This document shows positions 1-64,000 of a DNA stretch of 64,000 nt, in pieces. The notes beneath the pieces are model-generated. The model had not been told where the DNA came from. It saw only the letters and a program-made list of their open reading frames with translations, and ran no database searches. The translations under genes and the position numbers were made by a program. Each line of letters starts with the position of its first letter. Positions within the stretch are counted from its first letter, which is position 1. The stretch comes from Rhodococcus gordoniae (GTDB lineage Bacteria > Actinomycetota > Actinomycetes > Mycobacteriales > Mycobacteriaceae), in the NCBI RefSeq assembly GCF_001646655.1, contig NZ_LPZN01000051.1, forward strand, positions 1 through 64,000. The letters run 5' to 3'.

Positions 1-18
1 CCCCGGTCGCGACCGGGG
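1..18. terminator. Perfect palindrome, possible terminator at the window edge
   Basis: CCCCGGTCGCGACCGGGG is a perfect inverted repeat followed on the plus strand by ATTTTC. It could fold as a 7-bp stem with a 4-base loop and end a transcript entering from outside the window. The rest of the region up to base 199 shows no gene. Confidence 0.4.
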
Positions 19-199
19 ATTTTCGGTGGGCTCGGCCTATTTTCGATTCCGCACCGTCCCTGACGCCGTCGACGAGGTGCAAGGATGTGGTCTGCCAGAG
101 GCCGATACGGCCCTTGGCGCCGGCATGCGGATGCCGGCGCATCACATGCCGTCGCTGTGGCGTTCGCCGACGGCACGAAACGACTGAGGAAGGACTCAC

Positions 200-850
200 G
201 TGTCGTACCTCCTGCGTGTCAGGCTCCCCGATCGTCCCGGTAGTCTCGGCTCGCTCGCCCTGGCGCTCGGTTCGGTCGGCGCCGACATCCTGTCGCTCGA
301 CGTGGTCGAACGCGGCAGTGACTTCGCGATCGACGATCTCGTCGTCGACGTCGAACCGGGCAAGCTCCCCGACACGCTCCTCACCGCGGCCGAGGCCCTG
401 CCCGGCGTGACGGTCGACTCGATCCGCCCCTACGCCGGGATCCTCGACACACACCGCGAACTCGAGCTGATCGATCACGTCGCCGCCGCGCGCGACGATC
501 GGATCCAGATCCTCGTCGACGGCGCGCCGCGGGTGCTGCGCGTCGGCTGGGCGACCGTCCTCGGAGTCGGGCCGAACGGCATCTTCCGCATCGCGGGGAG
601 CCCGGGTTCGCCGGAGACCCGTCTCAGCGGCGTCCCCTGGATGCCGCTCGCCGAAGCCACCCTGCTCGACCACGAGGGCGACTGGGTGCCGCAACTCTGG
701 CGCGACATGGACACGATGCTCGCGGCCGCTCCTCTCGGCTCATCCGAGCGCGTCCTCGTCCTCGGGCGTCCCGGCGGACCCGAGTTCCGGCCGTCCGAGA
801 TCGCGCGCATCGGTTACTTCGCGGGCATCGTCGGCACCGTCCTCCGGTAG
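200..850 (+). CDS. ACT-domain amino-acid-binding protein
   Basis: 216-residue soluble protein. Residues 2 to about 70 form an ACT domain (opening LLRVRLPDRPGSLGSLA, then GADILSLDVVERG), the usual small-molecule, often amino-acid, sensor fold. The remaining 140 residues belong to no family I can name. The GTG start is preceded by GAGGAAGGA at the right distance. It matches Rv3013, which lies beside ligA and gatC in M. tuberculosis, so the gatCAB amidotransferase genes probably lie just outside the left edge. The ligand and role are not known from sequence. Confidence 0.8.
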   Translation: MSYLLRVRLPDRPGSLGSLALALGSVGADILSLDVVERGSDFAIDDLVVDVEPGKLPDTLLTAAEALPGVTVDSIRPYAGILDTHRELELIDHVAAARDDRIQILVDGAPRVLRVGWATVLGVGPNGIFRIAGSPGSPETRLSGVPWMPLAEATLLDHEGDWVPQLWRDMDTMLAAAPLGSSERVLVLGRPGGPEFRPSEIARIGYFAGIVGTVLR

Positions 851-874
851 TCGCCCGAGGTTCGGGGACAGACC

Positions 875-3358
875 TCAGCCGACGACGAGCCTGTGTGCCT
901 GCGCGATCGCTTCCTCACGCGAATGCACACCCAGTTTCCTGTAGAGGGAACGCAACTGGGTCTTGACGGTGTTGAGGGTGACGAACTGTTCTTTGGCGAT
1001 CGTGCTCGCCGTGCCGCCGGCGAGCAACGCGTCGAGGACCGCGCGCTCGCGTGGGGTCAGCCGTACGACGACACGGATCTCACGGAAGATGCCGTACTCG
1101 GCCATCGCCGAGTCGAGATCGATCGGCAGGTCGACACCCAGGGACAGGATGTCGCGCACGGCCGACGGTGGGACACCGACGAACGGCCGCGTCACCCCGG
1201 CATGTTCCGCCAGCACCACGGCCCGCTGGAGCCGTCGTCGCGCATCGGTGCGGCGACCGAGTCGCAGCGCCGCCACCGATCCGATCAGAGCGAGTTCCGC
1301 ACCGACGGCCGGACAGCGCTCACGGGCGGCATCCCCGCGATGCACGATCACCTCGGCGCCTCCGGGATCGCCGGCGAGCAGACTCGATCGCGCCCGGACC
1401 GGAGCGGTGAGGGGGTGCGTCGACCCGTCGAGCAGCTCGCGTGCCGCACCGGGCTCACCGAGAGCGAGGTGCAGATCGGCGCGCGCGGCATCGACCAACA
1501 CCGCGGAGATACCGGTGAGGCGATGGGAGAAGTGCTGCAACTCCGAATCGATGTACAGCAGGCCGTCGGCGGGCACACCACTGAGCAACGCCAGTCGACC
1601 GCGCGCGTACATGACGGCCGCCCACAACTCCTCCGTGTGGCGGGGTGTGCCGAGCTCGGAGAGTGCGCGGAAGGCCGCACCGGTGTCGAGCCGGTCGAGT
1701 GCCACGAGCGCGGTGGCGGCCAGACCCGCCGTACGGACGAGGGCCTCGGCTTCTCCCAGGATCGGCGGATGCCGGCGCTCCTCCTCGATCCACCGGGTGG
1801 CCTCGTGAGTCCGGCCCCGGAGCGCTTCGAGGAGCGCGAGTTTGCCTGCGGCCTCCCGCTCGACGAACACCCCTCGCCCCGCCGTGTGGGCGTGGCGCAG
1901 CATCGTGCCGGCCTCGGTGGTGCGTCCGCCGAGGAGGTAGACGGTGCCGAAGTTGAGGTATTTCAGTCCGTGAGCGTGCCGGGTCGTGGTGTCGAGCGTC
2001 TCGAAATCCGGCACGGGTTCGGTGGCCAGGCCATCGCACACCTCCATCGCCTCGTCGTAGGAACCCTGCATCCGGAGAGTTCCGAGGCGGAGGACCGCTT
2101 CGAAGGGTTGCGGGAATGTCCACTCCCTCGGCTCTTCCGAGTCGTTCCGCGCATGGGTGATCGTCCGCAGCAACGCGACGGTGCGATCGTCGGTCGCCAT
2201 GCCGTCGGGAAGCAACTCGAGCAGCACGATCCCCAGGGAGCGGAGCGATCCGCTACCGTACAACGCCACCCAGTTCTTCTCGACGATGTCGATCGCGCAT
2301 CGCCGGTCGCGCCGCTCCACGGCGTGTTGGAGGGCGATGTCCGGACGTGAGCGCTGCAACCAGTAGTCGATGAGAGCCGACCGCGCATCCCACAATTCCT
2401 CCGGGTATTCCGCGTCGCCCACCCGCAGGAGTGATCTTCTGACGACTTCGGGATAGCACCGGGTGGTCCGGCCGCTCGCAGGGTCCACGTCCGTCGAACA
2501 GGTCTCGATCAGTCCCGAATCGGTCAGTGCGGCGAGGAAGACGTCGCCGTCGTCGATGTGCGGCAGGGCCGAGATCGACGACCGTGTCACCGTGTTCGGT
2601 GCGGCGGAGACCAGGACCGAGCGGGAGGACAGTGCCGGTGAGGAATCCGCCGCCAGCGCATGCATGACGACGAGATCGACGGCCGAGTCGACGAGTACGT
2701 CGAGGGCGCCGGCGCCGTAGGCCCGGTGCGGTCTCTCCGCGCGCAGCGTCGCGCACACCGCTGCGACGAACGCGGCGAATCCGCCGGTGCGGCGGGTGAT
2801 CCACTCGACGGTGCGTTCGTCCCGTGCGAGTCCGAAGAGACGACACAGTGCAGCGGTCTCGTCCACGGTGAACGCCAGGTCGTCGGTTCCGACGACCGTC
2901 CTGCGCCGGTGCCCGTCGACATGTTCGGCCCACGAGCCCGCAGCCCTGCTGGTCGCCACGACGCGCACCCGCGGACCGAGCTGCAGCAACCGCGCCACCC
3001 GGTCCTCGATCGCCTCGACCGACCGGACACCGTCGAGCACGAACATCACCGGTCGGGCGTGCCGGACCAGTACCGAACACACCGTGTCGAAGGAGCCTTC
3101 CGTTGCAACGGATTCGTCGACTCCGAGGGAATTGCACAGCGACGATGCCACCGTCGCCCAGTACGTCTCGGGTGTGACATCGTGCGCGGGCTCGGGAACC
3201 ACCACGGGCACCATGTCGGGACACGGGTCGGTCGCCAGCCATGTGTCGACGAGTGTCGTCTTACCCGAGAAGGGACCACCGACGAGCACGGCGAGTTCGG
3301 AATGTGCAGACAGAACGGAGAACAATCGGCGACGAGACAAAGGCATCGTTCTCGGCAC
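875..3358 (-). CDS. LuxR-family ATP-binding transcriptional regulator (MalT/LAL type)
   Basis: About 827 residues. A P-loop (GGPFSGKTT, near residue 27) opens a STAND-type NTPase domain. A long helical, TPR-like middle follows, and a LuxR helix-turn-helix closes the protein (LTPRERAVLDALLAGG, then TLNTVKTQLRSLYRKLGV). Such proteins use ATP-dependent oligomerisation to activate transcription. I chose the GTG at 3358 because AAGGGA lies about 9 bases upstream; an in-frame GTG at 3409 and an ATG at 3346 are alternatives. The gene converges toward the ACT gene and is separate from the gadB transcript. Target genes are unknown; the adjacent gadB-yhgE group is the nearest candidate. Confidence 0.85.
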   Translation of the reverse strand: MPRTMPLSRRRLFSVLSAHSELAVLVGGPFSGKTTLVDTWLATDPCPDMVPVVVPEPAHDVTPETYWATVASSLCNSLGVDESVATEGSFDTVCSVLVRHARPVMFVLDGVRSVEAIEDRVARLLQLGPRVRVVATSRAAGSWAEHVDGHRRRTVVGTDDLAFTVDETAALCRLFGLARDERTVEWITRRTGGFAAFVAAVCATLRAERPHRAYGAGALDVLVDSAVDLVVMHALAADSSPALSSRSVLVSAAPNTVTRSSISALPHIDDGDVFLAALTDSGLIETCSTDVDPASGRTTRCYPEVVRRSLLRVGDAEYPEELWDARSALIDYWLQRSRPDIALQHAVERRDRRCAIDIVEKNWVALYGSGSLRSLGIVLLELLPDGMATDDRTVALLRTITHARNDSEEPREWTFPQPFEAVLRLGTLRMQGSYDEAMEVCDGLATEPVPDFETLDTTTRHAHGLKYLNFGTVYLLGGRTTEAGTMLRHAHTAGRGVFVEREAAGKLALLEALRGRTHEATRWIEEERRHPPILGEAEALVRTAGLAATALVALDRLDTGAAFRALSELGTPRHTEELWAAVMYARGRLALLSGVPADGLLYIDSELQHFSHRLTGISAVLVDAARADLHLALGEPGAARELLDGSTHPLTAPVRARSSLLAGDPGGAEVIVHRGDAARERCPAVGAELALIGSVAALRLGRRTDARRRLQRAVVLAEHAGVTRPFVGVPPSAVRDILSLGVDLPIDLDSAMAEYGIFREIRVVVRLTPRERAVLDALLAGGTASTIAKEQFVTLNTVKTQLRSLYRKLGVHSREEAIAQAHRLVVG

Positions 3359-3421
3359 GTCCACTATCCCTTTCGCATCCGGACAGCATCGTCCCCGAAA
3401 CGGACTCACAGATTTGTGCGA

Positions 3422-3430
3422 ATTCTAGCA
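3422..3430 (-). promoter_or_regulatory. Extended -10 promoter of the LuxR regulator
   Basis: Read on the minus strand this is TGCTAGAAT, a good extended -10 (TGN plus TAGAAT) about 65 bases before the chosen start. No convincing -35 is seen. Confidence 0.4.
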
Positions 3431-3539
3431 GTGCGCGGGGGAATTGACGGATTTCACCGGAATTCCGATCGAGCGCCGGGAATCACATCGAAGTAATTCT
3501 CCACTTCGATTCCCGCGGTCCACGAACGGTTCTCACGGC

Positions 3540-3574
3540 GACGGGGGAGAAGCTCCCTGAGCTTCTCCCCCGTC
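3540..3574 (-). terminator. Hairpin terminator after gadB
   Basis: A 16-bp perfect stem (arm GACGGGGGAGAAGCTC) with a 3-base loop lies 10 bases beyond the gadB stop codon. There is no U-run, as is common for actinobacterial terminators. Confidence 0.75.
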
Positions 3575-3584
3575 CGTGACATCG

Positions 3585-4964
3585 TCAGTGCGCGAATGCC
3601 TGGGCGGTGTGGCCGCGGCCGACACCCTTGCGGAGATATCCGACCACATCGGCGATGTCCTCGCCGAGCTTGTGGGCCATGTCCCGGCTGAAGCCCTCAC
3701 GGAGCACGATGCGCAGCACCGCGACGTCCTCCGCGTCCGCCGGCATCGTGTAGGCCGGAACCTGGAACCCGCGGGCCCGCAGCTCGTGGGAGATGTCGAA
3801 CACCGTGAAGCCGGGATCGCCCGTCACCTCGAAGGAGATCACCGGAATGGCGGAGCCCTCCGTGATGATCTTCATGTTCTCGATCTCGGAGATCTGCTCC
3901 GACAGCATGAGCGCCGTGTCGCGCAGCGTCTCCATGATCTGGGTGTAGCCGGCGACACCGAGCCGGATGAAGTTGTAGTACTGGCCGATGACCTGGTTAC
4001 CCGGGCGCGAGAAGTTCAGCGTGAACGTCGGCATGTCGCCACCGAGGTAGTTGACCCGGAAGACGAGGTCCTCGGGCAGATGTTCCTTCGAGCGCCAGAC
4101 GACGAAACCGATACCCGGATAGGTCATGCCGTACTTGTGGCCACTGACGTTGATGGACACGACCCGCGGCACCCGGAAGTCCCATTCGAGATCCGGATGG
4201 AGGAAGGGTACGACGAAGCCACCGGAGGCGGCGTCGACGTGGAGCGGGACGTCGGGACCGCCGGAGGCCGCGAGCTCGTCGAGCGCGGCGGCGATCTCCG
4301 CCACCGGCTCGAGCTCGCCGGTGAAGGTGGTGCCGAGGATCGCGACGACGCCGATGGTGTTCTCGTCGACCGCGTCACGGACCTGCTCGGGAGTGATGAC
4401 GTAGCGGCCGGGCTCCATCGGCAGGTACTTCGGCTCGACGTCGAAGTAGCGGCAGAACTTCTCCCACACCACCTGCACGTTGCTGCCGAGCACCAGGTTC
4501 GGCTTCGACGCGTCCTTGCCGGCGGCCTTGCGGGCCTCACGCCAGCGCCACTTGAGCGCGAGCCCACCGAGCATGACGGCCTCGGACGAACCGATCGTCG
4601 AGACGCCGGTGGCCGACGACGGATCGGCCGGATCGAGCTCCTCGGCGTGGAACAGGGCCGCGACCATGTTCACGCAACGGGTCTCGATCTCCGCCGTGGC
4701 CGGATACTCGTCCTTGTCGATCATGTTCTTGTCGAACGTCTCGGCCATGATTCGGCCCGCCTGCGGATCCATCCACGTGGTGACGAAGGTCGCCAGGTTG
4801 AGCCGCGAGCTGCCGTCGAGCATCAGCTCGTCGTGGATGAACTGGTACGTCGCCTCCGGATCGGTCTCCGACTTGGGAAGCCGCAGAGCAGGAATCGGGT
4901 CGGTACCGAGCCGGCCCGTGTAGGCGGGTGCGAGTGTCTCGCTCGGAGCGGTGGGATCTGACAT
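3585..4964 (-). CDS. gadB: Glutamate decarboxylase
   Basis: 459 residues, close to the 466 of E. coli GadB. It is a PLP enzyme converting glutamate to GABA and CO2 while consuming a proton. The PLP pocket motif HVDAASGGF and the Schiff-base lysine in SGHKYGM are both present. The start at MSDPTAPSETL is set by GGAGG five bases upstream; an upstream in-frame extension lacks family similarity. It lies 70 bases after the yhgE-like gene on the same strand and ends in a strong hairpin. No glutamate/GABA antiporter gene is nearby, so a cytoplasmic GABA-shunt or pH-buffering role is as likely as classic acid resistance. Confidence 0.93.
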   Translation of the reverse strand: MSDPTAPSETLAPAYTGRLGTDPIPALRLPKSETDPEATYQFIHDELMLDGSSRLNLATFVTTWMDPQAGRIMAETFDKNMIDKDEYPATAEIETRCVNMVAALFHAEELDPADPSSATGVSTIGSSEAVMLGGLALKWRWREARKAAGKDASKPNLVLGSNVQVVWEKFCRYFDVEPKYLPMEPGRYVITPEQVRDAVDENTIGVVAILGTTFTGELEPVAEIAAALDELAASGGPDVPLHVDAASGGFVVPFLHPDLEWDFRVPRVVSINVSGHKYGMTYPGIGFVVWRSKEHLPEDLVFRVNYLGGDMPTFTLNFSRPGNQVIGQYYNFIRLGVAGYTQIMETLRDTALMLSEQISEIENMKIITEGSAIPVISFEVTGDPGFTVFDISHELRARGFQVPAYTMPADAEDVAVLRIVLREGFSRDMAHKLGEDIADVVGYLRKGVGRGHTAQAFAH

Positions 4965-5034
4965 GGCTTCCTCCATTATTCGCGCATCGAACACTCGTCC
5001 GATCCGGTGGGCGTCGGGGCATACGGGACAGTTC

Positions 5035-7020
5035 TCACACCTCGATCGGCGGGTACAGCCTCTCCATCGTGTAGCGGCGGTTGCGCCGGACCGACAGGGC
5101 ACTCAGGGTCAACGATACGAGCAGAATTCCGACGAGAACGGCGATTGCGATCCACAATCGCGAATCGATGTTCTCGGCGACGGTGAGCTGCCGCAGACCG
5201 TTGACGGTGTAGGTCATCGGGTCGAACGGGTGGATGTACTGGAACGGCTTCGCGGTGGTCGGCACAGGGTAGATACCGCCGGCCGAGACGAGTTGCAGCA
5301 TCAGGAAGGCCAATGTCACCACACGGCCGACGGCGACCCCGAAAATCGCGTTGAACGCCTGGATCATGGCCAGATACGTCGCGGAGATCAACATCAGGAA
5401 CAGGATCGTGCCCATCACGTGCTTCACGTCCAGTCCGACACCGAAATGGACGACCGTGTACATCACGACCACCTGCAGGATGCCCACCAGCAGCGCCGGC
5501 CAGTACGACGCGAGAACCGTGCGGTAGGCGCCGAGTCCCGCGACGGTGGGCCGCGACTGCAGCGGAGTGAGCAGCATCCAGGTGATGATGCCTCCGACGA
5601 ACAGGGCGAGCGACAGGAAGAACGGCGCGAAACCGGTACCGAAGGTGGGTGCCTCGTTCGTGTAGTTCTGTTGCAGTGCAACCGGAGTCGACAACGTCTC
5701 GGCAGTGGAGGTGCGCTGTTCGTCCGTCCAGCTCGGCACCTGGGTGGCGCCCTGGCTCAGTGCCTGCGCCAGTTCCTGCGAACCCGACTGCAGCTCGACC
5801 ATTCCCGAAGACAGTTCTCCCGCTCCGTCGGCGAGCCGGACACTGCCGTCGGTGAGTTGGACGAGACCGGAGTTCAGCGTGGCGGCGCCGGAGCTCAGCT
5901 CGTCGACACCGCTGCGGAGTTGGTTCACCTCCGCCGCCAGACCCCCGCTCGACAACGTCGCCAGGGCGCCCTGAAGCGGACTGTTCGGATTGCCGAGTTG
6001 ATATTCGAGTTGTTCGGCGTCGGCCTGCAGGCGCACGATCTCTGCGCGCAGGGCGTCGGCATCGGAGGCCGCCTGTTGCGCCGTCAGCGGCGTCAACGCC
6101 GTGATCGCCTGCTGCACGACCGGATCGGAGCTCCGGTTCAGGATGTCGACCACCTGCTGCACGGCCTGGTTCACCGTCGACTGTGCCGTCTGCGGAACGC
6201 GCGATTCGAGAGCGTCGAGCGAAGCCCGCAGCTCGGCTGCCTGCCCCGCGACACCCGAGAGGGCACCGCTGTCGAGCGCGCTGAGCAAAGGACCTGTCAC
6301 ACCGTCGATCGCGGTGGCGAGTTCGTTCGCGCCGACGGCGAGCTGCGCCGACCCGTCCCGCGCCGTGACCATGTTCGTCGCGAGCTCCTGCGATCCCGAG
6401 GCGAGCTGGTCCGCACCACTCTTGGCCGTGTCGATACCGTCGGCGAGCTGTCCGGCACCGTCGGCGGCCTGCTTCAGACCCGAGCCGGCGGTCTCGAGAC
6501 CGGTGAGCACGGTCCCGACACCTTGGGCGCCGATCGCGGAGTTCACCTGTCCGATCACCTGTTCGGACGCGTCCTGCCCGATGATCGTCGCGAGATAGTT
6601 GTTCGCGTCGTTGAAGGTGAAGACCAGATTCGCCTTCTCGGGGTTGTCGCCGTTGGGGGATTCGACCGCTTCGGTGAAATTCTCCGGAATCGTGATGGTG
6701 TAGTAGTACTTTCCGTCGGCCAGACCGGCGACGGCGTCATCCTCCGACACCTCCGCGAGATCGAGCTGACCCGACGCGATGAGGGACTTGACGACCTGAT
6801 CACCGGCATCGACCTGCTCCCCCGTCGACGAACGACCGGTGTCGTTGTTGACGATCGCCGCCGGGATCTTGTTCACTGCACCGAACGGGTTCCAGAAGGC
6901 CCACAGGTACATGGCGCCGTACAGCAACGGCATGAGAATGATCGTCGCGATCGCGATGCGCGGCATCGTGCCGCGGAAGTATCGCTTCGAGTCGCTACCG
7001 AGAGAGACGCCTGCGAGCAC
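5035..7020 (-). CDS. YhgE/Pip-type membrane protein (ABC-2-like exporter or phage-infection-protein family)
   Basis: 661 residues. One N-terminal membrane segment (IAIATIILMPLLYGAMYLWAF) is followed by the family signature PAAIVNNDTG. Next comes a large extracytoplasmic region of about 380 residues, rich in short heptad-like repeats of the type ADGAGELSSGMVEL. Five to six C-terminal membrane segments resemble an ABC-2 permease. Family members export or act on cell-surface molecules, such as the ESX-associated YueB/YhgE proteins. The GTG start lies 3 bases after the stop of the ATP-binding-like gene, so the two are co-translated. The substrate is unknown. Confidence 0.85.
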   Translation of the reverse strand: MLAGVSLGSDSKRYFRGTMPRIAIATIILMPLLYGAMYLWAFWNPFGAVNKIPAAIVNNDTGRSSTGEQVDAGDQVVKSLIASGQLDLAEVSEDDAVAGLADGKYYYTITIPENFTEAVESPNGDNPEKANLVFTFNDANNYLATIIGQDASEQVIGQVNSAIGAQGVGTVLTGLETAGSGLKQAADGAGQLADGIDTAKSGADQLASGSQELATNMVTARDGSAQLAVGANELATAIDGVTGPLLSALDSGALSGVAGQAAELRASLDALESRVPQTAQSTVNQAVQQVVDILNRSSDPVVQQAITALTPLTAQQAASDADALRAEIVRLQADAEQLEYQLGNPNSPLQGALATLSSGGLAAEVNQLRSGVDELSSGAATLNSGLVQLTDGSVRLADGAGELSSGMVELQSGSQELAQALSQGATQVPSWTDEQRTSTAETLSTPVALQQNYTNEAPTFGTGFAPFFLSLALFVGGIITWMLLTPLQSRPTVAGLGAYRTVLASYWPALLVGILQVVVMYTVVHFGVGLDVKHVMGTILFLMLISATYLAMIQAFNAIFGVAVGRVVTLAFLMLQLVSAGGIYPVPTTAKPFQYIHPFDPMTYTVNGLRQLTVAENIDSRLWIAIAVLVGILLVSLTLSALSVRRNRRYTMERLYPPIEV

Positions 7021-7023
7021 TCG

Positions 7024-7899
7024 TCACTTCCTCTTCGTCAGGACGCCGATGTCACCGGGTCCGAGCAGATCGTGCATGTCCACCACAGCCCGCACCCCGA
7101 CGGTGGGATCGACGGGGTTCACGTCGCCGACGATCACCGACCGGTTCTCCCCGAGAGCGACGAGCCGGTCGAGCAGGGTGGCGCGTTCGACGTTGTCGGC
7201 GATCCGGTCGATCCGACCCACCACCAGCAGTGGCGGGCGTCGGGTGTCGGCCACCGAGATCCGCAGCAGCAGTTGCTGGAGTTCGGGGAGATCGTCGACG
7301 AACGCCTCGAGCGGTGGCAGCGGTACGTCGCCGAAGATCTCCTCGCACATCTCGGCGACGCCGTCCTCGCGCACCCGCGGAACGAACTTGTACCACGGGG
7401 AATCCCACCGCTTCTGCTCGGTGACGAGATCGCGCACGGTGACCGACGGGCGCACCTCGTCGAGTTCGTTCATGCACGCGATCGCCGACCGCGCGATGAT
7501 CTTCTGCGGCCGGTCCTCACCGAGAACCGTCAACGATCCCCGGGTCAATCGCATGCGACCGCACAGGGCCATGAGCAGCGCGGTCCGTGCGGCACCGGCC
7601 TGTGCGGCCAGAACCGTCACGCCCCCGGCGTCGAGGTCCAGGTCGAGGGGGCCGAAGACGTGACCCCACGGTCCGTGGAGTTCGATCCCGCGCGCAGACA
7701 CGAGCGTGCCCGGGGTCTGGCGGGCAACCGCCTGCTGCACGGCCGGAGCTCCGTACGGAGAGGTCTCGAGATCGTCCGGTCCGGCTGTGCCCGCCGATGT
7801 TCCGCCGTAGTTTCCATCCGCGACGAAGGGATCCTCGAGTTGTTCGTCCGACAACTCGTCCCATGCCCCTGCGTCGCTGTGCTGTCCGTAGTGGGTCAC
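7024..7899 (-). CDS. Degenerate ABC-transporter ATP-binding-like protein
   Basis: 291 residues. The C-terminal 200 residues keep the outline of an ABC ATPase (GPLDLDLDAGGVTVLAAQAG), but the key motifs are lost. The Walker A position reads AAQAGAARTALL with no GKS/T lysine, no LSGGQ signature is visible, and the Walker B region reads PPLLVVGRIDRI without DE. The N-terminal 70 residues are acidic and probably disordered. It sits directly upstream of the YhgE/Pip protein, a typical pairing in actinomycetes. It is probably a non-hydrolysing regulatory partner, or hydrolysis may be supplied elsewhere. Confidence 0.75.
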   Translation of the reverse strand: MTHYGQHSDAGAWDELSDEQLEDPFVADGNYGGTSAGTAGPDDLETSPYGAPAVQQAVARQTPGTLVSARGIELHGPWGHVFGPLDLDLDAGGVTVLAAQAGAARTALLMALCGRMRLTRGSLTVLGEDRPQKIIARSAIACMNELDEVRPSVTVRDLVTEQKRWDSPWYKFVPRVREDGVAEMCEEIFGDVPLPPLEAFVDDLPELQQLLLRISVADTRRPPLLVVGRIDRIADNVERATLLDRLVALGENRSVIVGDVNPVDPTVGVRAVVDMHDLLGPGDIGVLTKRK

Positions 7900-7957
7900 C
7901 GACCGTCCTTGCGCCGAACGAGTGGGGCGTGGTGTCGTGTCCGATACGCGTCCACGA

Positions 7958-9238
7958 TCACAGGCTGTTCTTGACGACGTGGCCGTTCTTCACGATGACC
8001 GACAGGTTCTTGGCCGGATCGGCGAGCAGACTCAGGTCCTCGAGCGGGTTTCCGTCGACGAGGAGCACGTCCGCCCAGGCACCCTGGTCGATCACGCCCC
8101 ATCGGGCCTGCCGGTACGGATCGCGCTCGCCGGCGAGCCGGAACAGTTCGGCGTTGCCGGAGGTGAGCATCCGCAGCGCATCGAGGTTGCTGTAGTGGTC
8201 GCCGAGCCGCGCGGCCATCTCGCTCTGGCGCGGCGCGATCTGCGGCTCGAGCAGCAGATCGGTTCCCCATGCGGTGTTCACGCCGTGCTTCTGCGCCCAC
8301 TCGTAGACGTGGTCGGTGCCGGTGCAGATCTGCTTGTCCTTCTCCGCACGATCCGGATCGGGATAGTGGTGATCACCGAGCGCGAAGGGCTGCATCGACA
8401 ACCACACCTCCTTCTCCGCCAGCAACGCGACGGTCTCCTCGTCCGCGAGGTGGCCGTGCTCGATCGACTTCACTCCGGCCGCGACCGCGCGGCGGATCCC
8501 GGTGACGTTGTAGACGTGGGTGGCCACGTAGGTGCCGTAGTCGGACGCCGCCTGGACCGCGGCCCGCAGTTCCTTGTCGATGAACTGGACGGTGTACAGC
8601 GGGTCGTACATGGACGCCGCCCCGCCGCCGACCATCAGCTTGATCTGCGATGCGCCCTTCTTGAGCTGCTCGCGCACGGCTGCGAGGACCCGGTCCTCAC
8701 CGTCGGCGACCCGCATGAAGCCGATCTGTTCGGCGCGCGCCTGGTCGCCGCCGAGGGCCGTGGGGCATTCGTAGACGAAGCCGAAGTCGCCGTGCCCGGC
8801 CGTCTGCGAGATCGCGGCCTGGGACGGGTAGATCCGAGGTCCGTCGAACAGTCCTCGGTCGATCACCGACTTGATGCCGCCGGTGTCGCCGGCCATGTCG
8901 CGGACGGCGGTGAAACCGCGCAGCAGCATGTTGCGGGCCTCCGCGAGGCCGTTGAGCGCAATGTGCGCTTCGCTGCCCATCACCATGTCGATATAGGAGT
9001 TCGCGTTGCCGACGAGGTGGACGTGCGCGTCCGACATGCCGGGCATGAGAACCCGCCCGCCACCGTCGATCACGTCGGTTTCGCGGCCGGGTTCGTCGCC
9101 GATCGGCGATGCGGACACGGCCAGGATGCGGTCTCCGTCGATCAGAACGTCGCCGGTGACGAGTTCTCCGGAAATTCCGTCGAAAACTCGCACATTACGA
9201 AAAAGGAGGCGATGTGTGGACTTACCGGTCTCCGTCAT
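7958..9238 (-). CDS. Metal-dependent amidohydrolase
   Basis: 426 residues of the amidohydrolase superfamily (imidazolonepropionase/Xaa-Pro dipeptidase-like subgroup). Metal-site motifs are DAHVHLVG near residue 70, a likely carboxylated lysine in QIKLMVGGG, THVYNVTG and SIEHGHLAD histidines, and the aspartate in WGTDLLLEP. No signal peptide is seen. The start is taken as MTETGKSTHRL; ATGs farther upstream would place non-conserved sequence in front. The substrate cannot be predicted beyond a cyclic amide or peptide-like bond. Confidence 0.85.
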   Translation of the reverse strand: MTETGKSTHRLLFRNVRVFDGISGELVTGDVLIDGDRILAVSASPIGDEPGRETDVIDGGGRVLMPGMSDAHVHLVGNANSYIDMVMGSEAHIALNGLAEARNMLLRGFTAVRDMAGDTGGIKSVIDRGLFDGPRIYPSQAAISQTAGHGDFGFVYECPTALGGDQARAEQIGFMRVADGEDRVLAAVREQLKKGASQIKLMVGGGAASMYDPLYTVQFIDKELRAAVQAASDYGTYVATHVYNVTGIRRAVAAGVKSIEHGHLADEETVALLAEKEVWLSMQPFALGDHHYPDPDRAEKDKQICTGTDHVYEWAQKHGVNTAWGTDLLLEPQIAPRQSEMAARLGDHYSNLDALRMLTSGNAELFRLAGERDPYRQARWGVIDQGAWADVLLVDGNPLEDLSLLADPAKNLSVIVKNGHVVKNSL

Positions 9239-9269
9239 GGCTGGGACGCTAACGCGCATCGAACACGGT

Positions 9270-9299
9270 TTCTTACCAACCGACAAGTTTCCGGTCCAA
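9270..9299 (-). promoter_or_regulatory. Promoter of the amidohydrolase gene with an overlapping operator-like box
   Basis: On the minus strand TTGGAC (9299-9294) and TAAGAA (9275-9270) are 18 bases apart. Inside lies TTACCAACCGACAA (9273-9286, plus strand), which resembles the two boxes before etfB at 11 of 14 positions. Confidence 0.4.
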
Positions 9300-9400
9300 T
9301 TCACCCCGGCCATTCACCCTTTTTATGAAATATACTCTGACCTGCACCTATCCGATCGGACAGTTTCTTCCGAAAACGCACAAATTTCCAATCTCGGACT

Positions 9401-9406
9401 TATACT
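9401..9406 (+). promoter_or_regulatory. -10 element (TATACT) giving a probable leaderless mRNA
   Basis: TATACT ends 6 bases before the ATG at 9413, so transcription would begin at or next to the start codon. There is no Shine-Dalgarno sequence. A second TATACT lies at 9331-9336. Confidence 0.5.
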
Positions 9407-9412
9407 GCGCCA

Positions 9413-10054
9413 ATGCTGATTCACCCGACATTGCGCATGCAGTCCTGGGGATTCGTCATCGGGGCCGTCCTGTTCGCATTGGGTTCGGCACCCGTAATTG
9501 CGACGATTCTCGGCACCGCAGGTGCAAATACTTCGTTCTTCGTGGGTTCCTGGTTCTTCACGGGTGCGGCATTCGTCCAATTGATGCGGAGTGGACCGGC
9601 GACCGTCTCCGACAAGGGCAGCCCGGCGATCCGCGCCGACTGGCTGGCCTCGCTCACCCAGTTCATCGGTACGTTGCTGTTCAACGTCAGCACCGGAGCA
9701 GCACTGCACGCCCACACCGTCAAGGGTGAGATGCACCTGGTATGGAACCCCAATCTCGAAGGTTCCCTGTGCTTCCTGGCGTCGAGCGCCATCGCGTGCG
9801 CGATCCTCTGGCGGTCCGGCTCGCATTGGACGCCGCGCTCGAAGGACTGGATCAGCGGATGGCTGAACATGCTCGGGTCGATCGCTTTCGGGGTCTCCGC
9901 GGTCGGTTCGTTCATCCTCGACGACGGAAACACTCTCGACCCGAGCCTGGCCAACGCCGGCACGTTCGTCGGCGCGATCTGTTTCCTCCTGGCCGCGGCG
10001 GTGTTCCTCGGTAGGCGAAGCGCCGAGGAACACGAGTCCGCTACGGCTCCTTGA
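9413..10054 (+). CDS. Six-segment integral membrane protein of unknown function (possibly YrhK-like)
   Basis: 213 residues with about six hydrophobic segments (near residues 13-35, 42-60, 85-105, 120-138, 148-168 and 178-198). The repeated phrases GSWFFTGAAF and LGSIAFGVSAVGSFIL recall the YrhK membrane domain, but I do not recognise it firmly. There is no signal peptide or enzymatic motif. It is a single gene, convergent with ligA, with its own promoter and probably leaderless. Confidence 0.7.
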   Translation: MLIHPTLRMQSWGFVIGAVLFALGSAPVIATILGTAGANTSFFVGSWFFTGAAFVQLMRSGPATVSDKGSPAIRADWLASLTQFIGTLLFNVSTGAALHAHTVKGEMHLVWNPNLEGSLCFLASSAIACAILWRSGSHWTPRSKDWISGWLNMLGSIAFGVSAVGSFILDDGNTLDPSLANAGTFVGAICFLLAAAVFLGRRSAEEHESATAP

Positions 10055-10068
10055 TAATCCGTCGACAG

Positions 10069-10091
10069 GACACCTGCCGGCGGGAGGCGTC
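10069..10091. terminator. Small hairpin between convergent genes
   Basis: GACACCT pairs with AGGCGTC (7 bp including one G-U) around a 9-base loop. It lies between the membrane-protein and ligA stop codons and could serve either strand. Confidence 0.35.
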
Positions 10092-13259
<3,168 letters not shown>

Positions 13260-13263
<4 letters not shown>

Positions 13264-14339
13264 CGCTCCCCTGCCGTAATGGTGCCGCTGCCGAGAACGA
13301 TGTCGCCCGCTGCATCGGGGCGGTACAGCACGGCGGCCTGACCGGCGGCGACACCGGTGAGCGGTTCGCGCAGCGTGATCTCGATACCCGTGCCCACCGC
13401 TTCGGCGACGGCCGGGGCCAGTCCACCATGTGCGCGGACCTGAACGACGCACTCGATCGGGCCGACGGGAGCCGTGCCCGAGGTCCACACGGCGCGCTCG
13501 GCCCGGATCGACCCGACCTTCAGCTGTTCGGCGCTGCCGACCCGCACGGTGCCGCTCCCCGGCTCGATCGCCGTGACGTAGCGGGGACGTCCGTCGGGTC
13601 CGGGTCCGGCGATGCCGAGCCCCTTGCGCTGGCCCACGGTGAAGCCGTGTACGCCGTCGTGCTGCGCGAGCACCTCACCGGAACGGTCGTCCACGACGGC
13701 GCCCGGGCGCACGCCGATCCGGGCACCGAGGAAGGCTCGCGTGTCGCCCGAGGGGATGAAACAGATGTCGTGGCTGTCGGGCTTGTTCGCCACCGCGAGT
13801 CCGCGTTCGGCCGCCTCCTCGCGGATCCGGCTCTTGGGGGTGTCGCCGACAGGAAACACCGCGCGCGACAACTGCTGCGCGGTGAGCACGGCCAGCACGT
13901 ACGACTGGTCCTTGTCGGCGTCGACGGCGCGGCGCAGCACCCCGCCGTCCAACTGCGCGTAGTGACCGGTGGCGACGGCGTCGAAGCCGAGGGCCACGGC
14001 GCGGTCGGCCAGCGCCGAGAACTTGATCTTCTCGTTGCAGCGCAGACACGGATTCGGGGTCTCACCGGCCGCGTAGGACGCGACGAAGTCGTCGATCACG
14101 TCCTCCTTGAAGCGGTCTGCGAAATCCCACACGTAGAACGGGATTCCGAGCACGTCGGCGGCGCGACGGGCGTCGCCGGCGTCCTCCTTCGAACAGCATC
14201 CCCGCGAGCCGGTGCGCAGCGTGCCCGGCGCGCTCGACAACGCGAGGTGTACTCCGACGACGTCGTGTCCGGCCTCGACCATGCGGGCGGCGGCGACCGC
14301 CGAGTCCACACCGCCGCTCATTGCCGCAAGAATCCTCAT
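13260..14339 (-). CDS. mnmA: tRNA-specific 2-thiouridylase
   Basis: 359 residues. It thiolates U34 of the tRNAs for Lys, Glu and Gln using ATP and persulfide sulfur. The PP-loop is [14 protein letters not shown] at the N-terminus. The two catalytic cysteines are expected in [12 protein letters not shown] and [12 protein letters not shown]. The ATG overlaps the cysteine desulfurase stop by 4 bases (ATGA), so the sulfur donor and acceptor enzymes are made together. Confidence 0.96.
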
Positions 14340-15571
14340 CTCCGGTCACCTCCTCGTCCACCGGCGCTCGCCAGTCCGGCGGCGCGAGCCCTGTCCACCA
14401 CGGAAGGGAGAGTTTCGATCAGCTTCTCGATGTCGCCACGGGTCGTCGTGTGTCCCAACGAGAATCGGAGCGATCCACGCGCCGTGACGGGGTCCGATCC
14501 CATCGCGACGAGCACGTGGCTCGCACGCGCGACCCCGGCCGTGCACGCCGAGCCGGTCGAGCATTCGATACCGGCTGCGTCGAGCAGCATCAGCAGCGAA
14601 TCCCCTTCGCACCCGGGGAATGTGAAGTGTGCGTTGTTGGGCAGTCGTCCCGCCCCGCGGGGGCCGTTGAGGATCGCGTCGGGAATCACCGACTCGACAC
14701 CCGCGACGAGAAGATCGCGCAGGCGTGCCAGTTCGGCGTTACGTCCGGGCAGATCCGAGGTGACCTCGCGCAGCGCCGTAGCCATCGCCACAACGGACGC
14801 GGTGTCCTGTGTACCCGAACGCACGTCGCGTTCGTGACCGCCGCCGTGGGCGAGCGGCACGCACGGCACCTGCCTGCCGAGCAGCAACGCGCCCACCCCT
14901 TGCGGCCCCCCGAACTTGTGGGCGGCCAGGGTCAGCGCCGACAGGCCGCTCGCGGTGAAGTCGACGGGGAGATGAGCGACCGCCTGCACGGCGTCGCTGT
15001 GCATCGGAACGTCGAACTCGGCGGCGACGGCGGCGAGTTCGACGATCGGCATGACGGTGCCGACCTCGTTGTTCGCCCACATCACGGACACGAGGGCGAC
15101 CTCGTCGGCGTAGCGCGAGAGTTCGTCGCGGAGCGTGCCGGGATCGACGCGTCCGGACCGGTCGACCGGAAGCCACGTCACCACTGCGTCCTCGTGCTCG
15201 ACGAGCCATTCGACGGCGTCGAGCACAGCATGGTGCTCGACCGCGCTCGCCAGGATCCTGCGACGACGGGAATCCTGGGCGCGGCGGCCCCAGTAGATGC
15301 CCTTGATCGCCAGGTTGTCGCCCTCGGTACCACCGGAGACGAAGATCACCTCGGAGGGCCGGGCGCCGAGGGCGGCTGCGATCGACTCTCGCGACTCTTC
15401 GATGCGGCGGCGCGCTGCGCGCCCCGAACCGTGCAGGGACGACGCGTTTCCGACGGTGGTGAGGACCGACGTCATCGCCTCGACGGCCGCAGGAAGCATC
15501 GGCGTCGTCGCGGCGTGATCGAGGTAGACGGTCGTGGAGGTACCGGAGGGACCGGAGGCGGGCGAGGTCAT
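14336..15571 (-). CDS. iscS: Cysteine desulfurase
   Basis: 411 residues, PLP-dependent, class V aminotransferase fold. It releases sulfur from cysteine as an enzyme persulfide. The N-terminus [10 protein letters not shown], the PLP lysine in [12 protein letters not shown] and the persulfide cysteine in [11 protein letters not shown] are all present. The start at [10 protein letters not shown] fits the family; an in-frame ATG 27 bases upstream is less likely. Overlap with mnmA suggests it mainly serves tRNA thiolation. It matches Rv3025c, often labelled iscS. Confidence 0.93.
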
Positions 15572-15613
15572 GACCGATCCAGGATAGCGGGTGGGCACGG
15601 GTGCCCGCCGCGC

Positions 15614-16504
15614 TCAGGGGGTCCGCGGGCGGGCGGCGTCCGCCCGGTGCGCCGCACGGGCAACCGGTGAGCGGTCGACCGGCACGGAGGATATGGCATC
15701 GGCCACACGATCGGCGCGGACCGCGCGGTCGCATCGGGCCGCGAGATCACGCCGGTCCTGTCCCGGCCGTTCGAGCGGCGCCAGGACGACTTCGGCGACG
15801 ACACCACGGTTCCGGATCATCCGCCGGAGCGACGACCCGATCGTCTCGTCACCGACGAAGGCGGGCACCGCGGTGGACTCGCCCGTGCGCTGGCGGTAAC
15901 GCAGTCCGACCGGCTGGACAAGGCACTGTACGTCCACCGCCGCCTGGAGCAGTGCGGGACGGAAACCGCCGTAGGCCCGACCGCACCATGTCGTGCCCTC
16001 GGGGAAGACCGCGACACGTTCGCCTGCGAGCAGGCGGGTACGTATCCGATCGATCACGTCGGGCAGCAGACGCAGCCGTTCCCGGTCGATGGCGATGACA
16101 CGCATCCGGCGTGCGAGTGTGCCCAGCACACCCCAGTCGAGCAGGTCCGCCCGTGCCACGAAGACAGCGGGAGCGACCGCGGTGAGGACCAGCACGTCGG
16201 TCCACGAGACGTGCGGTGCAACGACGAGCACGCCCCCTGCGTGCGCCCGCCGGTCACGTCTGTCGTCGACCGTCGGGTGAATGCCCACGCACCACAGCAA
16301 CACGCGCGCGCTGCGACGCAACGTGTGTTCCCGGCGCGTCGCAGGAATCATCCGTCCGGCCGACAGGAGTGGTACCACCGTCAGCACGAGCGCCACGAGC
16401 GCGATGCGCAGCCCCACCGTCGGCAGACCCACACGGTCCGCGTCGTCCGGCAGACACCGCACGCCGCACGGGCTCGACGGCATCCACCCGTGCAACCGCG
16501 TCAT
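15614..16504 (-). CDS. 1-acyl-glycerol-3-phosphate acyltransferase family protein (PlsC-like)
   Basis: 296 residues. One N-terminal membrane segment (IALVALVLTVVPLLSAG) is followed by the acyltransferase motif HVSWTD (HX4D) and the substrate motif VFPEGTTW. It transfers acyl groups at the membrane; the usual acceptor is lysophosphatidate. The ATG overlaps the upstream OlsB-like stop by 4 bases. That pairing resembles OlsB-OlsA of ornithine-lipid synthesis, in which a PlsC-like enzyme adds the second acyl chain. Matches Rv3026c. Confidence 0.88.
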   Translation of the reverse strand: MTRLHGWMPSSPCGVRCLPDDADRVGLPTVGLRIALVALVLTVVPLLSAGRMIPATRREHTLRRSARVLLWCVGIHPTVDDRRDRRAHAGGVLVVAPHVSWTDVLVLTAVAPAVFVARADLLDWGVLGTLARRMRVIAIDRERLRLLPDVIDRIRTRLLAGERVAVFPEGTTWCGRAYGGFRPALLQAAVDVQCLVQPVGLRYRQRTGESTAVPAFVGDETIGSSLRRMIRNRGVVAEVVLAPLERPGQDRRDLAARCDRAVRADRVADAISSVPVDRSPVARAAHRADAARPRTP

Positions 16505-17331
16505 CGCGTACCACCCTCGTTGCGCTCCGCGACGGCCCGCAAGCGGGCGAGATACCGTGCGTTCGCCCGGTCCACGGCGAGTATCGCGACGAAGTCGGCG
16601 ACGCCGAAGTCCGGGTCGTGGGCCGGTTCACCACAGATCCGGGCACCGAGCCGGAGATATCCGCGCAGCAGCGGCGGCACCACGGGGCGCGGTGGCGGCG
16701 CGATCTCGTCGAGAGGATGGCCGTCGACCACGACGGGGTTCAACGGGCGTACCCGTGATGCGGGCTCGATCGCGTGTCGGTCGAGCAGAAGGTCGCGCAC
16801 ACCCCGCACGTTCGACGCCTCGGGTTCGTCGGGCGTCGTGCGCAGGGGCACCGACACGCATCCGACGACCTCGTGGTGTCCGGTCATCTCGAGATAGAGC
16901 AGGATCCCGGCCCACATGAGGGTGAGCACGGACCCGGAGCGGTGGGCCGGATCGACGCAGGCCCGACCCATTTCGACGAGGCCGCGTCCGTGGGGGTCGA
17001 GGGCGGTGAGATCGAATTCGGTGGCGGTGTAGTACCCACCCGCCTCGCGCGCGGCCTCGGGCAGCAGCATCCGGTAGCAGCCGACGACATCGTCGGTGAC
17101 CCGGTCGTGCACGAGTATGTGGTCGCAGAACTCGTCGAAACGGTCCGTGTCGAGACCGGTCCCGGAATGAGGGAGCCGGAAGCCCGGTTCGTTCGCGAAG
17201 ACCCGATGGCGCAGACGTTGCGCAACCGTGCGAACGGACGGTTCGGTCGAGACGACGAGAGAATAACGGGGGCCGGACAGGATCGGGGCGGTGAAATGAC
17301 TCGGGCGGTACAGCACCGACGATGTGGTCAT
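16501..17331 (-). CDS. OlsB-like N-acyltransferase (GNAT superfamily)
   Basis: 276 residues. The core follows the OlsB/autoinducer-synthase pattern: RFDEFCDHILVHD, DDVVGCYRML, GGYYTATEFDL, VEMGRACVDPAHR. OlsB enzymes attach a 3-hydroxyacyl chain from acyl-ACP to the alpha-amine of ornithine. Start taken at MTTSSVLYRPSHF. Coupled to the PlsC-like gene by a 4-base overlap, so the pair could build an acylated amino-acid lipid. The lipid product is not established by sequence. Matches Rv3027c. Confidence 0.82.
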   Translation of the reverse strand: MTTSSVLYRPSHFTAPILSGPRYSLVVSTEPSVRTVAQRLRHRVFANEPGFRLPHSGTGLDTDRFDEFCDHILVHDRVTDDVVGCYRMLLPEAAREAGGYYTATEFDLTALDPHGRGLVEMGRACVDPAHRSGSVLTLMWAGILLYLEMTGHHEVVGCVSVPLRTTPDEPEASNVRGVRDLLLDRHAIEPASRVRPLNPVVVDGHPLDEIAPPPRPVVPPLLRGYLRLGARICGEPAHDPDFGVADFVAILAVDRANARYLARLRAVAERNEGGTR

Positions 17332-17420
17332 GCCGAAGGTGTAACGAGTGCGGGAGGCGTGCCGACGGCGCCGGGATGTCGCGGTGATGCATCGCCGATG
17401 AACACTCCGCCGAACAGATG

Positions 17421-17450
17421 TGGCCCCGCTCCTCGAAAGGAACGGGGCCA
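17421..17450 (-). terminator. Hairpin terminator after etfA
   Basis: TGGCCCCG pairs with CGGGGCCA. A mismatch separates this from a further TCCT/AGGA stem with a CGAA loop. It lies 27 bases beyond the etfA stop. Confidence 0.7.
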
Positions 17451-17476
17451 CCCAGGGATCGGTCTGCCCGAGCAGA

Positions 17477-18433
17477 TCAGCCCTTGTGCTTCTTGACCTC
17501 GTCGGTCAGCTGCGGAGCGACGTTGAACAGGTCGCCGACGACGCCGTAGTCCGCGATCTCGAAGATCGGGGCCTCTTCGTCCTTGTTGACGGCGACGATG
17601 GTCTTCGAGGTCTGCATGCCGGCGCGGTGCTGGATCGCACCGGAGATGCCGAGTGCGACGTACAGCTGCGGCGAGACCGTCTTGCCGGTCTGACCGACCT
17701 GGAACTGGCCCGGGTAGTAGCCGGAGTCGACAGCGGCGCGGGACGCACCGACGGCGGCACCGAGCGAGTCGGCGAGTTCTTCGACGACGGAGAACTTGTC
17801 GGCCGAACCGACACCGCGGCCGCCGGAGACGACGATCGACGCCTCGGTGAGCTCCGGACGGTCGCCGCCGACGATCGGATCGCGCGAGACGATCTTCACG
17901 GCGTTCTCTTCCTGGGCCGGAACCTCGACGGCCACGCGCTCGGCGGCAGCGGCTTCGGGCTTGGCCTCGACGGCACCCGGACGGACAGAGATCACGGGGA
18001 CCTCACCGTTGGTCTTGGCATCGACGGTGTACGCACCACCGAAGATCGAGTGCACGGCCGAGCCGTCGGCCTTGACGTCGACGACGTCGACGAGCAGACC
18101 GGAACCGATGCGGGCGGCGAGACGGCCCGACACCTCCTTGCCCTCGACGGACGCGGCGGTGATGACGGCGGCGGGGCTGGTGGACTCGACGAGCGACGCC
18201 AGGATGTCGACCTTGGGGGTGACCAGGTACTTGTCGACGTCGTCGGACTCGGCGGCGTAGACCTTGACCGCACCGGCGGCGGCGAGGGCGTCCTGCAGCG
18301 CGTCGGCGGTGCCGGGAGCACCGGCGACGACGGCGGCGGGTTCGCCTAGCGCACGCGCGGCGGTGATCAATTCGGTGCTGACCTTCTTGAGCGCGCCCTC
18401 GGCATGCTCGACGAGCACGAGTACTTCTGCCAT
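17477..18433 (-). CDS. etfA: Electron transfer flavoprotein alpha subunit
   Basis: 318 residues, the same length as M. tuberculosis FixB. It binds FAD and, with EtfB, takes electrons from acyl-CoA dehydrogenases to the respiratory chain. N-terminal domain: [17 protein letters not shown]. The FAD-binding C-terminal domain shows [24 protein letters not shown] and [31 protein letters not shown] lies just before the ATG. Second gene after etfB, 46 bases apart, and ended by the hairpin at 17421-17450. Confidence 0.97.
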
Positions 18434-18479
18434 TACTACTTCTCTCCTAGATATGTCAGATGTTGTCGCGGGGGCGCGA

Positions 18480-19265
18480 TCAGATGATCTTCTGGCCGAC
18501 CAGGTACTGGGCGATCTTGGTGCCGCCGTCGCCCTCGTCGGCGACGCGCTCACCTGCGGTGCGCGGCGGCTTCGGGGTCACACCGGTGACGGTCGAGGCC
18601 GCATTGGCGACGCCGAAGATCTCGGGATCGAGGCCGATGTCGGCGAGGGTGAGGGTCTGAACTTCCTTCTTCTTGGCGGCCATGATGCCCTTGAAGGAGG
18701 GGAAGCGAGGCTCGTTGATCTTCTCGGTGACCGAGATGATGGCGGGGAGCGGAGCTTCGATGCCGAAGACACCCTCGTCGGTCTCACGCTCGCCGGAGGC
18801 CTTGCCGTCCGCGATGGTGAGCTTGCGCAGGTGCGTCAGGTGCGGCAGGCCGAGGTACTCGGCGATGATCGCGGGAACGGCACCCACACGGCCGTCGGTG
18901 GCCTCGTTGCCGGCGATGACGAGCTCGACACCTTCGATCTGACCGAGCGCCGCGGCGAGCGCGTACGCGGTCTGGATGGAGTCCGAGCCGTGCAGGGCCG
19001 GGTCGTTGAGGTGGATCGCCTTGTCGGCGCCCATGGACAGCGCCTTACGGATGGCGTCGGTCGCGCGGTCGGGACCGGCGGTCAGAACGGTGACCTCGCC
19101 GCCGTCGCGCTCCTTGATGAGCAGAGCTTCCTCGACGGCGCGCTCGTTGATCTCGTCGAGCACGGCGTCGGCGGCCTCACGGTCGAGCGTGTAGTCGCCG
19201 TCGCTGAGCTTGCGCTCGGACCACGTGTCGGGGACCTGCTTGATCAAAACGACGATGTTCGTCAT
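18480..19265 (-). CDS. etfB: Electron transfer flavoprotein beta subunit
   Basis: 261 residues. It binds AMP structurally and docks partner dehydrogenases. Family motifs: NIVVLIKQVPDTW at the start, then VLTAGPDRATDAIRKALSMGADKA and GVELVIAGNEATDG. AGGAGG lies 13 bases before the ATG, a rather long spacing. First gene of the etf operon; the long upstream region carries two tandem operator-like boxes, so expression is probably tied to fatty-acid metabolism through a repressor. Confidence 0.97.
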   Translation of the reverse strand: MTNIVVLIKQVPDTWSERKLSDGDYTLDREAADAVLDEINERAVEEALLIKERDGGEVTVLTAGPDRATDAIRKALSMGADKAIHLNDPALHGSDSIQTAYALAAALGQIEGVELVIAGNEATDGRVGAVPAIIAEYLGLPHLTHLRKLTIADGKASGERETDEGVFGIEAPLPAIISVTEKINEPRFPSFKGIMAAKKKEVQTLTLADIGLDPEIFGVANAASTVTGVTPKPPRTAGERVADEGDGGTKIAQYLVGQKII

Positions 19266-19360
19266 GGGTCTGCGTCGACCTCCTGTGTGTAGCTGCCTTT
19301 GGTCGGCAAGGCGCTGCCTGAACCGAGCACTCGTGTCTTTCGCACGGCGTGTGCGATAGA

Positions 19361-19389
19361 TTATCAGCCGCTAAGTTACCAGCCGGTAA
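19361..19389. promoter_or_regulatory. Tandem operator-like boxes between etfB and the methyltransferase gene
   Basis: TTATCAGCCGCTAA (19361-19374) and TTACCAGCCGGTAA (19376-19389) are two near-identical 14-base boxes one base apart. The second extends to the perfect palindrome AAGTTACC-AGCC-GGTAACTT (19373-19392). Box 1 overlaps a minus-strand -10-like GATAAT (19365-19360). Box 2 abuts a plus-strand -35-like TTGACG (19391-19396). A TetR-type repressor is the likely reader. Confidence 0.6.
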
Positions 19390-19488
19390 CTTGACGGAAT
19401 TCCCGATTCACCATAACCGCACGGAAGGACGACCGAAGCTGTGATCCGGAACACCGGAGACCTCCCCTCCGGGAAGGGGGCTAATGTC

Positions 19489-20289
19489 GTGGCGGTGAGC
19501 GACACCCCCGCCCGCGCCGACGATGCGCACACCCTTCCCCTCACCGGCGAACGGACGGTCCCGGGCATCGCCCAGGAGAACTACTGGTTCCGACGTCACG
19601 AGGTCGTCTACCAGCATTTTCTTCCCCGGTGCGCGAACCGGACCGTGCTCGAGGCCGGCGCCGGCGAAGGCTACGGGGCCGCCATGATCGCCGACGTCGC
19701 CGCCCGGGTGATCGGTCTCGACTACGACGAGAGCGCCGTCGCCCACATCCGCGCGCGCTACCCCCGCGTGGACATGCGGCACGGCAATCTCGCCGAACTT
19801 CCTCTCGAGGACGAATCGGTCGATACGGTCGTGAACTTCCAGGTGATCGAGCATCTGTGGGATCAGACACAGTTCCTACGCGAATGTCACCGCATTCTCA
19901 CTCCCGGCGGTGAGCTGCTGATCAGCACGCCCAACCGCGTCACCTTCTCCCCCGGCCGCGACACCCCGCTCAATCCCTTCCACACCCGTGAGCTGAACGC
20001 CGCCGAACTGACGCAACTGCTCGAGGACGCCGGCTTCCGCGTCGAACTCATGACGGGCGTGCACCACGGACCCGCCCTGCGCGCTCTCGACGCCAAGCAC
20101 GGCGGATCGTTCATCGACGCTCAGATCGAGCGGGCGCTCGCCGGCGAGCCGTGGCCGGACGACCTCACCGCCGATGTCGCCATGGTCTCCGTCGACGACT
20201 TCGCCATCGTTCCCGAGAACATCGACGCGAGCCTCGATCTCGTCGCCATCGCCGTGAAGGACCCTGCAGCGAAGGACACTGCGCCGTGA
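19489..20289 (+). CDS. SAM-dependent methyltransferase of the methylglucose lipopolysaccharide locus
   Basis: 266 residues, class I methyltransferase. Motif I is VLEAGAGEGYGAAMIAD, followed by GLDYDESAVAHIRARYP and the post-motif VVNFQVIEHLWDQ. Homologue of Rv3030, first gene of the cluster implicated in 6-O-methylglucosyl-containing polysaccharide synthesis in mycobacteria. I chose the GTG at 19489 because GGGAAGGGGG lies 8 bases before it; GTG at 19441 or 19495 is also possible. The stop overlaps the next gene by 4 bases. Confidence 0.85.
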   Translation: MAVSDTPARADDAHTLPLTGERTVPGIAQENYWFRRHEVVYQHFLPRCANRTVLEAGAGEGYGAAMIADVAARVIGLDYDESAVAHIRARYPRVDMRHGNLAELPLEDESVDTVVNFQVIEHLWDQTQFLRECHRILTPGGELLISTPNRVTFSPGRDTPLNPFHTRELNAAELTQLLEDAGFRVELMTGVHHGPALRALDAKHGGSFIDAQIERALAGEPWPDDLTADVAMVSVDDFAIVPENIDASLDLVAIAVKDPAAKDTAP

Positions 20290-21836
20290 GTGCCGCATCA
20301 CCTCGCGAGCCGGGTATGTTCGCGCTCGTCCTCCATTCCCACCTCCCGTGGCTCGCCCATCACGGCCGGTGGCCCGTCGGCGAGGAATGGCTCTACCAGT
20401 CGTGGGCCGCGACCTATCTGCCCGTCACCGACGTCCTCAGACGTCTCGCCGCCGAAGGCCGGACCCGGATGCTCACGCTCGGGGTCACCCCGGTGCTCGC
20501 CGCGCAACTCGACGATCCGCACTGCCTCGCCGGGATGCACCACTGGCTCGGCAACTGGCAACTCCGCGCGCACGAGGCCGCCGGGATGCGGGAGGAGTCC
20601 TACCGCGCGCTCGGCGCCCGCGAGCACCGTGCCGCCTCGACCGCACTCGAGGATTTCGAAACCCATTGGCGCCACGGAGGTTCCCCCGTCGTCCGGCAGC
20701 TGGTCGACGCCGACGCGATCGAACTCCTCGGCGGACCTCTGGCCCATCCCTTCCAGCCCCTCCTCGACCCGCGACTGCGCGCCTTCTCCCTGTCGGAGGG
20801 CCTCGCCGACGCCCACGCCCGCTGGAACCATCGGCCGCGCGGCATCTGGGGTCCGGAATGCGGTTACACGCCGGGCATGGAGAAGGGTTACGCCGCAGCG
20901 GGTGTCGAGCACTTCATGGTCGACGGCCCCGCACTGCGCGGCGACACCTCGCTCGGTCGCACGGTCCGCGACTCGGACGTGGTGTGCTTCGGCCGCGACC
21001 TGCAGGTCTCGTACCGGGTGTGGTCGCCGAAATCCGGCTACCCGGGCCACTCCGCCTACCGCGACTTCCACACCTACTGCCACGACACCGGACTCAAGCC
21101 CTCCCGGGTCACGGGCCGCACGGTGCCCTCGCACGAGAAGGCTCCCTACGACCCCGAACTCGCCTCGCAGGCCGTCGACCGGGACGTCGCCGACTTCGTC
21201 GAGACCGTCCGGAAGCGGCTGCGCAGCGAGTCCGACCGCATCGGCCGGGACGCGCTCGTCGTCGCGGCATTCGACACCGAACTGTTCGGGCACTGGTGGT
21301 TCGAGGGCCCGATCTTCCTCGAGCGACTGTTGCGCGCTCTTCCCGAGGCCGGTATCGAGGTGGGAACCCTCGCCGATGCCCGCGACCGCGGCTACGTCGG
21401 CGCCTGCGTCGATCTCGAGGATTCGTCGTGGGGCTCGGGCAAGGACTGGCGGGTCTGGGCCGGCGATCAGGTCGCCGACCTCGTGCGACTGAACGACGAG
21501 GTGGTGCGCACGACCCTCGACAGCATCGACAAGGCCCGCGAACAGAACGTCTCGCCGGTCGCGCTCCGCAACCGCGTGCACGACCAGATGCTGCGCGAAG
21601 CGCTGCTCACGGTGTCCAGCGACTGGGCGTTCATGGTCAGCAAGGACACCGCTGCCGCCTACGCCCGCGACCGCGCGCACAAGCACGCCCACGCACTGCG
21701 TGAGATCGCCGAGGCCGTCGGCTCCGGACGCACCGAGACGGCGCGACGTCTGGCCGACGGATGGAGCCGCGCCGACAATCTCTTCCCGGGACTCGACGCC
21801 CGGCGACTGCCCGGACGCCACGGAGGCCCGCGATGA
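20286..21836 (+). CDS. GH57 glycoside hydrolase, probable 1,4-alpha-glucan branching enzyme
   Basis: 516 residues. Conserved GH57 regions are LHSHLPW at the N-terminus, WGPECGYTPG with the likely nucleophile glutamate, and AFDTELFGHWWFEGP with the acid/base aspartate. A C-terminal helical DUF1957-like domain follows. Homologue of Rv3031. Its expected role is branching or trimming the alpha-1,4-glucan core of methylglucose lipopolysaccharide. It starts with GTG in a GTGA overlap with the methyltransferase and ends in an ATGA overlap with the glycosyltransferase. Confidence 0.9.
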   Translation: MSAASPREPGMFALVLHSHLPWLAHHGRWPVGEEWLYQSWAATYLPVTDVLRRLAAEGRTRMLTLGVTPVLAAQLDDPHCLAGMHHWLGNWQLRAHEAAGMREESYRALGAREHRAASTALEDFETHWRHGGSPVVRQLVDADAIELLGGPLAHPFQPLLDPRLRAFSLSEGLADAHARWNHRPRGIWGPECGYTPGMEKGYAAAGVEHFMVDGPALRGDTSLGRTVRDSDVVCFGRDLQVSYRVWSPKSGYPGHSAYRDFHTYCHDTGLKPSRVTGRTVPSHEKAPYDPELASQAVDRDVADFVETVRKRLRSESDRIGRDALVVAAFDTELFGHWWFEGPIFLERLLRALPEAGIEVGTLADARDRGYVGACVDLEDSSWGSGKDWRVWAGDQVADLVRLNDEVVRTTLDSIDKAREQNVSPVALRNRVHDQMLREALLTVSSDWAFMVSKDTAAAYARDRAHKHAHALREIAEAVGSGRTETARRLADGWSRADNLFPGLDARRLPGRHGGPR

Positions 21837-23080
21837 AGATCCTGCTCGTGTCATGGGAGTACCCACCCGTCGTCGTCGGCGGCCTGGGCAGACACGTCCA
21901 CCATCTCGCCACCGAACTCGCCGCGGCCGGCCACGAAGTGGTGGTGCTGTCGCGTCGTCCGACCGGCACCGATGCGTCGACCCATCCCACGGTCGGTCAT
22001 ATCGCCGACGGCGTGCTCGTGGTGGCCGTCGCGGAGGACGCACCCCACTTCGACTTCGGCGAGGACATGATCGCCTGGACCCTCGCGATGGGCCACGCGA
22101 TGGTCCGCGCCGGGATCGGACTGAGCCGCGGCGGTATCGGCGAAGGCTGGTATCCCGATGTCGTCCACGCCCATGACTGGCTCGTCGCCCACCCCGCGAT
22201 CGCGCTGGCCGAGTTCTTCGATGTGCCGCTCGTGTCGACCCTGCATGCGACGGAGGCGGGTCGCCACAGCGGCTGGCTGTCCGGCCGGATCAATCGGCAG
22301 GTGCATTCCGTCGAATGGTGGCTCGCCAACGAATCCGACCGGCTCATCACGTGTTCGGTGTCGATGCACGACGAGGTGACGGAGCTGTACGGCCCGGACC
22401 TGCCGGAGATCTCGGTGATCCGCAACGGCATCGACATCACCACCTGGTCGTACCGGGACCGCGAACCGCGTCCCGGGCCGGCCCGGCTGCTGTACGTCGG
22501 CCGCCTCGAATACGAGAAGGGTGTGCAGGACGCGATCGCCGCCCTCCCCCGCATCCGCCGATCGCATCCCGGCACGACCCTCGTGATCGCCGGCGAAGGC
22601 ACCCAGTTCGAATGGCTCCGTGAACAGGCACGGGTGCACCGCGTCGCACGCTCGGTGAGTTTCCTCGGCAACCTCGATCACACCGAACTGCTCGGCTGGC
22701 TGCACGGCGCCGACGCGATCGTGCTGCCGAGCCGCTACGAACCATTCGGCATCATCGCCCTCGAGGCGGCGGCCGCGGGCACCCCGCTGATCGCGTCCAC
22801 CGCCGGTGGCCTGGGCGAAGCGGTGGTCGACGGCGTGACCGGACTGTCGTTCCGGCCCGGCGACGTGGCGGGCCTCGTCTCGGCCGTGCGGGAGACCCTC
22901 GACGACCCCGAGGACGCACAGGTGCGTGCGCGGGCCGCCCGGGCGCGGCTGACCGACGACTTCGACTGGCGGCGCGTCGCCGAGGAGACCGTACAGGTCT
23001 ACTCGTCGGCGAAACGGCGGGTACGTCACCCGCTGGCACGTCCCACGATCCCGCAACGCCCACTCCCGGATCGCGGATGA
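21833..23080 (+). CDS. GT4 glycosyltransferase (alpha-1,4-glucosyltransferase of the methylglucose lipopolysaccharide locus)
   Basis: 415 residues, GT-B fold. The N-terminal donor-domain motif WEYPPVVVGGLGRHVHHL is glycogen-synthase-like. The C-terminal nucleotide-sugar domain holds LLYVGRLEYEKGVQD and the EX7E motif in RYEPFGIIALEAAAAGTP. Homologue of Rv3032, which elongates the glucan chain of methylglucose lipopolysaccharide and contributes to capsular glucan in mycobacteria. Translationally coupled on both sides by 4-base overlaps. Confidence 0.92.
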   Translation: MKILLVSWEYPPVVVGGLGRHVHHLATELAAAGHEVVVLSRRPTGTDASTHPTVGHIADGVLVVAVAEDAPHFDFGEDMIAWTLAMGHAMVRAGIGLSRGGIGEGWYPDVVHAHDWLVAHPAIALAEFFDVPLVSTLHATEAGRHSGWLSGRINRQVHSVEWWLANESDRLITCSVSMHDEVTELYGPDLPEISVIRNGIDITTWSYRDREPRPGPARLLYVGRLEYEKGVQDAIAALPRIRRSHPGTTLVIAGEGTQFEWLREQARVHRVARSVSFLGNLDHTELLGWLHGADAIVLPSRYEPFGIIALEAAAAGTPLIASTAGGLGEAVVDGVTGLSFRPGDVAGLVSAVRETLDDPEDAQVRARAARARLTDDFDWRRVAEETVQVYSSAKRRVRHPLARPTIPQRPLPDRG

Positions 23081-23616
23081 ACGGGCAGCACACCGCCGGG
23101 ATCGAACGCCTCGAACCGCACCGATCCGACGTCGTCGCCGTCACCGGCCTGCTCAATGCCGTCTACGCGGTGGCCGAGGACGGCATGTGGGTGCCGGGCA
23201 CCACGCGGACCGACACGGACGAGATCACCCGGTACGCACGGGAAGGCAGTATCCGGATCGTCCGGTCGCACGGCCGGGTGGTCGGATGTATCCGCGTGAC
23301 CCCGGTGGACGGGACGACGGCCGAGTTCGGGATGTTCGCGTCCGACCCGGAGGTCCGCGGAACGGGCGTCGGCCGTCTCCTGATCGATGCCGTCGAGGCA
23401 GAGTGCGCGGAGCGGGGTTTCGAGACGGTGCAACTCGAGGTGATCCGGCCGCGCGGAACCTCGCACGAGTCGAAGGTGTTCCTCGACCGTCTCTACACCC
23501 GGCTCGGGTACGTGCCGGACGAACCGGCGCCGCTCGATACTCGACATCCGGAACTCGTTCCTGCACTTGCAGTTCCGTGCGAGACGGTCGTGTACCGGAA
23601 GTCCTTGGCGTTCTGA
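23077..23616 (+). CDS. GNAT-family acetyltransferase
   Basis: 179 residues. Acetyl-CoA-binding motif A is seen as EFGMFASDPEVRGTGVGRLLIDAVEAECAERG, with the RGTGVGR pyrophosphate loop. The ATG overlaps the stop of the GT4 gene (ATGA), so it belongs to the same transcript. The substrate is unknown. Its position suggests either polysaccharide acylation or simple operon capture. Confidence 0.85.
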   Translation: MNGQHTAGIERLEPHRSDVVAVTGLLNAVYAVAEDGMWVPGTTRTDTDEITRYAREGSIRIVRSHGRVVGCIRVTPVDGTTAEFGMFASDPEVRGTGVGRLLIDAVEAECAERGFETVQLEVIRPRGTSHESKVFLDRLYTRLGYVPDEPAPLDTRHPELVPALAVPCETVVYRKSLAF

Positions 23617-23629
23617 GTCGACTTCCGGC

Positions 23630-25132
23630 TCAGGAGGCGGCGGACAACTCGGCCGGAACGAGCGGCGGCTGCCGCTCGAACCACGGCCGGGCCTGTTCGA
23701 GTTCGCCGGCGAGCGCGAGGAGCACACCTTCCCCGCCGAGCGGCGCGACGAATTGCACCCCCAGCGGCAGACCGGAGGCCGTCCAGTGCAGCGGGACCGA
23801 GATCGCCGGTCGCCCGGTGATATTGGCCAGCTGCGTGTACGGGGTACGGCCCAGGTTGTCGTCCACCATCCGGTCGACGAAACCGGCACGCCCCGCGAGC
23901 CACGCCGTTCGGGTCCGCAGGAGAGCCTCGCCGGCGCGCCGCATCCAGCGCGGCGTGTCGAGTTCGCCGATGCGCGACGGCGGGAAAGCCAGAGTCGGCG
24001 TGAGCAGCAGATCGTAGCGCTCGTGGAACTGCGCGAGACCGCTCGCATACTCGGCCCAACGGGTATGGGCCGCAATGTAGTCCGATGCCGACGTCGCGGC
24101 TCCCATGGCGGCCATGATGCGAGTGTCGAATTCGAAGTCCTCCGCCCGTGCCCCGGTCCGGCGACGAGCGTCGGCGACCTCCGCGGCGGCCGTGGCGAAC
24201 CACATCGTGAGGAAGTCCTCGGCCAGACGCCGTTCGTCGATACCCGTCGAGGCGGGTTCGACGTGATGACCGAGTTCCTCGAGCACCGCGACAGCACCGT
24301 CCACCGCGGCCATCGCCTCCGGGTCGACCGGCGTCCCGATCGGTGACGCGGTCTCGTACCCGATCCGCAGCCGCTTCGGGGCCGAGCGCGCGGCCTCCGC
24401 GTACGACTGCGCCCGCTCGGCGAGATAGGGGCCACCCGCATACGACCCGGCCATGACGTCGAGGACGGCCGCGGCATCGCGGACCGTCCGGCAGATCACC
24501 CCGTTGACGGCGGCCCCGTGCAGAGGCTCCCCGCCGCGCGGACCGGTGGGCACGAGCCCGCGTCCGGGTTTGAGTCCGAGGAGACCGCAACACGCGGCCG
24601 GAATCCGGATCGAGCCGCCTCCGTCGCTCGCTCCGGCGACCGGAACGACGCCCGCCGCGACCGCGGCGGCGGATCCGCCCGACGACCCGCCCGGCGTCAC
24701 CGCCGGATTCCACGGATTGCGGCTGGCACCGAAGGCCTCGGGCTCGGTGATGCCCTTCGCCCCGAACTCGGGAGTGTTCGTCTTCCCGAACGGGACCAGC
24801 CCCGCACCGAGCCACCGGTCCACGATCACCGAGTTCTCGTCCACCGGCAGGTTTGCGAGAACGCGGGAACCACTCGAGGTCGGCTCACCGGCCAGATCCT
24901 GCCCCAGATCCTTGAGCAGGAACGGCACCCCCGCGAACGGGCCGGCGAGTGGTTCGCGGGCGCGGGCGCGGGCCCGGTCGTCGAGCCTGCGGACGACGGT
25001 GTTCAGTGTCGGTTCGACCGTGTCGAGCCGCGCGATCGCGGTCTCGAGCAGCTCACTCGCCGACACCTGGCCCGTTGCGACGAGTTCGGCGAGGCCGATC
25101 GCGTCGCGACTGCGATACTCCGAGTACTCCAT
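23630..25132 (-). CDS. Amidase (amidase-signature family)
   Basis: 500 residues. The Ser-cisSer-Lys triad is intact: lysine in FLLKDLGQD (near residue 75), cis-serine in GGSSGGSAAAVAAG, and nucleophile serine in SDGGGSIRIPA. It hydrolyses amides to carboxylate and ammonia. It lacks a signal peptide. It is convergent with the GNAT gene and 33 bases downstream of the hexapeptide acyltransferase. It has no obvious tie to the polysaccharide genes and could act on aliphatic, aryl or peptide amides. Confidence 0.92.
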   Translation of the reverse strand: MEYSEYRSRDAIGLAELVATGQVSASELLETAIARLDTVEPTLNTVVRRLDDRARARAREPLAGPFAGVPFLLKDLGQDLAGEPTSSGSRVLANLPVDENSVIVDRWLGAGLVPFGKTNTPEFGAKGITEPEAFGASRNPWNPAVTPGGSSGGSAAAVAAGVVPVAGASDGGGSIRIPAACCGLLGLKPGRGLVPTGPRGGEPLHGAAVNGVICRTVRDAAAVLDVMAGSYAGGPYLAERAQSYAEAARSAPKRLRIGYETASPIGTPVDPEAMAAVDGAVAVLEELGHHVEPASTGIDERRLAEDFLTMWFATAAAEVADARRRTGARAEDFEFDTRIMAAMGAATSASDYIAAHTRWAEYASGLAQFHERYDLLLTPTLAFPPSRIGELDTPRWMRRAGEALLRTRTAWLAGRAGFVDRMVDDNLGRTPYTQLANITGRPAISVPLHWTASGLPLGVQFVAPLGGEGVLLALAGELEQARPWFERQPPLVPAELSAAS

Positions 25133-25165
25133 GGCTGTCCCCCACCTGTGGTCCGGCCCGCGTCG

Positions 25166-25924
25166 CTACCGGTGCACGTCCGCGGGCGTGTCTCCCGACT
25201 TCTTCCGTGCGATGTCGGCGAGCGCCGCTTCCCTGGCAGCACGTTCGGCTGCGGCGCTCTCCCATGCCACCTTACGGTTCTTGACCACCTTGGCGGGCGA
25301 ACCCACCGCGATAGCGAAATCGGGGATGTCGCCCTTGACGACCGCGTGCGCTCCGAGCACCGAACCACGGCCGACGCGGGTACCCCGGAGCACGGTGACC
25401 TTCGCGGCGATCCAGGTGTCCGGGCCGATCCGGACGGGGCTCTTCACGATGCCCTGGTCCTTGATCGGATAGGTGATGTCCTCGGTGCGATGGTCGAAGT
25501 CGCAGATGTAGCACCAGTCCGCGACCAGCGTCGACGCGCCGATCTCGATGTCGAGATAGGTGTTGACCACGTTGTCCTTGCCGAAGACGACCTTGTCGCC
25601 GATCCGGAGCGAGCCCTCGTGGCAACGGATCGCGTTGCCGTCCCCGATGTGGACCCATCTGCCGATCTCGAGACGCGAGAGTTCCGGCGTCGCGTGGATC
25701 TCGACGTTCTTGCCCAGGAACACCATGCCGCGCAGCACCACGTGTGGATTGGCCAGTCGGAACTTCGCCAGGCGGTAGTACCGGACCAGGTACCAGGGCG
25801 TGTACGCCTTGTTGTCCAGCACCCACTTCAGAGAAGACAGCGTCAGGAATCGTGCCTGTTCGGGATCCCTGCGACGGGACCCGCGCCACCTCGCCGTCAG
25901 AGGTGCACCCCACATGCTCGTCAT
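25166..25924 (-). CDS. Hexapeptide-repeat (left-handed beta-helix) acyltransferase
   Basis: 252 residues. The isoleucine-patch repeats span about residues 70-200 (MVFLGKNVEI, ELSRLEIGRWVHIGDGNAI, GDKVVFGKDNVVNTYL, RVGRGSVLGAHAVVKG), typical of O-acetyl or O-acyltransferases. The C-terminus is basic and helical. Matches Rv3034c, next to the methylglucose lipopolysaccharide cluster, so acylation of that or a related sugar polymer is plausible but unproven. Confidence 0.85.
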   Translation of the reverse strand: MTSMWGAPLTARWRGSRRRDPEQARFLTLSSLKWVLDNKAYTPWYLVRYYRLAKFRLANPHVVLRGMVFLGKNVEIHATPELSRLEIGRWVHIGDGNAIRCHEGSLRIGDKVVFGKDNVVNTYLDIEIGASTLVADWCYICDFDHRTEDITYPIKDQGIVKSPVRIGPDTWIAAKVTVLRGTRVGRGSVLGAHAVVKGDIPDFAIAVGSPAKVVKNRKVAWESAAAERAAREAALADIARKKSGDTPADVHR

Positions 25925-26017
25925 AGGGGCAGCCTACGGTCCGCCTCGTTCGCGGCACACGACCCCCGGCCCGATACGCTGACACGTCGAATCGTTCGCC
26001 TGTGGAGGAGTTGAGTG

Positions 26018-27331
26018 ATGCGGGGTGTCCTGCGGACCGCGGTCCCGGCGCTGACTGTGGTCTTCGCGCTGAGCGCGTGCGGTGGTGGCGGCACCGACGA
26101 CGTGTTGTCCACGGGTGGCTGGCCGGGCCGTCACTCCGATGCCCGCAACAGCAACACCGCGACCGCCGACGGTGTCGACGATCTCACGGCCGGCTGGACC
26201 CGCCCGCTGGGTGGAGCGGTCGGCTCCCCCGCCGGCATCGCCGCCAACGGTCAGGTCTCGGTGACCGCCGCGACGGCGGCCGGATGCAATCTGTTCTCCT
26301 TCCAGATGGATTCCGGTCGCAAGCGCTGGTGCACGCGTCTCGCACCGGCCGTCACGACGATCACACCGGTCTCCGACGCGGTCGCCAACATCTACGTCGG
26401 GGAGGACGGCGGGGTGCTGTCGTTCAACGAGCACGGTCAGCGTCGCTGGCGCCTTCCTGTGAGCGGCAGCCCGCGCAGTGCGCAGTTCACGTCCGACGGA
26501 AGTCTGCTGGTGGTCACCCACTTCGGTCAGGTGAATGTCGTCGATCCCCAGACGGGCCACCTCGAGGCGCCCTTGTTCGATCTCGTGCCGGTGCCGACCG
26601 TCGCGGACGGGCAGAATCTGCCGCGACTCGCGAGCGATCACGGTCTGCCGGCATGCTTCGGCGGCTCGGAGGACTGCCCGGTGGCCACCACTCCGGCCGT
26701 CGACACCGCCACCGATCGCGTCTTCGTCACCGTGTGGCGGCCGGGCGCCGACCGGTCCGCGCTCGTGGCGCTGCGCTACACGGGCGGCGACGACGCCGCG
26801 GTGACCGAGGAGTGGTCGGCGCCCGATCTTCCCGGGGGTGCGGTGACGAGTCCGGTGCTGTCCGCGGACGGTTCCACGGTCTACGTCCATGACGGGGACG
26901 GCACCCTGTGGGCGCTCGACACCGAGACCGGCGAGGCGCGGTGGAGCCACGAGACCGGTCGTCCCACGGCACTCGGTCCCGCCGTCACCGAGGACGGGCT
27001 GTTGCTCCTCGCGTCGGCCGACGGCAGCGCGCCGCTGACGGCGTTGCGCGACAACGGCGACGGTGCCGACGTCGAGTGGGAGCGGACGGATGTGAAGCCC
27101 TACGGTGCGCCGGCGGTGACCGCCGACGGCCGGGCCTACGTGGTGGTCGACGGCGACCGGGGTCTCGCTGCCGCGGTGCTCGATCTCGCGGACGGCGCGA
27201 CCACCGAGAAGGAACCCCTCGAGCCCACCACCGGACTGCCGGTCGGCACCGGCATCGGCCCGGACGGGGAGTTCGTGATCACGACCGTCGACGGCGACGT
27301 GGTGGTGCTGCGCGCCCCGCAGTCGGTGTGA
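26018..27331 (+). CDS. PQQ-type beta-propeller lipoprotein
   Basis: 437 residues. The signal peptide ends in lipobox LSAC near residue 25, so it is anchored to the outer face of the membrane. The body carries repeated beta-propeller blades (for example TVYVHDGDGTLWALDTETGEARW, split around VYVHDGDG and LWALDTETG). No enzymatic residues are recognised; a scaffold or substrate-binding role is likely. GGAGGAG sits 7 bases before the ATG at 26018; a GTG one codon earlier is less well spaced. Matches Rv3035. Confidence 0.85.
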   Translation: MRGVLRTAVPALTVVFALSACGGGGTDDVLSTGGWPGRHSDARNSNTATADGVDDLTAGWTRPLGGAVGSPAGIAANGQVSVTAATAAGCNLFSFQMDSGRKRWCTRLAPAVTTITPVSDAVANIYVGEDGGVLSFNEHGQRRWRLPVSGSPRSAQFTSDGSLLVVTHFGQVNVVDPQTGHLEAPLFDLVPVPTVADGQNLPRLASDHGLPACFGGSEDCPVATTPAVDTATDRVFVTVWRPGADRSALVALRYTGGDDAAVTEEWSAPDLPGGAVTSPVLSADGSTVYVHDGDGTLWALDTETGEARWSHETGRPTALGPAVTEDGLLLLASADGSAPLTALRDNGDGADVEWERTDVKPYGAPAVTADGRAYVVVDGDRGLAAAVLDLADGATTEKEPLEPTTGLPVGTGIGPDGEFVITTVDGDVVVLRAPQSV

Positions 27332-27346
27332 GGGTGTGCCGGCCGT

Positions 27347-28504
27347 TCAGCGTGAGGGGGTGCAGACGAACGCTTCGGGCGTCCGGCCGATGCGGGTGAG
27401 GACCACGCTGAGCGAGGCCGACCCGCGTAGCTTCAGCCGCGGACGCAGGACCGCCGGGTCGACGTCGACACCGCGCACGAGGATCTCGACCGCACCGCAG
27501 TCGTGGCGGGCGAGTGCCTGACGGAGCGTCTTCTCGCTGTACTTGAGACGTTCGACGATCCGGAAGCCCCGCACGCCGTCGGGCAGACGGTCGCCGGTGA
27601 GATAGGCGATCCGCGGGTCGAGTTGCCACAGCCCGTGCGCGGCGGCGTAGTGGCGCACGAGACCGGCACGCACGACGGCACCGTCCGGGTCGACGATCCA
27701 CTCCCCCGGCTCGCGCTCGGGGATGTCGTCGTCCGCGTCGTCGGTGATCTCGAAACCGGTTCCGTCGGAACGCAGTACAGCAGCACGGCGCCGCACGCCC
27801 GGTGCGCTCAGGCCCGGCGAGTACAGGCATGCCTCGCGGACTCCGCCGTCGAGCGAGACGACCTCGACCTCGCCGGCCCAGCCGAGTGAGTCGAAATCCA
27901 GTCCCGGCGCGCACTTCACGGCGAGATCGCGGCCCGCGTAGGCGTCGAGGAGATCGGGTAGCGGTGGTTGCAGCGCCGCCGGATCGTGGGTGCGCCGGCC
28001 GCCCGACCGGCGTGCGGGATCGGCGACGACGGTGGTGCCTTTGGTGACCGGACGCAGGGCGTCGGCGCGTACCAGATACGCCCCGGGGACGTTGTGCGCG
28101 GCCATCGCCAGGCGCACGTCGTCGAGGTCGCTGCCGATCACGGTCTCGGCGACCCCGACGAGTTCGGTGAGTTCGGCGCCGATCGAACACGTCACGTCGT
28201 GCACGGTGCGGCCGCGCAACCGCCGGGCACGGTGTGCCGCGACGCGGGTCGGCGTGGACTGCTGCAGGGCGTCGTCGGTGAGAACCCACTCGGTGCCACC
28301 GGCGATCTTCGTCTCCGCCTTGCGTCGCAACATGACGGTTTCGACGAGCATGCCGACGCGATCACCGAAATGCGTACGCGCCCAGCCGATGTCGGCGAGG
28401 CGCGTACGCGTCGACAGTTCGCGGCCGGCGACACGTGCGAGAGCGTCGCGGCCGTCGCCCGACGTCAGATACGCGACGTCGGCGAGGGTGAAGTCGTAGC
28501 CCAA
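27347..28504 (-). CDS. Class I SAM-dependent methyltransferase with THUMP-like domain
   Basis: 385 residues. The SAM-binding region reads VHDVTCSIGAELTELVGVAETVIGSDLDD, followed by VADPARRSGGRR, the likely acceptor-site motif. The C-terminal part resembles THUMP-like RNA-methyltransferase partners. The reading frame opens with TTG directly after the TAG of the upstream methyltransferase (TAGTTG), with no nearby ATG or GTG. Matches Rv3037c. RNA is the probable substrate, but small sugars are methylated by related proteins. Confidence 0.82.
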   Translation of the reverse strand: MGYDFTLADVAYLTSGDGRDALARVAGRELSTRTRLADIGWARTHFGDRVGMLVETVMLRRKAETKIAGGTEWVLTDDALQQSTPTRVAAHRARRLRGRTVHDVTCSIGAELTELVGVAETVIGSDLDDVRLAMAAHNVPGAYLVRADALRPVTKGTTVVADPARRSGGRRTHDPAALQPPLPDLLDAYAGRDLAVKCAPGLDFDSLGWAGEVEVVSLDGGVREACLYSPGLSAPGVRRRAAVLRSDGTGFEITDDADDDIPEREPGEWIVDPDGAVVRAGLVRHYAAAHGLWQLDPRIAYLTGDRLPDGVRGFRIVERLKYSEKTLRQALARHDCGAVEILVRGVDVDPAVLRPRLKLRGSASLSVVLTRIGRTPEAFVCTPSR

Positions 28505-29482
28505 CTACTTGCCGGGCTTCACACCGGTGATCATGACGTTGTAGAAGAAGCTGCGGGGAACGACGTGCTTGAGCACGTTCTCGTCGACCCAGCTCAACGC
28601 CTTCCATCCGCCGAAGGCGAACTTCGCCCAGTTCCAGCCGAGCTTCTCCTGCGGCACCGCGGCCTCGAAGGTACGCACCGGCCAGCCGAGCAGTGCCGCG
28701 GCGAATTCCTCACTCGACGCTTTCACCTCGACGGCACCGGCCGACGAGGCCAGCTTCTCGAGATCCGAGGGGTCGAAGGTGTGCAGGTCGACGACGGCCT
28801 CGAGAGCGGCCGCCCGGGAGGACTCGTCGAGTTCGGTCTGCGGACGACGCCAGTCGCGCAGGAAGGGCAGCCGGGTGATACTGGTGGTGGCCTCCCAGGT
28901 GACCCGGCCGAGCAGGCGCGCATAGGCGTTGCCGATCGTGCTGGGTTCACCGGCGAAGACGAACCGGCCACCGGGCTTCAGCACGCGCAGCACCTCGCGG
29001 AGAGACTGCTCGACGTCCGGGATGTGGTGCAGCACAGCATGTCCGACCACGAGGTCGAAAGTGTCGTCCTCGTAGGGAATGGTCTCGGCGTCGGCGACGC
29101 GGCCGTCGACGTCGAGACCGAGATTCTCGGCGTTGCGCAGCGCGACCTTCACCATGCCGGGCGACAGATCGGTGACCGACCCGCTCTTCGCGACCCCGCC
29201 CTGCATGAGGTTGAGGAGGAAGAAGCCGGTGCCGCAACCGAGTTCGAGAGCACGCTCGTAGGGCAGGGGCTGGTCGCCCGCAGCGGCGACGAACCGGCCC
29301 TTGGCGTAGTCGATGCAGCGCTCGTCGTACGAGATGGACCACTTCTCGTCGTACGTCTCGGCTTCCCAGTCGTGGTAGAGCACCTGGGCGAGCTTGGTGT
29401 CCTCGAGGGCCGCTGCGACCTCTTCGGCCGTGGCGTACGGATTCGGCGCGGGGTCGGCCCCGTCGGTCCTGCTGGCAGTCAT
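28505..29482 (-). CDS. Class I SAM-dependent methyltransferase
   Basis: 325 residues with the full methyltransferase signature: ALELGCGTGFFLLNL, SVTDLSPGMVKVALRNAENLG, FDLVVGHAVLHHIPD, VLKPGGRFVFAGEP. It has an N-terminal helical extension (ALEDTKLAQVLYHDWEAETYDEKW). Homologue of Rv3038c. It is followed without a gap by the THUMP-like methyltransferase, so the two are probably one transcript. The substrate is unknown. Confidence 0.88.
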   Translation of the reverse strand: MTASRTDGADPAPNPYATAEEVAAALEDTKLAQVLYHDWEAETYDEKWSISYDERCIDYAKGRFVAAAGDQPLPYERALELGCGTGFFLLNLMQGGVAKSGSVTDLSPGMVKVALRNAENLGLDVDGRVADAETIPYEDDTFDLVVGHAVLHHIPDVEQSLREVLRVLKPGGRFVFAGEPSTIGNAYARLLGRVTWEATTSITRLPFLRDWRRPQTELDESSRAAALEAVVDLHTFDPSDLEKLASSAGAVEVKASSEEFAAALLGWPVRTFEAAVPQEKLGWNWAKFAFGGWKALSWVDENVLKHVVPRSFFYNVMITGVKPGK

Positions 29483-29534
29483 GCGGTGATCCTACTCGTC
29501 GGTAAGCTGTGGACAAGTGTGCGTGCCGGTCGCG

Positions 29535-30314
29535 TCATTCGCCGACGAACTGCGCCTTGCCCGGCCCGTTCTCGACGAACGATTCGAGGCCGATCGTGCG
29601 ATCCTTCGTGGCGAACAGGGCAGCGAAGACGTGCTGCTCGATCTTCAGACCCGTGTCCAGATCGGTGTCGAGCCCCTGGTCGATCGCGGCCTTCGCAGCG
29701 GCGAGCGCGCGCGAGGCCGCGCCGGTGAACTGCCCGGCCCAGCGACGCGCCGCCTCGTAGACGTCGTCGGGTGCGACGACCTCGTCGACGAGACCGATCG
29801 ACAGGGCTTCGTCGGCACCGACGAAGCGACCCGTGAAGACGATGTCCTTGGCCTTCGCCGGACCGACGAGCCGGGCCAGTCGCTGGGTGCCGCCGCCACC
29901 GGGGATGATCCCCAGCAGGATCTCGGGCGTACCGAGCTTGACGTTGTCGCCGACGATGCGACGGTCGGCACCGAGCGCGAGTTCGAGGCCGCCGCCGAGG
30001 GCGTAACCGGTGATCGCGGCGACGGTGGGCTTGGGGATGTCGGCGATCGAGCCGAGGGCCGACTGCAGGTCGCCGACGATCTCGCTCATCTGCACGAAGT
30101 TCAGGTCGGCCAGTTCCTTGATGTCGGCGCCGGCCGCGAACACCTTCTCGCCGCCGTACACGATCACCGACTTCACGTCGGAACGCACGGTCGCCTGCCG
30201 CGCAGCCTCCCGGATCTCCTCCTGGAGCTGACGATTCAGGGCGTTCATCGGGGGTCGATCGAGACGGATGGTGCCGATCCCGTCGGAGACGTCGAGGGTC
30301 ACGAATTCAGCCAT
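29535..30314 (-). CDS. echA: Enoyl-CoA hydratase/isomerase family protein
   Basis: 259 residues, crotonase fold. The oxyanion-hole region AAGADIKELADL and the catalytic glutamates in ALGGGLELALGADRR and GTPEILLGIIPGGGGTQRL are intact, so hydratase activity on 2-enoyl-CoA is expected. Matches Rv3039c (EchA17). Upstream of two methyltransferase genes on the same strand, 52 bases apart. Confidence 0.93.
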   Translation of the reverse strand: MAEFVTLDVSDGIGTIRLDRPPMNALNRQLQEEIREAARQATVRSDVKSVIVYGGEKVFAAGADIKELADLNFVQMSEIVGDLQSALGSIADIPKPTVAAITGYALGGGLELALGADRRIVGDNVKLGTPEILLGIIPGGGGTQRLARLVGPAKAKDIVFTGRFVGADEALSIGLVDEVVAPDDVYEAARRWAGQFTGAASRALAAAKAAIDQGLDTDLDTGLKIEQHVFAALFATKDRTIGLESFVENGPGKAQFVGE

Positions 30315-30324
30315 GCCGTTCAGC

Positions 30325-31158
30325 CTAGATGTCGGAGCGCCGGGCCCACGGATGAGTACCGGCCTCGTAGTAGGCCTCCTCCCCGTCGAACGTGATGTGG
30401 ACCGCGCCGTCGCGGCGGCTCATGACGGGCAGGATCGGCTCGATGACCGGATCGGCTGCCATGAGGTCGGCGACCGTGGTGAAGCCCGACAGGATCGACA
30501 ACTGGCTCCACGTGGGCGGAAGCAGGAGGCACCGGCCCGAACGCCAGTCGGCGAGGGCTTCCTCCACCGTTTGCCACTGCACCAGATCGGTCTCGGTGGT
30601 GTTCCCGTCCGCCCGCTGTCCTTCCGGCACCGCGGCGACGAAGAAACGCGTGTCGTAGCGGCGCCGCTCCCCCAGCGGGGTGATCCAGTTCGCCTGCGGA
30701 CGCAGCAGGTCGGCGCGCAGCACGAGTCGCTCCTTCTCCAGGAAGTCGCCGAACGACAACTCGCGCGCCTCGAGCAGGCGCCGCGCCTCGGCGTAGTCGG
30801 TCGTGTCGGCCACCACGGAATCCGGGGTCGGGCCGGCGAGCAGCACGCCGCATTCCTCGAAGGTCTCGCGCACGGCCGCGAGCACCAGCGCGCGGGCCTG
30901 CGCTTCGTCGATACCGAACTTCTCGGCCCACCACGCCACGTCCGGGCCGGTCCAGCACACCTCGGCGTCGGTGTCCGAGGGGTCGACACCACCGCCGGGG
31001 AAGACGGTCATGCCGCCGGCGAAGTCCATACCGACGACGCGGCGCTGCAGGAACACCTCGACACCGCGCGCGGAGTCGCGCACGAGCATCACGGTGGACG
31101 CGTCGCGGATGGGCACCGCGGTGGGATCGAAGGTGGATGCCGAGCGATCGATAGCCAT
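30325..31158 (-). CDS. NUDIX hydrolase, NUDT19/CoA-diphosphatase-like
   Basis: 277 residues. The Nudix box is split: TVFPGGGVDPSDTD is separated by about 35 residues from AAVRETFEECGVLL, which carries the RExxEE metal site. This split arrangement is typical of the NUDT7/NUDT19-like CoA or acyl-CoA diphosphatases. It lies 10 bases upstream of the enoyl-CoA hydratase gene, which fits a role in CoA-ester turnover. Matches Rv3040c. Confidence 0.85.
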   Translation of the reverse strand: MAIDRSASTFDPTAVPIRDASTVMLVRDSARGVEVFLQRRVVGMDFAGGMTVFPGGGVDPSDTDAEVCWTGPDVAWWAEKFGIDEAQARALVLAAVRETFEECGVLLAGPTPDSVVADTTDYAEARRLLEARELSFGDFLEKERLVLRADLLRPQANWITPLGERRRYDTRFFVAAVPEGQRADGNTTETDLVQWQTVEEALADWRSGRCLLLPPTWSQLSILSGFTTVADLMAADPVIEPILPVMSRRDGAVHITFDGEEAYYEAGTHPWARRSDI

Positions 31159-31202
31159 GGCCTCAACCTAACCGATCGGCCCCGGCACCACCCGACCCGG
31201 AG

Positions 31203-32033
31203 TTACCTGCGGTGCCGGCCCGGCCGGCGGGTGCGGCGGGCGAAGAAGCGGTCGTCGACCTTGTCGAGCGAGATCGACTGGCTGAACGCCGCACTGAGGT
31301 TCTCGGCGGTGATCACGTCGTCCAGCAGACCCTGAGCGACGACACCGCCCTCCTTCAGGAGCATCGCGTGTGTGAAGCCGGGCGGGATCTCCTCGACGTG
31401 ATGGGTGACGAGCACGATCGCAGGCGCGTCCGGATCGGCCGCGAGGGCTCCGAGCCGGGCCACGAGTTCCTCACGACCACCCAGATCCAGACCCGCTGCC
31501 GGCTCGTCGAGCAGCAGCAGCTCCGGGTCGGTCATCAACGCCCGGGCGATGAGCGCGCGCTTGCGTTCGCCCTCCGACAACGTCCCGTACAGACGATCGG
31601 CGAGATGCTCCGCTCCGAGGCTCTCGAGCATCTCCACCGCCCGGCTCGTGTCGATGTCGTCGTACCGCTCACGCCACCGGCCCAGCACGCCGTAACCCGC
31701 GGAGAGCACCAGATCGGTGACCTTCTCGTCGTTGGGCACGCGGTTGGCCAGCGCCGCGGAGGACAATCCGATCCGGGGTCGCAACTCGGACAGATCGGTC
31801 CGGCCGAACGTCTCTGCGAGGACGTGCGCGGTACCGGAGGTGGGGAACGTCTCGGCCGCCGCGACCCGCAGCAGCGAGGTCTTTCCCGCCCCGTTGGGTC
31901 CGAGAACCACCCAGCGTTCGTCGAGTTCCACCTTCCAGGTCACGGGACCGACGAGGACGTTCCCGCCGCGTCGGACCACTACGTCGTCGAATTCGATGAG
32001 CAAATCGGGATCAGGTTGTGCCACGACGACCAT
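31203..32033 (-). CDS. ABC transporter ATP-binding protein
   Basis: 276 residues. Intact Walker A (GPNGAGKTSLL), signature (LSEGERKRALIARAL), Walker B (PELLLLDEPAAGLD) and switch histidine (VLVTHHVEEIP). No permease gene is beside it. Such stand-alone ATPases either pair with an unlinked membrane protein or act in non-transport roles. Matches Rv3041c. Divergent from the glycogen debranching gene. Confidence 0.92.
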   Translation of the reverse strand: MVVVAQPDPDLLIEFDDVVVRRGGNVLVGPVTWKVELDERWVVLGPNGAGKTSLLRVAAAETFPTSGTAHVLAETFGRTDLSELRPRIGLSSAALANRVPNDEKVTDLVLSAGYGVLGRWRERYDDIDTSRAVEMLESLGAEHLADRLYGTLSEGERKRALIARALMTDPELLLLDEPAAGLDLGGREELVARLGALAADPDAPAIVLVTHHVEEIPPGFTHAMLLKEGGVVAQGLLDDVITAENLSAAFSQSISLDKVDDRFFARRTRRPGRHRR

Positions 32034-32076
32034 CTTCTCTTACGCCCGAGCCCGAAACGCGGCAGGATCGGTTCCC

Positions 32077-34239
32077 GTGTCGTCCTCCGCATCCGAACCT
32101 GCCGTCGTGTCCGACTCGGTCGCGCTCCCCGACCGGGCCGCCTTCCCGCTCGGGCCCACACCGGTGGACGGCGGGACACGCTTCGCCGTCCACGCCCCGC
32201 ACAGCGACCGCGTCCAGGTCTGCCTCGTCGACGACGACGGGGACGAGCATCGCGTGGACCTGCCGGACCGCACCTACGGGGTCTGGCACGGGGTCGTTCC
32301 CGGCGTCGGCGCCGGGCAGCGGTACGGCTACCGCGCCCACGGGCCGTGGCAACCCCGATGGGGGCTGCGCACGAATCCGCACAAGATCCTGCTCGATCCG
32401 TGGGCACGGCGGATCGTCGGGGACGTCGGCGACCCCGGCCGCCTGCTCCCCCATCAGGGCGACCCCTTCGGGACGATGTCGACCGTCGACTCCCTCGGTC
32501 ACACGCCTCTGTCGGTGGTGACCCCCGTCCTGACACCGATGCACGACAAACCCCGGGTGCCGTGGGAGAACACCGTCGTCTACGAACTGCACGTCGGCTC
32601 GTACACGGCCCGCCATCCGCTCGTGCCGCCGGAACTGCGCGGCACCTATCTCGGACTCGCACATCCGTCGGTGATCGACCATCTGGTGGGCCTGGGAGCG
32701 ACCACCGTCGAGCTGCTTCCCGTGCAGGCCTTCGTGACCGAGCCGTCGGTCCGTGCGCGGGGGATGCGCAACCACTGGGGCTACTCGACCGCCTCGTACT
32801 TCGCGCCGCACCCCGCCTACGCCGTGACGCCGGGCAACGAGATCGCCGAGTTCCGCACGATGGTCGACGCCTTCCACAGTGCCGGGCTGGAGGTGATCCT
32901 CGACGTCGTCTACAACCACACCTGCGAAGCGTCGGTGGACGGCCCGAGCCTGTCCTGGCGCGGTCTCGACGCTCCCGGCTACTACCTGCTCGACACGCAC
33001 GGGCGGGACGTGGATCTGACCGGATGCGGCAACACCGTCGACGCGTCCTCCCCGATCGTGGTGCGCATGGTGTGCGACAGCCTCCGGTACTGGGCGGACG
33101 TGATGGGTGTGGACGGCTTCCGCTTCGATCTCGCGAGTGCGCTCGCGCGCCCGCGCGGCGGGGCGTTCGATCCGCGAGCGGCACTGCTCACCGCGATCGT
33201 CACCGATCCCGTCCTCAGCGACGTCAAGCTCGTCGCCGAGCCGTGGGACGCCACCGCGCACGGTTATCAGCTCGGGAACTTCGGGGCTCAGTGGGCGGAA
33301 TGGAACGACCGGTACCGCGACACGGTGCGCCGCTACTGGGCCGGACGTTCCGGCATCCGCGAGGTCGCGTCGCGGCTCACCGGTTCGGAGGACCTCTACG
33401 ACAGGAACATCCGGCAACCGTGGATGTCGATCAACTTCGTCACCGCCCACGACGGTTTCACCCTCGCCGATGCCGTGTCGTACGAGCGCAAGCACAACGA
33501 CGAGAACGGTGAAGAGGGTCGCGACGGGTCGAACAACAACGAGTCGGTGAACCACGGTGTCGAGGGTCCGACCGACAATCCCGATGTCCTTGCCGCCCGC
33601 GACCGTCACGTCCGGGCCGTGCTGGCGACGCTCCTGCTGTCGACGGGCACCCCGATGCTGCTCGCCGGTGACGAGTTCGGCCACACACAGCACGGCAACA
33701 ACAACGCCTACTGCGTTCCCGAGGACGTCGCGGTCCGCGACGCGTGGCCGTTGGACTGGGAGCACGCCGACCGTGCGCGAACGGATTACGTGCGCGAACT
33801 GCTCCGCCTGCGCACACGCGTCCCTGTGCTGCGGCAGCGACGCTTCTTCGAGGGGCGCGCCCGGTCCGTGGGGTATCCCGACCTGGTGTGGTTCGGCATC
33901 GAGGGGGTCGAACTCGACGACGAGGCCTGGCACGACGACAGCCGCCGCACGCTGCAGGGCTGGGTCGACGGCTCGCAACTCGGCACGGTCACCCGCACCG
34001 GCGTCACTCTCGAGGACAGCAGCGGCCTGTTCGTTCTGCATTCGGGGAATGCCGCCACGGTGACACTGGCCGGGCCCGAGTGGTATCGCGGCGACATCGC
34101 GTGCGTGTTCGATTCGAGCGCCCCCGACGGCCGGCCCGCGGACACCTCACCGATGCGGGTGGGAAGTTCGTACCCGGTCGACGGACCGACGGTGCTGATC
34201 TTCCGGATCGCGGACGGCGAAGAGGTCGAGCAAGGATGA
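32077..34239 (+). CDS. glgX: Glycogen debranching enzyme (GlgX/TreX, GH13)
   Basis: 720 residues. An N-terminal CBM48-like domain (FAVHAPHSDRVQVCLVDDDG) precedes a GH13 barrel. Catalytic motifs are DGFRFDLASALA (nucleophile Asp), KLVAEPWDA (acid/base Glu) and FVTAHDGFTLAD (transition-state Asp). It hydrolyses alpha-1,6 branches of glycogen. The GTG at 32077 has GCAGGA 9-10 bases before it; the open frame extends farther upstream over the divergent ABC gene but that part is not homologous. It may act with the GH57/GT4 glucan genes 10 kb away. Confidence 0.93.
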   Translation: MSSSASEPAVVSDSVALPDRAAFPLGPTPVDGGTRFAVHAPHSDRVQVCLVDDDGDEHRVDLPDRTYGVWHGVVPGVGAGQRYGYRAHGPWQPRWGLRTNPHKILLDPWARRIVGDVGDPGRLLPHQGDPFGTMSTVDSLGHTPLSVVTPVLTPMHDKPRVPWENTVVYELHVGSYTARHPLVPPELRGTYLGLAHPSVIDHLVGLGATTVELLPVQAFVTEPSVRARGMRNHWGYSTASYFAPHPAYAVTPGNEIAEFRTMVDAFHSAGLEVILDVVYNHTCEASVDGPSLSWRGLDAPGYYLLDTHGRDVDLTGCGNTVDASSPIVVRMVCDSLRYWADVMGVDGFRFDLASALARPRGGAFDPRAALLTAIVTDPVLSDVKLVAEPWDATAHGYQLGNFGAQWAEWNDRYRDTVRRYWAGRSGIREVASRLTGSEDLYDRNIRQPWMSINFVTAHDGFTLADAVSYERKHNDENGEEGRDGSNNNESVNHGVEGPTDNPDVLAARDRHVRAVLATLLLSTGTPMLLAGDEFGHTQHGNNNAYCVPEDVAVRDAWPLDWEHADRARTDYVRELLRLRTRVPVLRQRRFFEGRARSVGYPDLVWFGIEGVELDDEAWHDDSRRTLQGWVDGSQLGTVTRTGVTLEDSSGLFVLHSGNAATVTLAGPEWYRGDIACVFDSSAPDGRPADTSPMRVGSSYPVDGPTVLIFRIADGEEVEQG

Positions 34240-34240
34240 T

Positions 34241-34263
34241 CCACGGCGGCACGACGCCGGTGG
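34241..34263. terminator. Hairpin between convergent glgX and PTH2-like genes
   Basis: CCACGGCG pairs with CGCCGGTGG with one bulged base around a GCACGA loop. It fills the 27-base gap between the two stop codons, so it may stop both transcripts. Confidence 0.4.
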
Positions 34264-34266
34264 AGG

Positions 34267-36493
<2,227 letters not shown>

Positions 36494-38254
36494 TCAGGCG
36501 CGCGGATGGTCGCCGGGGGTACGGTCGGCACCCTCGAGGACATTGACGTTGTGCTTGTCGCTACCCGGGCCGACGTGCGCCTCGGCGCGCATCTTCTCGA
36601 CCATGTGCGGGTAGTGCAGCTCGAAAGCAGGGCGTTCCGAGCGGATCCGCGGCAGCTCGGTGAAGTTGTGCCGCGGCGGCGGGCAGCTGGTGGCCCACTC
36701 GAGCGAGTTGCCGTAGCCCCACGGGTCGTCGACCGTGACGACCTGGCCGTAGCGGTAGCTCTTGAAGACGTTCCACAGGAACGGCAGCGTCGACGCACCG
36801 AGCACGAACGCACCGATGGTGGAGATCGTGTTCAGGGTGGTGAACCCGTCGGACGGCAGGTAGTCGGCGTAGCGGCGCGGCATGCCCTCGTTACCGAGCC
36901 AGTGCTGCACCAGGAAGGTGGTGTGGAAGCCGATGAAGGTCAGCCAGAAGTGCCAGCGGCCGAGCTGCTCGTCGAGCATGCGTCCGGTCATCTTCGGGAA
37001 CCAGAAGTAGATGCCGGCGTAGGTCGCGAACACGATGGTGCCGAAGAGCACGTAGTGGAAGTGCGCCACCACGAAGTACGAGTCGTGCAGGTGGAAGTCC
37101 AGCGGCGGGCTCGCGAGGATGACACCGGTCAGACCCCCGAAGAGGAAGGTCACGATGAAGCCGACCGAGAACAGCATCGGCGATTCGAAGGTGATCTGGC
37201 CCTTCCACATCGTGCCGATCCAGTTGAAGAACTTCACACCGGTGGGGACGGCGATCAGGAAGGTCATGAACGAGAAGTACGGCAGCAGCACCGCGCCGGT
37301 GGCGTACATGTGGTGCGCCCACACGGCGATGGACAGCGCCGCGATCGCCATCGTGGCGTAGACCAGGCCGGTGTACCCGAAGATCGGCTTGCGGGAGAAG
37401 ACCGGGAAGATCTCCGAGACGATGCCGAAGAACGGCAGTGCGATGACGTACACCTCGGGGTGACCGAAGAACCAGAACAGGTGCTGCCACAGGAGCACGC
37501 CGCCGGTGGCGGGGTCGTAGATGTGGCCACCGAGGTGACGGTCGACGAACAGGCCCATGAAGGCGGCGGTCAGCAGCGGGAACACGAGCAGGATCAGCAG
37601 GCTGGTGATCAGGATGTTCCAGGTGAAGATCGGCATCCGGAACATGGTCATGCCCGGTGCACGCATGCACACCACGGTGGTGATGAAGTTGACGGCACCG
37701 AGGATGGTGCCCAGACCCATCACGCCGAGGCCGAGGATCCAGAAGTCGGCACCGACACCCGGGGAGTGGATTTCACTGGTGAGCGGCGTGTAGGCCGTCC
37801 AGCCGAAGTCCGCGGCGCCGCCGGGGGTGACGAAGCCGAGCATCACGATCGTCGCGCCGAACAGGTACAGCCAGTAGCTGAAGGCGTTCAGGCGCGGGAA
37901 GGCGACGTCGGGAGCGCCGATCTGCAGCGGCAGGATGTAGTTCGCGAAGGCGAACACGACCGGCGTCGCGTACATCAGCAGCATGACCGTGCCGTGCATC
38001 GTGAACAGCTGGTTGAACTGCTCGTTCGACAGGAACTGCAGGCCGGGGACCGCGAGCTCGGTGCGCATCAGCAGTGCCATCAGGCCGCCGATGAGGAAGA
38101 AGGCGAACGAGGTGACCATGTACATGATCCCCAACATCTTGGGATCTGTGGTCGTGATCATCTTGTGGATGAACGAACCCTTGGGTCCCTGCCGCGGCGG
38201 GTACGGCCTTGCTGCAGCTATCTCTGGGACTGGCTGGGGCGCTACGGCAGTCAC
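36494..38254 (-). CDS. ctaD: Cytochrome c oxidase subunit I (aa3 type)
   Basis: 586 residues, 12 membrane segments. Heme and CuB ligands lie in [13 protein letters not shown] (with the cross-linked His-Tyr), WAHHMYATG and [12 protein letters not shown]. It is the catalytic subunit of the terminal oxidase in the bcc-aa3 supercomplex. The GTG at 38254 is preceded by AGGAGG at 4 bases. Monocistronic here, with a terminator hairpin; the other cta and qcr genes lie elsewhere, as in mycobacteria (Rv3043c). Confidence 0.98.
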
Positions 38255-38483
38255 TAATCCTCCTGAATGCGCGCTCGACCTCGGGCTGGAGGCGAACGGT
38301 CTCTGGCTTGCGCTCATCGAATCGTAGACCCTCCCCGAAACGGTCGCCCTCCGGGTCCTACTCGCTGTCGTACTCGACTCGCGAGGCTACCTGGAGCGGA
38401 GCCGACAACCACACTCGACTGCTGTGCCACACCTCACATCCCGGACCGGGGGACGTGACTCCACCACGGGCGAATAGCGCGAG

Positions 38484-38502
38484 TTAGGGTGCACTTACCC
38501 CC
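38484..38502 (+). promoter_or_regulatory. Candidate IdeR/DtxR iron box upstream of fecB
   Basis: TTAGGGTGCACTTACCCCC matches the 19-base iron-box consensus at 11 of 19 positions, including the TTAGG and ACC ends. It ends 23 bases before the fecB start codon, a place where a repressor would block transcription under high iron. Confidence 0.4.
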
Positions 38503-38525
38503 CTCGCAATACAGAAGGACGACCC

Positions 38526-39533
38526 GTGCTTGTTCTCCCCTCCCGTCCCGTCCGGCTCGCTGCGGCCCTGCTGACCACCGGACTCCTCGTCACCGGTTGC
38601 GGTGCGGCCGACGCAGCCGACGAGTCTTCCGCTGCGGCCGGCGCCGACGCGACCGGCTTTCCCCGGACCGTCGAGCATTTCCGCGGTTCCACCACGATCG
38701 AGAGCGAACCGACCCGTATCGTCGCGCTCGACACGAGTTACGCGGATGCCGTGCTGCTCCTCGAAGCACCGCTCGTCGGACACGTCGACTACCGGACCGA
38801 AGGTTTCCCCGACTATCTCGGCGACTCGCGTGAGTACGCGGCCGACGCCGTGTCGGTCGGGAAGACCGCGGACGTGAGCCTCGAACAGGTGGCCGCGCTC
38901 GAGCCGGATCTCATCCTCTCGGCAGAGGTGCGTGACGGGGAGAACTACGAGGAACTGTCCGCTATCGCCCCGACCGTCTTCTCCCAGTCGACCGGGCCGA
39001 CGTGGAAGGACAACATCCGGCTCGTCGCGCAGGCCATCGGCAAGGAGGACCTCGCCGAGCAGAAGATCTCCGAGTACGAGGAACGCGCCGCAGCCATCGG
39101 TGCGGACATCAACGCCACGGCAGGCAACCCGACGATCTCGATCGTCCGCTTCGCCGGTGAGCCGACGGCCCGGCTGTACCGCACCAGTTCGTTCAGCGGC
39201 GTCGTACTCGAGGACGCCGGTCTCGCCCGCCCGGCGAGCCAGGGCCCCGATCCGTCGGATCCGTCGAGCATCATGAACGCTGTCAGCCCCGAACTGATCA
39301 CCGAGGCCGAGGCGGACGTCATCTTCGTCACCACCTACGACCTCGGCGACGGCAAGGCACAGGTGGCCGCCCAGCCGTTCGTCACCAATCCCCTGTGGCA
39401 GAACCTGCAGGGGCGGAAGGTCGAGGTGGACGACAGCGTGTGGATGATGCCGGTGAGCATCCAAGGAGCCCACCGCATCCTCGACGACCTTGCGGACACC
39501 TTCGGAGTCGACCGCCACGACCGGATAGCCTGA
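38526..39533 (+). CDS. fecB: Iron-siderophore ABC transporter substrate-binding lipoprotein
   Basis: 335 residues. The signal peptide ends in lipobox LVTGC near residue 24. The periplasmic-binding TroA/FepB fold shows RIVALDTSYADAVLLLEAPLVG and VAALEPDLILSAEV. It binds an iron-loaded siderophore outside the membrane. AAGGA lies 7 bases before the GTG start. No permease or ATPase gene follows; partners must be elsewhere. Matches Rv3044. Confidence 0.92.
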   Translation: MLVLPSRPVRLAAALLTTGLLVTGCGAADAADESSAAAGADATGFPRTVEHFRGSTTIESEPTRIVALDTSYADAVLLLEAPLVGHVDYRTEGFPDYLGDSREYAADAVSVGKTADVSLEQVAALEPDLILSAEVRDGENYEELSAIAPTVFSQSTGPTWKDNIRLVAQAIGKEDLAEQKISEYEERAAAIGADINATAGNPTISIVRFAGEPTARLYRTSSFSGVVLEDAGLARPASQGPDPSDPSSIMNAVSPELITEAEADVIFVTTYDLGDGKAQVAAQPFVTNPLWQNLQGRKVEVDDSVWMMPVSIQGAHRILDDLADTFGVDRHDRIA

Positions 39534-39573
39534 GCCGTCCGATCCGAGCAGCGTCCTACAGGAGTGGTCCGAC

Positions 39574-40632
39574 GTGATTTCCGTGCACCGGTCACGAGCA
39601 GTGCTCGTCGCAGCCGTCGCTGCGGTGACGACAGCCCTGGCCGGGTGCTCCACCCCGCCCGACGACGACGCCTCCGAGATCGTGCGCACCACCACGCGTA
39701 TCGCCGGAGCGTCGGTCGTGGGTATCGACCGGGACACGTCGACCGCATGCCCGCTCCCCTCCCCGCCCGATCCGGGGCAGCCCAGCAACGGCACCCGGCC
39801 GGTCCTGCACACCGCAGGCCGGTCGGATGTGCCCGCCGACCCGCAGCGCATCGTCGTTCTCGACTCCGCGGCGCTCGACGCGGTGTGCGCCCTGGGTCTG
39901 TGGGAGCGCGTCGTGGGAGCGAGCGCCGAGATCTCCGGACGGCCGGAATATCTCGGCACCGGGATCGGCGAGTTGCCGGCCGTGGGAGCTGCCGGCGCTC
40001 CGGACGTCGCGGCGATCGAGCGTGCGCAGCCGGATGTGATCCTCGGGTCCTCCGCCGCTCCCGACGTCTACACCTCGCTGAGCGCTGTCGCACCCACCGT
40101 GCTGGTCGGGTCCGATCCGGTGTTCTGGAGAGAACAGTTCGTGCGCGTCGGTGAGGCGCTCGGGCGCACGGAGGCAGCCCGTCGCGTCCTCGACGACTAC
40201 GCGACGGCGGCACGCGATCTGGGCCGCGAGCTGGTCTCCTCCCAGACCCAGGCGTCCATCGTGCGGTTCACCGCCGACGGTCCCGGGGTGGAGGGCACCG
40301 CATCGTTCGCGGGGCAGGTGCTCGGCGACGTGGGAGCGGCCCGTCCGCCGGCCCAGCGGTTCGCGGTGGTCGACGGACAGCCCTGGCAGGCCGTCGACAC
40401 GGAGGACCCGGCTGCCGCCGACGGCGACGTGATCTTCGTCCGCTTCGCCGGTGAGGACGGACTCGGGGCCGGCACCGACTACATGCAGACCGACGAGTGG
40501 CTCGATCTCGGGGCCGTTCGCGACGGCCGTCTGTTCTCCGTGAGCGACGACGTGTGGTCGACCCCCGGACCGGTCGCCGCGCGGGCGATCCTCACCGATC
40601 TGACCTACACCCTCAACGGCTACTCGAACTGA
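39574..40632 (+). CDS. Second iron-siderophore substrate-binding lipoprotein
   Basis: 352 residues with lipobox LAGC near residue 25 and the same binding-protein fold (RIVVLDSAALDAVCALGLWERVVG, then DVAAIERAQPDVILGSSAAPD). It is 40 bases downstream of fecB with AGGAG before the GTG, so one transcript is likely. Clearly related to but diverged from its neighbour, suggesting an old tandem duplication with a different ligand. Confidence 0.88.
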   Translation: MISVHRSRAVLVAAVAAVTTALAGCSTPPDDDASEIVRTTTRIAGASVVGIDRDTSTACPLPSPPDPGQPSNGTRPVLHTAGRSDVPADPQRIVVLDSAALDAVCALGLWERVVGASAEISGRPEYLGTGIGELPAVGAAGAPDVAAIERAQPDVILGSSAAPDVYTSLSAVAPTVLVGSDPVFWREQFVRVGEALGRTEAARRVLDDYATAARDLGRELVSSQTQASIVRFTADGPGVEGTASFAGQVLGDVGAARPPAQRFAVVDGQPWQAVDTEDPAAADGDVIFVRFAGEDGLGAGTDYMQTDEWLDLGAVRDGRLFSVSDDVWSTPGPVAARAILTDLTYTLNGYSN

Positions 40633-40666
40633 CCGCCGGCTCGCCCGGCGGCAGCCCGCCCGCCGG

Positions 40667-40672
40667 TATACA
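40667..40672 (+). promoter_or_regulatory. -10-like element (TATACA) before the NUDIX gene
   Basis: TATACA ends 9 bases before the GTG at 40682 and no ribosome-binding site is seen, so the mRNA may be leaderless. Confidence 0.4.
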
Positions 40673-40681
40673 AACGATGGC

Positions 40682-41155
40682 GTGCCGATACCCGATTTCG
40701 TCGTCCAGCTCCGCTCACACGTAGGAACCGCTCCCCTGTGGCTGCCGGGGGTGAGCGCGATCGTCACGGACGAGCACGGTCGCGTCCTGCTCACCCGCCG
40801 CGCCGACAACGGGATGTGGGCGGTGGTCTCCGGCATCCTCGAACCCGGCGAGGAACCGGCGGTCGCCGCGGTCCGCGAGGTACTCGAGGAGACGGGTGTC
40901 ACCGCCGAGATCGTCCGGTTGACGAGCGTCGACGTCACGGCGCCCATCACCTATCCCAACGGCGACGTCGCGCAGTACCTCGACGTGTGCTTCCTGCTCC
41001 GCGCGACCGGCGGGGACGCACGTGTCGCCGACGACGAGAACCTCGAGGTGGCGTGGTTCGCGCCGGACGCGCTCCCCGAACCGCTCACCGAGACATCACG
41101 CCTGCGGCTCGGGAAGGCGCTCGCCGGTCGTGCGGAGGCCTGGTTCCGTCAGTAG
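40682..41155 (+). CDS. NUDIX hydrolase, MutT-like
   Basis: 157 residues with a canonical Nudix box (GILEPGEEPAVAAVREVLEE, then TGV). It hydrolyses a nucleoside diphosphate linked to another moiety; the exact substrate is not set by sequence. The GTG start follows a TATACA element. The last 7 bases overlap tail-to-tail with the arabinosyltransferase stop. Confidence 0.92.
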   Translation: MPIPDFVVQLRSHVGTAPLWLPGVSAIVTDEHGRVLLTRRADNGMWAVVSGILEPGEEPAVAAVREVLEETGVTAEIVRLTSVDVTAPITYPNGDVAQYLDVCFLLRATGGDARVADDENLEVAWFAPDALPEPLTETSRLRLGKALAGRAEAWFRQ

Positions 41156-44100
41156 GCGGTGTTGATCGGACCCGGGCTCCACAGCCCGCTGCGCGTGACG
41201 GTGGTGGTGTCGAGTTCCGCGGTCTCCGTGGCCGAGTCGATCGGTGTGTACTGTTCGATCGCTCCCCAGTCGCGGTCCCAGTCGTGATCGAGATACGACG
41301 GGATCGTGCGCGCCCGCAGCAACTGGTCGGTCCAGCCGAGCGGACCACCACCGTGGTGGTCCTGCCACAGATCGGTGGAGATGGCACCGACCCGGTCCGG
41401 CAGGATGCGGTACTCGGGAATCTCGGCGATGCCGTTGCGGTGCACCATCTGACGCTGGCACGGGAAGTTGAGACCGACCGCCCAGTCCAGCAGGACCGGT
41501 GTGTCGCTCCCGACGACCTGCTGCAGCGTCCGGGTCTGCGGCACGCGCGGCGGGGTGAACGCGAGCCACTGCTCCGGCGCCAGATCGTTGTCCGAGGCGA
41601 CGATCCGCACCGCGTCGGCCTCGCCGGGCAGCGTCTCCATCGGGACCCGCAGATTCCTCCACGACGGCGCCGGACCGATGTCGATCGGCAACGCCCGTCC
41701 CAGCGCGATGACACCGCCGTCGGCGCCGGTGGTTCCGTATTCGAGTTCGAGTCGCTGGCCGTAGGTCTCGGTGCCGTCGGCGTCGACCGAGAAGATCCGT
41801 CCGGCCGCAGCGATGGTGACGAGATCCCCGCGGGAGCCGTTCGCGTCCGGCTCGGGCAGCCGGAACCAGGCGCTCGTGACGTCGCCGAGGGTCGACCCGT
41901 GGCTACCCAGCACGGGGGTGGTCGCCGGGTCGAGACCGAACGGCATTGCGACGGTGCTGCCGTTGATCCCGACGCTGCCGGTGCCGCCGCCGGTGCCCCC
42001 GGTGCCCCCCGTCGAGCTCTGATCGTTGTTCGTGTCGACGGTGTTGGCGGTACCGGCAGACGCCGAGTCGTCGTCCGGGGTGAGATCGAGCGCGACCCCG
42101 CCCGGAGTGAACCCGTCCCCTCCTCCGGCGTCGAGGGAGGTCGCCGCGTCGGCGCCGATGGGAGTGAGTACCGAGGCGTTCGGATCCGTTTCGAGCAGCA
42201 CGTCGTTCGCCAGGGCACACGAGTTGCCGGTGAGCGTGTCGAGATTGGATCGTGCCACCGAATAACCCGGATACTGCGCGATCGCACCCTTGGCCAGTGA
42301 CAGCACCTCGAACACCACCATCGCGGCGGCGGCGACGGTCAACGGCGGCACCGCCCACCAGCGCGCCGGAGAGTCGGTGCGCGTCGAGGCGACGGGATGG
42401 ATGTGCCACCACGCGGCGAGCAGCAAGGCCGCGACCGTCACCGCGAAGAAGACGGTGGAGAAACCGAATCCGGCGACCGACGGCGGCTTGTCCCACCACG
42501 GCACCCCGTAGCTCGAGACGTACCACCAGCCGTTGGGGCCGATGAACGACATGGTCACCACGAACGACACCGCCGCGGCGAACAACGCCCGGTTGCGTCG
42601 CGAGCGCAGCACAGCGGGACCGGTGGCCACGGCGGCGAGCATCGCCACCGCAGCCGCGAGACCGGCGTAGATACCGAAGTGGTGGGTCCACTTCGTCGGC
42701 GCGAACATCATCAGCACCAGCGCACCGAGGGTGATGCCGACGATGCGCCGGGAGGGACCCTGCGCGGTGCCCGGGATGTGCCCACCGCGGCGCAGCATGG
42801 CGACGACCGCCACCGCCAGGCACAGCACCAGAGTGAAGACCGCGAACCTGCGGGCCAGAGAGCCGTCCACGGTGATCTGCAGTAGGTACTGGTAGCGCAG
42901 GTACTCCTGGAACCACGGCACGTTCGGACCGACCTCGTGCGCGTGCTGCATTTCCAGCACTGCCGCGAGGGTCTGGTCGGCGAAGACCGGTACCAGGATC
43001 ACCAGTCCGGCCGCGACCAGCGGAGCGAGAACCGGCAGCCATCCCAGGCTGCGCGCGCGTCGATGGAGGATGCGGGCGATCGGGCGGGCACCGGCGATCA
43101 GCGCGGCGAAGCAGATGATGCCCGACGGTCCGGCGGTCACGGTGAGCGCAGCGACGAGGATCGCCGCCGCCGCCGGCAGCAGACGCCGGGTGGCGATCGC
43201 GCGTTCGAGCAAGCACCAGGTCAGCACGACACCGGTCGCGACGATCGGCTCCGGACGCAATCCGTTGTTCAGCGGCAGCCAGAACGCCAGGAACACCAGG
43301 GCCCCGGTCCACAACGGGAGCCGGTTGCGGCGTAGCGCCACGCCGAGACGCGGAGCGACCTCGCGGCTGAGCACCCACCAGCACAGGATCCCGGCGGTCA
43401 GGGCCGGTAGCCGCATCCAGAGGCTCGCCGTCGAGATCTGGGTCATCGCGGCGAGGACGTCGTAGAAGGGTGTGCCGAACGGTGCTTCGGGCACACCGAA
43501 CCACCGGAAGTAGTTCGCCATGTACCCGGCCTCCCCCGCAGCGCGGGCCATTCCGAGCTGGTAACCGTCGTCGGCGGTGTTCGCCCCGATGACGTGCCAG
43601 AGAAGCAGGGTTCCGACGACCAGCGCGTCGATGCGGGTGAACGACCACCACGACGCCGGCAACAGGCGGCGGTGGCGGCGGCCGTCGGTGCGGTCGAGCC
43701 GGGCCAGCGTCCACAAGGCCAGTGCTGTGGCCACCACCGCGACGATCATCGCGACGATCTTCAGCATCGTCGGAGACGTCGTGAACCGGGTGTCGACGGT
43801 CGCGGTGACCGAGACGCCGTCGAGCGCGGGACCGGGCAGGTCGGTGAAGACGCCGACCAGCTGAGGTCGCAGGTCGCGGTCGACGGTCCGCTCCCCCGCC
43901 GCGGCCGACCCGGTGATCGTGGCGACGGTACGTTCCGAGTTCGAGGACAGGGTGACCGCACAGTCCCCGGACAGCTCGTCCACCGGTGCCGCCGCAAGCA
44001 TCGTGTTGCGGGAGATCACCTCGAACATCGCCGGTCCGACGTCACCGGCAGACCGGACCCGGACGATCAGCCCGTAGCGCTCACGATCGGGAGCTCCTTC

Positions 44101-44421
44101 CGGGAGGGTGGAGAACACGGTGCCGCCGTCCGGCAGCGCTTCGCGCACGGACCGGCACTCGATCGTGGCGTCGAGATCGACCGGCGCGTAGGACACCAGC
44201 GGAGCCGAGATACCGGTCTTGCTCTCACTCTGCGGCCATTCGAGGGTTGCGGTGGTCTGCGTCACGGGCAAGAGCGGTATCGCGATCGATGCGACGATCC
44301 CCACCACGGCGGCGAGTACCGCCCACAGCCGGGTCCGCTGCTCGACCACCCGTCTGCCGGACTGCGAGCGTTCCGATGTCACCGGCCGAGGCGAGCCCGA
44401 CGCTTCTCTTGTCTCGGTCAC
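41149..44421 (-). CDS. emb: Arabinosyltransferase, EmbA/B/C family (GT53)
   Basis: 1090 residues. After a membrane segment near residue 30 comes the Emb N-terminal domain, then the GT-C motif NTADDGYQLGMARAAGEAGY with the catalytic aspartates and a long multi-pass region. A C-terminal extracellular carbohydrate-binding domain follows (SCALANDVLLETDPNASVL, WSPGPINTAY). It adds arabinofuranose from decaprenyl-phosphoarabinose to arabinogalactan or lipoarabinomannan. A Gly/Thr/Ser-rich insertion (near 41970-42080) interrupts the C-terminal domain. GTG start with a TATAGC element 10 bases upstream. Confidence 0.92.
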   Translation of the reverse strand: MTETREASGSPRPVTSERSQSGRRVVEQRTRLWAVLAAVVGIVASIAIPLLPVTQTTATLEWPQSESKTGISAPLVSYAPVDLDATIECRSVREALPDGGTVFSTLPEGAPDRERYGLIVRVRSAGDVGPAMFEVISRNTMLAAAPVDELSGDCAVTLSSNSERTVATITGSAAAGERTVDRDLRPQLVGVFTDLPGPALDGVSVTATVDTRFTTSPTMLKIVAMIVAVVATALALWTLARLDRTDGRRHRRLLPASWWSFTRIDALVVGTLLLWHVIGANTADDGYQLGMARAAGEAGYMANYFRWFGVPEAPFGTPFYDVLAAMTQISTASLWMRLPALTAGILCWWVLSREVAPRLGVALRRNRLPLWTGALVFLAFWLPLNNGLRPEPIVATGVVLTWCLLERAIATRRLLPAAAAILVAALTVTAGPSGIICFAALIAGARPIARILHRRARSLGWLPVLAPLVAAGLVILVPVFADQTLAAVLEMQHAHEVGPNVPWFQEYLRYQYLLQITVDGSLARRFAVFTLVLCLAVAVVAMLRRGGHIPGTAQGPSRRIVGITLGALVLMMFAPTKWTHHFGIYAGLAAAVAMLAAVATGPAVLRSRRNRALFAAAVSFVVTMSFIGPNGWWYVSSYGVPWWDKPPSVAGFGFSTVFFAVTVAALLLAAWWHIHPVASTRTDSPARWWAVPPLTVAAAAMVVFEVLSLAKGAIAQYPGYSVARSNLDTLTGNSCALANDVLLETDPNASVLTPIGADAATSLDAGGGDGFTPGGVALDLTPDDDSASAGTANTVDTNNDQSSTGGTGGTGGGTGSVGINGSTVAMPFGLDPATTPVLGSHGSTLGDVTSAWFRLPEPDANGSRGDLVTIAAAGRIFSVDADGTETYGQRLELEYGTTGADGGVIALGRALPIDIGPAPSWRNLRVPMETLPGEADAVRIVASDNDLAPEQWLAFTPPRVPQTRTLQQVVGSDTPVLLDWAVGLNFPCQRQMVHRNGIAEIPEYRILPDRVGAISTDLWQDHHGGGPLGWTDQLLRARTIPSYLDHDWDRDWGAIEQYTPIDSATETAELDTTTVTRSGLWSPGPINTAY

Positions 44422-44431
44422 GAGGAGCGAT

Positions 44432-44437
44432 GCTATA
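44432..44437 (-). promoter_or_regulatory. -10-like element (TATAGC) of the arabinosyltransferase gene
   Basis: On the minus strand TATAGC ends 10 bases before the GTG at 44421 and no purine-rich ribosome site precedes the start, so translation may be leaderless. Confidence 0.4.
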
Positions 44438-44465
44438 GGTGAGCGGCCGGGCCGCGAAAAACACG

Positions 44466-44507
44466 CGATCCCGTACACGGGCGCTCCGGCGCCGGTGTAC
44501 GGGATCG
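44466..44507 (-). terminator. Long hairpin terminator after nrdF
   Basis: CGATCCCGTACAC and GTGTACGGGATCG pair perfectly for 13 bp. After one mismatch the stem continues for several more GC pairs. It lies 19 bases beyond the nrdF stop. Confidence 0.8.
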
Positions 44508-44526
44508 ATGCGTGCAGCGTGCCCGG

Positions 44527-45531
<1,005 letters not shown>

Positions 45532-45580
45532 TTACCTACCTGAATTGTGTGCTGATGCAAGGACTGTCACGAAGTGCGGG

Positions 45581-47746
45581 TCACAGCATGCAGGAGACGC
45601 AACCCTCCACCTCGGTCCCCTCGAGCGCCATCTGCCGCAGACGGATGTAGTACAGGGTCTTGATTCCCTTGCGCCACGCGTAGATCTGGGCCCTGTTCAC
45701 GTCGCGGGTGGTGACGGTGTCCTTGAAGAACAGCGTCAGCGACAGGCCCTGGTCGACGTGCTGCGTCGCGGCGGCGTAGGTGTCGATGATCTTCTCGTAG
45801 CCGATCTCGTACGCGTCCTGGAAGTACTCGAGGTTCTCGTTCGTCATGTAGGGCGCCGGGTAGTAGACACGCCCGATCTTGCCCTCCTTGCGGATCTCGA
45901 TCTTCGACGCGACCGGGTGGATCGAGCTCGTCGAGTGGTTGATGTACGAGATCGAACCGGTGGGCGGAACCGCCTGCAGGTTCTGGTTGTAGATGCCGTG
46001 CTTCTGCACGGACTCCTTCAGCTCGCGCCAGTCCTGCTGCGTGGGGATCGCGATGTCCGACTCGGCGAACAACTGACGAACCCGCTCGGTGGCCGGCTCC
46101 CAGACCTGATCGGTGTACTTGTCGAAGAACTCACCCGAGGCGTACTTCGACTCCGGAAAGCCCTTGAAGTACGAGCCACGCTCGATCGCGATCTTGTTCG
46201 ACGCGCGCAGGGCGTGGAACAGAACCGTGTAGAAGTAGATGTTCGTGAAGTCGACGCCTTCTTCGGACCCGTAGAAGATGTGCTCACGGGCGAGGAAGCC
46301 GTGCAGGTTCATCTGGCCGAGGCCGATGGCGTGGGATTCGTTGTTGCCCCGCTCGATCGACGGAACGGACGAGATCGTCGTCTGGTCGGAGACCGCCGTC
46401 AGGCCGCGGATGGCGACCTCGATGGTCTGCGCGAAGTCGGGAGAGTCCATCGTCTTCGCGATGTTCAGCGAGCCGAGGTTGCACGAGATGTCCTTGCCCA
46501 CATGGCTGTAGGACAGGTCGTCGTTGAACTCCGAGGGCGTCGAGACCTGCAGGATCTCCGAGCACAGGTTCGAGTGCGTGATCTTGCCGGCGATCGGGTT
46601 GGCCCGGTTCACCGTGTCCTCGAACATGACGTAGGGATAGCCCGACTCGAACTGCAGCTCGGCGACGGTCTGGAAGAACTCGCGCGCCTTGATCTTCGAC
46701 TTGCGGATGCGCTTGTCGTCGACCATCTCGTAGTACTTCTCGGTGACATCGATGTCGGCGAAGGGCTTTCCGTAGACGCGCTCGACGTCGTACGGCGAGA
46801 ACAGGTACATGTCCTCGTTCTTCTTCGCCAGCTCGAACGTGATGTCGGGGATGACGACGCCCAGCGAGAGGGTCTTGATACGGATCTTCTCGTCGGCGTT
46901 CTCGCGCTTGGTGTCGAGGAAGCGGTAGATGTCGGGGTGGTGCGCGTGCAGGTAGACCGCGCCGGCACCCTGACGGGCACCGAGCTGGTTGGCGTAGGAG
47001 AAGGAGTCCTCGAGCAGCTTCATGATCGGGATGACGCCGGAGGACTGGTTCTCGATCTTCTTGATGGGTGCGCCGTGCTCACGAATGTTGCTGAGCAGCA
47101 AGGCGACACCGCCACCACGCTTGGACAGCTGCAGCGCGGAGTTGATGGAGCGGCCGATCGACTCCATGTTGTCCTCGATACGGAGCAGGAAGCACGAGAC
47201 GGGCTCGCCGCGCTGCTTCTTGCCCGAGTTGAGGAAGGTCGGGGTGGCCGGCTGGAAGCGGCCGGAGATGATCTCGTCGACGAGGTGCCGGGCCAGGATC
47301 TCGTCGCCGTCGGCGAGAGTCAGGGCGACCATGCACACCCGGTCCTCGAACCGCTCGAGGTAACGCTTGCCGTCGAACGTCTTGAGCGTGTACGAGGTGT
47401 AGTACTTGAACGCACCGAGGAAGGTCGGGAACCGGAACTTCTTCGAATACGCATGGTCGAACAGCGATTTGACGAACGAACGCGAGTACTTGTCGAGCAC
47501 CTCGGGCTCGTAGTAGTTCTCCTCGACGAGGTAGTCGAGCTTCTCGTCGAGGTTGTGGAAGAAGACCGTGTTCTGGTTGACGTGCTGCAGGAAGTACTGG
47601 CGGGCGGCGGCCACATCCTTGTCGAACTGGATCTCGCCGTTGGGGCCGTACAGATTCAACATCGCGTTGAGCGCGTGGTAGTCGAGATCCTTGATCGAAT
47701 CGTCGAGGGGTGCGCTCGTGGCGGGAGCGGGATCGGTAATGGTCAC
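45581..47746 (-). CDS. nrdE: Class Ib ribonucleotide reductase alpha subunit
   Basis: 721 residues (M. tuberculosis NrdE 725). It reduces ribonucleoside diphosphates. Active-site cysteines include [10 protein letters not shown] and [10 protein letters not shown]; the radical-relay tyrosines and the shuttle pair in the C-terminal EGCVSCML are present. No N-terminal ATP-cone is seen, as expected for class Ib. GTG start; gene order nrdI-nrdE-nrdF. Confidence 0.97.
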
Positions 47747-47829
47747 AGTGCTGTCCCCACTTGTCGGAGTTAGGAAACGGCCGCGCAGTCACGTCCGCGA
47801 CGCGCGTCGAATACGGATACGGATGTGGC

Positions 47830-48282
47830 TCAGGCGTTCTGGAGAACGGACTCCCAGAATCGGGCGAGACCGTCGCGGACACGTTCCACGTCGTCGGTCG
47901 TGCCCATCAACTCGAATCGGTACAGATACGGCACCTTGCACTTGCGCGCGACGATGTCGCCCGCGAAACAGTACGAGTCGCCGAAGTTGGTGTTACCCGC
48001 CGCGATGACACCGCGGATCAGGCTCCGATTGTGCTCGTTGTTGAGGAACCGGATGACCTGCCGGGGAACGTAGCGGGTATCGCGACCGGTGGCGGTCGTC
48101 CCGCCACCGTAGGTCGGCACGATCAACACGTACGGTTCGTGGACCTCGAAAGTGCCCTCCCGATCGTGCAGGGGGATCCGGCTGGCCGGAATCCCGAGCT
48201 TCTGCACGAATCGGTGGGTGTTCTCGGATGTACTCGAGAAGTACACCAGCGACGTTCCCTGGATCGACACCAGCGAAGCCAT
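47830..48282 (-). CDS. nrdI: Flavodoxin-like NrdI
   Basis: 150 residues, the same length as the M. tuberculosis protein. It is an FMN protein that delivers the oxidant for assembling the manganese-tyrosyl cofactor of NrdF. FMN-binding motifs: [24 protein letters not shown] and [13 protein letters not shown]. Confidence 0.95.
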
Positions 48283-48388
48283 CGGTAGTCACCACTCTTC
48301 ATTCGATTGCGAAGACCGGCCCGGGCGGACACGGCGCATTTCCGCCCGGAGACGACGACGATCGGGCCGCTGCGAACGCGGCCCGGGC

Positions 48389-48619
48389 TCAGGCAGCGAC
48401 GGTGAGCGCCTTGATGCGGTCGGGGCGGAAGCCCGACCAGTGGTCGTCGCCGGCGACGACGACGGGCGCCTGGAGGTAACCCAGGGCCATGACGTAGTCG
48501 CGGGCCTCGGGGCTCTCGCTGATGTCGACGACGTCGTACTCGATGCCGGCCTTGTCGAGGGCACGGTAGGTGGCGGTGCACTGGACGCAGGCAGGCTTGG
48601 TGTAGACGGTGATGTTCAT
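48389..48619 (-). CDS. nrdH: Glutaredoxin-like redoxin NrdH
   Basis: 76 residues, electron donor to NrdE. Redox motif CVQC in TKPACVQCTATYRAL, with SGFRPDRIKAL near the C-terminus as in NrdH (WSGFRPD). The ATG at 48619 has AAGGGG 5 bases upstream; the longer open frame is spurious. First gene of the nrd operon. Confidence 0.96.
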   Translation of the reverse strand: MNITVYTKPACVQCTATYRALDKAGIEYDVVDISESPEARDYVMALGYLQAPVVVAGDDHWSGFRPDRIKALTVAA

Positions 48620-48994
48620 GAATGCCCCTTTTCCGACGGCCGTGGGCGGCCTGACGACTGACTGCTGTGCGTTACCCGGAAACCCACGAATCCGTCCGAT
48701 CCCGCTTCCCCGAGAGATCGTCGGCACTTGTGGCCTTCCAGCGGTCTAGACACTACACCTTGTGCCCACCGGATACACAGAACCCAGGATGTTGTGACTT
48801 ACAAAGGTGATATTCCCAGGTCGCAACCCTCCCTCCACGGCGTTTCGGGCGCGTCTCGGCGTGTCGTCGCGAGGCGCCCGGGAGAGACCTCGAGCACAAG
48901 TGTGGCGGGTGCCACCGACAACTTCGGGCCGTCACCGCGGGAACCTCTCCGGACCGCCTGCGCGGAGGGCTGCGGGCAGGAAGAATGACTCCTC
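48620..48994. other. 375-base intergenic region between nrdH and the GH26 gene
   Basis: The two genes diverge from here. It holds the NrdR-box pair for nrdH at 48750-48797. A short open frame at 48728-48988 shows no protein family and was not called. AGGAAG near 48976 is the likely ribosome site of the GH26 gene. Confidence 0.6.
48750..48797 (-). promoter_or_regulatory. Paired NrdR boxes before nrdH
   Basis: ACACTACACCTTGTGC (48750-48765) matches the NrdR consensus acaCwAtATaTwGtgt at 12 of 16 positions. ACCCAGGATGTTGTGA (48782-48797) matches at 11 of 16. The 16-base linker gives a 32-base period, three helical turns, the known arrangement for cooperative NrdR binding. A minus-strand TAGTGT at 48755-48750 may be the -10. 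Confidence 0.65.
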
Positions 48995-49969
48995 GTGTTC
49001 CCGGTTCGCGCGATGGCCGCCACCCTCCTGGCACTGTCCCTGTGCACCGCCTGCGACCCGCGCCGCACATGCGAACCGATCGCCGCCCCGCTCGACGAGA
49101 CGAGCACCGCGTGCCCCCGCTTCGGCATCAGCACCCCGGGTGGCCCGGTGGCCGTCGACGAGTACCGCGCGGTCGCCGAGGCCGTCGGCACGGCGCCGGG
49201 CGCGGTGTTGTGGTTCGTCGACTTCCCTTCCCCTCCCCCCATCGGCGCCCTCGACATCGTGCGGGCCTCGGGCGCGGACCCGATCGTCACGTGGGAACCC
49301 TGGATACGCCGCGACCACGACTACGACCGGACGTCCGTGACGATGAGCGACATCGCCGCCGGCGTCCACGACGACCACCTCTACCGCTGGGCCGACGAGC
49401 TCGCCGCCTGGGGTGGGAAGGTCTATCTGCGATTCGCCCACGAACCGAACGGGGACTGGTACCCCTGGAGCCCTGCGGCAGGGACCCCGCCGGAGACGTA
49501 TGTCGCCGCGTGGCGGCATGTGCACGATCTGTTCGCATCGAAGAACGTCGAGAACGTGCGCTGGATCTGGACGGTCAACGTCCCGCACGAGGGCAGCAGT
49601 CCCATCGCCCCCCTGTATCCGGGTGACGAGTACGTCGATGTCGTCGGAGTGGACGGCTACAACTGGGGCACCACCCGGCCGTGGAGTCGGTGGCAGTCCC
49701 CCGAGGAATTGTTCGGACCGACGTTGGACGAACTCGGCCGGCTCGCTCCGGGGCGTCCCGTCGCTGTCACGGAGGTCGCGAGCGCGGAGGCCGGTGGATC
49801 GAAGCCGGACTGGATCCGGGATCTGGTGGGTTACTTGGACAGTCACCCGGCGGTCACAACATTCGTGTGGTTCCATCACAACAAAGAAACCGATTGGCGC
49901 TTGACCAGCACGCCCGAGTCCGCGGGGGCGCTGAGCGACGCTCTGCACAGGAGACACATCGCACGATGA
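48995..49969 (+). CDS. Secreted GH26-family glycoside hydrolase (probable lipoprotein)
   Basis: 324 residues. A signal-peptide-like start (MFPVRAMAATLLALSLCTAC) has an atypical lipobox ending in Cys 20. GH26 motifs: LRFAHEPNGDWYPW with the acid/base glutamate, VDVVGVDGYNWG, and AVTEVAS with the likely nucleophile. GH26 enzymes cut beta-mannan or mixed beta-glucan. The stop overlaps the phosphatase ATG by 4 bases. It probably edits the polymer made by the GT2 synthase in the same operon. Confidence 0.85.
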   Translation: MFPVRAMAATLLALSLCTACDPRRTCEPIAAPLDETSTACPRFGISTPGGPVAVDEYRAVAEAVGTAPGAVLWFVDFPSPPPIGALDIVRASGADPIVTWEPWIRRDHDYDRTSVTMSDIAAGVHDDHLYRWADELAAWGGKVYLRFAHEPNGDWYPWSPAAGTPPETYVAAWRHVHDLFASKNVENVRWIWTVNVPHEGSSPIAPLYPGDEYVDVVGVDGYNWGTTRPWSRWQSPEELFGPTLDELGRLAPGRPVAVTEVASAEAGGSKPDWIRDLVGYLDSHPAVTTFVWFHHNKETDWRLTSTPESAGALSDALHRRHIAR

Positions 49970-51207
49970 CAGCCGAGGCGTCGCTCCTCCCCGAACATCT
50001 CGAGAACGAACGCATGCGTGACGTGGAGCTGCTCGAACTGCTCGACACCCCCCACGAAGAACGGTTCGACAAGATCACCCGCATCGCGTGCCGCGTGTTC
50101 GGTGTCCCGATGGCTTCGCTCTCGCTGATGGATCGCGATCGGCAGTGGTTCAAATCGATCCTCGGACTGGAGCTCTCCGACGTACCGCGCGAGAGGACGG
50201 TGTGCCGCACCACGATCGCCCGGGCCTACGCGCAACCCGAGGATCCCGTACTCGTCCTCCCGGATGCCGCCTCCGATCCCGCTTTCGCGGACATCCCCGG
50301 TATCGGCGGAAAGGGGGGCATCCGGTTCTATGCGGGCTATCCCCTGTACGGACCCAACGGTCACCCCGTGGGCACCTTCTGCATCTACGACACCGAGGAG
50401 CGGAACCTCGACGCGGATCAACTCGACACCTTCGCCGAGCTGGCCGAGTGGGCCCAACGTGAACTCGATCGCGCCGACGAACTCGACCGCGCCGCCGAGA
50501 TCCAGAACCAGCTCCTCCCCCGGCCGCTCCCGGACCTTCCCGGTTACGAGATGGCCACGATCTGCCTGCCCGCCTTCATGGTGGGCGGTGACTTCTACGA
50601 CCACTACCGGCTCCGCGACGGGATCGTGATCACCGTCGCCGACGTCATGGGCAAGGGCCTGGGCGCCGCCATCCTGTCGTCGGCCGTGCGCTCCTCGATG
50701 CGGGGGGTCGCGCGGGTGCTCGAGCGTTTCGGGACTCGTCCGGTCGGCGTCCTCGACACCGGGATGACTCTGACCGTCGGCGCCGAACACCTCGCCGACG
50801 ACTTCGAGCACACCGGGACGTTCGTCACCTCCTTCCTCGCCGCGCTCGAGTTCTCCACGGGAGACATCGATTATGCCGATGCCGGGCACGGGCTGGCCGC
50901 GATCCGCCGCGCCGACGGTACGGTCGAGCCACTGACGAGCGGTGGTGGTCCTCCGCTGGGGATCTTTTCCGCGACCACCTGGAGGTCCGAGGCCGCGCGG
51001 CTCGATGCGGGCGACATGCTCGTGATCTGCTCCGACGGCCTGCTCGACCTGCTCGACGAACAGAGCGACCCGGCGGCTCTGTGCCGTTTCGTCGCAGACC
51101 GGGCCGACCCGGAAGAACTGGTGGCCGCCGCGCGTGCGCTGGCCGAGAGCAATCCGCCGCTCGACGACGTCACGGTGGTCGCGCTACGCCGGGAGACGGC
51201 GTCGTGA
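49966..51207 (+). CDS. GAF-domain PP2C phosphatase (RsbU/SpoIIE type)
   Basis: 413 residues. A GAF sensor covers about residues 20-160 (RFDKITRIACRVFGVPMASL, GGIRFYAGYPLYGPNGHPVG). A SpoIIE/PP2C domain follows with manganese-site aspartates in MVGGDFYDHYRL, TVADVMGKGLGAAIL, YADAGHGLAAI and VICSDGLLDLL. It should dephosphorylate the STAS antagonist encoded downstream. ATGA overlap with GH26 and GTGA overlap with GT2. GGAG lies 14 bases before the ATG. Confidence 0.92.
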   Translation: MTAEASLLPEHLENERMRDVELLELLDTPHEERFDKITRIACRVFGVPMASLSLMDRDRQWFKSILGLELSDVPRERTVCRTTIARAYAQPEDPVLVLPDAASDPAFADIPGIGGKGGIRFYAGYPLYGPNGHPVGTFCIYDTEERNLDADQLDTFAELAEWAQRELDRADELDRAAEIQNQLLPRPLPDLPGYEMATICLPAFMVGGDFYDHYRLRDGIVITVADVMGKGLGAAILSSAVRSSMRGVARVLERFGTRPVGVLDTGMTLTVGAEHLADDFEHTGTFVTSFLAALEFSTGDIDYADAGHGLAAIRRADGTVEPLTSGGGPPLGIFSATTWRSEAARLDAGDMLVICSDGLLDLLDEQSDPAALCRFVADRADPEELVAAARALAESNPPLDDVTVVALRRETAS

Positions 51208-53159
51208 AGGCCGTCACGAAGGAGGGCTACCCGTCCCCCTTCCTGCGCGTCCTCATCGTCCTCACGGTCATCGTCGGGTTGAACTACATCGTCTGGCGCT
51301 GGCTGTTCTCCGTGAACTGGGATGCGTGGTGGATCGCGGTCCCGCTCGTTCTCGCCGAGACGTACAGCCTGATCGATTCGCTGCTGTTCGCGTTGACGAT
51401 GTGGCGGTTGAGGAGACGTCCCGAGCCGCCCATCGCACCCGCCGGCATGACGGTCGACGTCTTCATCACCACCTACAACGAACCGGTCGATCTGGTGTTG
51501 CGCACGGCAGCAGCCGCGCAGCGCATCCGCTATCCGCACCGCACGTGGATCCTCGACGACGGAGCCCGGCCCGAACTCGCCGCGGCCGCAGCCGAACTCG
51601 GCGTCGACTACATGACGCGGTCGGCGAGCTGGACGAACAAGCCCCGTCACGCCAAGGCCGGCAATCTCATCAACGCCCTGCTGCACTCCGACGGCGAGTT
51701 CCTTCTCATCCTCGACGCCGACCAGATTCCCGAACCCGAGATCCTCGACCGCACACTCGGATACTTCACCGACGACAGCATGGCACTGGTCCAGACGCCG
51801 CAGTACTTCACCAATGTGCCCGACTCCGATCCGCTCGGCAGTCAGGCGCCGTTGTTCTACGGGCCGATCCAGCAGGGCAAGGACGGCTGGAACGCGGCCT
51901 TCTTCTGCGGGTCCAATGCGATCCTGCGACGTGAAGCACTCATGCAGCTCGGCATCGCCGGCTATGTCCAAGCCGTCGAGGACGGTGTGGAACGCACCCT
52001 GCGCACCGCGGGAAGGGTGGTCGACCGGGCACGCCGGAAAGTGCCCGCCGACCAGCCGGACGTGGCCGCGGCACTCGACTCGGTGCGCCGTGCCGTGCGC
52101 ACGGCACGCGGCGAACTCCGGACCGGCGCGGCACTCGCCGACGTCACCTTCCGTTTCCAGCAGACGGTCGACGCCGCCGCGCGCAGCATCGTCGACGCCG
52201 ACTTCGGCAGCATCCGGGCCGATCTCGAGGAGATCGCAGCGCTCGACGCGCACGGCACCGATGCGCTCACGATCGACGACACCGTCCTCGAACGCCTCGC
52301 CGACCGCGAGTGGTCACCGCTCGGCGCGCTCGAATCGATCCGCGCGATGATCCGCGCCGTCGATGTCGACCGTGCAGAGGAGGCCGAGCCGATGCTCGCG
52401 TTGGCCACGATCTCCGTGACCGAGGACATGGCCACCTCGATGCGCCTGCACGGCGCCGGCTGGAAGTCCGTCTACCACCACGAGATCCTCGCCTACGGGC
52501 TCGCCCCGGAGGATCCGAAGACGATGGTCACCCAGCGACTCCGGTGGGCACAGGGCACGATCCAGGTGATGCTGCGGGAGAACCCGCTCGTTCAGAAGGG
52601 CATGACCGTACCCCAGCGCCTGATGTACTGGTCGACGATGTGGAGTTATCTTTCCGGCTTCGCAGCGCTCGCCTATTTCGCGGCGCCGGTGATCTATCTC
52701 GTCTTCGGGATCCTGCCGGTCGAGGCGTTCAGTCTCGACTTCTTCTCGCGACTGGTCCCGTTCCTCATCCTGAGTCAGTTGCTGTTCTTCATCGTGGGCC
52801 GCGGGACTCCGACCTGGCGGGGCCAGCAGTACAGCCTCGCGCTCTTCCCGGTGTGGATCAGGGCGTGCTGGACGGCCTTCCTCAACGTGTACTTCGACAA
52901 GCCGCTGGACTTCGCGGTCACGCCGAAGACACGCCAAGGGGGCGAAGGTGTCCCGTGGTATCTGTTCCGGCAGCAGCTGCTCGTCATGGCGCTGCTGGTG
53001 GTGGCGGCGGTCATCGGCACCGTGCGGCTGTTCCTCGGCGACATCTCGGTGCTGGGAGTCACCGCGAACCTCGTCTGGGTCGTGTTCGACCTGTTCATTC
53101 TCTCGGTGGTGATCCAGGCAGCTCGCTACCGTGGACCCGAAAGCGAAGGAGATCGATGA
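51204..53159 (+). CDS. Membrane cellulose-synthase-like glycosyltransferase (GT2) with large insertion
   Basis: 651 residues. Two N-terminal membrane segments are followed by a cytosolic GT2 domain with D118-D119-G120, D171-A172-D173, T406-E407-D408 and Q444-R-L-R-W448, the signature of processive beta-glycan synthases. About four to five C-terminal membrane segments follow. There is no PilZ domain, so c-di-GMP control of the BcsA type is not expected. An extra helical segment lies at about residues 255-400, between GSNAILRREALMQLG and the TED motif. Coupled by 4-base overlaps to the phosphatase and the STAS gene. Confidence 0.9.
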   Translation: MKAVTKEGYPSPFLRVLIVLTVIVGLNYIVWRWLFSVNWDAWWIAVPLVLAETYSLIDSLLFALTMWRLRRRPEPPIAPAGMTVDVFITTYNEPVDLVLRTAAAAQRIRYPHRTWILDDGARPELAAAAAELGVDYMTRSASWTNKPRHAKAGNLINALLHSDGEFLLILDADQIPEPEILDRTLGYFTDDSMALVQTPQYFTNVPDSDPLGSQAPLFYGPIQQGKDGWNAAFFCGSNAILRREALMQLGIAGYVQAVEDGVERTLRTAGRVVDRARRKVPADQPDVAAALDSVRRAVRTARGELRTGAALADVTFRFQQTVDAAARSIVDADFGSIRADLEEIAALDAHGTDALTIDDTVLERLADREWSPLGALESIRAMIRAVDVDRAEEAEPMLALATISVTEDMATSMRLHGAGWKSVYHHEILAYGLAPEDPKTMVTQRLRWAQGTIQVMLRENPLVQKGMTVPQRLMYWSTMWSYLSGFAALAYFAAPVIYLVFGILPVEAFSLDFFSRLVPFLILSQLLFFIVGRGTPTWRGQQYSLALFPVWIRACWTAFLNVYFDKPLDFAVTPKTRQGGEGVPWYLFRQQLLVMALLVVAAVIGTVRLFLGDISVLGVTANLVWVVFDLFILSVVIQAARYRGPESEGDR

Positions 53160-53491
53160 GCCACTACGAAACCCGCCAGGTGGGAACGAGCACGGTCGTG
53201 CAACCCACCGGTCGCCTGAACATGGTTGCGGCACCGCGCCTGCGCGAGCAGTTGCGCGATCTCGTCGAGAACGGATCCCACCGGCTCGTGGTCGACCTGA
53301 GCACAACCGATTTCATCGACTCCTCCGGGCTCGGCGCACTCGTCTCCGGGTTGAAGGCGGCCCGTCAGGCCGGCGGCGACCTGCGGATCGCCGCACCGAC
53401 CGCCCAGGTACAGAGCGTGCTCGCGCTCACCCGGCTCGACCGGGTGCTGACGACACACGATTCCGCGGATGTGGCCTTCGATGGCGACTGA
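53156..53491 (+). CDS. STAS-domain anti-sigma-factor antagonist
   Basis: 111 residues, complete single STAS domain. The phosphorylatable serine sits in TDFIDSSGLGALVSG. It is expected to be phosphorylated by the adjacent kinase and dephosphorylated by the GAF-PP2C protein. The ATG overlaps the GT2 stop (ATGA). Confidence 0.93.
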   Translation: MSHYETRQVGTSTVVQPTGRLNMVAAPRLREQLRDLVENGSHRLVVDLSTTDFIDSSGLGALVSGLKAARQAGGDLRIAAPTAQVQSVLALTRLDRVLTTHDSADVAFDGD

Positions 53492-53948
53492 CCGGTCACC
53501 CGAAGCGCAACCGGCCGAGGGCCCTTCGGGGCGGTGGGAGCTGTCCGCCACGACGAGTGAAGGCACCCTCGACCGGATCATGGATCTGGTCGCCGAGATG
53601 TTCGCCGCCGAGGAGCTCGACGATTCGGATCGCATGCAGTTCGAGATCGCGGTCGCCGAGATCGGCGCGAACATCATCGAGCATGCCGGCCGGGGAGACG
53701 CGGTCTCGGTGGCGCTGACCCTGGAACTCCATCCGGATCGTCTCGAGGCCGTGTTCGTCGACGACGGCGCCCCGGCCCGGGTGGATCTGCGTTCGGTCGA
53801 GCTCCCCGACGCACTCGCCGAACGCGGCCGAGGGCTCGCCATCGCCCTCGCCGCGCTCGACGAACTCCGGTACCGCCGTCAGGCGGGCATCAATCGCTGG
53901 ACACTCGTCTGTTATCGATCCGAGGGGTCAGGGCAAGCCGACCAGTAG
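53481..53948 (+). CDS. RsbW-type serine kinase / anti-sigma factor
   Basis: 155 residues with a GHKL ATPase fold: N-box in FEIAVAEIGANIIEHA, G1 in FVDDGAPARVD, G2 in AERGRGLAIAL. It should phosphorylate the STAS protein and hold a partner. No sigma factor gene is nearby. The start is inside the STAS gene (11-base overlap). Its 3' end overlaps the molybdoenzyme gene tail by 21 bases. Confidence 0.9.
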   Translation: MATDRSPEAQPAEGPSGRWELSATTSEGTLDRIMDLVAEMFAAEELDDSDRMQFEIAVAEIGANIIEHAGRGDAVSVALTLELHPDRLEAVFVDDGAPARVDLRSVELPDALAERGRGLAIALAALDELRYRRQAGINRWTLVCYRSEGSGQADQ

Positions 53949-56051
53949 GTCGTCGAGCCGGGCGGGCAGGTGCCGCACCCGCACCCCGGTCGCGTGCCAC
54001 AGGGCGTTGACGACCGCGGCGGCGCTGCCGACGATCCCGATCTCACCGATCCCCCGCGAACCCATCGGCGTGGCGTGCAGATCTTCGTCGTCGAGCCACT
54101 CCGCTTCGATCCCACGGATGTCCGCGTGGGTCGGCACGTGGTATTCGGACAGGTCGTGGTTGACGACGTGCCCGAAGCGCGCGTCGCGGATGCTCTCCTC
54201 GAACAAGGCCATCGAGATCCCGAACGACATCCCCCCGATGAACTGCGAACGTGCCGTCCGCGGATTGATCACCCGTCCCACGGAGAACAGGCCGAACATC
54301 CGGGGCACCCGGATCTCCCCGGTGTCGGCGTCGACGTGTACTTCGGCGAAGTGCGCGCCGAAGGACTGCGCGGTGTAGTGCTCGAGTTCGCGGTTCTCGG
54401 CTGCCGACGCGGACAGCTCCGCGCCCACCGGCGGGTCGCCACCGAAGCGCTTGCCGAATCGCTCTGCGGCCGTGACGATCGCGGTGCCCCAGGACGAGGT
54501 ACCCGAGGAGCCACCGGCCACGGTGCCGTGGGGCAGCGCGCTGTCGCCGATCTCGAGGTCCACGTCCTCGGGCCGGCATCCGAGGGCGTCGGCGGCGATG
54601 AGCGTCAGCGCCGTCCACGCACCGGTGCCGAGGTCGGTCGCTCCGATGCGGACGGAGTAGCGGCCCTCCCCCAGATGCCGGATGTGTGCCTCCGAACCGG
54701 GATTGACCATGTGCGGATAGGTCGCGACCGCCACGCCGGTACCGATGAGCGTGGTGCCTCGCCGACGGGTGCCGGGTTCGCGATCCGACGGATTCCATCC
54801 GAATCGCTGTGCCCCCTCGCGGAGACATTCGACGAGACGCCGCGACGACCACGGCTTCCCCGTCTCGGGATCGGCCTCGGGTTCGTTGCGGATGCGCAGT
54901 TCGATCGGGTCGATGCCGAGTTCGGCGGCGAGTTCGTCCATCGCGACCTCACCGGCGAACATGCCGGGGGCCTCACCGGGAGCGCGCATCCAGAAGGGCG
55001 CCGGGACGTCGAGTGTGATCGCGCGGTGGGATGTACGGACGTTGTCCACGGCATAGAGATTGCGCAACGGCACCGCCGCCTGTTCGACGAACTCGGTGAC
55101 CCGGGACGACTGTGCGAACACCTCGTGCACCAGGCCGGTGACCCTGCCGTCGCGGTCGGCCGCGAGCCGGACCCGCGACGCCGTCGGCGACCGGTAGCCG
55201 ACATAGGCGAACATGTCCGGCCGGGAAACCGCGAACTTGACCGCCCTCCCGGGGAGGGCCCGTGCTGCCAATCCGCCGAGCACGTCGTGCGCGTGGGGGC
55301 CACCCTTCGAGCCGAATCCCCCACCGATGTACGGACAGACCACCCGCATCCGGTCGGCGTCCAGGCCGAACACCGGGGCGAGGGTCTCGACAACACCGTG
55401 CGGGTGCTGCGTCGAGGTGTACAGGGTCAGGGTGTACGCATCGGCCGTACCGTTCGACGGAACCACGTCGCTCCGCCACACTGCAACGACGGTGTGCGGT
55501 TCGAGCGGGTTGTTGTGCTCCTCGGGTGTGGAATACCACTGGTCGACCACAGTGTCGGCACGGGCGAACGCAGCGTCGACATCGCCCCGCTCGGAATCGG
55601 GCTCGTAGCCACCGTTGACCGTCTCGGGCGTGTAGGCATCGGGATGGTCGGCGCGGAAGAGGGCGTCGTGTGGTTCCTCGCTGTATTCGACCTCCAGCAG
55701 AGAGCATGCCTCGCGGGCGATCTCGAGACTCTCCGCGACGACCGCTCCGATGATCTGCCCTCGGTACAGCACGTCGGGTGTCTGCAGGACGGAATACTCG
55801 CCTTCGGCCTCGTCGGTGAGCCTCGGAGCGTTCCAGGGCGTGAGCACCTTCAGCACCCCGGGTACCGCTTCGGCGGCGGCCGTGTCGATCCGGTCGACCC
55901 GACCCCGGGCGACGGTGGAGGTGAGCGGCACGAGGAAGACCGGATCGTCGACCGGGTGCTCGTAGGCGTACGGCGCCGTCCCGGCGACCTTCGCCGGTCC
56001 GTCGATTCGCGCGGTGGAGCGTCCGCCCGCTCGGATCGGCTCGGGGCTCAT
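53928..56051 (-). CDS. paoC: Molybdenum aldehyde oxidoreductase large subunit (PaoC/YagR-like)
   Basis: 707 residues, xanthine-oxidase family. It binds the molybdopterin cytosine dinucleotide cofactor. Motifs: GGGFGSKGGPHAHD, APFWMRAPGEAPG, GTSSWGTAIVTAAERFG and, near the C-terminus, RGIGEIGIVGSAAAVVNAL with the catalytic glutamate. It oxidises aldehydes to acids. ATGA overlap with the FAD subunit gene; no dedicated XdhC-like maturase gene is adjacent. Confidence 0.92.
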   Translation of the reverse strand: MSPEPIRAGGRSTARIDGPAKVAGTAPYAYEHPVDDPVFLVPLTSTVARGRVDRIDTAAAEAVPGVLKVLTPWNAPRLTDEAEGEYSVLQTPDVLYRGQIIGAVVAESLEIAREACSLLEVEYSEEPHDALFRADHPDAYTPETVNGGYEPDSERGDVDAAFARADTVVDQWYSTPEEHNNPLEPHTVVAVWRSDVVPSNGTADAYTLTLYTSTQHPHGVVETLAPVFGLDADRMRVVCPYIGGGFGSKGGPHAHDVLGGLAARALPGRAVKFAVSRPDMFAYVGYRSPTASRVRLAADRDGRVTGLVHEVFAQSSRVTEFVEQAAVPLRNLYAVDNVRTSHRAITLDVPAPFWMRAPGEAPGMFAGEVAMDELAAELGIDPIELRIRNEPEADPETGKPWSSRRLVECLREGAQRFGWNPSDREPGTRRRGTTLIGTGVAVATYPHMVNPGSEAHIRHLGEGRYSVRIGATDLGTGAWTALTLIAADALGCRPEDVDLEIGDSALPHGTVAGGSSGTSSWGTAIVTAAERFGKRFGGDPPVGAELSASAAENRELEHYTAQSFGAHFAEVHVDADTGEIRVPRMFGLFSVGRVINPRTARSQFIGGMSFGISMALFEESIRDARFGHVVNHDLSEYHVPTHADIRGIEAEWLDDEDLHATPMGSRGIGEIGIVGSAAAVVNALWHATGVRVRHLPARLDDLLVGLP

Positions 56052-57049
56052 GCGGATTCACCTCGTTCCCGTCGTTCGTCGAGTTCGCGCAGGGTCGCCA
56101 CCACGGTTCGGCGCAGCAACGGGATCTTGTAGGCGTTGCCGTCGAGGGGGCTCGCGCCGGCGAGTTCGGCCTCGGCCGCGGCGGCGAAGACCTCGCCGGA
56201 GGGCTGCTGCCCGAGAAGTGCGGCTTCCGCTCGATGCGCCCGCCACGGACGGTGCGCCACCCCTCCGAACGCGAGGCGGCAACCGGTGATCGTCCCGTCC
56301 GCCACGGTCATCTCGGCCGCCACCGAGACCAGCGCGAAGGCGTAGGACGCACGGTCGCGCACCTTGCGGTAGGTGGACAGCGAACTCTGCGATGCCGGGA
56401 TCCGCACGCCGACGACGAGGTCGTCGCGTTCGAGCACGGTGTCGCGCTCGGGAGTGCCGCCGGGAAGCCGGTAGAAGTCCTCCACCGCGATCGCACGTTC
56501 ACCGTCCGGGCCGAGAACGAGGACTTCGGCGTCGAGCGCGAGCAAGGCGACCGCCATGTCGGACGGGTGGGTGGCCACACAGTGCTCCGACGCACCGAGT
56601 ATCGCGTGGTAGCGGGTATATCCGCCGATGGCGGAGCAACCGGTGCCGGGTTCGCGCTTGTTGCAGGGGGTGGTCACATCCCGGAAGTACGAGCAGCGCG
56701 TGCGCTGGAGCAGGTTGCCGCCGGTGGTCGCGGTGTTCCGGAGTTGGGGCGAGGCACCGGACAGCAGTGCGCGCGACAGCATCGGATAGTTGCGCCGCAC
56801 GAACGGATGGGCGGCGAGGTCGCTGTTGCGGACGTTGGCACCCACCCGGATTCCTCCGTCCGCCGACTCCGCGACGGTGTCGAGAGGCAGATGCGAGACG
56901 TCGACGAGGAGCTCGGGGGTCGCGACGCCGAGTTTGAGATGGTCGACCAGATTCGTTCCGCCCGCGAGGAAGACCGCGCCCGGGTTCTCGTGCACGACGG
57001 CGACCGCAGCGGCGGGATCGGCCGGTCGCTCGTACCGGAGGGAGCTCAC
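56048..57049 (-). CDS. paoB: Aldehyde oxidoreductase FAD-binding subunit (PaoB-like)
   Basis: 333 residues. FAD-binding motifs AVFLAGGTNLVDHLKLGV and ATTGGNLLQRTRC. The segment CSYFRDVTTPCNKREPGTGC carries the four cysteines that hold the extra 4Fe-4S cluster found in E. coli PaoB. C-terminal CO-dehydrogenase flavoprotein domain. Coupled by ATGA overlaps on both sides. Confidence 0.93.
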   Translation of the reverse strand: MSSLRYERPADPAAAVAVVHENPGAVFLAGGTNLVDHLKLGVATPELLVDVSHLPLDTVAESADGGIRVGANVRNSDLAAHPFVRRNYPMLSRALLSGASPQLRNTATTGGNLLQRTRCSYFRDVTTPCNKREPGTGCSAIGGYTRYHAILGASEHCVATHPSDMAVALLALDAEVLVLGPDGERAIAVEDFYRLPGGTPERDTVLERDDLVVGVRIPASQSSLSTYRKVRDRASYAFALVSVAAEMTVADGTITGCRLAFGGVAHRPWRAHRAEAALLGQQPSGEVFAAAAEAELAGASPLDGNAYKIPLLRRTVVATLRELDERRERGESA

Positions 57050-57618
57050 CGTGTGTCCTCCCTACCGACTCGACTGTCTCCGCTCGCGACGGTGCGGATC
57101 GCCGCGACGATGTTGGGATAGGCGGCGCAGCGGCACAGATTGCCGCTCATGCGTTCGCGGATCTCGTCGTCGTCGAGGTCCGGCGCGTGCTCGAGGTCCG
57201 CCGTGACGTGGCTCGGTGCCCCGTCGGCGAATTCGTCGAGCATCCCCACAGCGGAGCAGATCTGGCCGGGAGTGCAGTAGCCGCACTGGAAGGCGTCGTC
57301 CTCGATGAACTGTGCCTGGAGGGGGTGCAGTTCCCCGTCGGCGAGTCCGGCGGCGGTGACGATCTCGGCGCCGTCGTGCGAGACGGCGAGGGCAAGGCAC
57401 GAGAGGGCACGACGGCCGTCGATCAGCACGGTGCATGCTCCGCACTGACCGAGATCGCAGCCCTTCTTCGGGGAGGTGATCCCGAGTCGGTCGCGCAGCG
57501 CGTCGAGCACGGTGGTGCGGACGTCGATCGGGACGCGACGCTCCACCCCGTCGACGTGAAGAACGATGTCGAGATCGGGTCGGTGGCCGGTATCGGTTCT
57601 CGTGTCCCCGGTTGTCAT
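57046..57618 (-). CDS. paoA: Aldehyde oxidoreductase 2Fe-2S subunit (PaoA-like)
   Basis: 190 residues. Two iron-sulfur domains: plant-type (KGCDLGQCGACTVLIDG, plus a later cysteine in ALSC) and the C-terminal pair (FQCGYCTPGQICSAVG, GNLCRCAAYPNI). Unlike E. coli PaoA, no Tat signal precedes it, so the enzyme is probably cytoplasmic. GGAGG sits 7 bases before the ATG at 57618. First gene of the operon. Confidence 0.94.
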   Translation of the reverse strand: MTTGDTRTDTGHRPDLDIVLHVDGVERRVPIDVRTTVLDALRDRLGITSPKKGCDLGQCGACTVLIDGRRALSCLALAVSHDGAEIVTAAGLADGELHPLQAQFIEDDAFQCGYCTPGQICSAVGMLDEFADGAPSHVTADLEHAPDLDDDEIRERMSGNLCRCAAYPNIVAAIRTVASGDSRVGREDTR

Positions 57619-57734
57619 GGGCAAACCTCCGAACGGTGGGCTGTGTTCGGGGCATTCCCGCTGCAGGCCGCATCGAACCGTCGAGAACACGACGCGCCGA
57701 ACTTCCGGCGGTGCGACGGACCCGCAGAGACGCG

Positions 57735-57783
57735 GACACCCGCGGTGCCGGAGACCTCGGGAGTCTCCGGCACCGCGGGTGTC
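57735..57783. terminator. 21-bp perfect hairpin after the FMN reductase gene
   Basis: Two 21-base arms (57735-57755 and 57763-57783; arm begins GACACCCGCGG) pair without mismatch around a 7-base loop. It lies 36 bases beyond the FMN reductase stop and 117 bases before the paoA start, separating the two operons. Confidence 0.8.
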
Positions 57784-57819
57784 GGGGTCGGTCGGCCCGC
57801 CGGAGGGCGGACGTTCCGA

Positions 57820-58377
57820 TCAGGCGTTCGCGAGCACCTTGGTGGCGTCGGCGAGTGCAGCGACGACCGCAGCGACCTGCTGCGCGGTCTCGGCGTGCTC
57901 CTTGGCGTGGACGCCGGAGAACTTACCGAAGGTCTCACCGACGGACAGCGAACCGCCGTCGACGATCGTGCCGCCGGCGATTCCGACGGTCTTGACCGTG
58001 TCCTCGAGGGCCCACTTCGCGGCGTTCCGGCTGGGCGACTGACTGACGACGGCGACGGGCTTGCCGCTCAGCGCGCCGGCCCCGTAGGGACGGGACAGCC
58101 AGTCGACGGCGTTCTTGAGCACCGCGGAGACGGTGCCGTTGTACTCGGGCGTGACGATCAGCAGCGCATCGGCGTCGGCGGCAGCGTCACGCAGGGCCAC
58201 GGCAGCAGCGGGAGCCGCATCGCCGTCGAGGTCCTCGTTGTAGAAGGGAACGTCGGCGAGGCCCTCGTAGAGGGTCACCTCGACGTTCTCGGCGGCGGTC
58301 TCGGCGGCGGTCTCGGCGAGCTGTCGGGAGACGGAGCCGTCGCGCAGGCTGCCGACGAGGGCGAGAACTCGGGTCAT
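57820..58377 (-). CDS. NAD(P)H-dependent FMN reductase
   Basis: 185 residues, flavodoxin-like fold. FMN-binding loop LVGSLRDGSVSRQLA and the family motif TPEYNGTVSAVLKNAVDWLSR are present. It reduces FMN, quinones or azo compounds. GAGG precedes the ATG. It is divergent from a TetR gene with a palindrome in between, so it is probably the repressed target and responds to an electrophile or quinone signal. Confidence 0.92.
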   Translation of the reverse strand: MTRVLALVGSLRDGSVSRQLAETAAETAAENVEVTLYEGLADVPFYNEDLDGDAAPAAAVALRDAAADADALLIVTPEYNGTVSAVLKNAVDWLSRPYGAGALSGKPVAVVSQSPSRNAAKWALEDTVKTVGIAGGTIVDGGSLSVGETFGKFSGVHAKEHAETAQQVAAVVAALADATKVLANA

Positions 58378-58420
58378 GGGAACATCCTCGGGTCGAAGTG
58401 GTTGACTACGCAATGTTAAA

Positions 58421-58434
58421 CGGACCGCGGTCCG
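58421..58434. promoter_or_regulatory. Palindromic operator between the FMN reductase and TetR genes
   Basis: CGGACCGCGGTCCG is a perfect 14-base palindrome, extended to AAACGGACCGCGGTCCGCTT with near symmetry. It sits 44 bases before the reductase start and 33 before the TetR start, as expected for a shared TetR-family operator. Confidence 0.65.
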
Positions 58435-58466
58435 CTTTATTCCCCGCCCCGCTAGTGTGTGACCTT

Positions 58467-59150
58467 GTGAACACCCGCCCCCTCCCGCACGCGGACGGTC
58501 GAGCACTGCCCCTGGCGAACGATCGGGTGCTGCCCCTGGCGGAGGAGCAACTCTCCGAACGGGGTGACGCTGCGCGTAACCGGTCCCGCCTCCTCGACGC
58601 CGCCACCCTGCTCGTCGCCGAACGCGGCGTCGACGCCGTGACGATGGATGCCGTCGCAGCGCGTGCCGGGGTCGGTAAGGGCACCGTCTTCCGCAGGTTC
58701 GGTTCCCGCGCCGGCCTCGTCCGCGCACTGCTCGACCACAGCGAGCGCGAGTTCCAGCACGGTTTCCTGTTCGGCCCGCCGCCGCTCGGCCCGGACGCCG
58801 AACCCCTCGACCGGCTGATCGCCTTCGGCCGTGCCCGCATCGAACTCGTCGAGGTACAGGGCGAACTTCTCCGCGCAGCCGAGGCCGCCGGGGATTCCCA
58901 CTACTCCGCCCCCGCCCACCTGGTCTCGCTCGCCCACGTCGACGCCCTGCTGCGCGCCGCCGACGTCGGCGGCGACACCCGATTGCTGGCGACCTCGCTG
59001 GTGGCGTCGCTCGAGGCGACGCTCGTACTCCACCAGTGGCGCGAACTCGGCTACCCGCTGCGCCGACTCGCCGACAACTGGGCCGAACTGGCACACCGCG
59101 TCGTCACGGGCCGAGGTAGCCGCAAATCCGGGTCGAGCGCCGTACCGTAA
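58467..59150 (+). CDS. TetR-family transcriptional regulator
   Basis: 227 residues. The N-terminal helix-turn-helix is LLDAATLLVAERGVDAVTMD followed by VAARAGVGKGTVFRRFGSR. The ligand domain is of the common TetR_C type. GTG start at 58467 (VNTRPLPHADG), with TAGTGT ending 8 bases before it, suggesting leaderless translation; longer in-frame starts would cover the operator. It probably represses itself and the divergent FMN reductase. Confidence 0.92.
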   Translation: MNTRPLPHADGRALPLANDRVLPLAEEQLSERGDAARNRSRLLDAATLLVAERGVDAVTMDAVAARAGVGKGTVFRRFGSRAGLVRALLDHSEREFQHGFLFGPPPLGPDAEPLDRLIAFGRARIELVEVQGELLRAAEAAGDSHYSAPAHLVSLAHVDALLRAADVGGDTRLLATSLVASLEATLVLHQWRELGYPLRRLADNWAELAHRVVTGRGSRKSGSSAVP

Positions 59151-59154
59151 CGGC

Positions 59155-59943
59155 ATGTCTCGTACATTCCGGGTATGCGCGCTGGTCTGCCTGGCTGCCG
59201 TGGCCGCCGCGTGCAGCACCGAGCCGGATCCGGCCGGCAACTCCGCAGACGACCTCACCGGTCGCACCTTCGTGTCGACGAACGTGACGGGCACCCAGAT
59301 CCCCGGCGACGGACCGCTGGTGGTCGCGTTCCCGGAGGACGGACGCATCTCGGCGACCGCCGGATGCAATCGCTTCGTCGGCGGCGTGGACCTGTCCGAC
59401 GGCACGGTGAAGACATCGGACCTCGCGAGCACGATGATGGCCTGCCCACCCGAGCGAGAGAGCGCCGACGCCTGGCTCACCGCCCTGTTCGGAGCGGAAC
59501 CCCGCTGGTCGCTCGACGGGAACTCCGTCACCCTGACCGGCGACGACATCACCGTCTCCCTCGAGGACGAGAAGGTCGTCGACCCCGACCGTCCGATCGC
59601 CGGCACCGAATGGGTCGTGACGTCGCTGCGCACCGCCGACGCCGTGACCACCTCGACGGCACTGGAGAACGCTGCGCCGACGCTCGTGTTCTCCGAGGAC
59701 GGCACCGTCACCGGCAACACGGGCTGCAACGAGTTCGGCGGCACCGCGGAAGTCGGTGACGACGTCGTCCTGTTCGAACCGCTCACCATGACCCGCGCCG
59801 CCTGTGCCGACCCCGAGGTCACCACCATCGAGACACATATCCTCGAGGTGCTCGCAGGTGAGACCACCTACAGCATCGAGGGTTCGTCGATGACGCTCAC
59901 CGCGCCGAACGGCACCGACGGACTGGAGTTCACGGCCCGCTGA
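59155..59943 (+). CDS. Lipoprotein with two META (HslJ-like) domains
   Basis: 262 residues. Lipobox AAAC near residue 21. First META domain about residues 38-140 (FVSTNVTG, TAGCNRFVGG, STMMACPPERESAD); second about 147-260 (EWVVTSLRTAD, NTGCNEFGGTAEVG, MTRAACADPEVTT). META domains occur in heat- or novobiocin-response lipoproteins; function here is unknown. The gene begins 4 bases after the TetR stop. Confidence 0.88.
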   Translation: MSRTFRVCALVCLAAVAAACSTEPDPAGNSADDLTGRTFVSTNVTGTQIPGDGPLVVAFPEDGRISATAGCNRFVGGVDLSDGTVKTSDLASTMMACPPERESADAWLTALFGAEPRWSLDGNSVTLTGDDITVSLEDEKVVDPDRPIAGTEWVVTSLRTADAVTTSTALENAAPTLVFSEDGTVTGNTGCNEFGGTAEVGDDVVLFEPLTMTRAACADPEVTTIETHILEVLAGETTYSIEGSSMTLTAPNGTDGLEFTAR

Positions 59944-59958
59944 TCCGTTCTCGGTACC

Positions 59959-60384
59959 GTGAGACGCATGCCGGGAGCAGTCCGCATCGTCGCCGTCCTC
60001 GCTCTGGGGGCGGTACTGTCCGGATGCGGAATCGGAGGATCGCCGTCCGATCCGATCGGCCGCCGCTACGTCTCCACCGAGGTCACGGGTCGGCCGATCC
60101 CCGGGGGCGGCCCGCTGGAATTGTCGTTCCCCGCCCGGGAGCGGCTCGCCGCATCCGCCGGATGCAACCGGTTCACGGGCACCGCCGACCTGTCCGGAGG
60201 ACGGATCCGAGCCGGAACCCTGGCGTCCACGAGGATGGCGTGCCCATCCCCACGCGACGGCGCCGACGACTGGGTACGGACGCTGTTCGCGGGCACACCC
60301 CGGTGGGCTCTCGACGGGGAGGTGCTCACCCTGACCACCGGCGCGGTGACCGTCACCCTCACCGAACGTACGGACGGGCGCTGA
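59959..60384 (+). CDS. Lipoprotein with one META domain
   Basis: 141 residues, lipobox LSGC near residue 23. Its META domain closely tracks the first domain of the preceding protein (YVSTEVTGRPIPGGGP, SAGCNRFTGTADLSGG), pointing to tandem duplication. GTG at 59959 or ATG at 59968 are both possible starts. Confidence 0.85.
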   Translation: MRRMPGAVRIVAVLALGAVLSGCGIGGSPSDPIGRRYVSTEVTGRPIPGGGPLELSFPARERLAASAGCNRFTGTADLSGGRIRAGTLASTRMACPSPRDGADDWVRTLFAGTPRWALDGEVLTLTTGAVTVTLTERTDGR

Positions 60385-60405
60385 GATCGTTCGTCAGCGA
60401 ATCGT

Positions 60406-60954
60406 TCAGTAACGCTCGACGAGCCAGCGGGCGAGTTCCTGCGCGCTGCGGTCGACCTGCTTCGGCCAGTCGAGCGCCGAATCGTCGGCCCGGTCGCTCA
60501 CGTGCTTGACGAGCCGGCACCGCGCGCCCATGCGGCGGGCGGCATAGGCAACCGCGAAGCCCTCCATGTCGACGAGATCGGCGCGCGCGGACAGCGCGTC
60601 GCGGATCTGGGCGTCCGAGACGAACGAATCACCGGTGGCGAGCACGCTGCCGTCACCGTCGTCGATCTGCACGACGTCCTGCACGGGATGACCGAGGCTC
60701 TTCAGGATCTCGCTGCTGATGTCGTGGTTGAGCACGGCGGACGGGAGGAACAGTCCCGAGTGGTGGGTGCGCAACGCGCCGGCAGTCCCGATGTTCACGA
60801 CGAGCGGACGTGCGTCCGCCGGATACGCCGCGAGCGCCGCCGTGACGGCGACCGCCGCGTCCACCTTGCCGATCCCGGTGATCACCGTCTCGTAGCGCTC
60901 GGGCACGTGCGCCGCCTCGGCGCGGGTTGCGGACACGACGAGGATTCCGTTCAC
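60406..60954 (-). CDS. Nucleosidase (MTA/SAH nucleosidase or phosphorylase family)
   Basis: 182 residues, shorter than the usual 230. Family features: GIGKVDAAVAVTAAL, VNIGTAGALRTHHSGL, DMEGFAVAYAARRMG with the nucleoside-binding ME, and VKHVSDRADDSALD with the catalytic aspartate. It should cleave the N-glycosidic bond of a purine nucleoside such as methylthioadenosine. GTG overlaps the kinase stop by 4 bases. Confidence 0.85.
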   Translation of the reverse strand: MNGILVVSATRAEAAHVPERYETVITGIGKVDAAVAVTAALAAYPADARPLVVNIGTAGALRTHHSGLFLPSAVLNHDISSEILKSLGHPVQDVVQIDDGDGSVLATGDSFVSDAQIRDALSARADLVDMEGFAVAYAARRMGARCRLVKHVSDRADDSALDWPKQVDRSAQELARWLVERY

Positions 60955-61751
60955 GTACTGCCTCCGAGTTCGAGGGTCGCGAGTGCCGCCCGGTGCAGCT
61001 CCCGCCCGTACCCGGCACCGTATCCCGCGGCATGGACCGCCAGTGGATGCAGCTGGTGCACGGGCACCCGCCGCTCCCACCCGACGCGCAGCGGATGCGC
61101 CGAGTCGTAGCCTTCGACGACCCGGCCCAGATGCGGGCAGCCGAAGAGCGCGAGCATCGCCGGATCCGTTTCGCGGTGGCCGCCGTGCGCGGCGGGATCG
61201 ATCAGGACCACTCCCTGTGGGGACCACAGCACGTTGCCGTTCCACAGGTCTCCGTGCAGCCGCGCGGGTGGATCGTCGTCGTCGAAGGCTCCCGCCGCGA
61301 CGAGATCGCAGGCGGCGTCGATGTCGCGGCACTGCCGGCCGGTGACGCTCCCGGCGTCGACCGCGATGCGCAGGAAGGGCAGCACCCGTTCGGTGACGTA
61401 GAACGAGCCCCAGGTGTCGTGCACGATGCGGCTCATGGGACGGCGCCCGATGAACAGCTGCCCGTCGTAACCGTCGGGTGCCGCGCCGAAGCCGGCTGCA
61501 CCGGCGTCGTGCATCCGGGCGAGTGCCGCACCGAAGTTCCGGGCGGCCTCGGCGGAGGGAGCCGCCTCGGCGACCCGGTCCAGTTCGATGTGGTGCTCGC
61601 CCACCGACCGCACGGCCGCCACCGGAATACCGGTCTCGGCGAGCCACGCCAGACCGGCCGCCTCGGCACGGAAGAAATCCGGGTGCGCGTGCGGATCGTG
61701 TTTGCGGAAGAGCTCTCCGGTGCTCACGCCGAAGAGTCTGCCCGACCGCAT
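60951..61751 (-). CDS. Fructosamine/ketosamine-3-kinase family protein
   Basis: 266 residues, aminoglycoside-phosphotransferase fold. Catalytic loop LHGDLWNGNVLW and the metal-binding DPAAHGGHRETD are intact. Family members phosphorylate ketosamines to trigger deglycation of damaged proteins or metabolites. GGAGG lies 6 bases before the ATG at 61751. Translationally coupled to the nucleosidase gene. Confidence 0.9.
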   Translation of the reverse strand: MRSGRLFGVSTGELFRKHDPHAHPDFFRAEAAGLAWLAETGIPVAAVRSVGEHHIELDRVAEAAPSAEAARNFGAALARMHDAGAAGFGAAPDGYDGQLFIGRRPMSRIVHDTWGSFYVTERVLPFLRIAVDAGSVTGRQCRDIDAACDLVAAGAFDDDDPPARLHGDLWNGNVLWSPQGVVLIDPAAHGGHRETDPAMLALFGCPHLGRVVEGYDSAHPLRVGWERRVPVHQLHPLAVHAAGYGAGYGRELHRAALATLELGGST

Positions 61752-61803
61752 TCTTCGCCTCCGCCCTCTTCGCTGTTGTATCGCAGCAGTAACGCGGGAA
61801 CGC

Positions 61804-61809
61804 TAGTGT
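61804..61809 (+). promoter_or_regulatory. -10-like element (TAGTGT) of nadE
   Basis: TAGTGT ends 7 bases before the ATG at 61817; no ribosome site is present, so the transcript may be leaderless. No clear -35 is seen. Confidence 0.4.
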
Positions 61810-61816
61810 CGTGCAG

Positions 61817-62653
61817 ATGACGAACCTTCGCGATCGGATCATCGAAGAACTCGGGGTGAAGCCCTCCATCGACCCACGCGCCGAGATCGACGCGCGGGTG
61901 CAGTTTCTCGCCGACTACCTCCGAAGCACTCCCGCGAAGGGATTCGTGCTCGGCATCAGCGGCGGGCAGGACAGCACGCTCGCCGGCAAGCTCTCCCAGC
62001 TCGCGGCGGAGAAACTCCGCGCCGAGGGCCACACGGCGGAGTTCGTCGCGGTCCGTCTGCCCTACGGCAAGCAGGCCGACGAGCACGACGCCCTCGTCGC
62101 ACTGGAATTCATCGGCGCCGACCGCACGCTGGGCGTCGATGTCAAGCCCGGCGCCGACGCGACGGCCTCGGAGGCGGCCCGCGCGCTGTACGGCACCGAG
62201 ACGCGTCTGCGCGACTTCGTGCGCGGCAACATCAAGGCGCGCGAGCGCATGATGATCCAGTACGCGATCGCCGGCGAACTCGGCCACATCGTCGTCGGCA
62301 CCGATCACGCCGCCGAGGCGGTGACCGGCTTCTACACCAAGTACGGCGACGGCGGCGTCGACATCACTCCCCTGTCCGGTCTGACGAAGCGGCAGGGGGC
62401 GGCGCTGCTGCGCGAGCTCCGGGCGCCCGAGAGCACCTGGGTCAAGATCCCCACCGCCGACCTCGAGGACGACCGCCCCGCGCTGCCCGACGAGGAAGCG
62501 CTCGGCATGACCTACAGCGAGATCGACGACTACCTCGAAGGCAAGGACGTCACCGACGACCTCGCCGAGCGGCTCGAGGCGAAGTTCCTCGACACGCGGC
62601 ACAAGCGCACGATGCCCGTGGCGCCCTCCGATACCTGGTGGCGCAACGGTTAA
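61817..62653 (+). CDS. nadE: Ammonia-dependent NAD+ synthetase
   Basis: 278 residues, the short form without a glutaminase domain. The PP-loop is [38 protein letters not shown] is the NaAD-binding region and [16 protein letters not shown] follows. It makes NAD+ from nicotinate adenine dinucleotide, ATP and ammonia. Start ATG 61817 is preferred; an in-frame GTG lies 6 bases earlier. Its stop codon shares TTAA with the moaD stop. Confidence 0.95.
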
Positions 62654-62928
62654 CCACCCGCGAAGGGCGGCAGGACGTCCACTCGGGACCCGGCCGGGCG
62701 GCCGAGGTCCCGGGTGAGTTCGCCCGTACCGCCGTCGCCGGGCTCGAGCAGGAAGGCGGCCACCGACAGGACGCGCTCCATGCCGGGTCCGTAGCGGTCG
62801 ACGAGGACGGCGCGCAGCGCGCCGAGATCGGCGTCCACCGGCAGGTCGATCGTGTCCTTCTCCCGTCCGGCCGCGTCCGCCGCCGCGGCGAAGTACCGCA
62901 CCTCGATCCCGGTCGTCGCCTCAGCCAC
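62650..62928 (-). CDS. moaD: Molybdopterin synthase small subunit (MoaD/ThiS family)
   Basis: 92 residues, ubiquitin-like. [22 protein letters not shown] at the start (shown split: [15 protein letters not shown]) and the C-terminal Gly-Gly (PPFAGG) that is thiocarboxylated. It gives sulfur to cyclic pyranopterin. GTG start with an 8-base overlap into moaA. Confidence 0.9.
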
Positions 62929-63979
62929 CGATAGCTCCCATGCTCCGCTGCGGCGGCGCGAAGTCCGCCGCGTCCATGCCGTGTCCGGCCCACTTGTTCC
63001 ACATCGCCCCACGCCACACCGCGGCGAGTTCGTCGTCGGTGGCGCCGCCCCGCAGGGCCGCGCGCAGGTCGGTCTCCCGGTCGCTGAACAGGCAGGACCG
63101 GACCGTTCCCTCGGCCGTGAGGCGCGTACGGTCGCAGTCGCCGCAGAACGAACGGGTGACCGACGCGATGATCCCGACGGTCGCCGGGCCGCCGTCGACG
63201 AGCCAGCGTTCGGCCGGCGCGGACGGATCCTCCCGTTCGGTCTCGGTGAGCGTGAACCGTCGGCCGAGCACGTCGAGCAACTGCTGGGCCGGCACCATCC
63301 GCGAACGCGCCCAGGTGTGATCGGCGTCGAGGGGCATCTGCTCGATGAACCGCAGCTCGACGCCCTCGTCCAGGCACCACGCCAAGAGGTCTGCCGCGCC
63401 TTCGAGCGTCTCCGGCATCAGGACGGCGTTGACCTTCACCCGTCCGAACCCGGCGGCCACCGCAGCCCGGATACCGTCGAGCACCGAATCGAGCCGGTCG
63501 CGGCGCGTGAGCCGCGCGAAGTGCTCGCGGTCGATGGTGTCGAGGGAGATGTTCACCCGGGTCAGTCCGGCGTCCGCCAGCGCCCGTGCACGATGCCGGA
63601 GACCGACCGCGTTGGTGGTCAGTGCGATCGGCAGGCCCGGCGTCTGCTCCGCGCATCCGGCGACGATGTCCTCGAGATCGCGGCGCATGAGCGGTTCCCC
63701 GCCGGTGAAGCGCACCTCGTGGACACCGAGCCGACCGGTGGCGATGCCTACCAGACGCACGATCTCGGCGCTCGTGAGCAGTTTGTCGCGGGGGATCTCT
63801 GGAAGTCCCTCGGCGGGCATGCAGTAGGTGCAGCGCAGCGAGCACTTCTCGGTGAGGGATACCCGCAGGTCGCGGGCGATGCGACCGAAACGGTCGAGAA
63901 GCTCGGGCACGTCGGGCCGATCGGACACGTCGTCTGCGCGATCGCGCACGACCGGGATGCCCATGTCCACCGCTGTCAT
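62921..63979 (-). CDS. moaA: GTP 3',8-cyclase
   Basis: 352 residues, radical-SAM enzyme starting molybdopterin synthesis. Radical-SAM cluster motif CSLRCTYC; second cluster in [13 protein letters not shown] and RSCLF; SAM-binding [11 protein letters not shown]. The C-terminus ends in Gly-Gly. Five genes upstream is a molybdoenzyme (paoABC), which needs this cofactor. Confidence 0.96.
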
Positions 63980-64000
63980 ACGACCATCGCTTTCATACAG

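Follow-up and report, generated by a model that had tools for sequence, protein, structure and literature searches.

Results and Discussion

The Operon and Its Genes

The locus considered here lies on the forward strand of the window, that is, the whole 64 kb stretch of Rhodococcus gordoniae DNA that was analysed, and it consists of five genes joined by overlaps of 4, 4, 4 and 11 bases. These overlaps, reported in the original prediction, are exact by the ORF coordinates, and the domain searches agree with the identities given there for the five products. The first gene (48995..49969) encodes a GH26 glycoside hydrolase of 324 aa, with a PF02156 match of 49.2 bits against a Pfam gathering score of 20.2. 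At its start the protein has the lipobox-like sequence LCTAC, and it is predicted to be a lipoprotein. Judging from the GH26 gene, the polymer made at this locus may be a beta-mannan or a mixed beta-glucan.

The second gene (49966..51207) encodes a 413 aa protein in which a GAF domain (PF01590, 44.4 bits) is combined with a SpoIIE/PP2C phosphatase domain (PF07228, 111.8 bits) that carries the motifs GGDFYD, ADVMGKG, DAGH, SDG and DDVT. It is presumed to be the sensor end of the switch. Next comes a cellulose-synthase-like GT2 of 651 aa (51204..53159; PF03552/PF00535 and TIGR03030), the catalytic motifs of which are intact (LDDG, LDAD, VTED and QRLRW). It is followed by a STAS protein of 111 aa (53156..53491; PF01740/TIGR00377, the latter with 75.3 bits, over its cut-off), which has the phospho-serine motif DSSG. 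By analogy with SpoIIAA, Ser56 in this motif (codon 53321..53323) is the expected phosphorylation site, and we take it to be the counterpart of SpoIIAA Ser58. The last gene (53481..53948) encodes an RsbW-type serine kinase of 155 aa (PF13581, HATPase_c_2) with an EIGAN box, for which RsbW 6m36 is the nearest solved structure. By domain searches, the PP2C phosphatase, the STAS protein and the HATPase kinase of a partner switch are all found within one operon, and by sequence motifs the STAS serine and the catalytic residues of kinase and phosphatase are present. Upstream of the operon, genes for ribonucleotide reductase and glutaredoxin lie on the opposite strand; downstream are convergent molybdopterin dehydrogenase genes.

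The GT2 and Its Insertion

When the GT2 is aligned to BcsA (7lby) with phmmer, residues 15-250 and 400-637 match, while residues 251-401 are extra. This insertion of 151 residues (51954..52406, forward strand) is located between the FFCGS motif (FFCGS..RREALMQLG) and TED (TISVTED), and it is absent from BcsA. Its length is 151-163 residues in 189 of 193 actinobacterial loci, and it has a conserved WSPLGA-type motif. No Pfam domain matched the insertion over the cut-off; the matches to flagellin coiled coils in the PDB were weak (best E 0.016) and were taken as chance. In plant cellulose synthases, a class-specific region is found at a similar place.

The enzyme shares with BcsA the GT2 fold and the core motifs DDG, DxD, TED and QxxRW. 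However, it has no PilZ match (PF07238, Pfam scan, E<=0.01), it has the insertion, and it is accompanied by a partner switch. Its score against the NCBIfam CelA model TIGR03030 is 339.7 bits, below the cut-off of 699.1, and no BcsB gene was seen at the window locus.

Conservation of the Gene Order

A search for the same gene order across Actinomycetota had been proposed in the original prediction. The analysis covered 193 GT2 loci of Actinomycetota, or 140 when GT2s were collapsed at 97% identity, in a sample that is biased towards close relatives of the query. A species-genome scan gave 80 of the loci, from 417 candidates, and more came from the order, the phylum and two families; one locus with a weak GT2 match (L002) was left out throughout. 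The order is indeed conserved: GT2, STAS and kinase are adjacent on the same strand in 181 of the 193 loci (128/140 non-redundant), and in 169 of these the PP2C gene also lies directly 5' (116/140 non-redundant). At the GT2 stop, a 4-base overlap with a start codon is seen in 148 of 185 loci; the same holds for the PP2C stop in 151 of 170. Confident GH26 genes (HMM score >150) were found at 43 of the 140 non-redundant loci, which is an undercount as many loci are too short.

The exceptions to adjacency fall into a few types. In L007, L070 and L088 the module is close by in a different arrangement, L007 showing no PP2C, and in L057, L073, L081, L085 and L209 there is no switch module at the GT2 locus. 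The others are a lineage without kinase (L212-L214), discussed below, and L216, in which the GT2 is broken. Among 229 loci no real natural fusion of GT2 to STAS or to kinase was found. The double hit at L216 was rejected as a GT2-STAS fusion, since the GT2 frame there is broken and STAS merely shares the open frame with it. Fusions of kinase and PP2C occur in L008 and L217.

Outside Actinomycetota, 17 plasmid records carry a GT2 of a proteobacterial clade, and genes for SpoIIE, STAS and an ATP-binding kinase lie near it at 11 of the 12 places examined (11 records). The exception is Paracoccus liaowanqingii (L116), with a SpoIIE gene, a GAF gene and no STAS match. OpgC and DUF3131 genes are often near this plasmid trio. 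An OpgC-type acyltransferase gene also lies 3' of the kinase in Nocardioides and Clavibacter loci, which parallels the proteobacterial ones. On a Nostoc plasmid, a 10 kb stretch contains GH26, GT2, STAS, SpoIIE and kinase genes, though these do not form a single operon. In contrast to the proteobacterial plasmid loci, none of eight BcsA-type loci (L120, L122, L123, L124 and L264-L267; two with 3 kb flanks) matched the profiles of the switch trio. In the GT2 tree, 100% support was obtained for each of three groups, namely BcsA, the proteobacterial enzymes, and the actinobacterial enzymes together with that of Nostoc. At the insertion site the proteobacterial GT2s have ca 45-50 extra residues, the Nostoc GT2 ca 30, and four BcsA-type proteins none. 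Since the long form is thus confined to Actinomycetota, the insertion cannot be a universal dock.

Co-occurrence of Kinase and GT2

The GT2 is sparsely distributed, being present in 48 of 401 genomes of the window's family, 59 of 294 genomes of family f21, 8 of 249 in the order sample and 2 of 396 in the phylum sample. With a kinase profile built from 28 GT2-linked kinases (A3), the weakest match within the family scores 102 bits, and the kinases that come next score 48. In the window's family the profile matches 45 of the 401 genomes, all of them among the 48 with GT2, and the kinase family was found in none of the 353 genomes without GT2 (Fisher p ~2e-56, with shared ancestry ignored). In family f21 the kinase was found in 44 of 216 genomes, 41 of them GT2-positive and three GT2-negative, and in 18 further GT2-positive genomes the fetched loci all have the kinase beside the GT2. 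Kinase without GT2 is seen in G674 and G731, which have a whole stand-alone PP2C-STAS-kinase module, and in G823, which has the kinase alone.

The five loci that have no switch module beside the GT2 show a full insertion nonetheless, and in their genomes a kinase (113-170 bits) and a STAS protein (145-155 bits) are encoded elsewhere. For L057, L081 and L209 the distant module has no GT2 within the fetched flanks. For L073 and L085 the distant kinase and STAS genes adjoin a second GT2, and these two cases therefore say little.

Loci with an Altered Switch or GT2

Loci L212-L214 belong to three species of one Gordonia-like genus and are counted as one lineage and one loss event; they account for the three GT2 genomes of the window's family that lack the kinase. 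No match to this kinase family was found anywhere in these genomes (E<=1e-5), nor was a PP2C seen in the 9.5 kb that were fetched. The GT2 has intact catalytic motifs, and its insertion is 110-111 residues long versus the 151-163 seen otherwise. The STAS gene is kept beside it, in tandem in two of the three loci, with TPSG or RPSG at the phospho-serine motif, which reads DSSG or DSSA in 185 of the 188 STAS rows. This STAS protein is under purifying selection, with dN/dS of 0.34 and 0.23; for the GT2 the selection is stronger (0.08 and 0.17). A STAS protein that has neither its kinase nor its phospho-site needs another partner, and the neighbouring GT2 comes into consideration. The lineage points to a putative relation between STAS and GT2 that is independent of the kinase. 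The part of the insertion that was lost may serve the kinase, as STAS stays.

The reverse situation is found in L215 and L217, where the GT2 catalytic motifs are degenerate (4/4 and 3/4, respectively), the switch is complete and the insertion is full-length. The identity of their insertions to that of the window is 5.2 and 4.9 SD above the value predicted from the core in a regression over 186 loci, with L212-L217 left out of the fit.

Coevolution between the proteins was also considered, in a set that left out L216, L150 and L077. A partial mirror-tree correlation of 0.364 between insertion and STAS was discarded, as it fell to 0.128 (bootstrap 0.027-0.234) with rate-matched core and PP2C controls, proteins with a PP2C score <200 being left out. 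The rate-matched core control gave 0.10, similar to the corrected value, and independent pairs gave 0.09, 0.35 or 0.21 depending on the transformation. In mean-field DCA with 139 sequences (effective number 68), the kinase-STAS control pair was not clearly enriched, so that the method had no power here and its results were not used.

Relation to Known Systems

SpoIIE/SpoIIAA/SpoIIAB and RsbU/RsbV/RsbW consist of the same three domain families with the same motifs, and they act on sigma factors encoded nearby. Here, in contrast, no nearby sigma factor was found.

Switches with other outputs have been described. PMC7647112 reports in its discussion that the diguanylate cyclase SiaD is the enzyme which SiaC of Pseudomonas aeruginosa binds and activates, and in SiaABCD, as here, the PP2C phosphatase, the kinase and the STAS-like protein share an operon with the target enzyme. 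That target is, however, a diguanylate cyclase, and the phospho-site is a threonine, whereas the neighbour in the present case is a membrane polysaccharide synthase. Since direct control of an enzyme is known from SiaC and SiaD, partner switching without a sigma factor is not in itself new. In Vibrio fischeri, PMC10120452 and PMC8256260 describe SypA as a downstream output, below transcription, for polysaccharide-dependent biofilm. By this description SypE/SypA resembles the present system in its STAS output on polysaccharide and in its phospho-site, Ser56, but SypE is one fused kinase/phosphatase. HmpU, HmpV and HmpW of Nostoc punctiforme, also described in PMC8256260, are a PP2C phosphatase, a STAS protein active when dephosphorylated and a kinase, thus the same trio, tied to polysaccharide and motility. 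The targets of SypA and HmpV are stated as unknown in PMC8256260 and PMC10120452. For the present gene set in Actinomycetota, no paper was found in the portion of the open-licence literature that was accessible.

The Output of the Switch

We now turn to the question of what the module acts on. The reading that we favour, with a probability of about 0.58, is that its output would be the polysaccharide synthase, reached via STAS, and not a sigma factor. In this scheme the GAF-PP2C phosphatase would strip the phosphate from Ser56 of STAS and the RsbW-type kinase would restore it. Unphosphorylated STAS would then engage the cytosolic side of the membrane GT2, with the insertion before TED most likely assisting the docking, and would set the activity of the enzyme, more likely on than off. 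The role of STAS for the GT2 would then be similar to that of PilZ and c-di-GMP for BcsA.

That the output is most likely the GT2 itself is argued by the conserved gene order, by the near-perfect co-occurrence of kinase and GT2, and by the kinase-less lineage, in which both the phospho-site and the insertion have changed. It is also argued by L215 and L217, which keep switch and insertion despite broken catalytic motifs, by the trio adjoining the related GT2s on proteobacterial plasmids and not BcsA, and by the lack of a PilZ match together with the precedents for a STAS output other than a sigma factor (SiaC-SiaD and SypA).

Within this picture, STAS is the likeliest contact of the GT2, because it survives without kinase and phospho-site. 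The other option considered was that the kinase binds the insertion and keeps the synthase inactive, until the kinase is sequestered by unphosphorylated STAS. This would be the classical order of the switch, as for RsbW with sigma factors, and the co-occurrence is equally strong for kinase and STAS. Moreover, the loss of the kinase in L212-L214 goes with a loss of ca 40 insertion residues, and since the insertion shrinks in this way the kinase has to be kept in mind as a contact. However, this arrangement leaves unexplained why a STAS protein without phospho-site has been kept next to the GT2 in genomes that lost the kinase, and STAS is better conserved than the kinase (mean column identity of 62% versus 43% over the same 28 rows). 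We consider it somewhat unlikely.

Next, the kinase could be an ordinary anti-sigma factor working in trans, with a distant sigma factor transcribing the operon or other genes. RsbW-type kinases often act as anti-sigma factors, the genome encodes a SigF-type factor, and three genomes have the module or the kinase with no GT2. However, a HATPase_c_2 gene directly precedes that of this SigF-type factor (C51:221800 and 222249), which thus has an adjacent kinase of its own, and the kinase family is missing from every GT2-less genome of the window's family. In agreement with the original prediction, a search of the 64 kb with three sigma factors from this genome found no match (E<=1e-3), and no cognate sigma factor was found in or near the operon. 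Sigma ORFs occur at only 3 of the 193 loci, 70 of which have <1.6 kb on one side, and none is in the strand and order of the operon; those of L207 and L210 are SigA/B-like and on the opposite strand, and that of L062 is near the locus edge. The window contains no site of the SigF type (GTTT-N14-18-GGGTA, which we take to be the consensus), and a scan with the sigma-70 consensus gave 0 promoters. Finally, a dead or sigma-only switch would leave the insertion data unexplained. Sigma control in trans is for these reasons unlikely.

Control of GH26, of the OpgC-type acyltransferase or of the assembly of an export complex, with the GT2 as a mere neighbour, is very unlikely: GH26 or OpgC genes do recur at the loci, but their presence varies whereas the GT2 is constant, GH26 as a predicted exported lipoprotein cannot meet a cytosolic kinase, and it is the GT2 insertion that changes with the switch.

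Returning to the GT2 as the output, the part of the original prediction by which the switch would serve the synthase and not a sigma factor is well supported at the sequence level by conserved order, co-occurrence and correlated loss. The three-protein switch, best known from the control of sigma factors, accompanies a cellulose-synthase-like enzyme in scattered soil bacteria, and more loosely in some proteobacteria and one cyanobacterium. As to the mode of action, the comparative data suggest that it may control this enzyme directly.

Conclusions

The operon structure, the co-occurrence and the correlated loss tie the switch to a single enzyme and so provide a concrete, testable target. The bacteria with such GT2-switch loci include environmental mycobacteria, Rhodococcus, Gordonia, Nocardioides and Arthrobacter. 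If the proposal is true, polysaccharide synthases would be under direct control by two routes, this switch and c-di-GMP. More tentatively, one can speculate that there is a class of beta-glycan synthases in Actinomycetota, Proteobacteria and perhaps Cyanobacteriota that is switched post-translationally by dedicated SpoIIE-STAS-RsbW modules, in parallel to the control of BcsA by PilZ and c-di-GMP, and has regulatory inserts of varied size before TED. If such a general class exists, it would hint at the nature of the SypA and HmpV targets.

Related loci and variants

In the window itself, an Emb-type arabinosyltransferase gene lies on the minus strand (41149-44478), adjoining ribonucleotide reductase genes. 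The same genome carries another cluster matching PP2C, STAS and HATPase_c_2 on contig C18, near 24891-25671 (L108), which has its PP2C on the other strand and is only remotely akin to the window's family. Members of that family also occur in genomes that lack the GT2, as a stand-alone PP2C-STAS-kinase module in G674 and G731 (L260 and L262) and as the kinase alone in G823 (L261).

The opposing enzymes of the switch can be naturally fused, with kinase and PP2C sharing a single open frame in loci L217 (6361-8856) and L008 (3527-4891). At the Nocardioides and Clavibacter loci L045 and L049, the kinase is followed directly by an OpgC-type acyltransferase frame (8529-11288 and 8271-11333, respectively), with a weakly GH26-like region N-terminal to the acyltransferase.

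Outside Actinomycetota, a Sphingobium sp. RAC03 plasmid carries two copies of a GT2-SPOR locus (L113, L268), with the trio inverted and bcsS and GH16 genes present; one of them additionally has PilZ encoded upstream of its GT2. A Salmonella enterica plasmid typed as conjugative (L118) carries GT2, DUF3131 and OpgC together with a partner-switch cluster.

In G1042 (L216), two frames share a split GT2, and the PP2C, STAS and kinase frames are still open. The GT2 paralogs of L215 (G947) and L217 (G1225) have broken catalytic motifs, while the insertion before the TED motif and the full switch are retained. These paralogs may be pseudo-enzymes that serve in regulation or as a scaffold.
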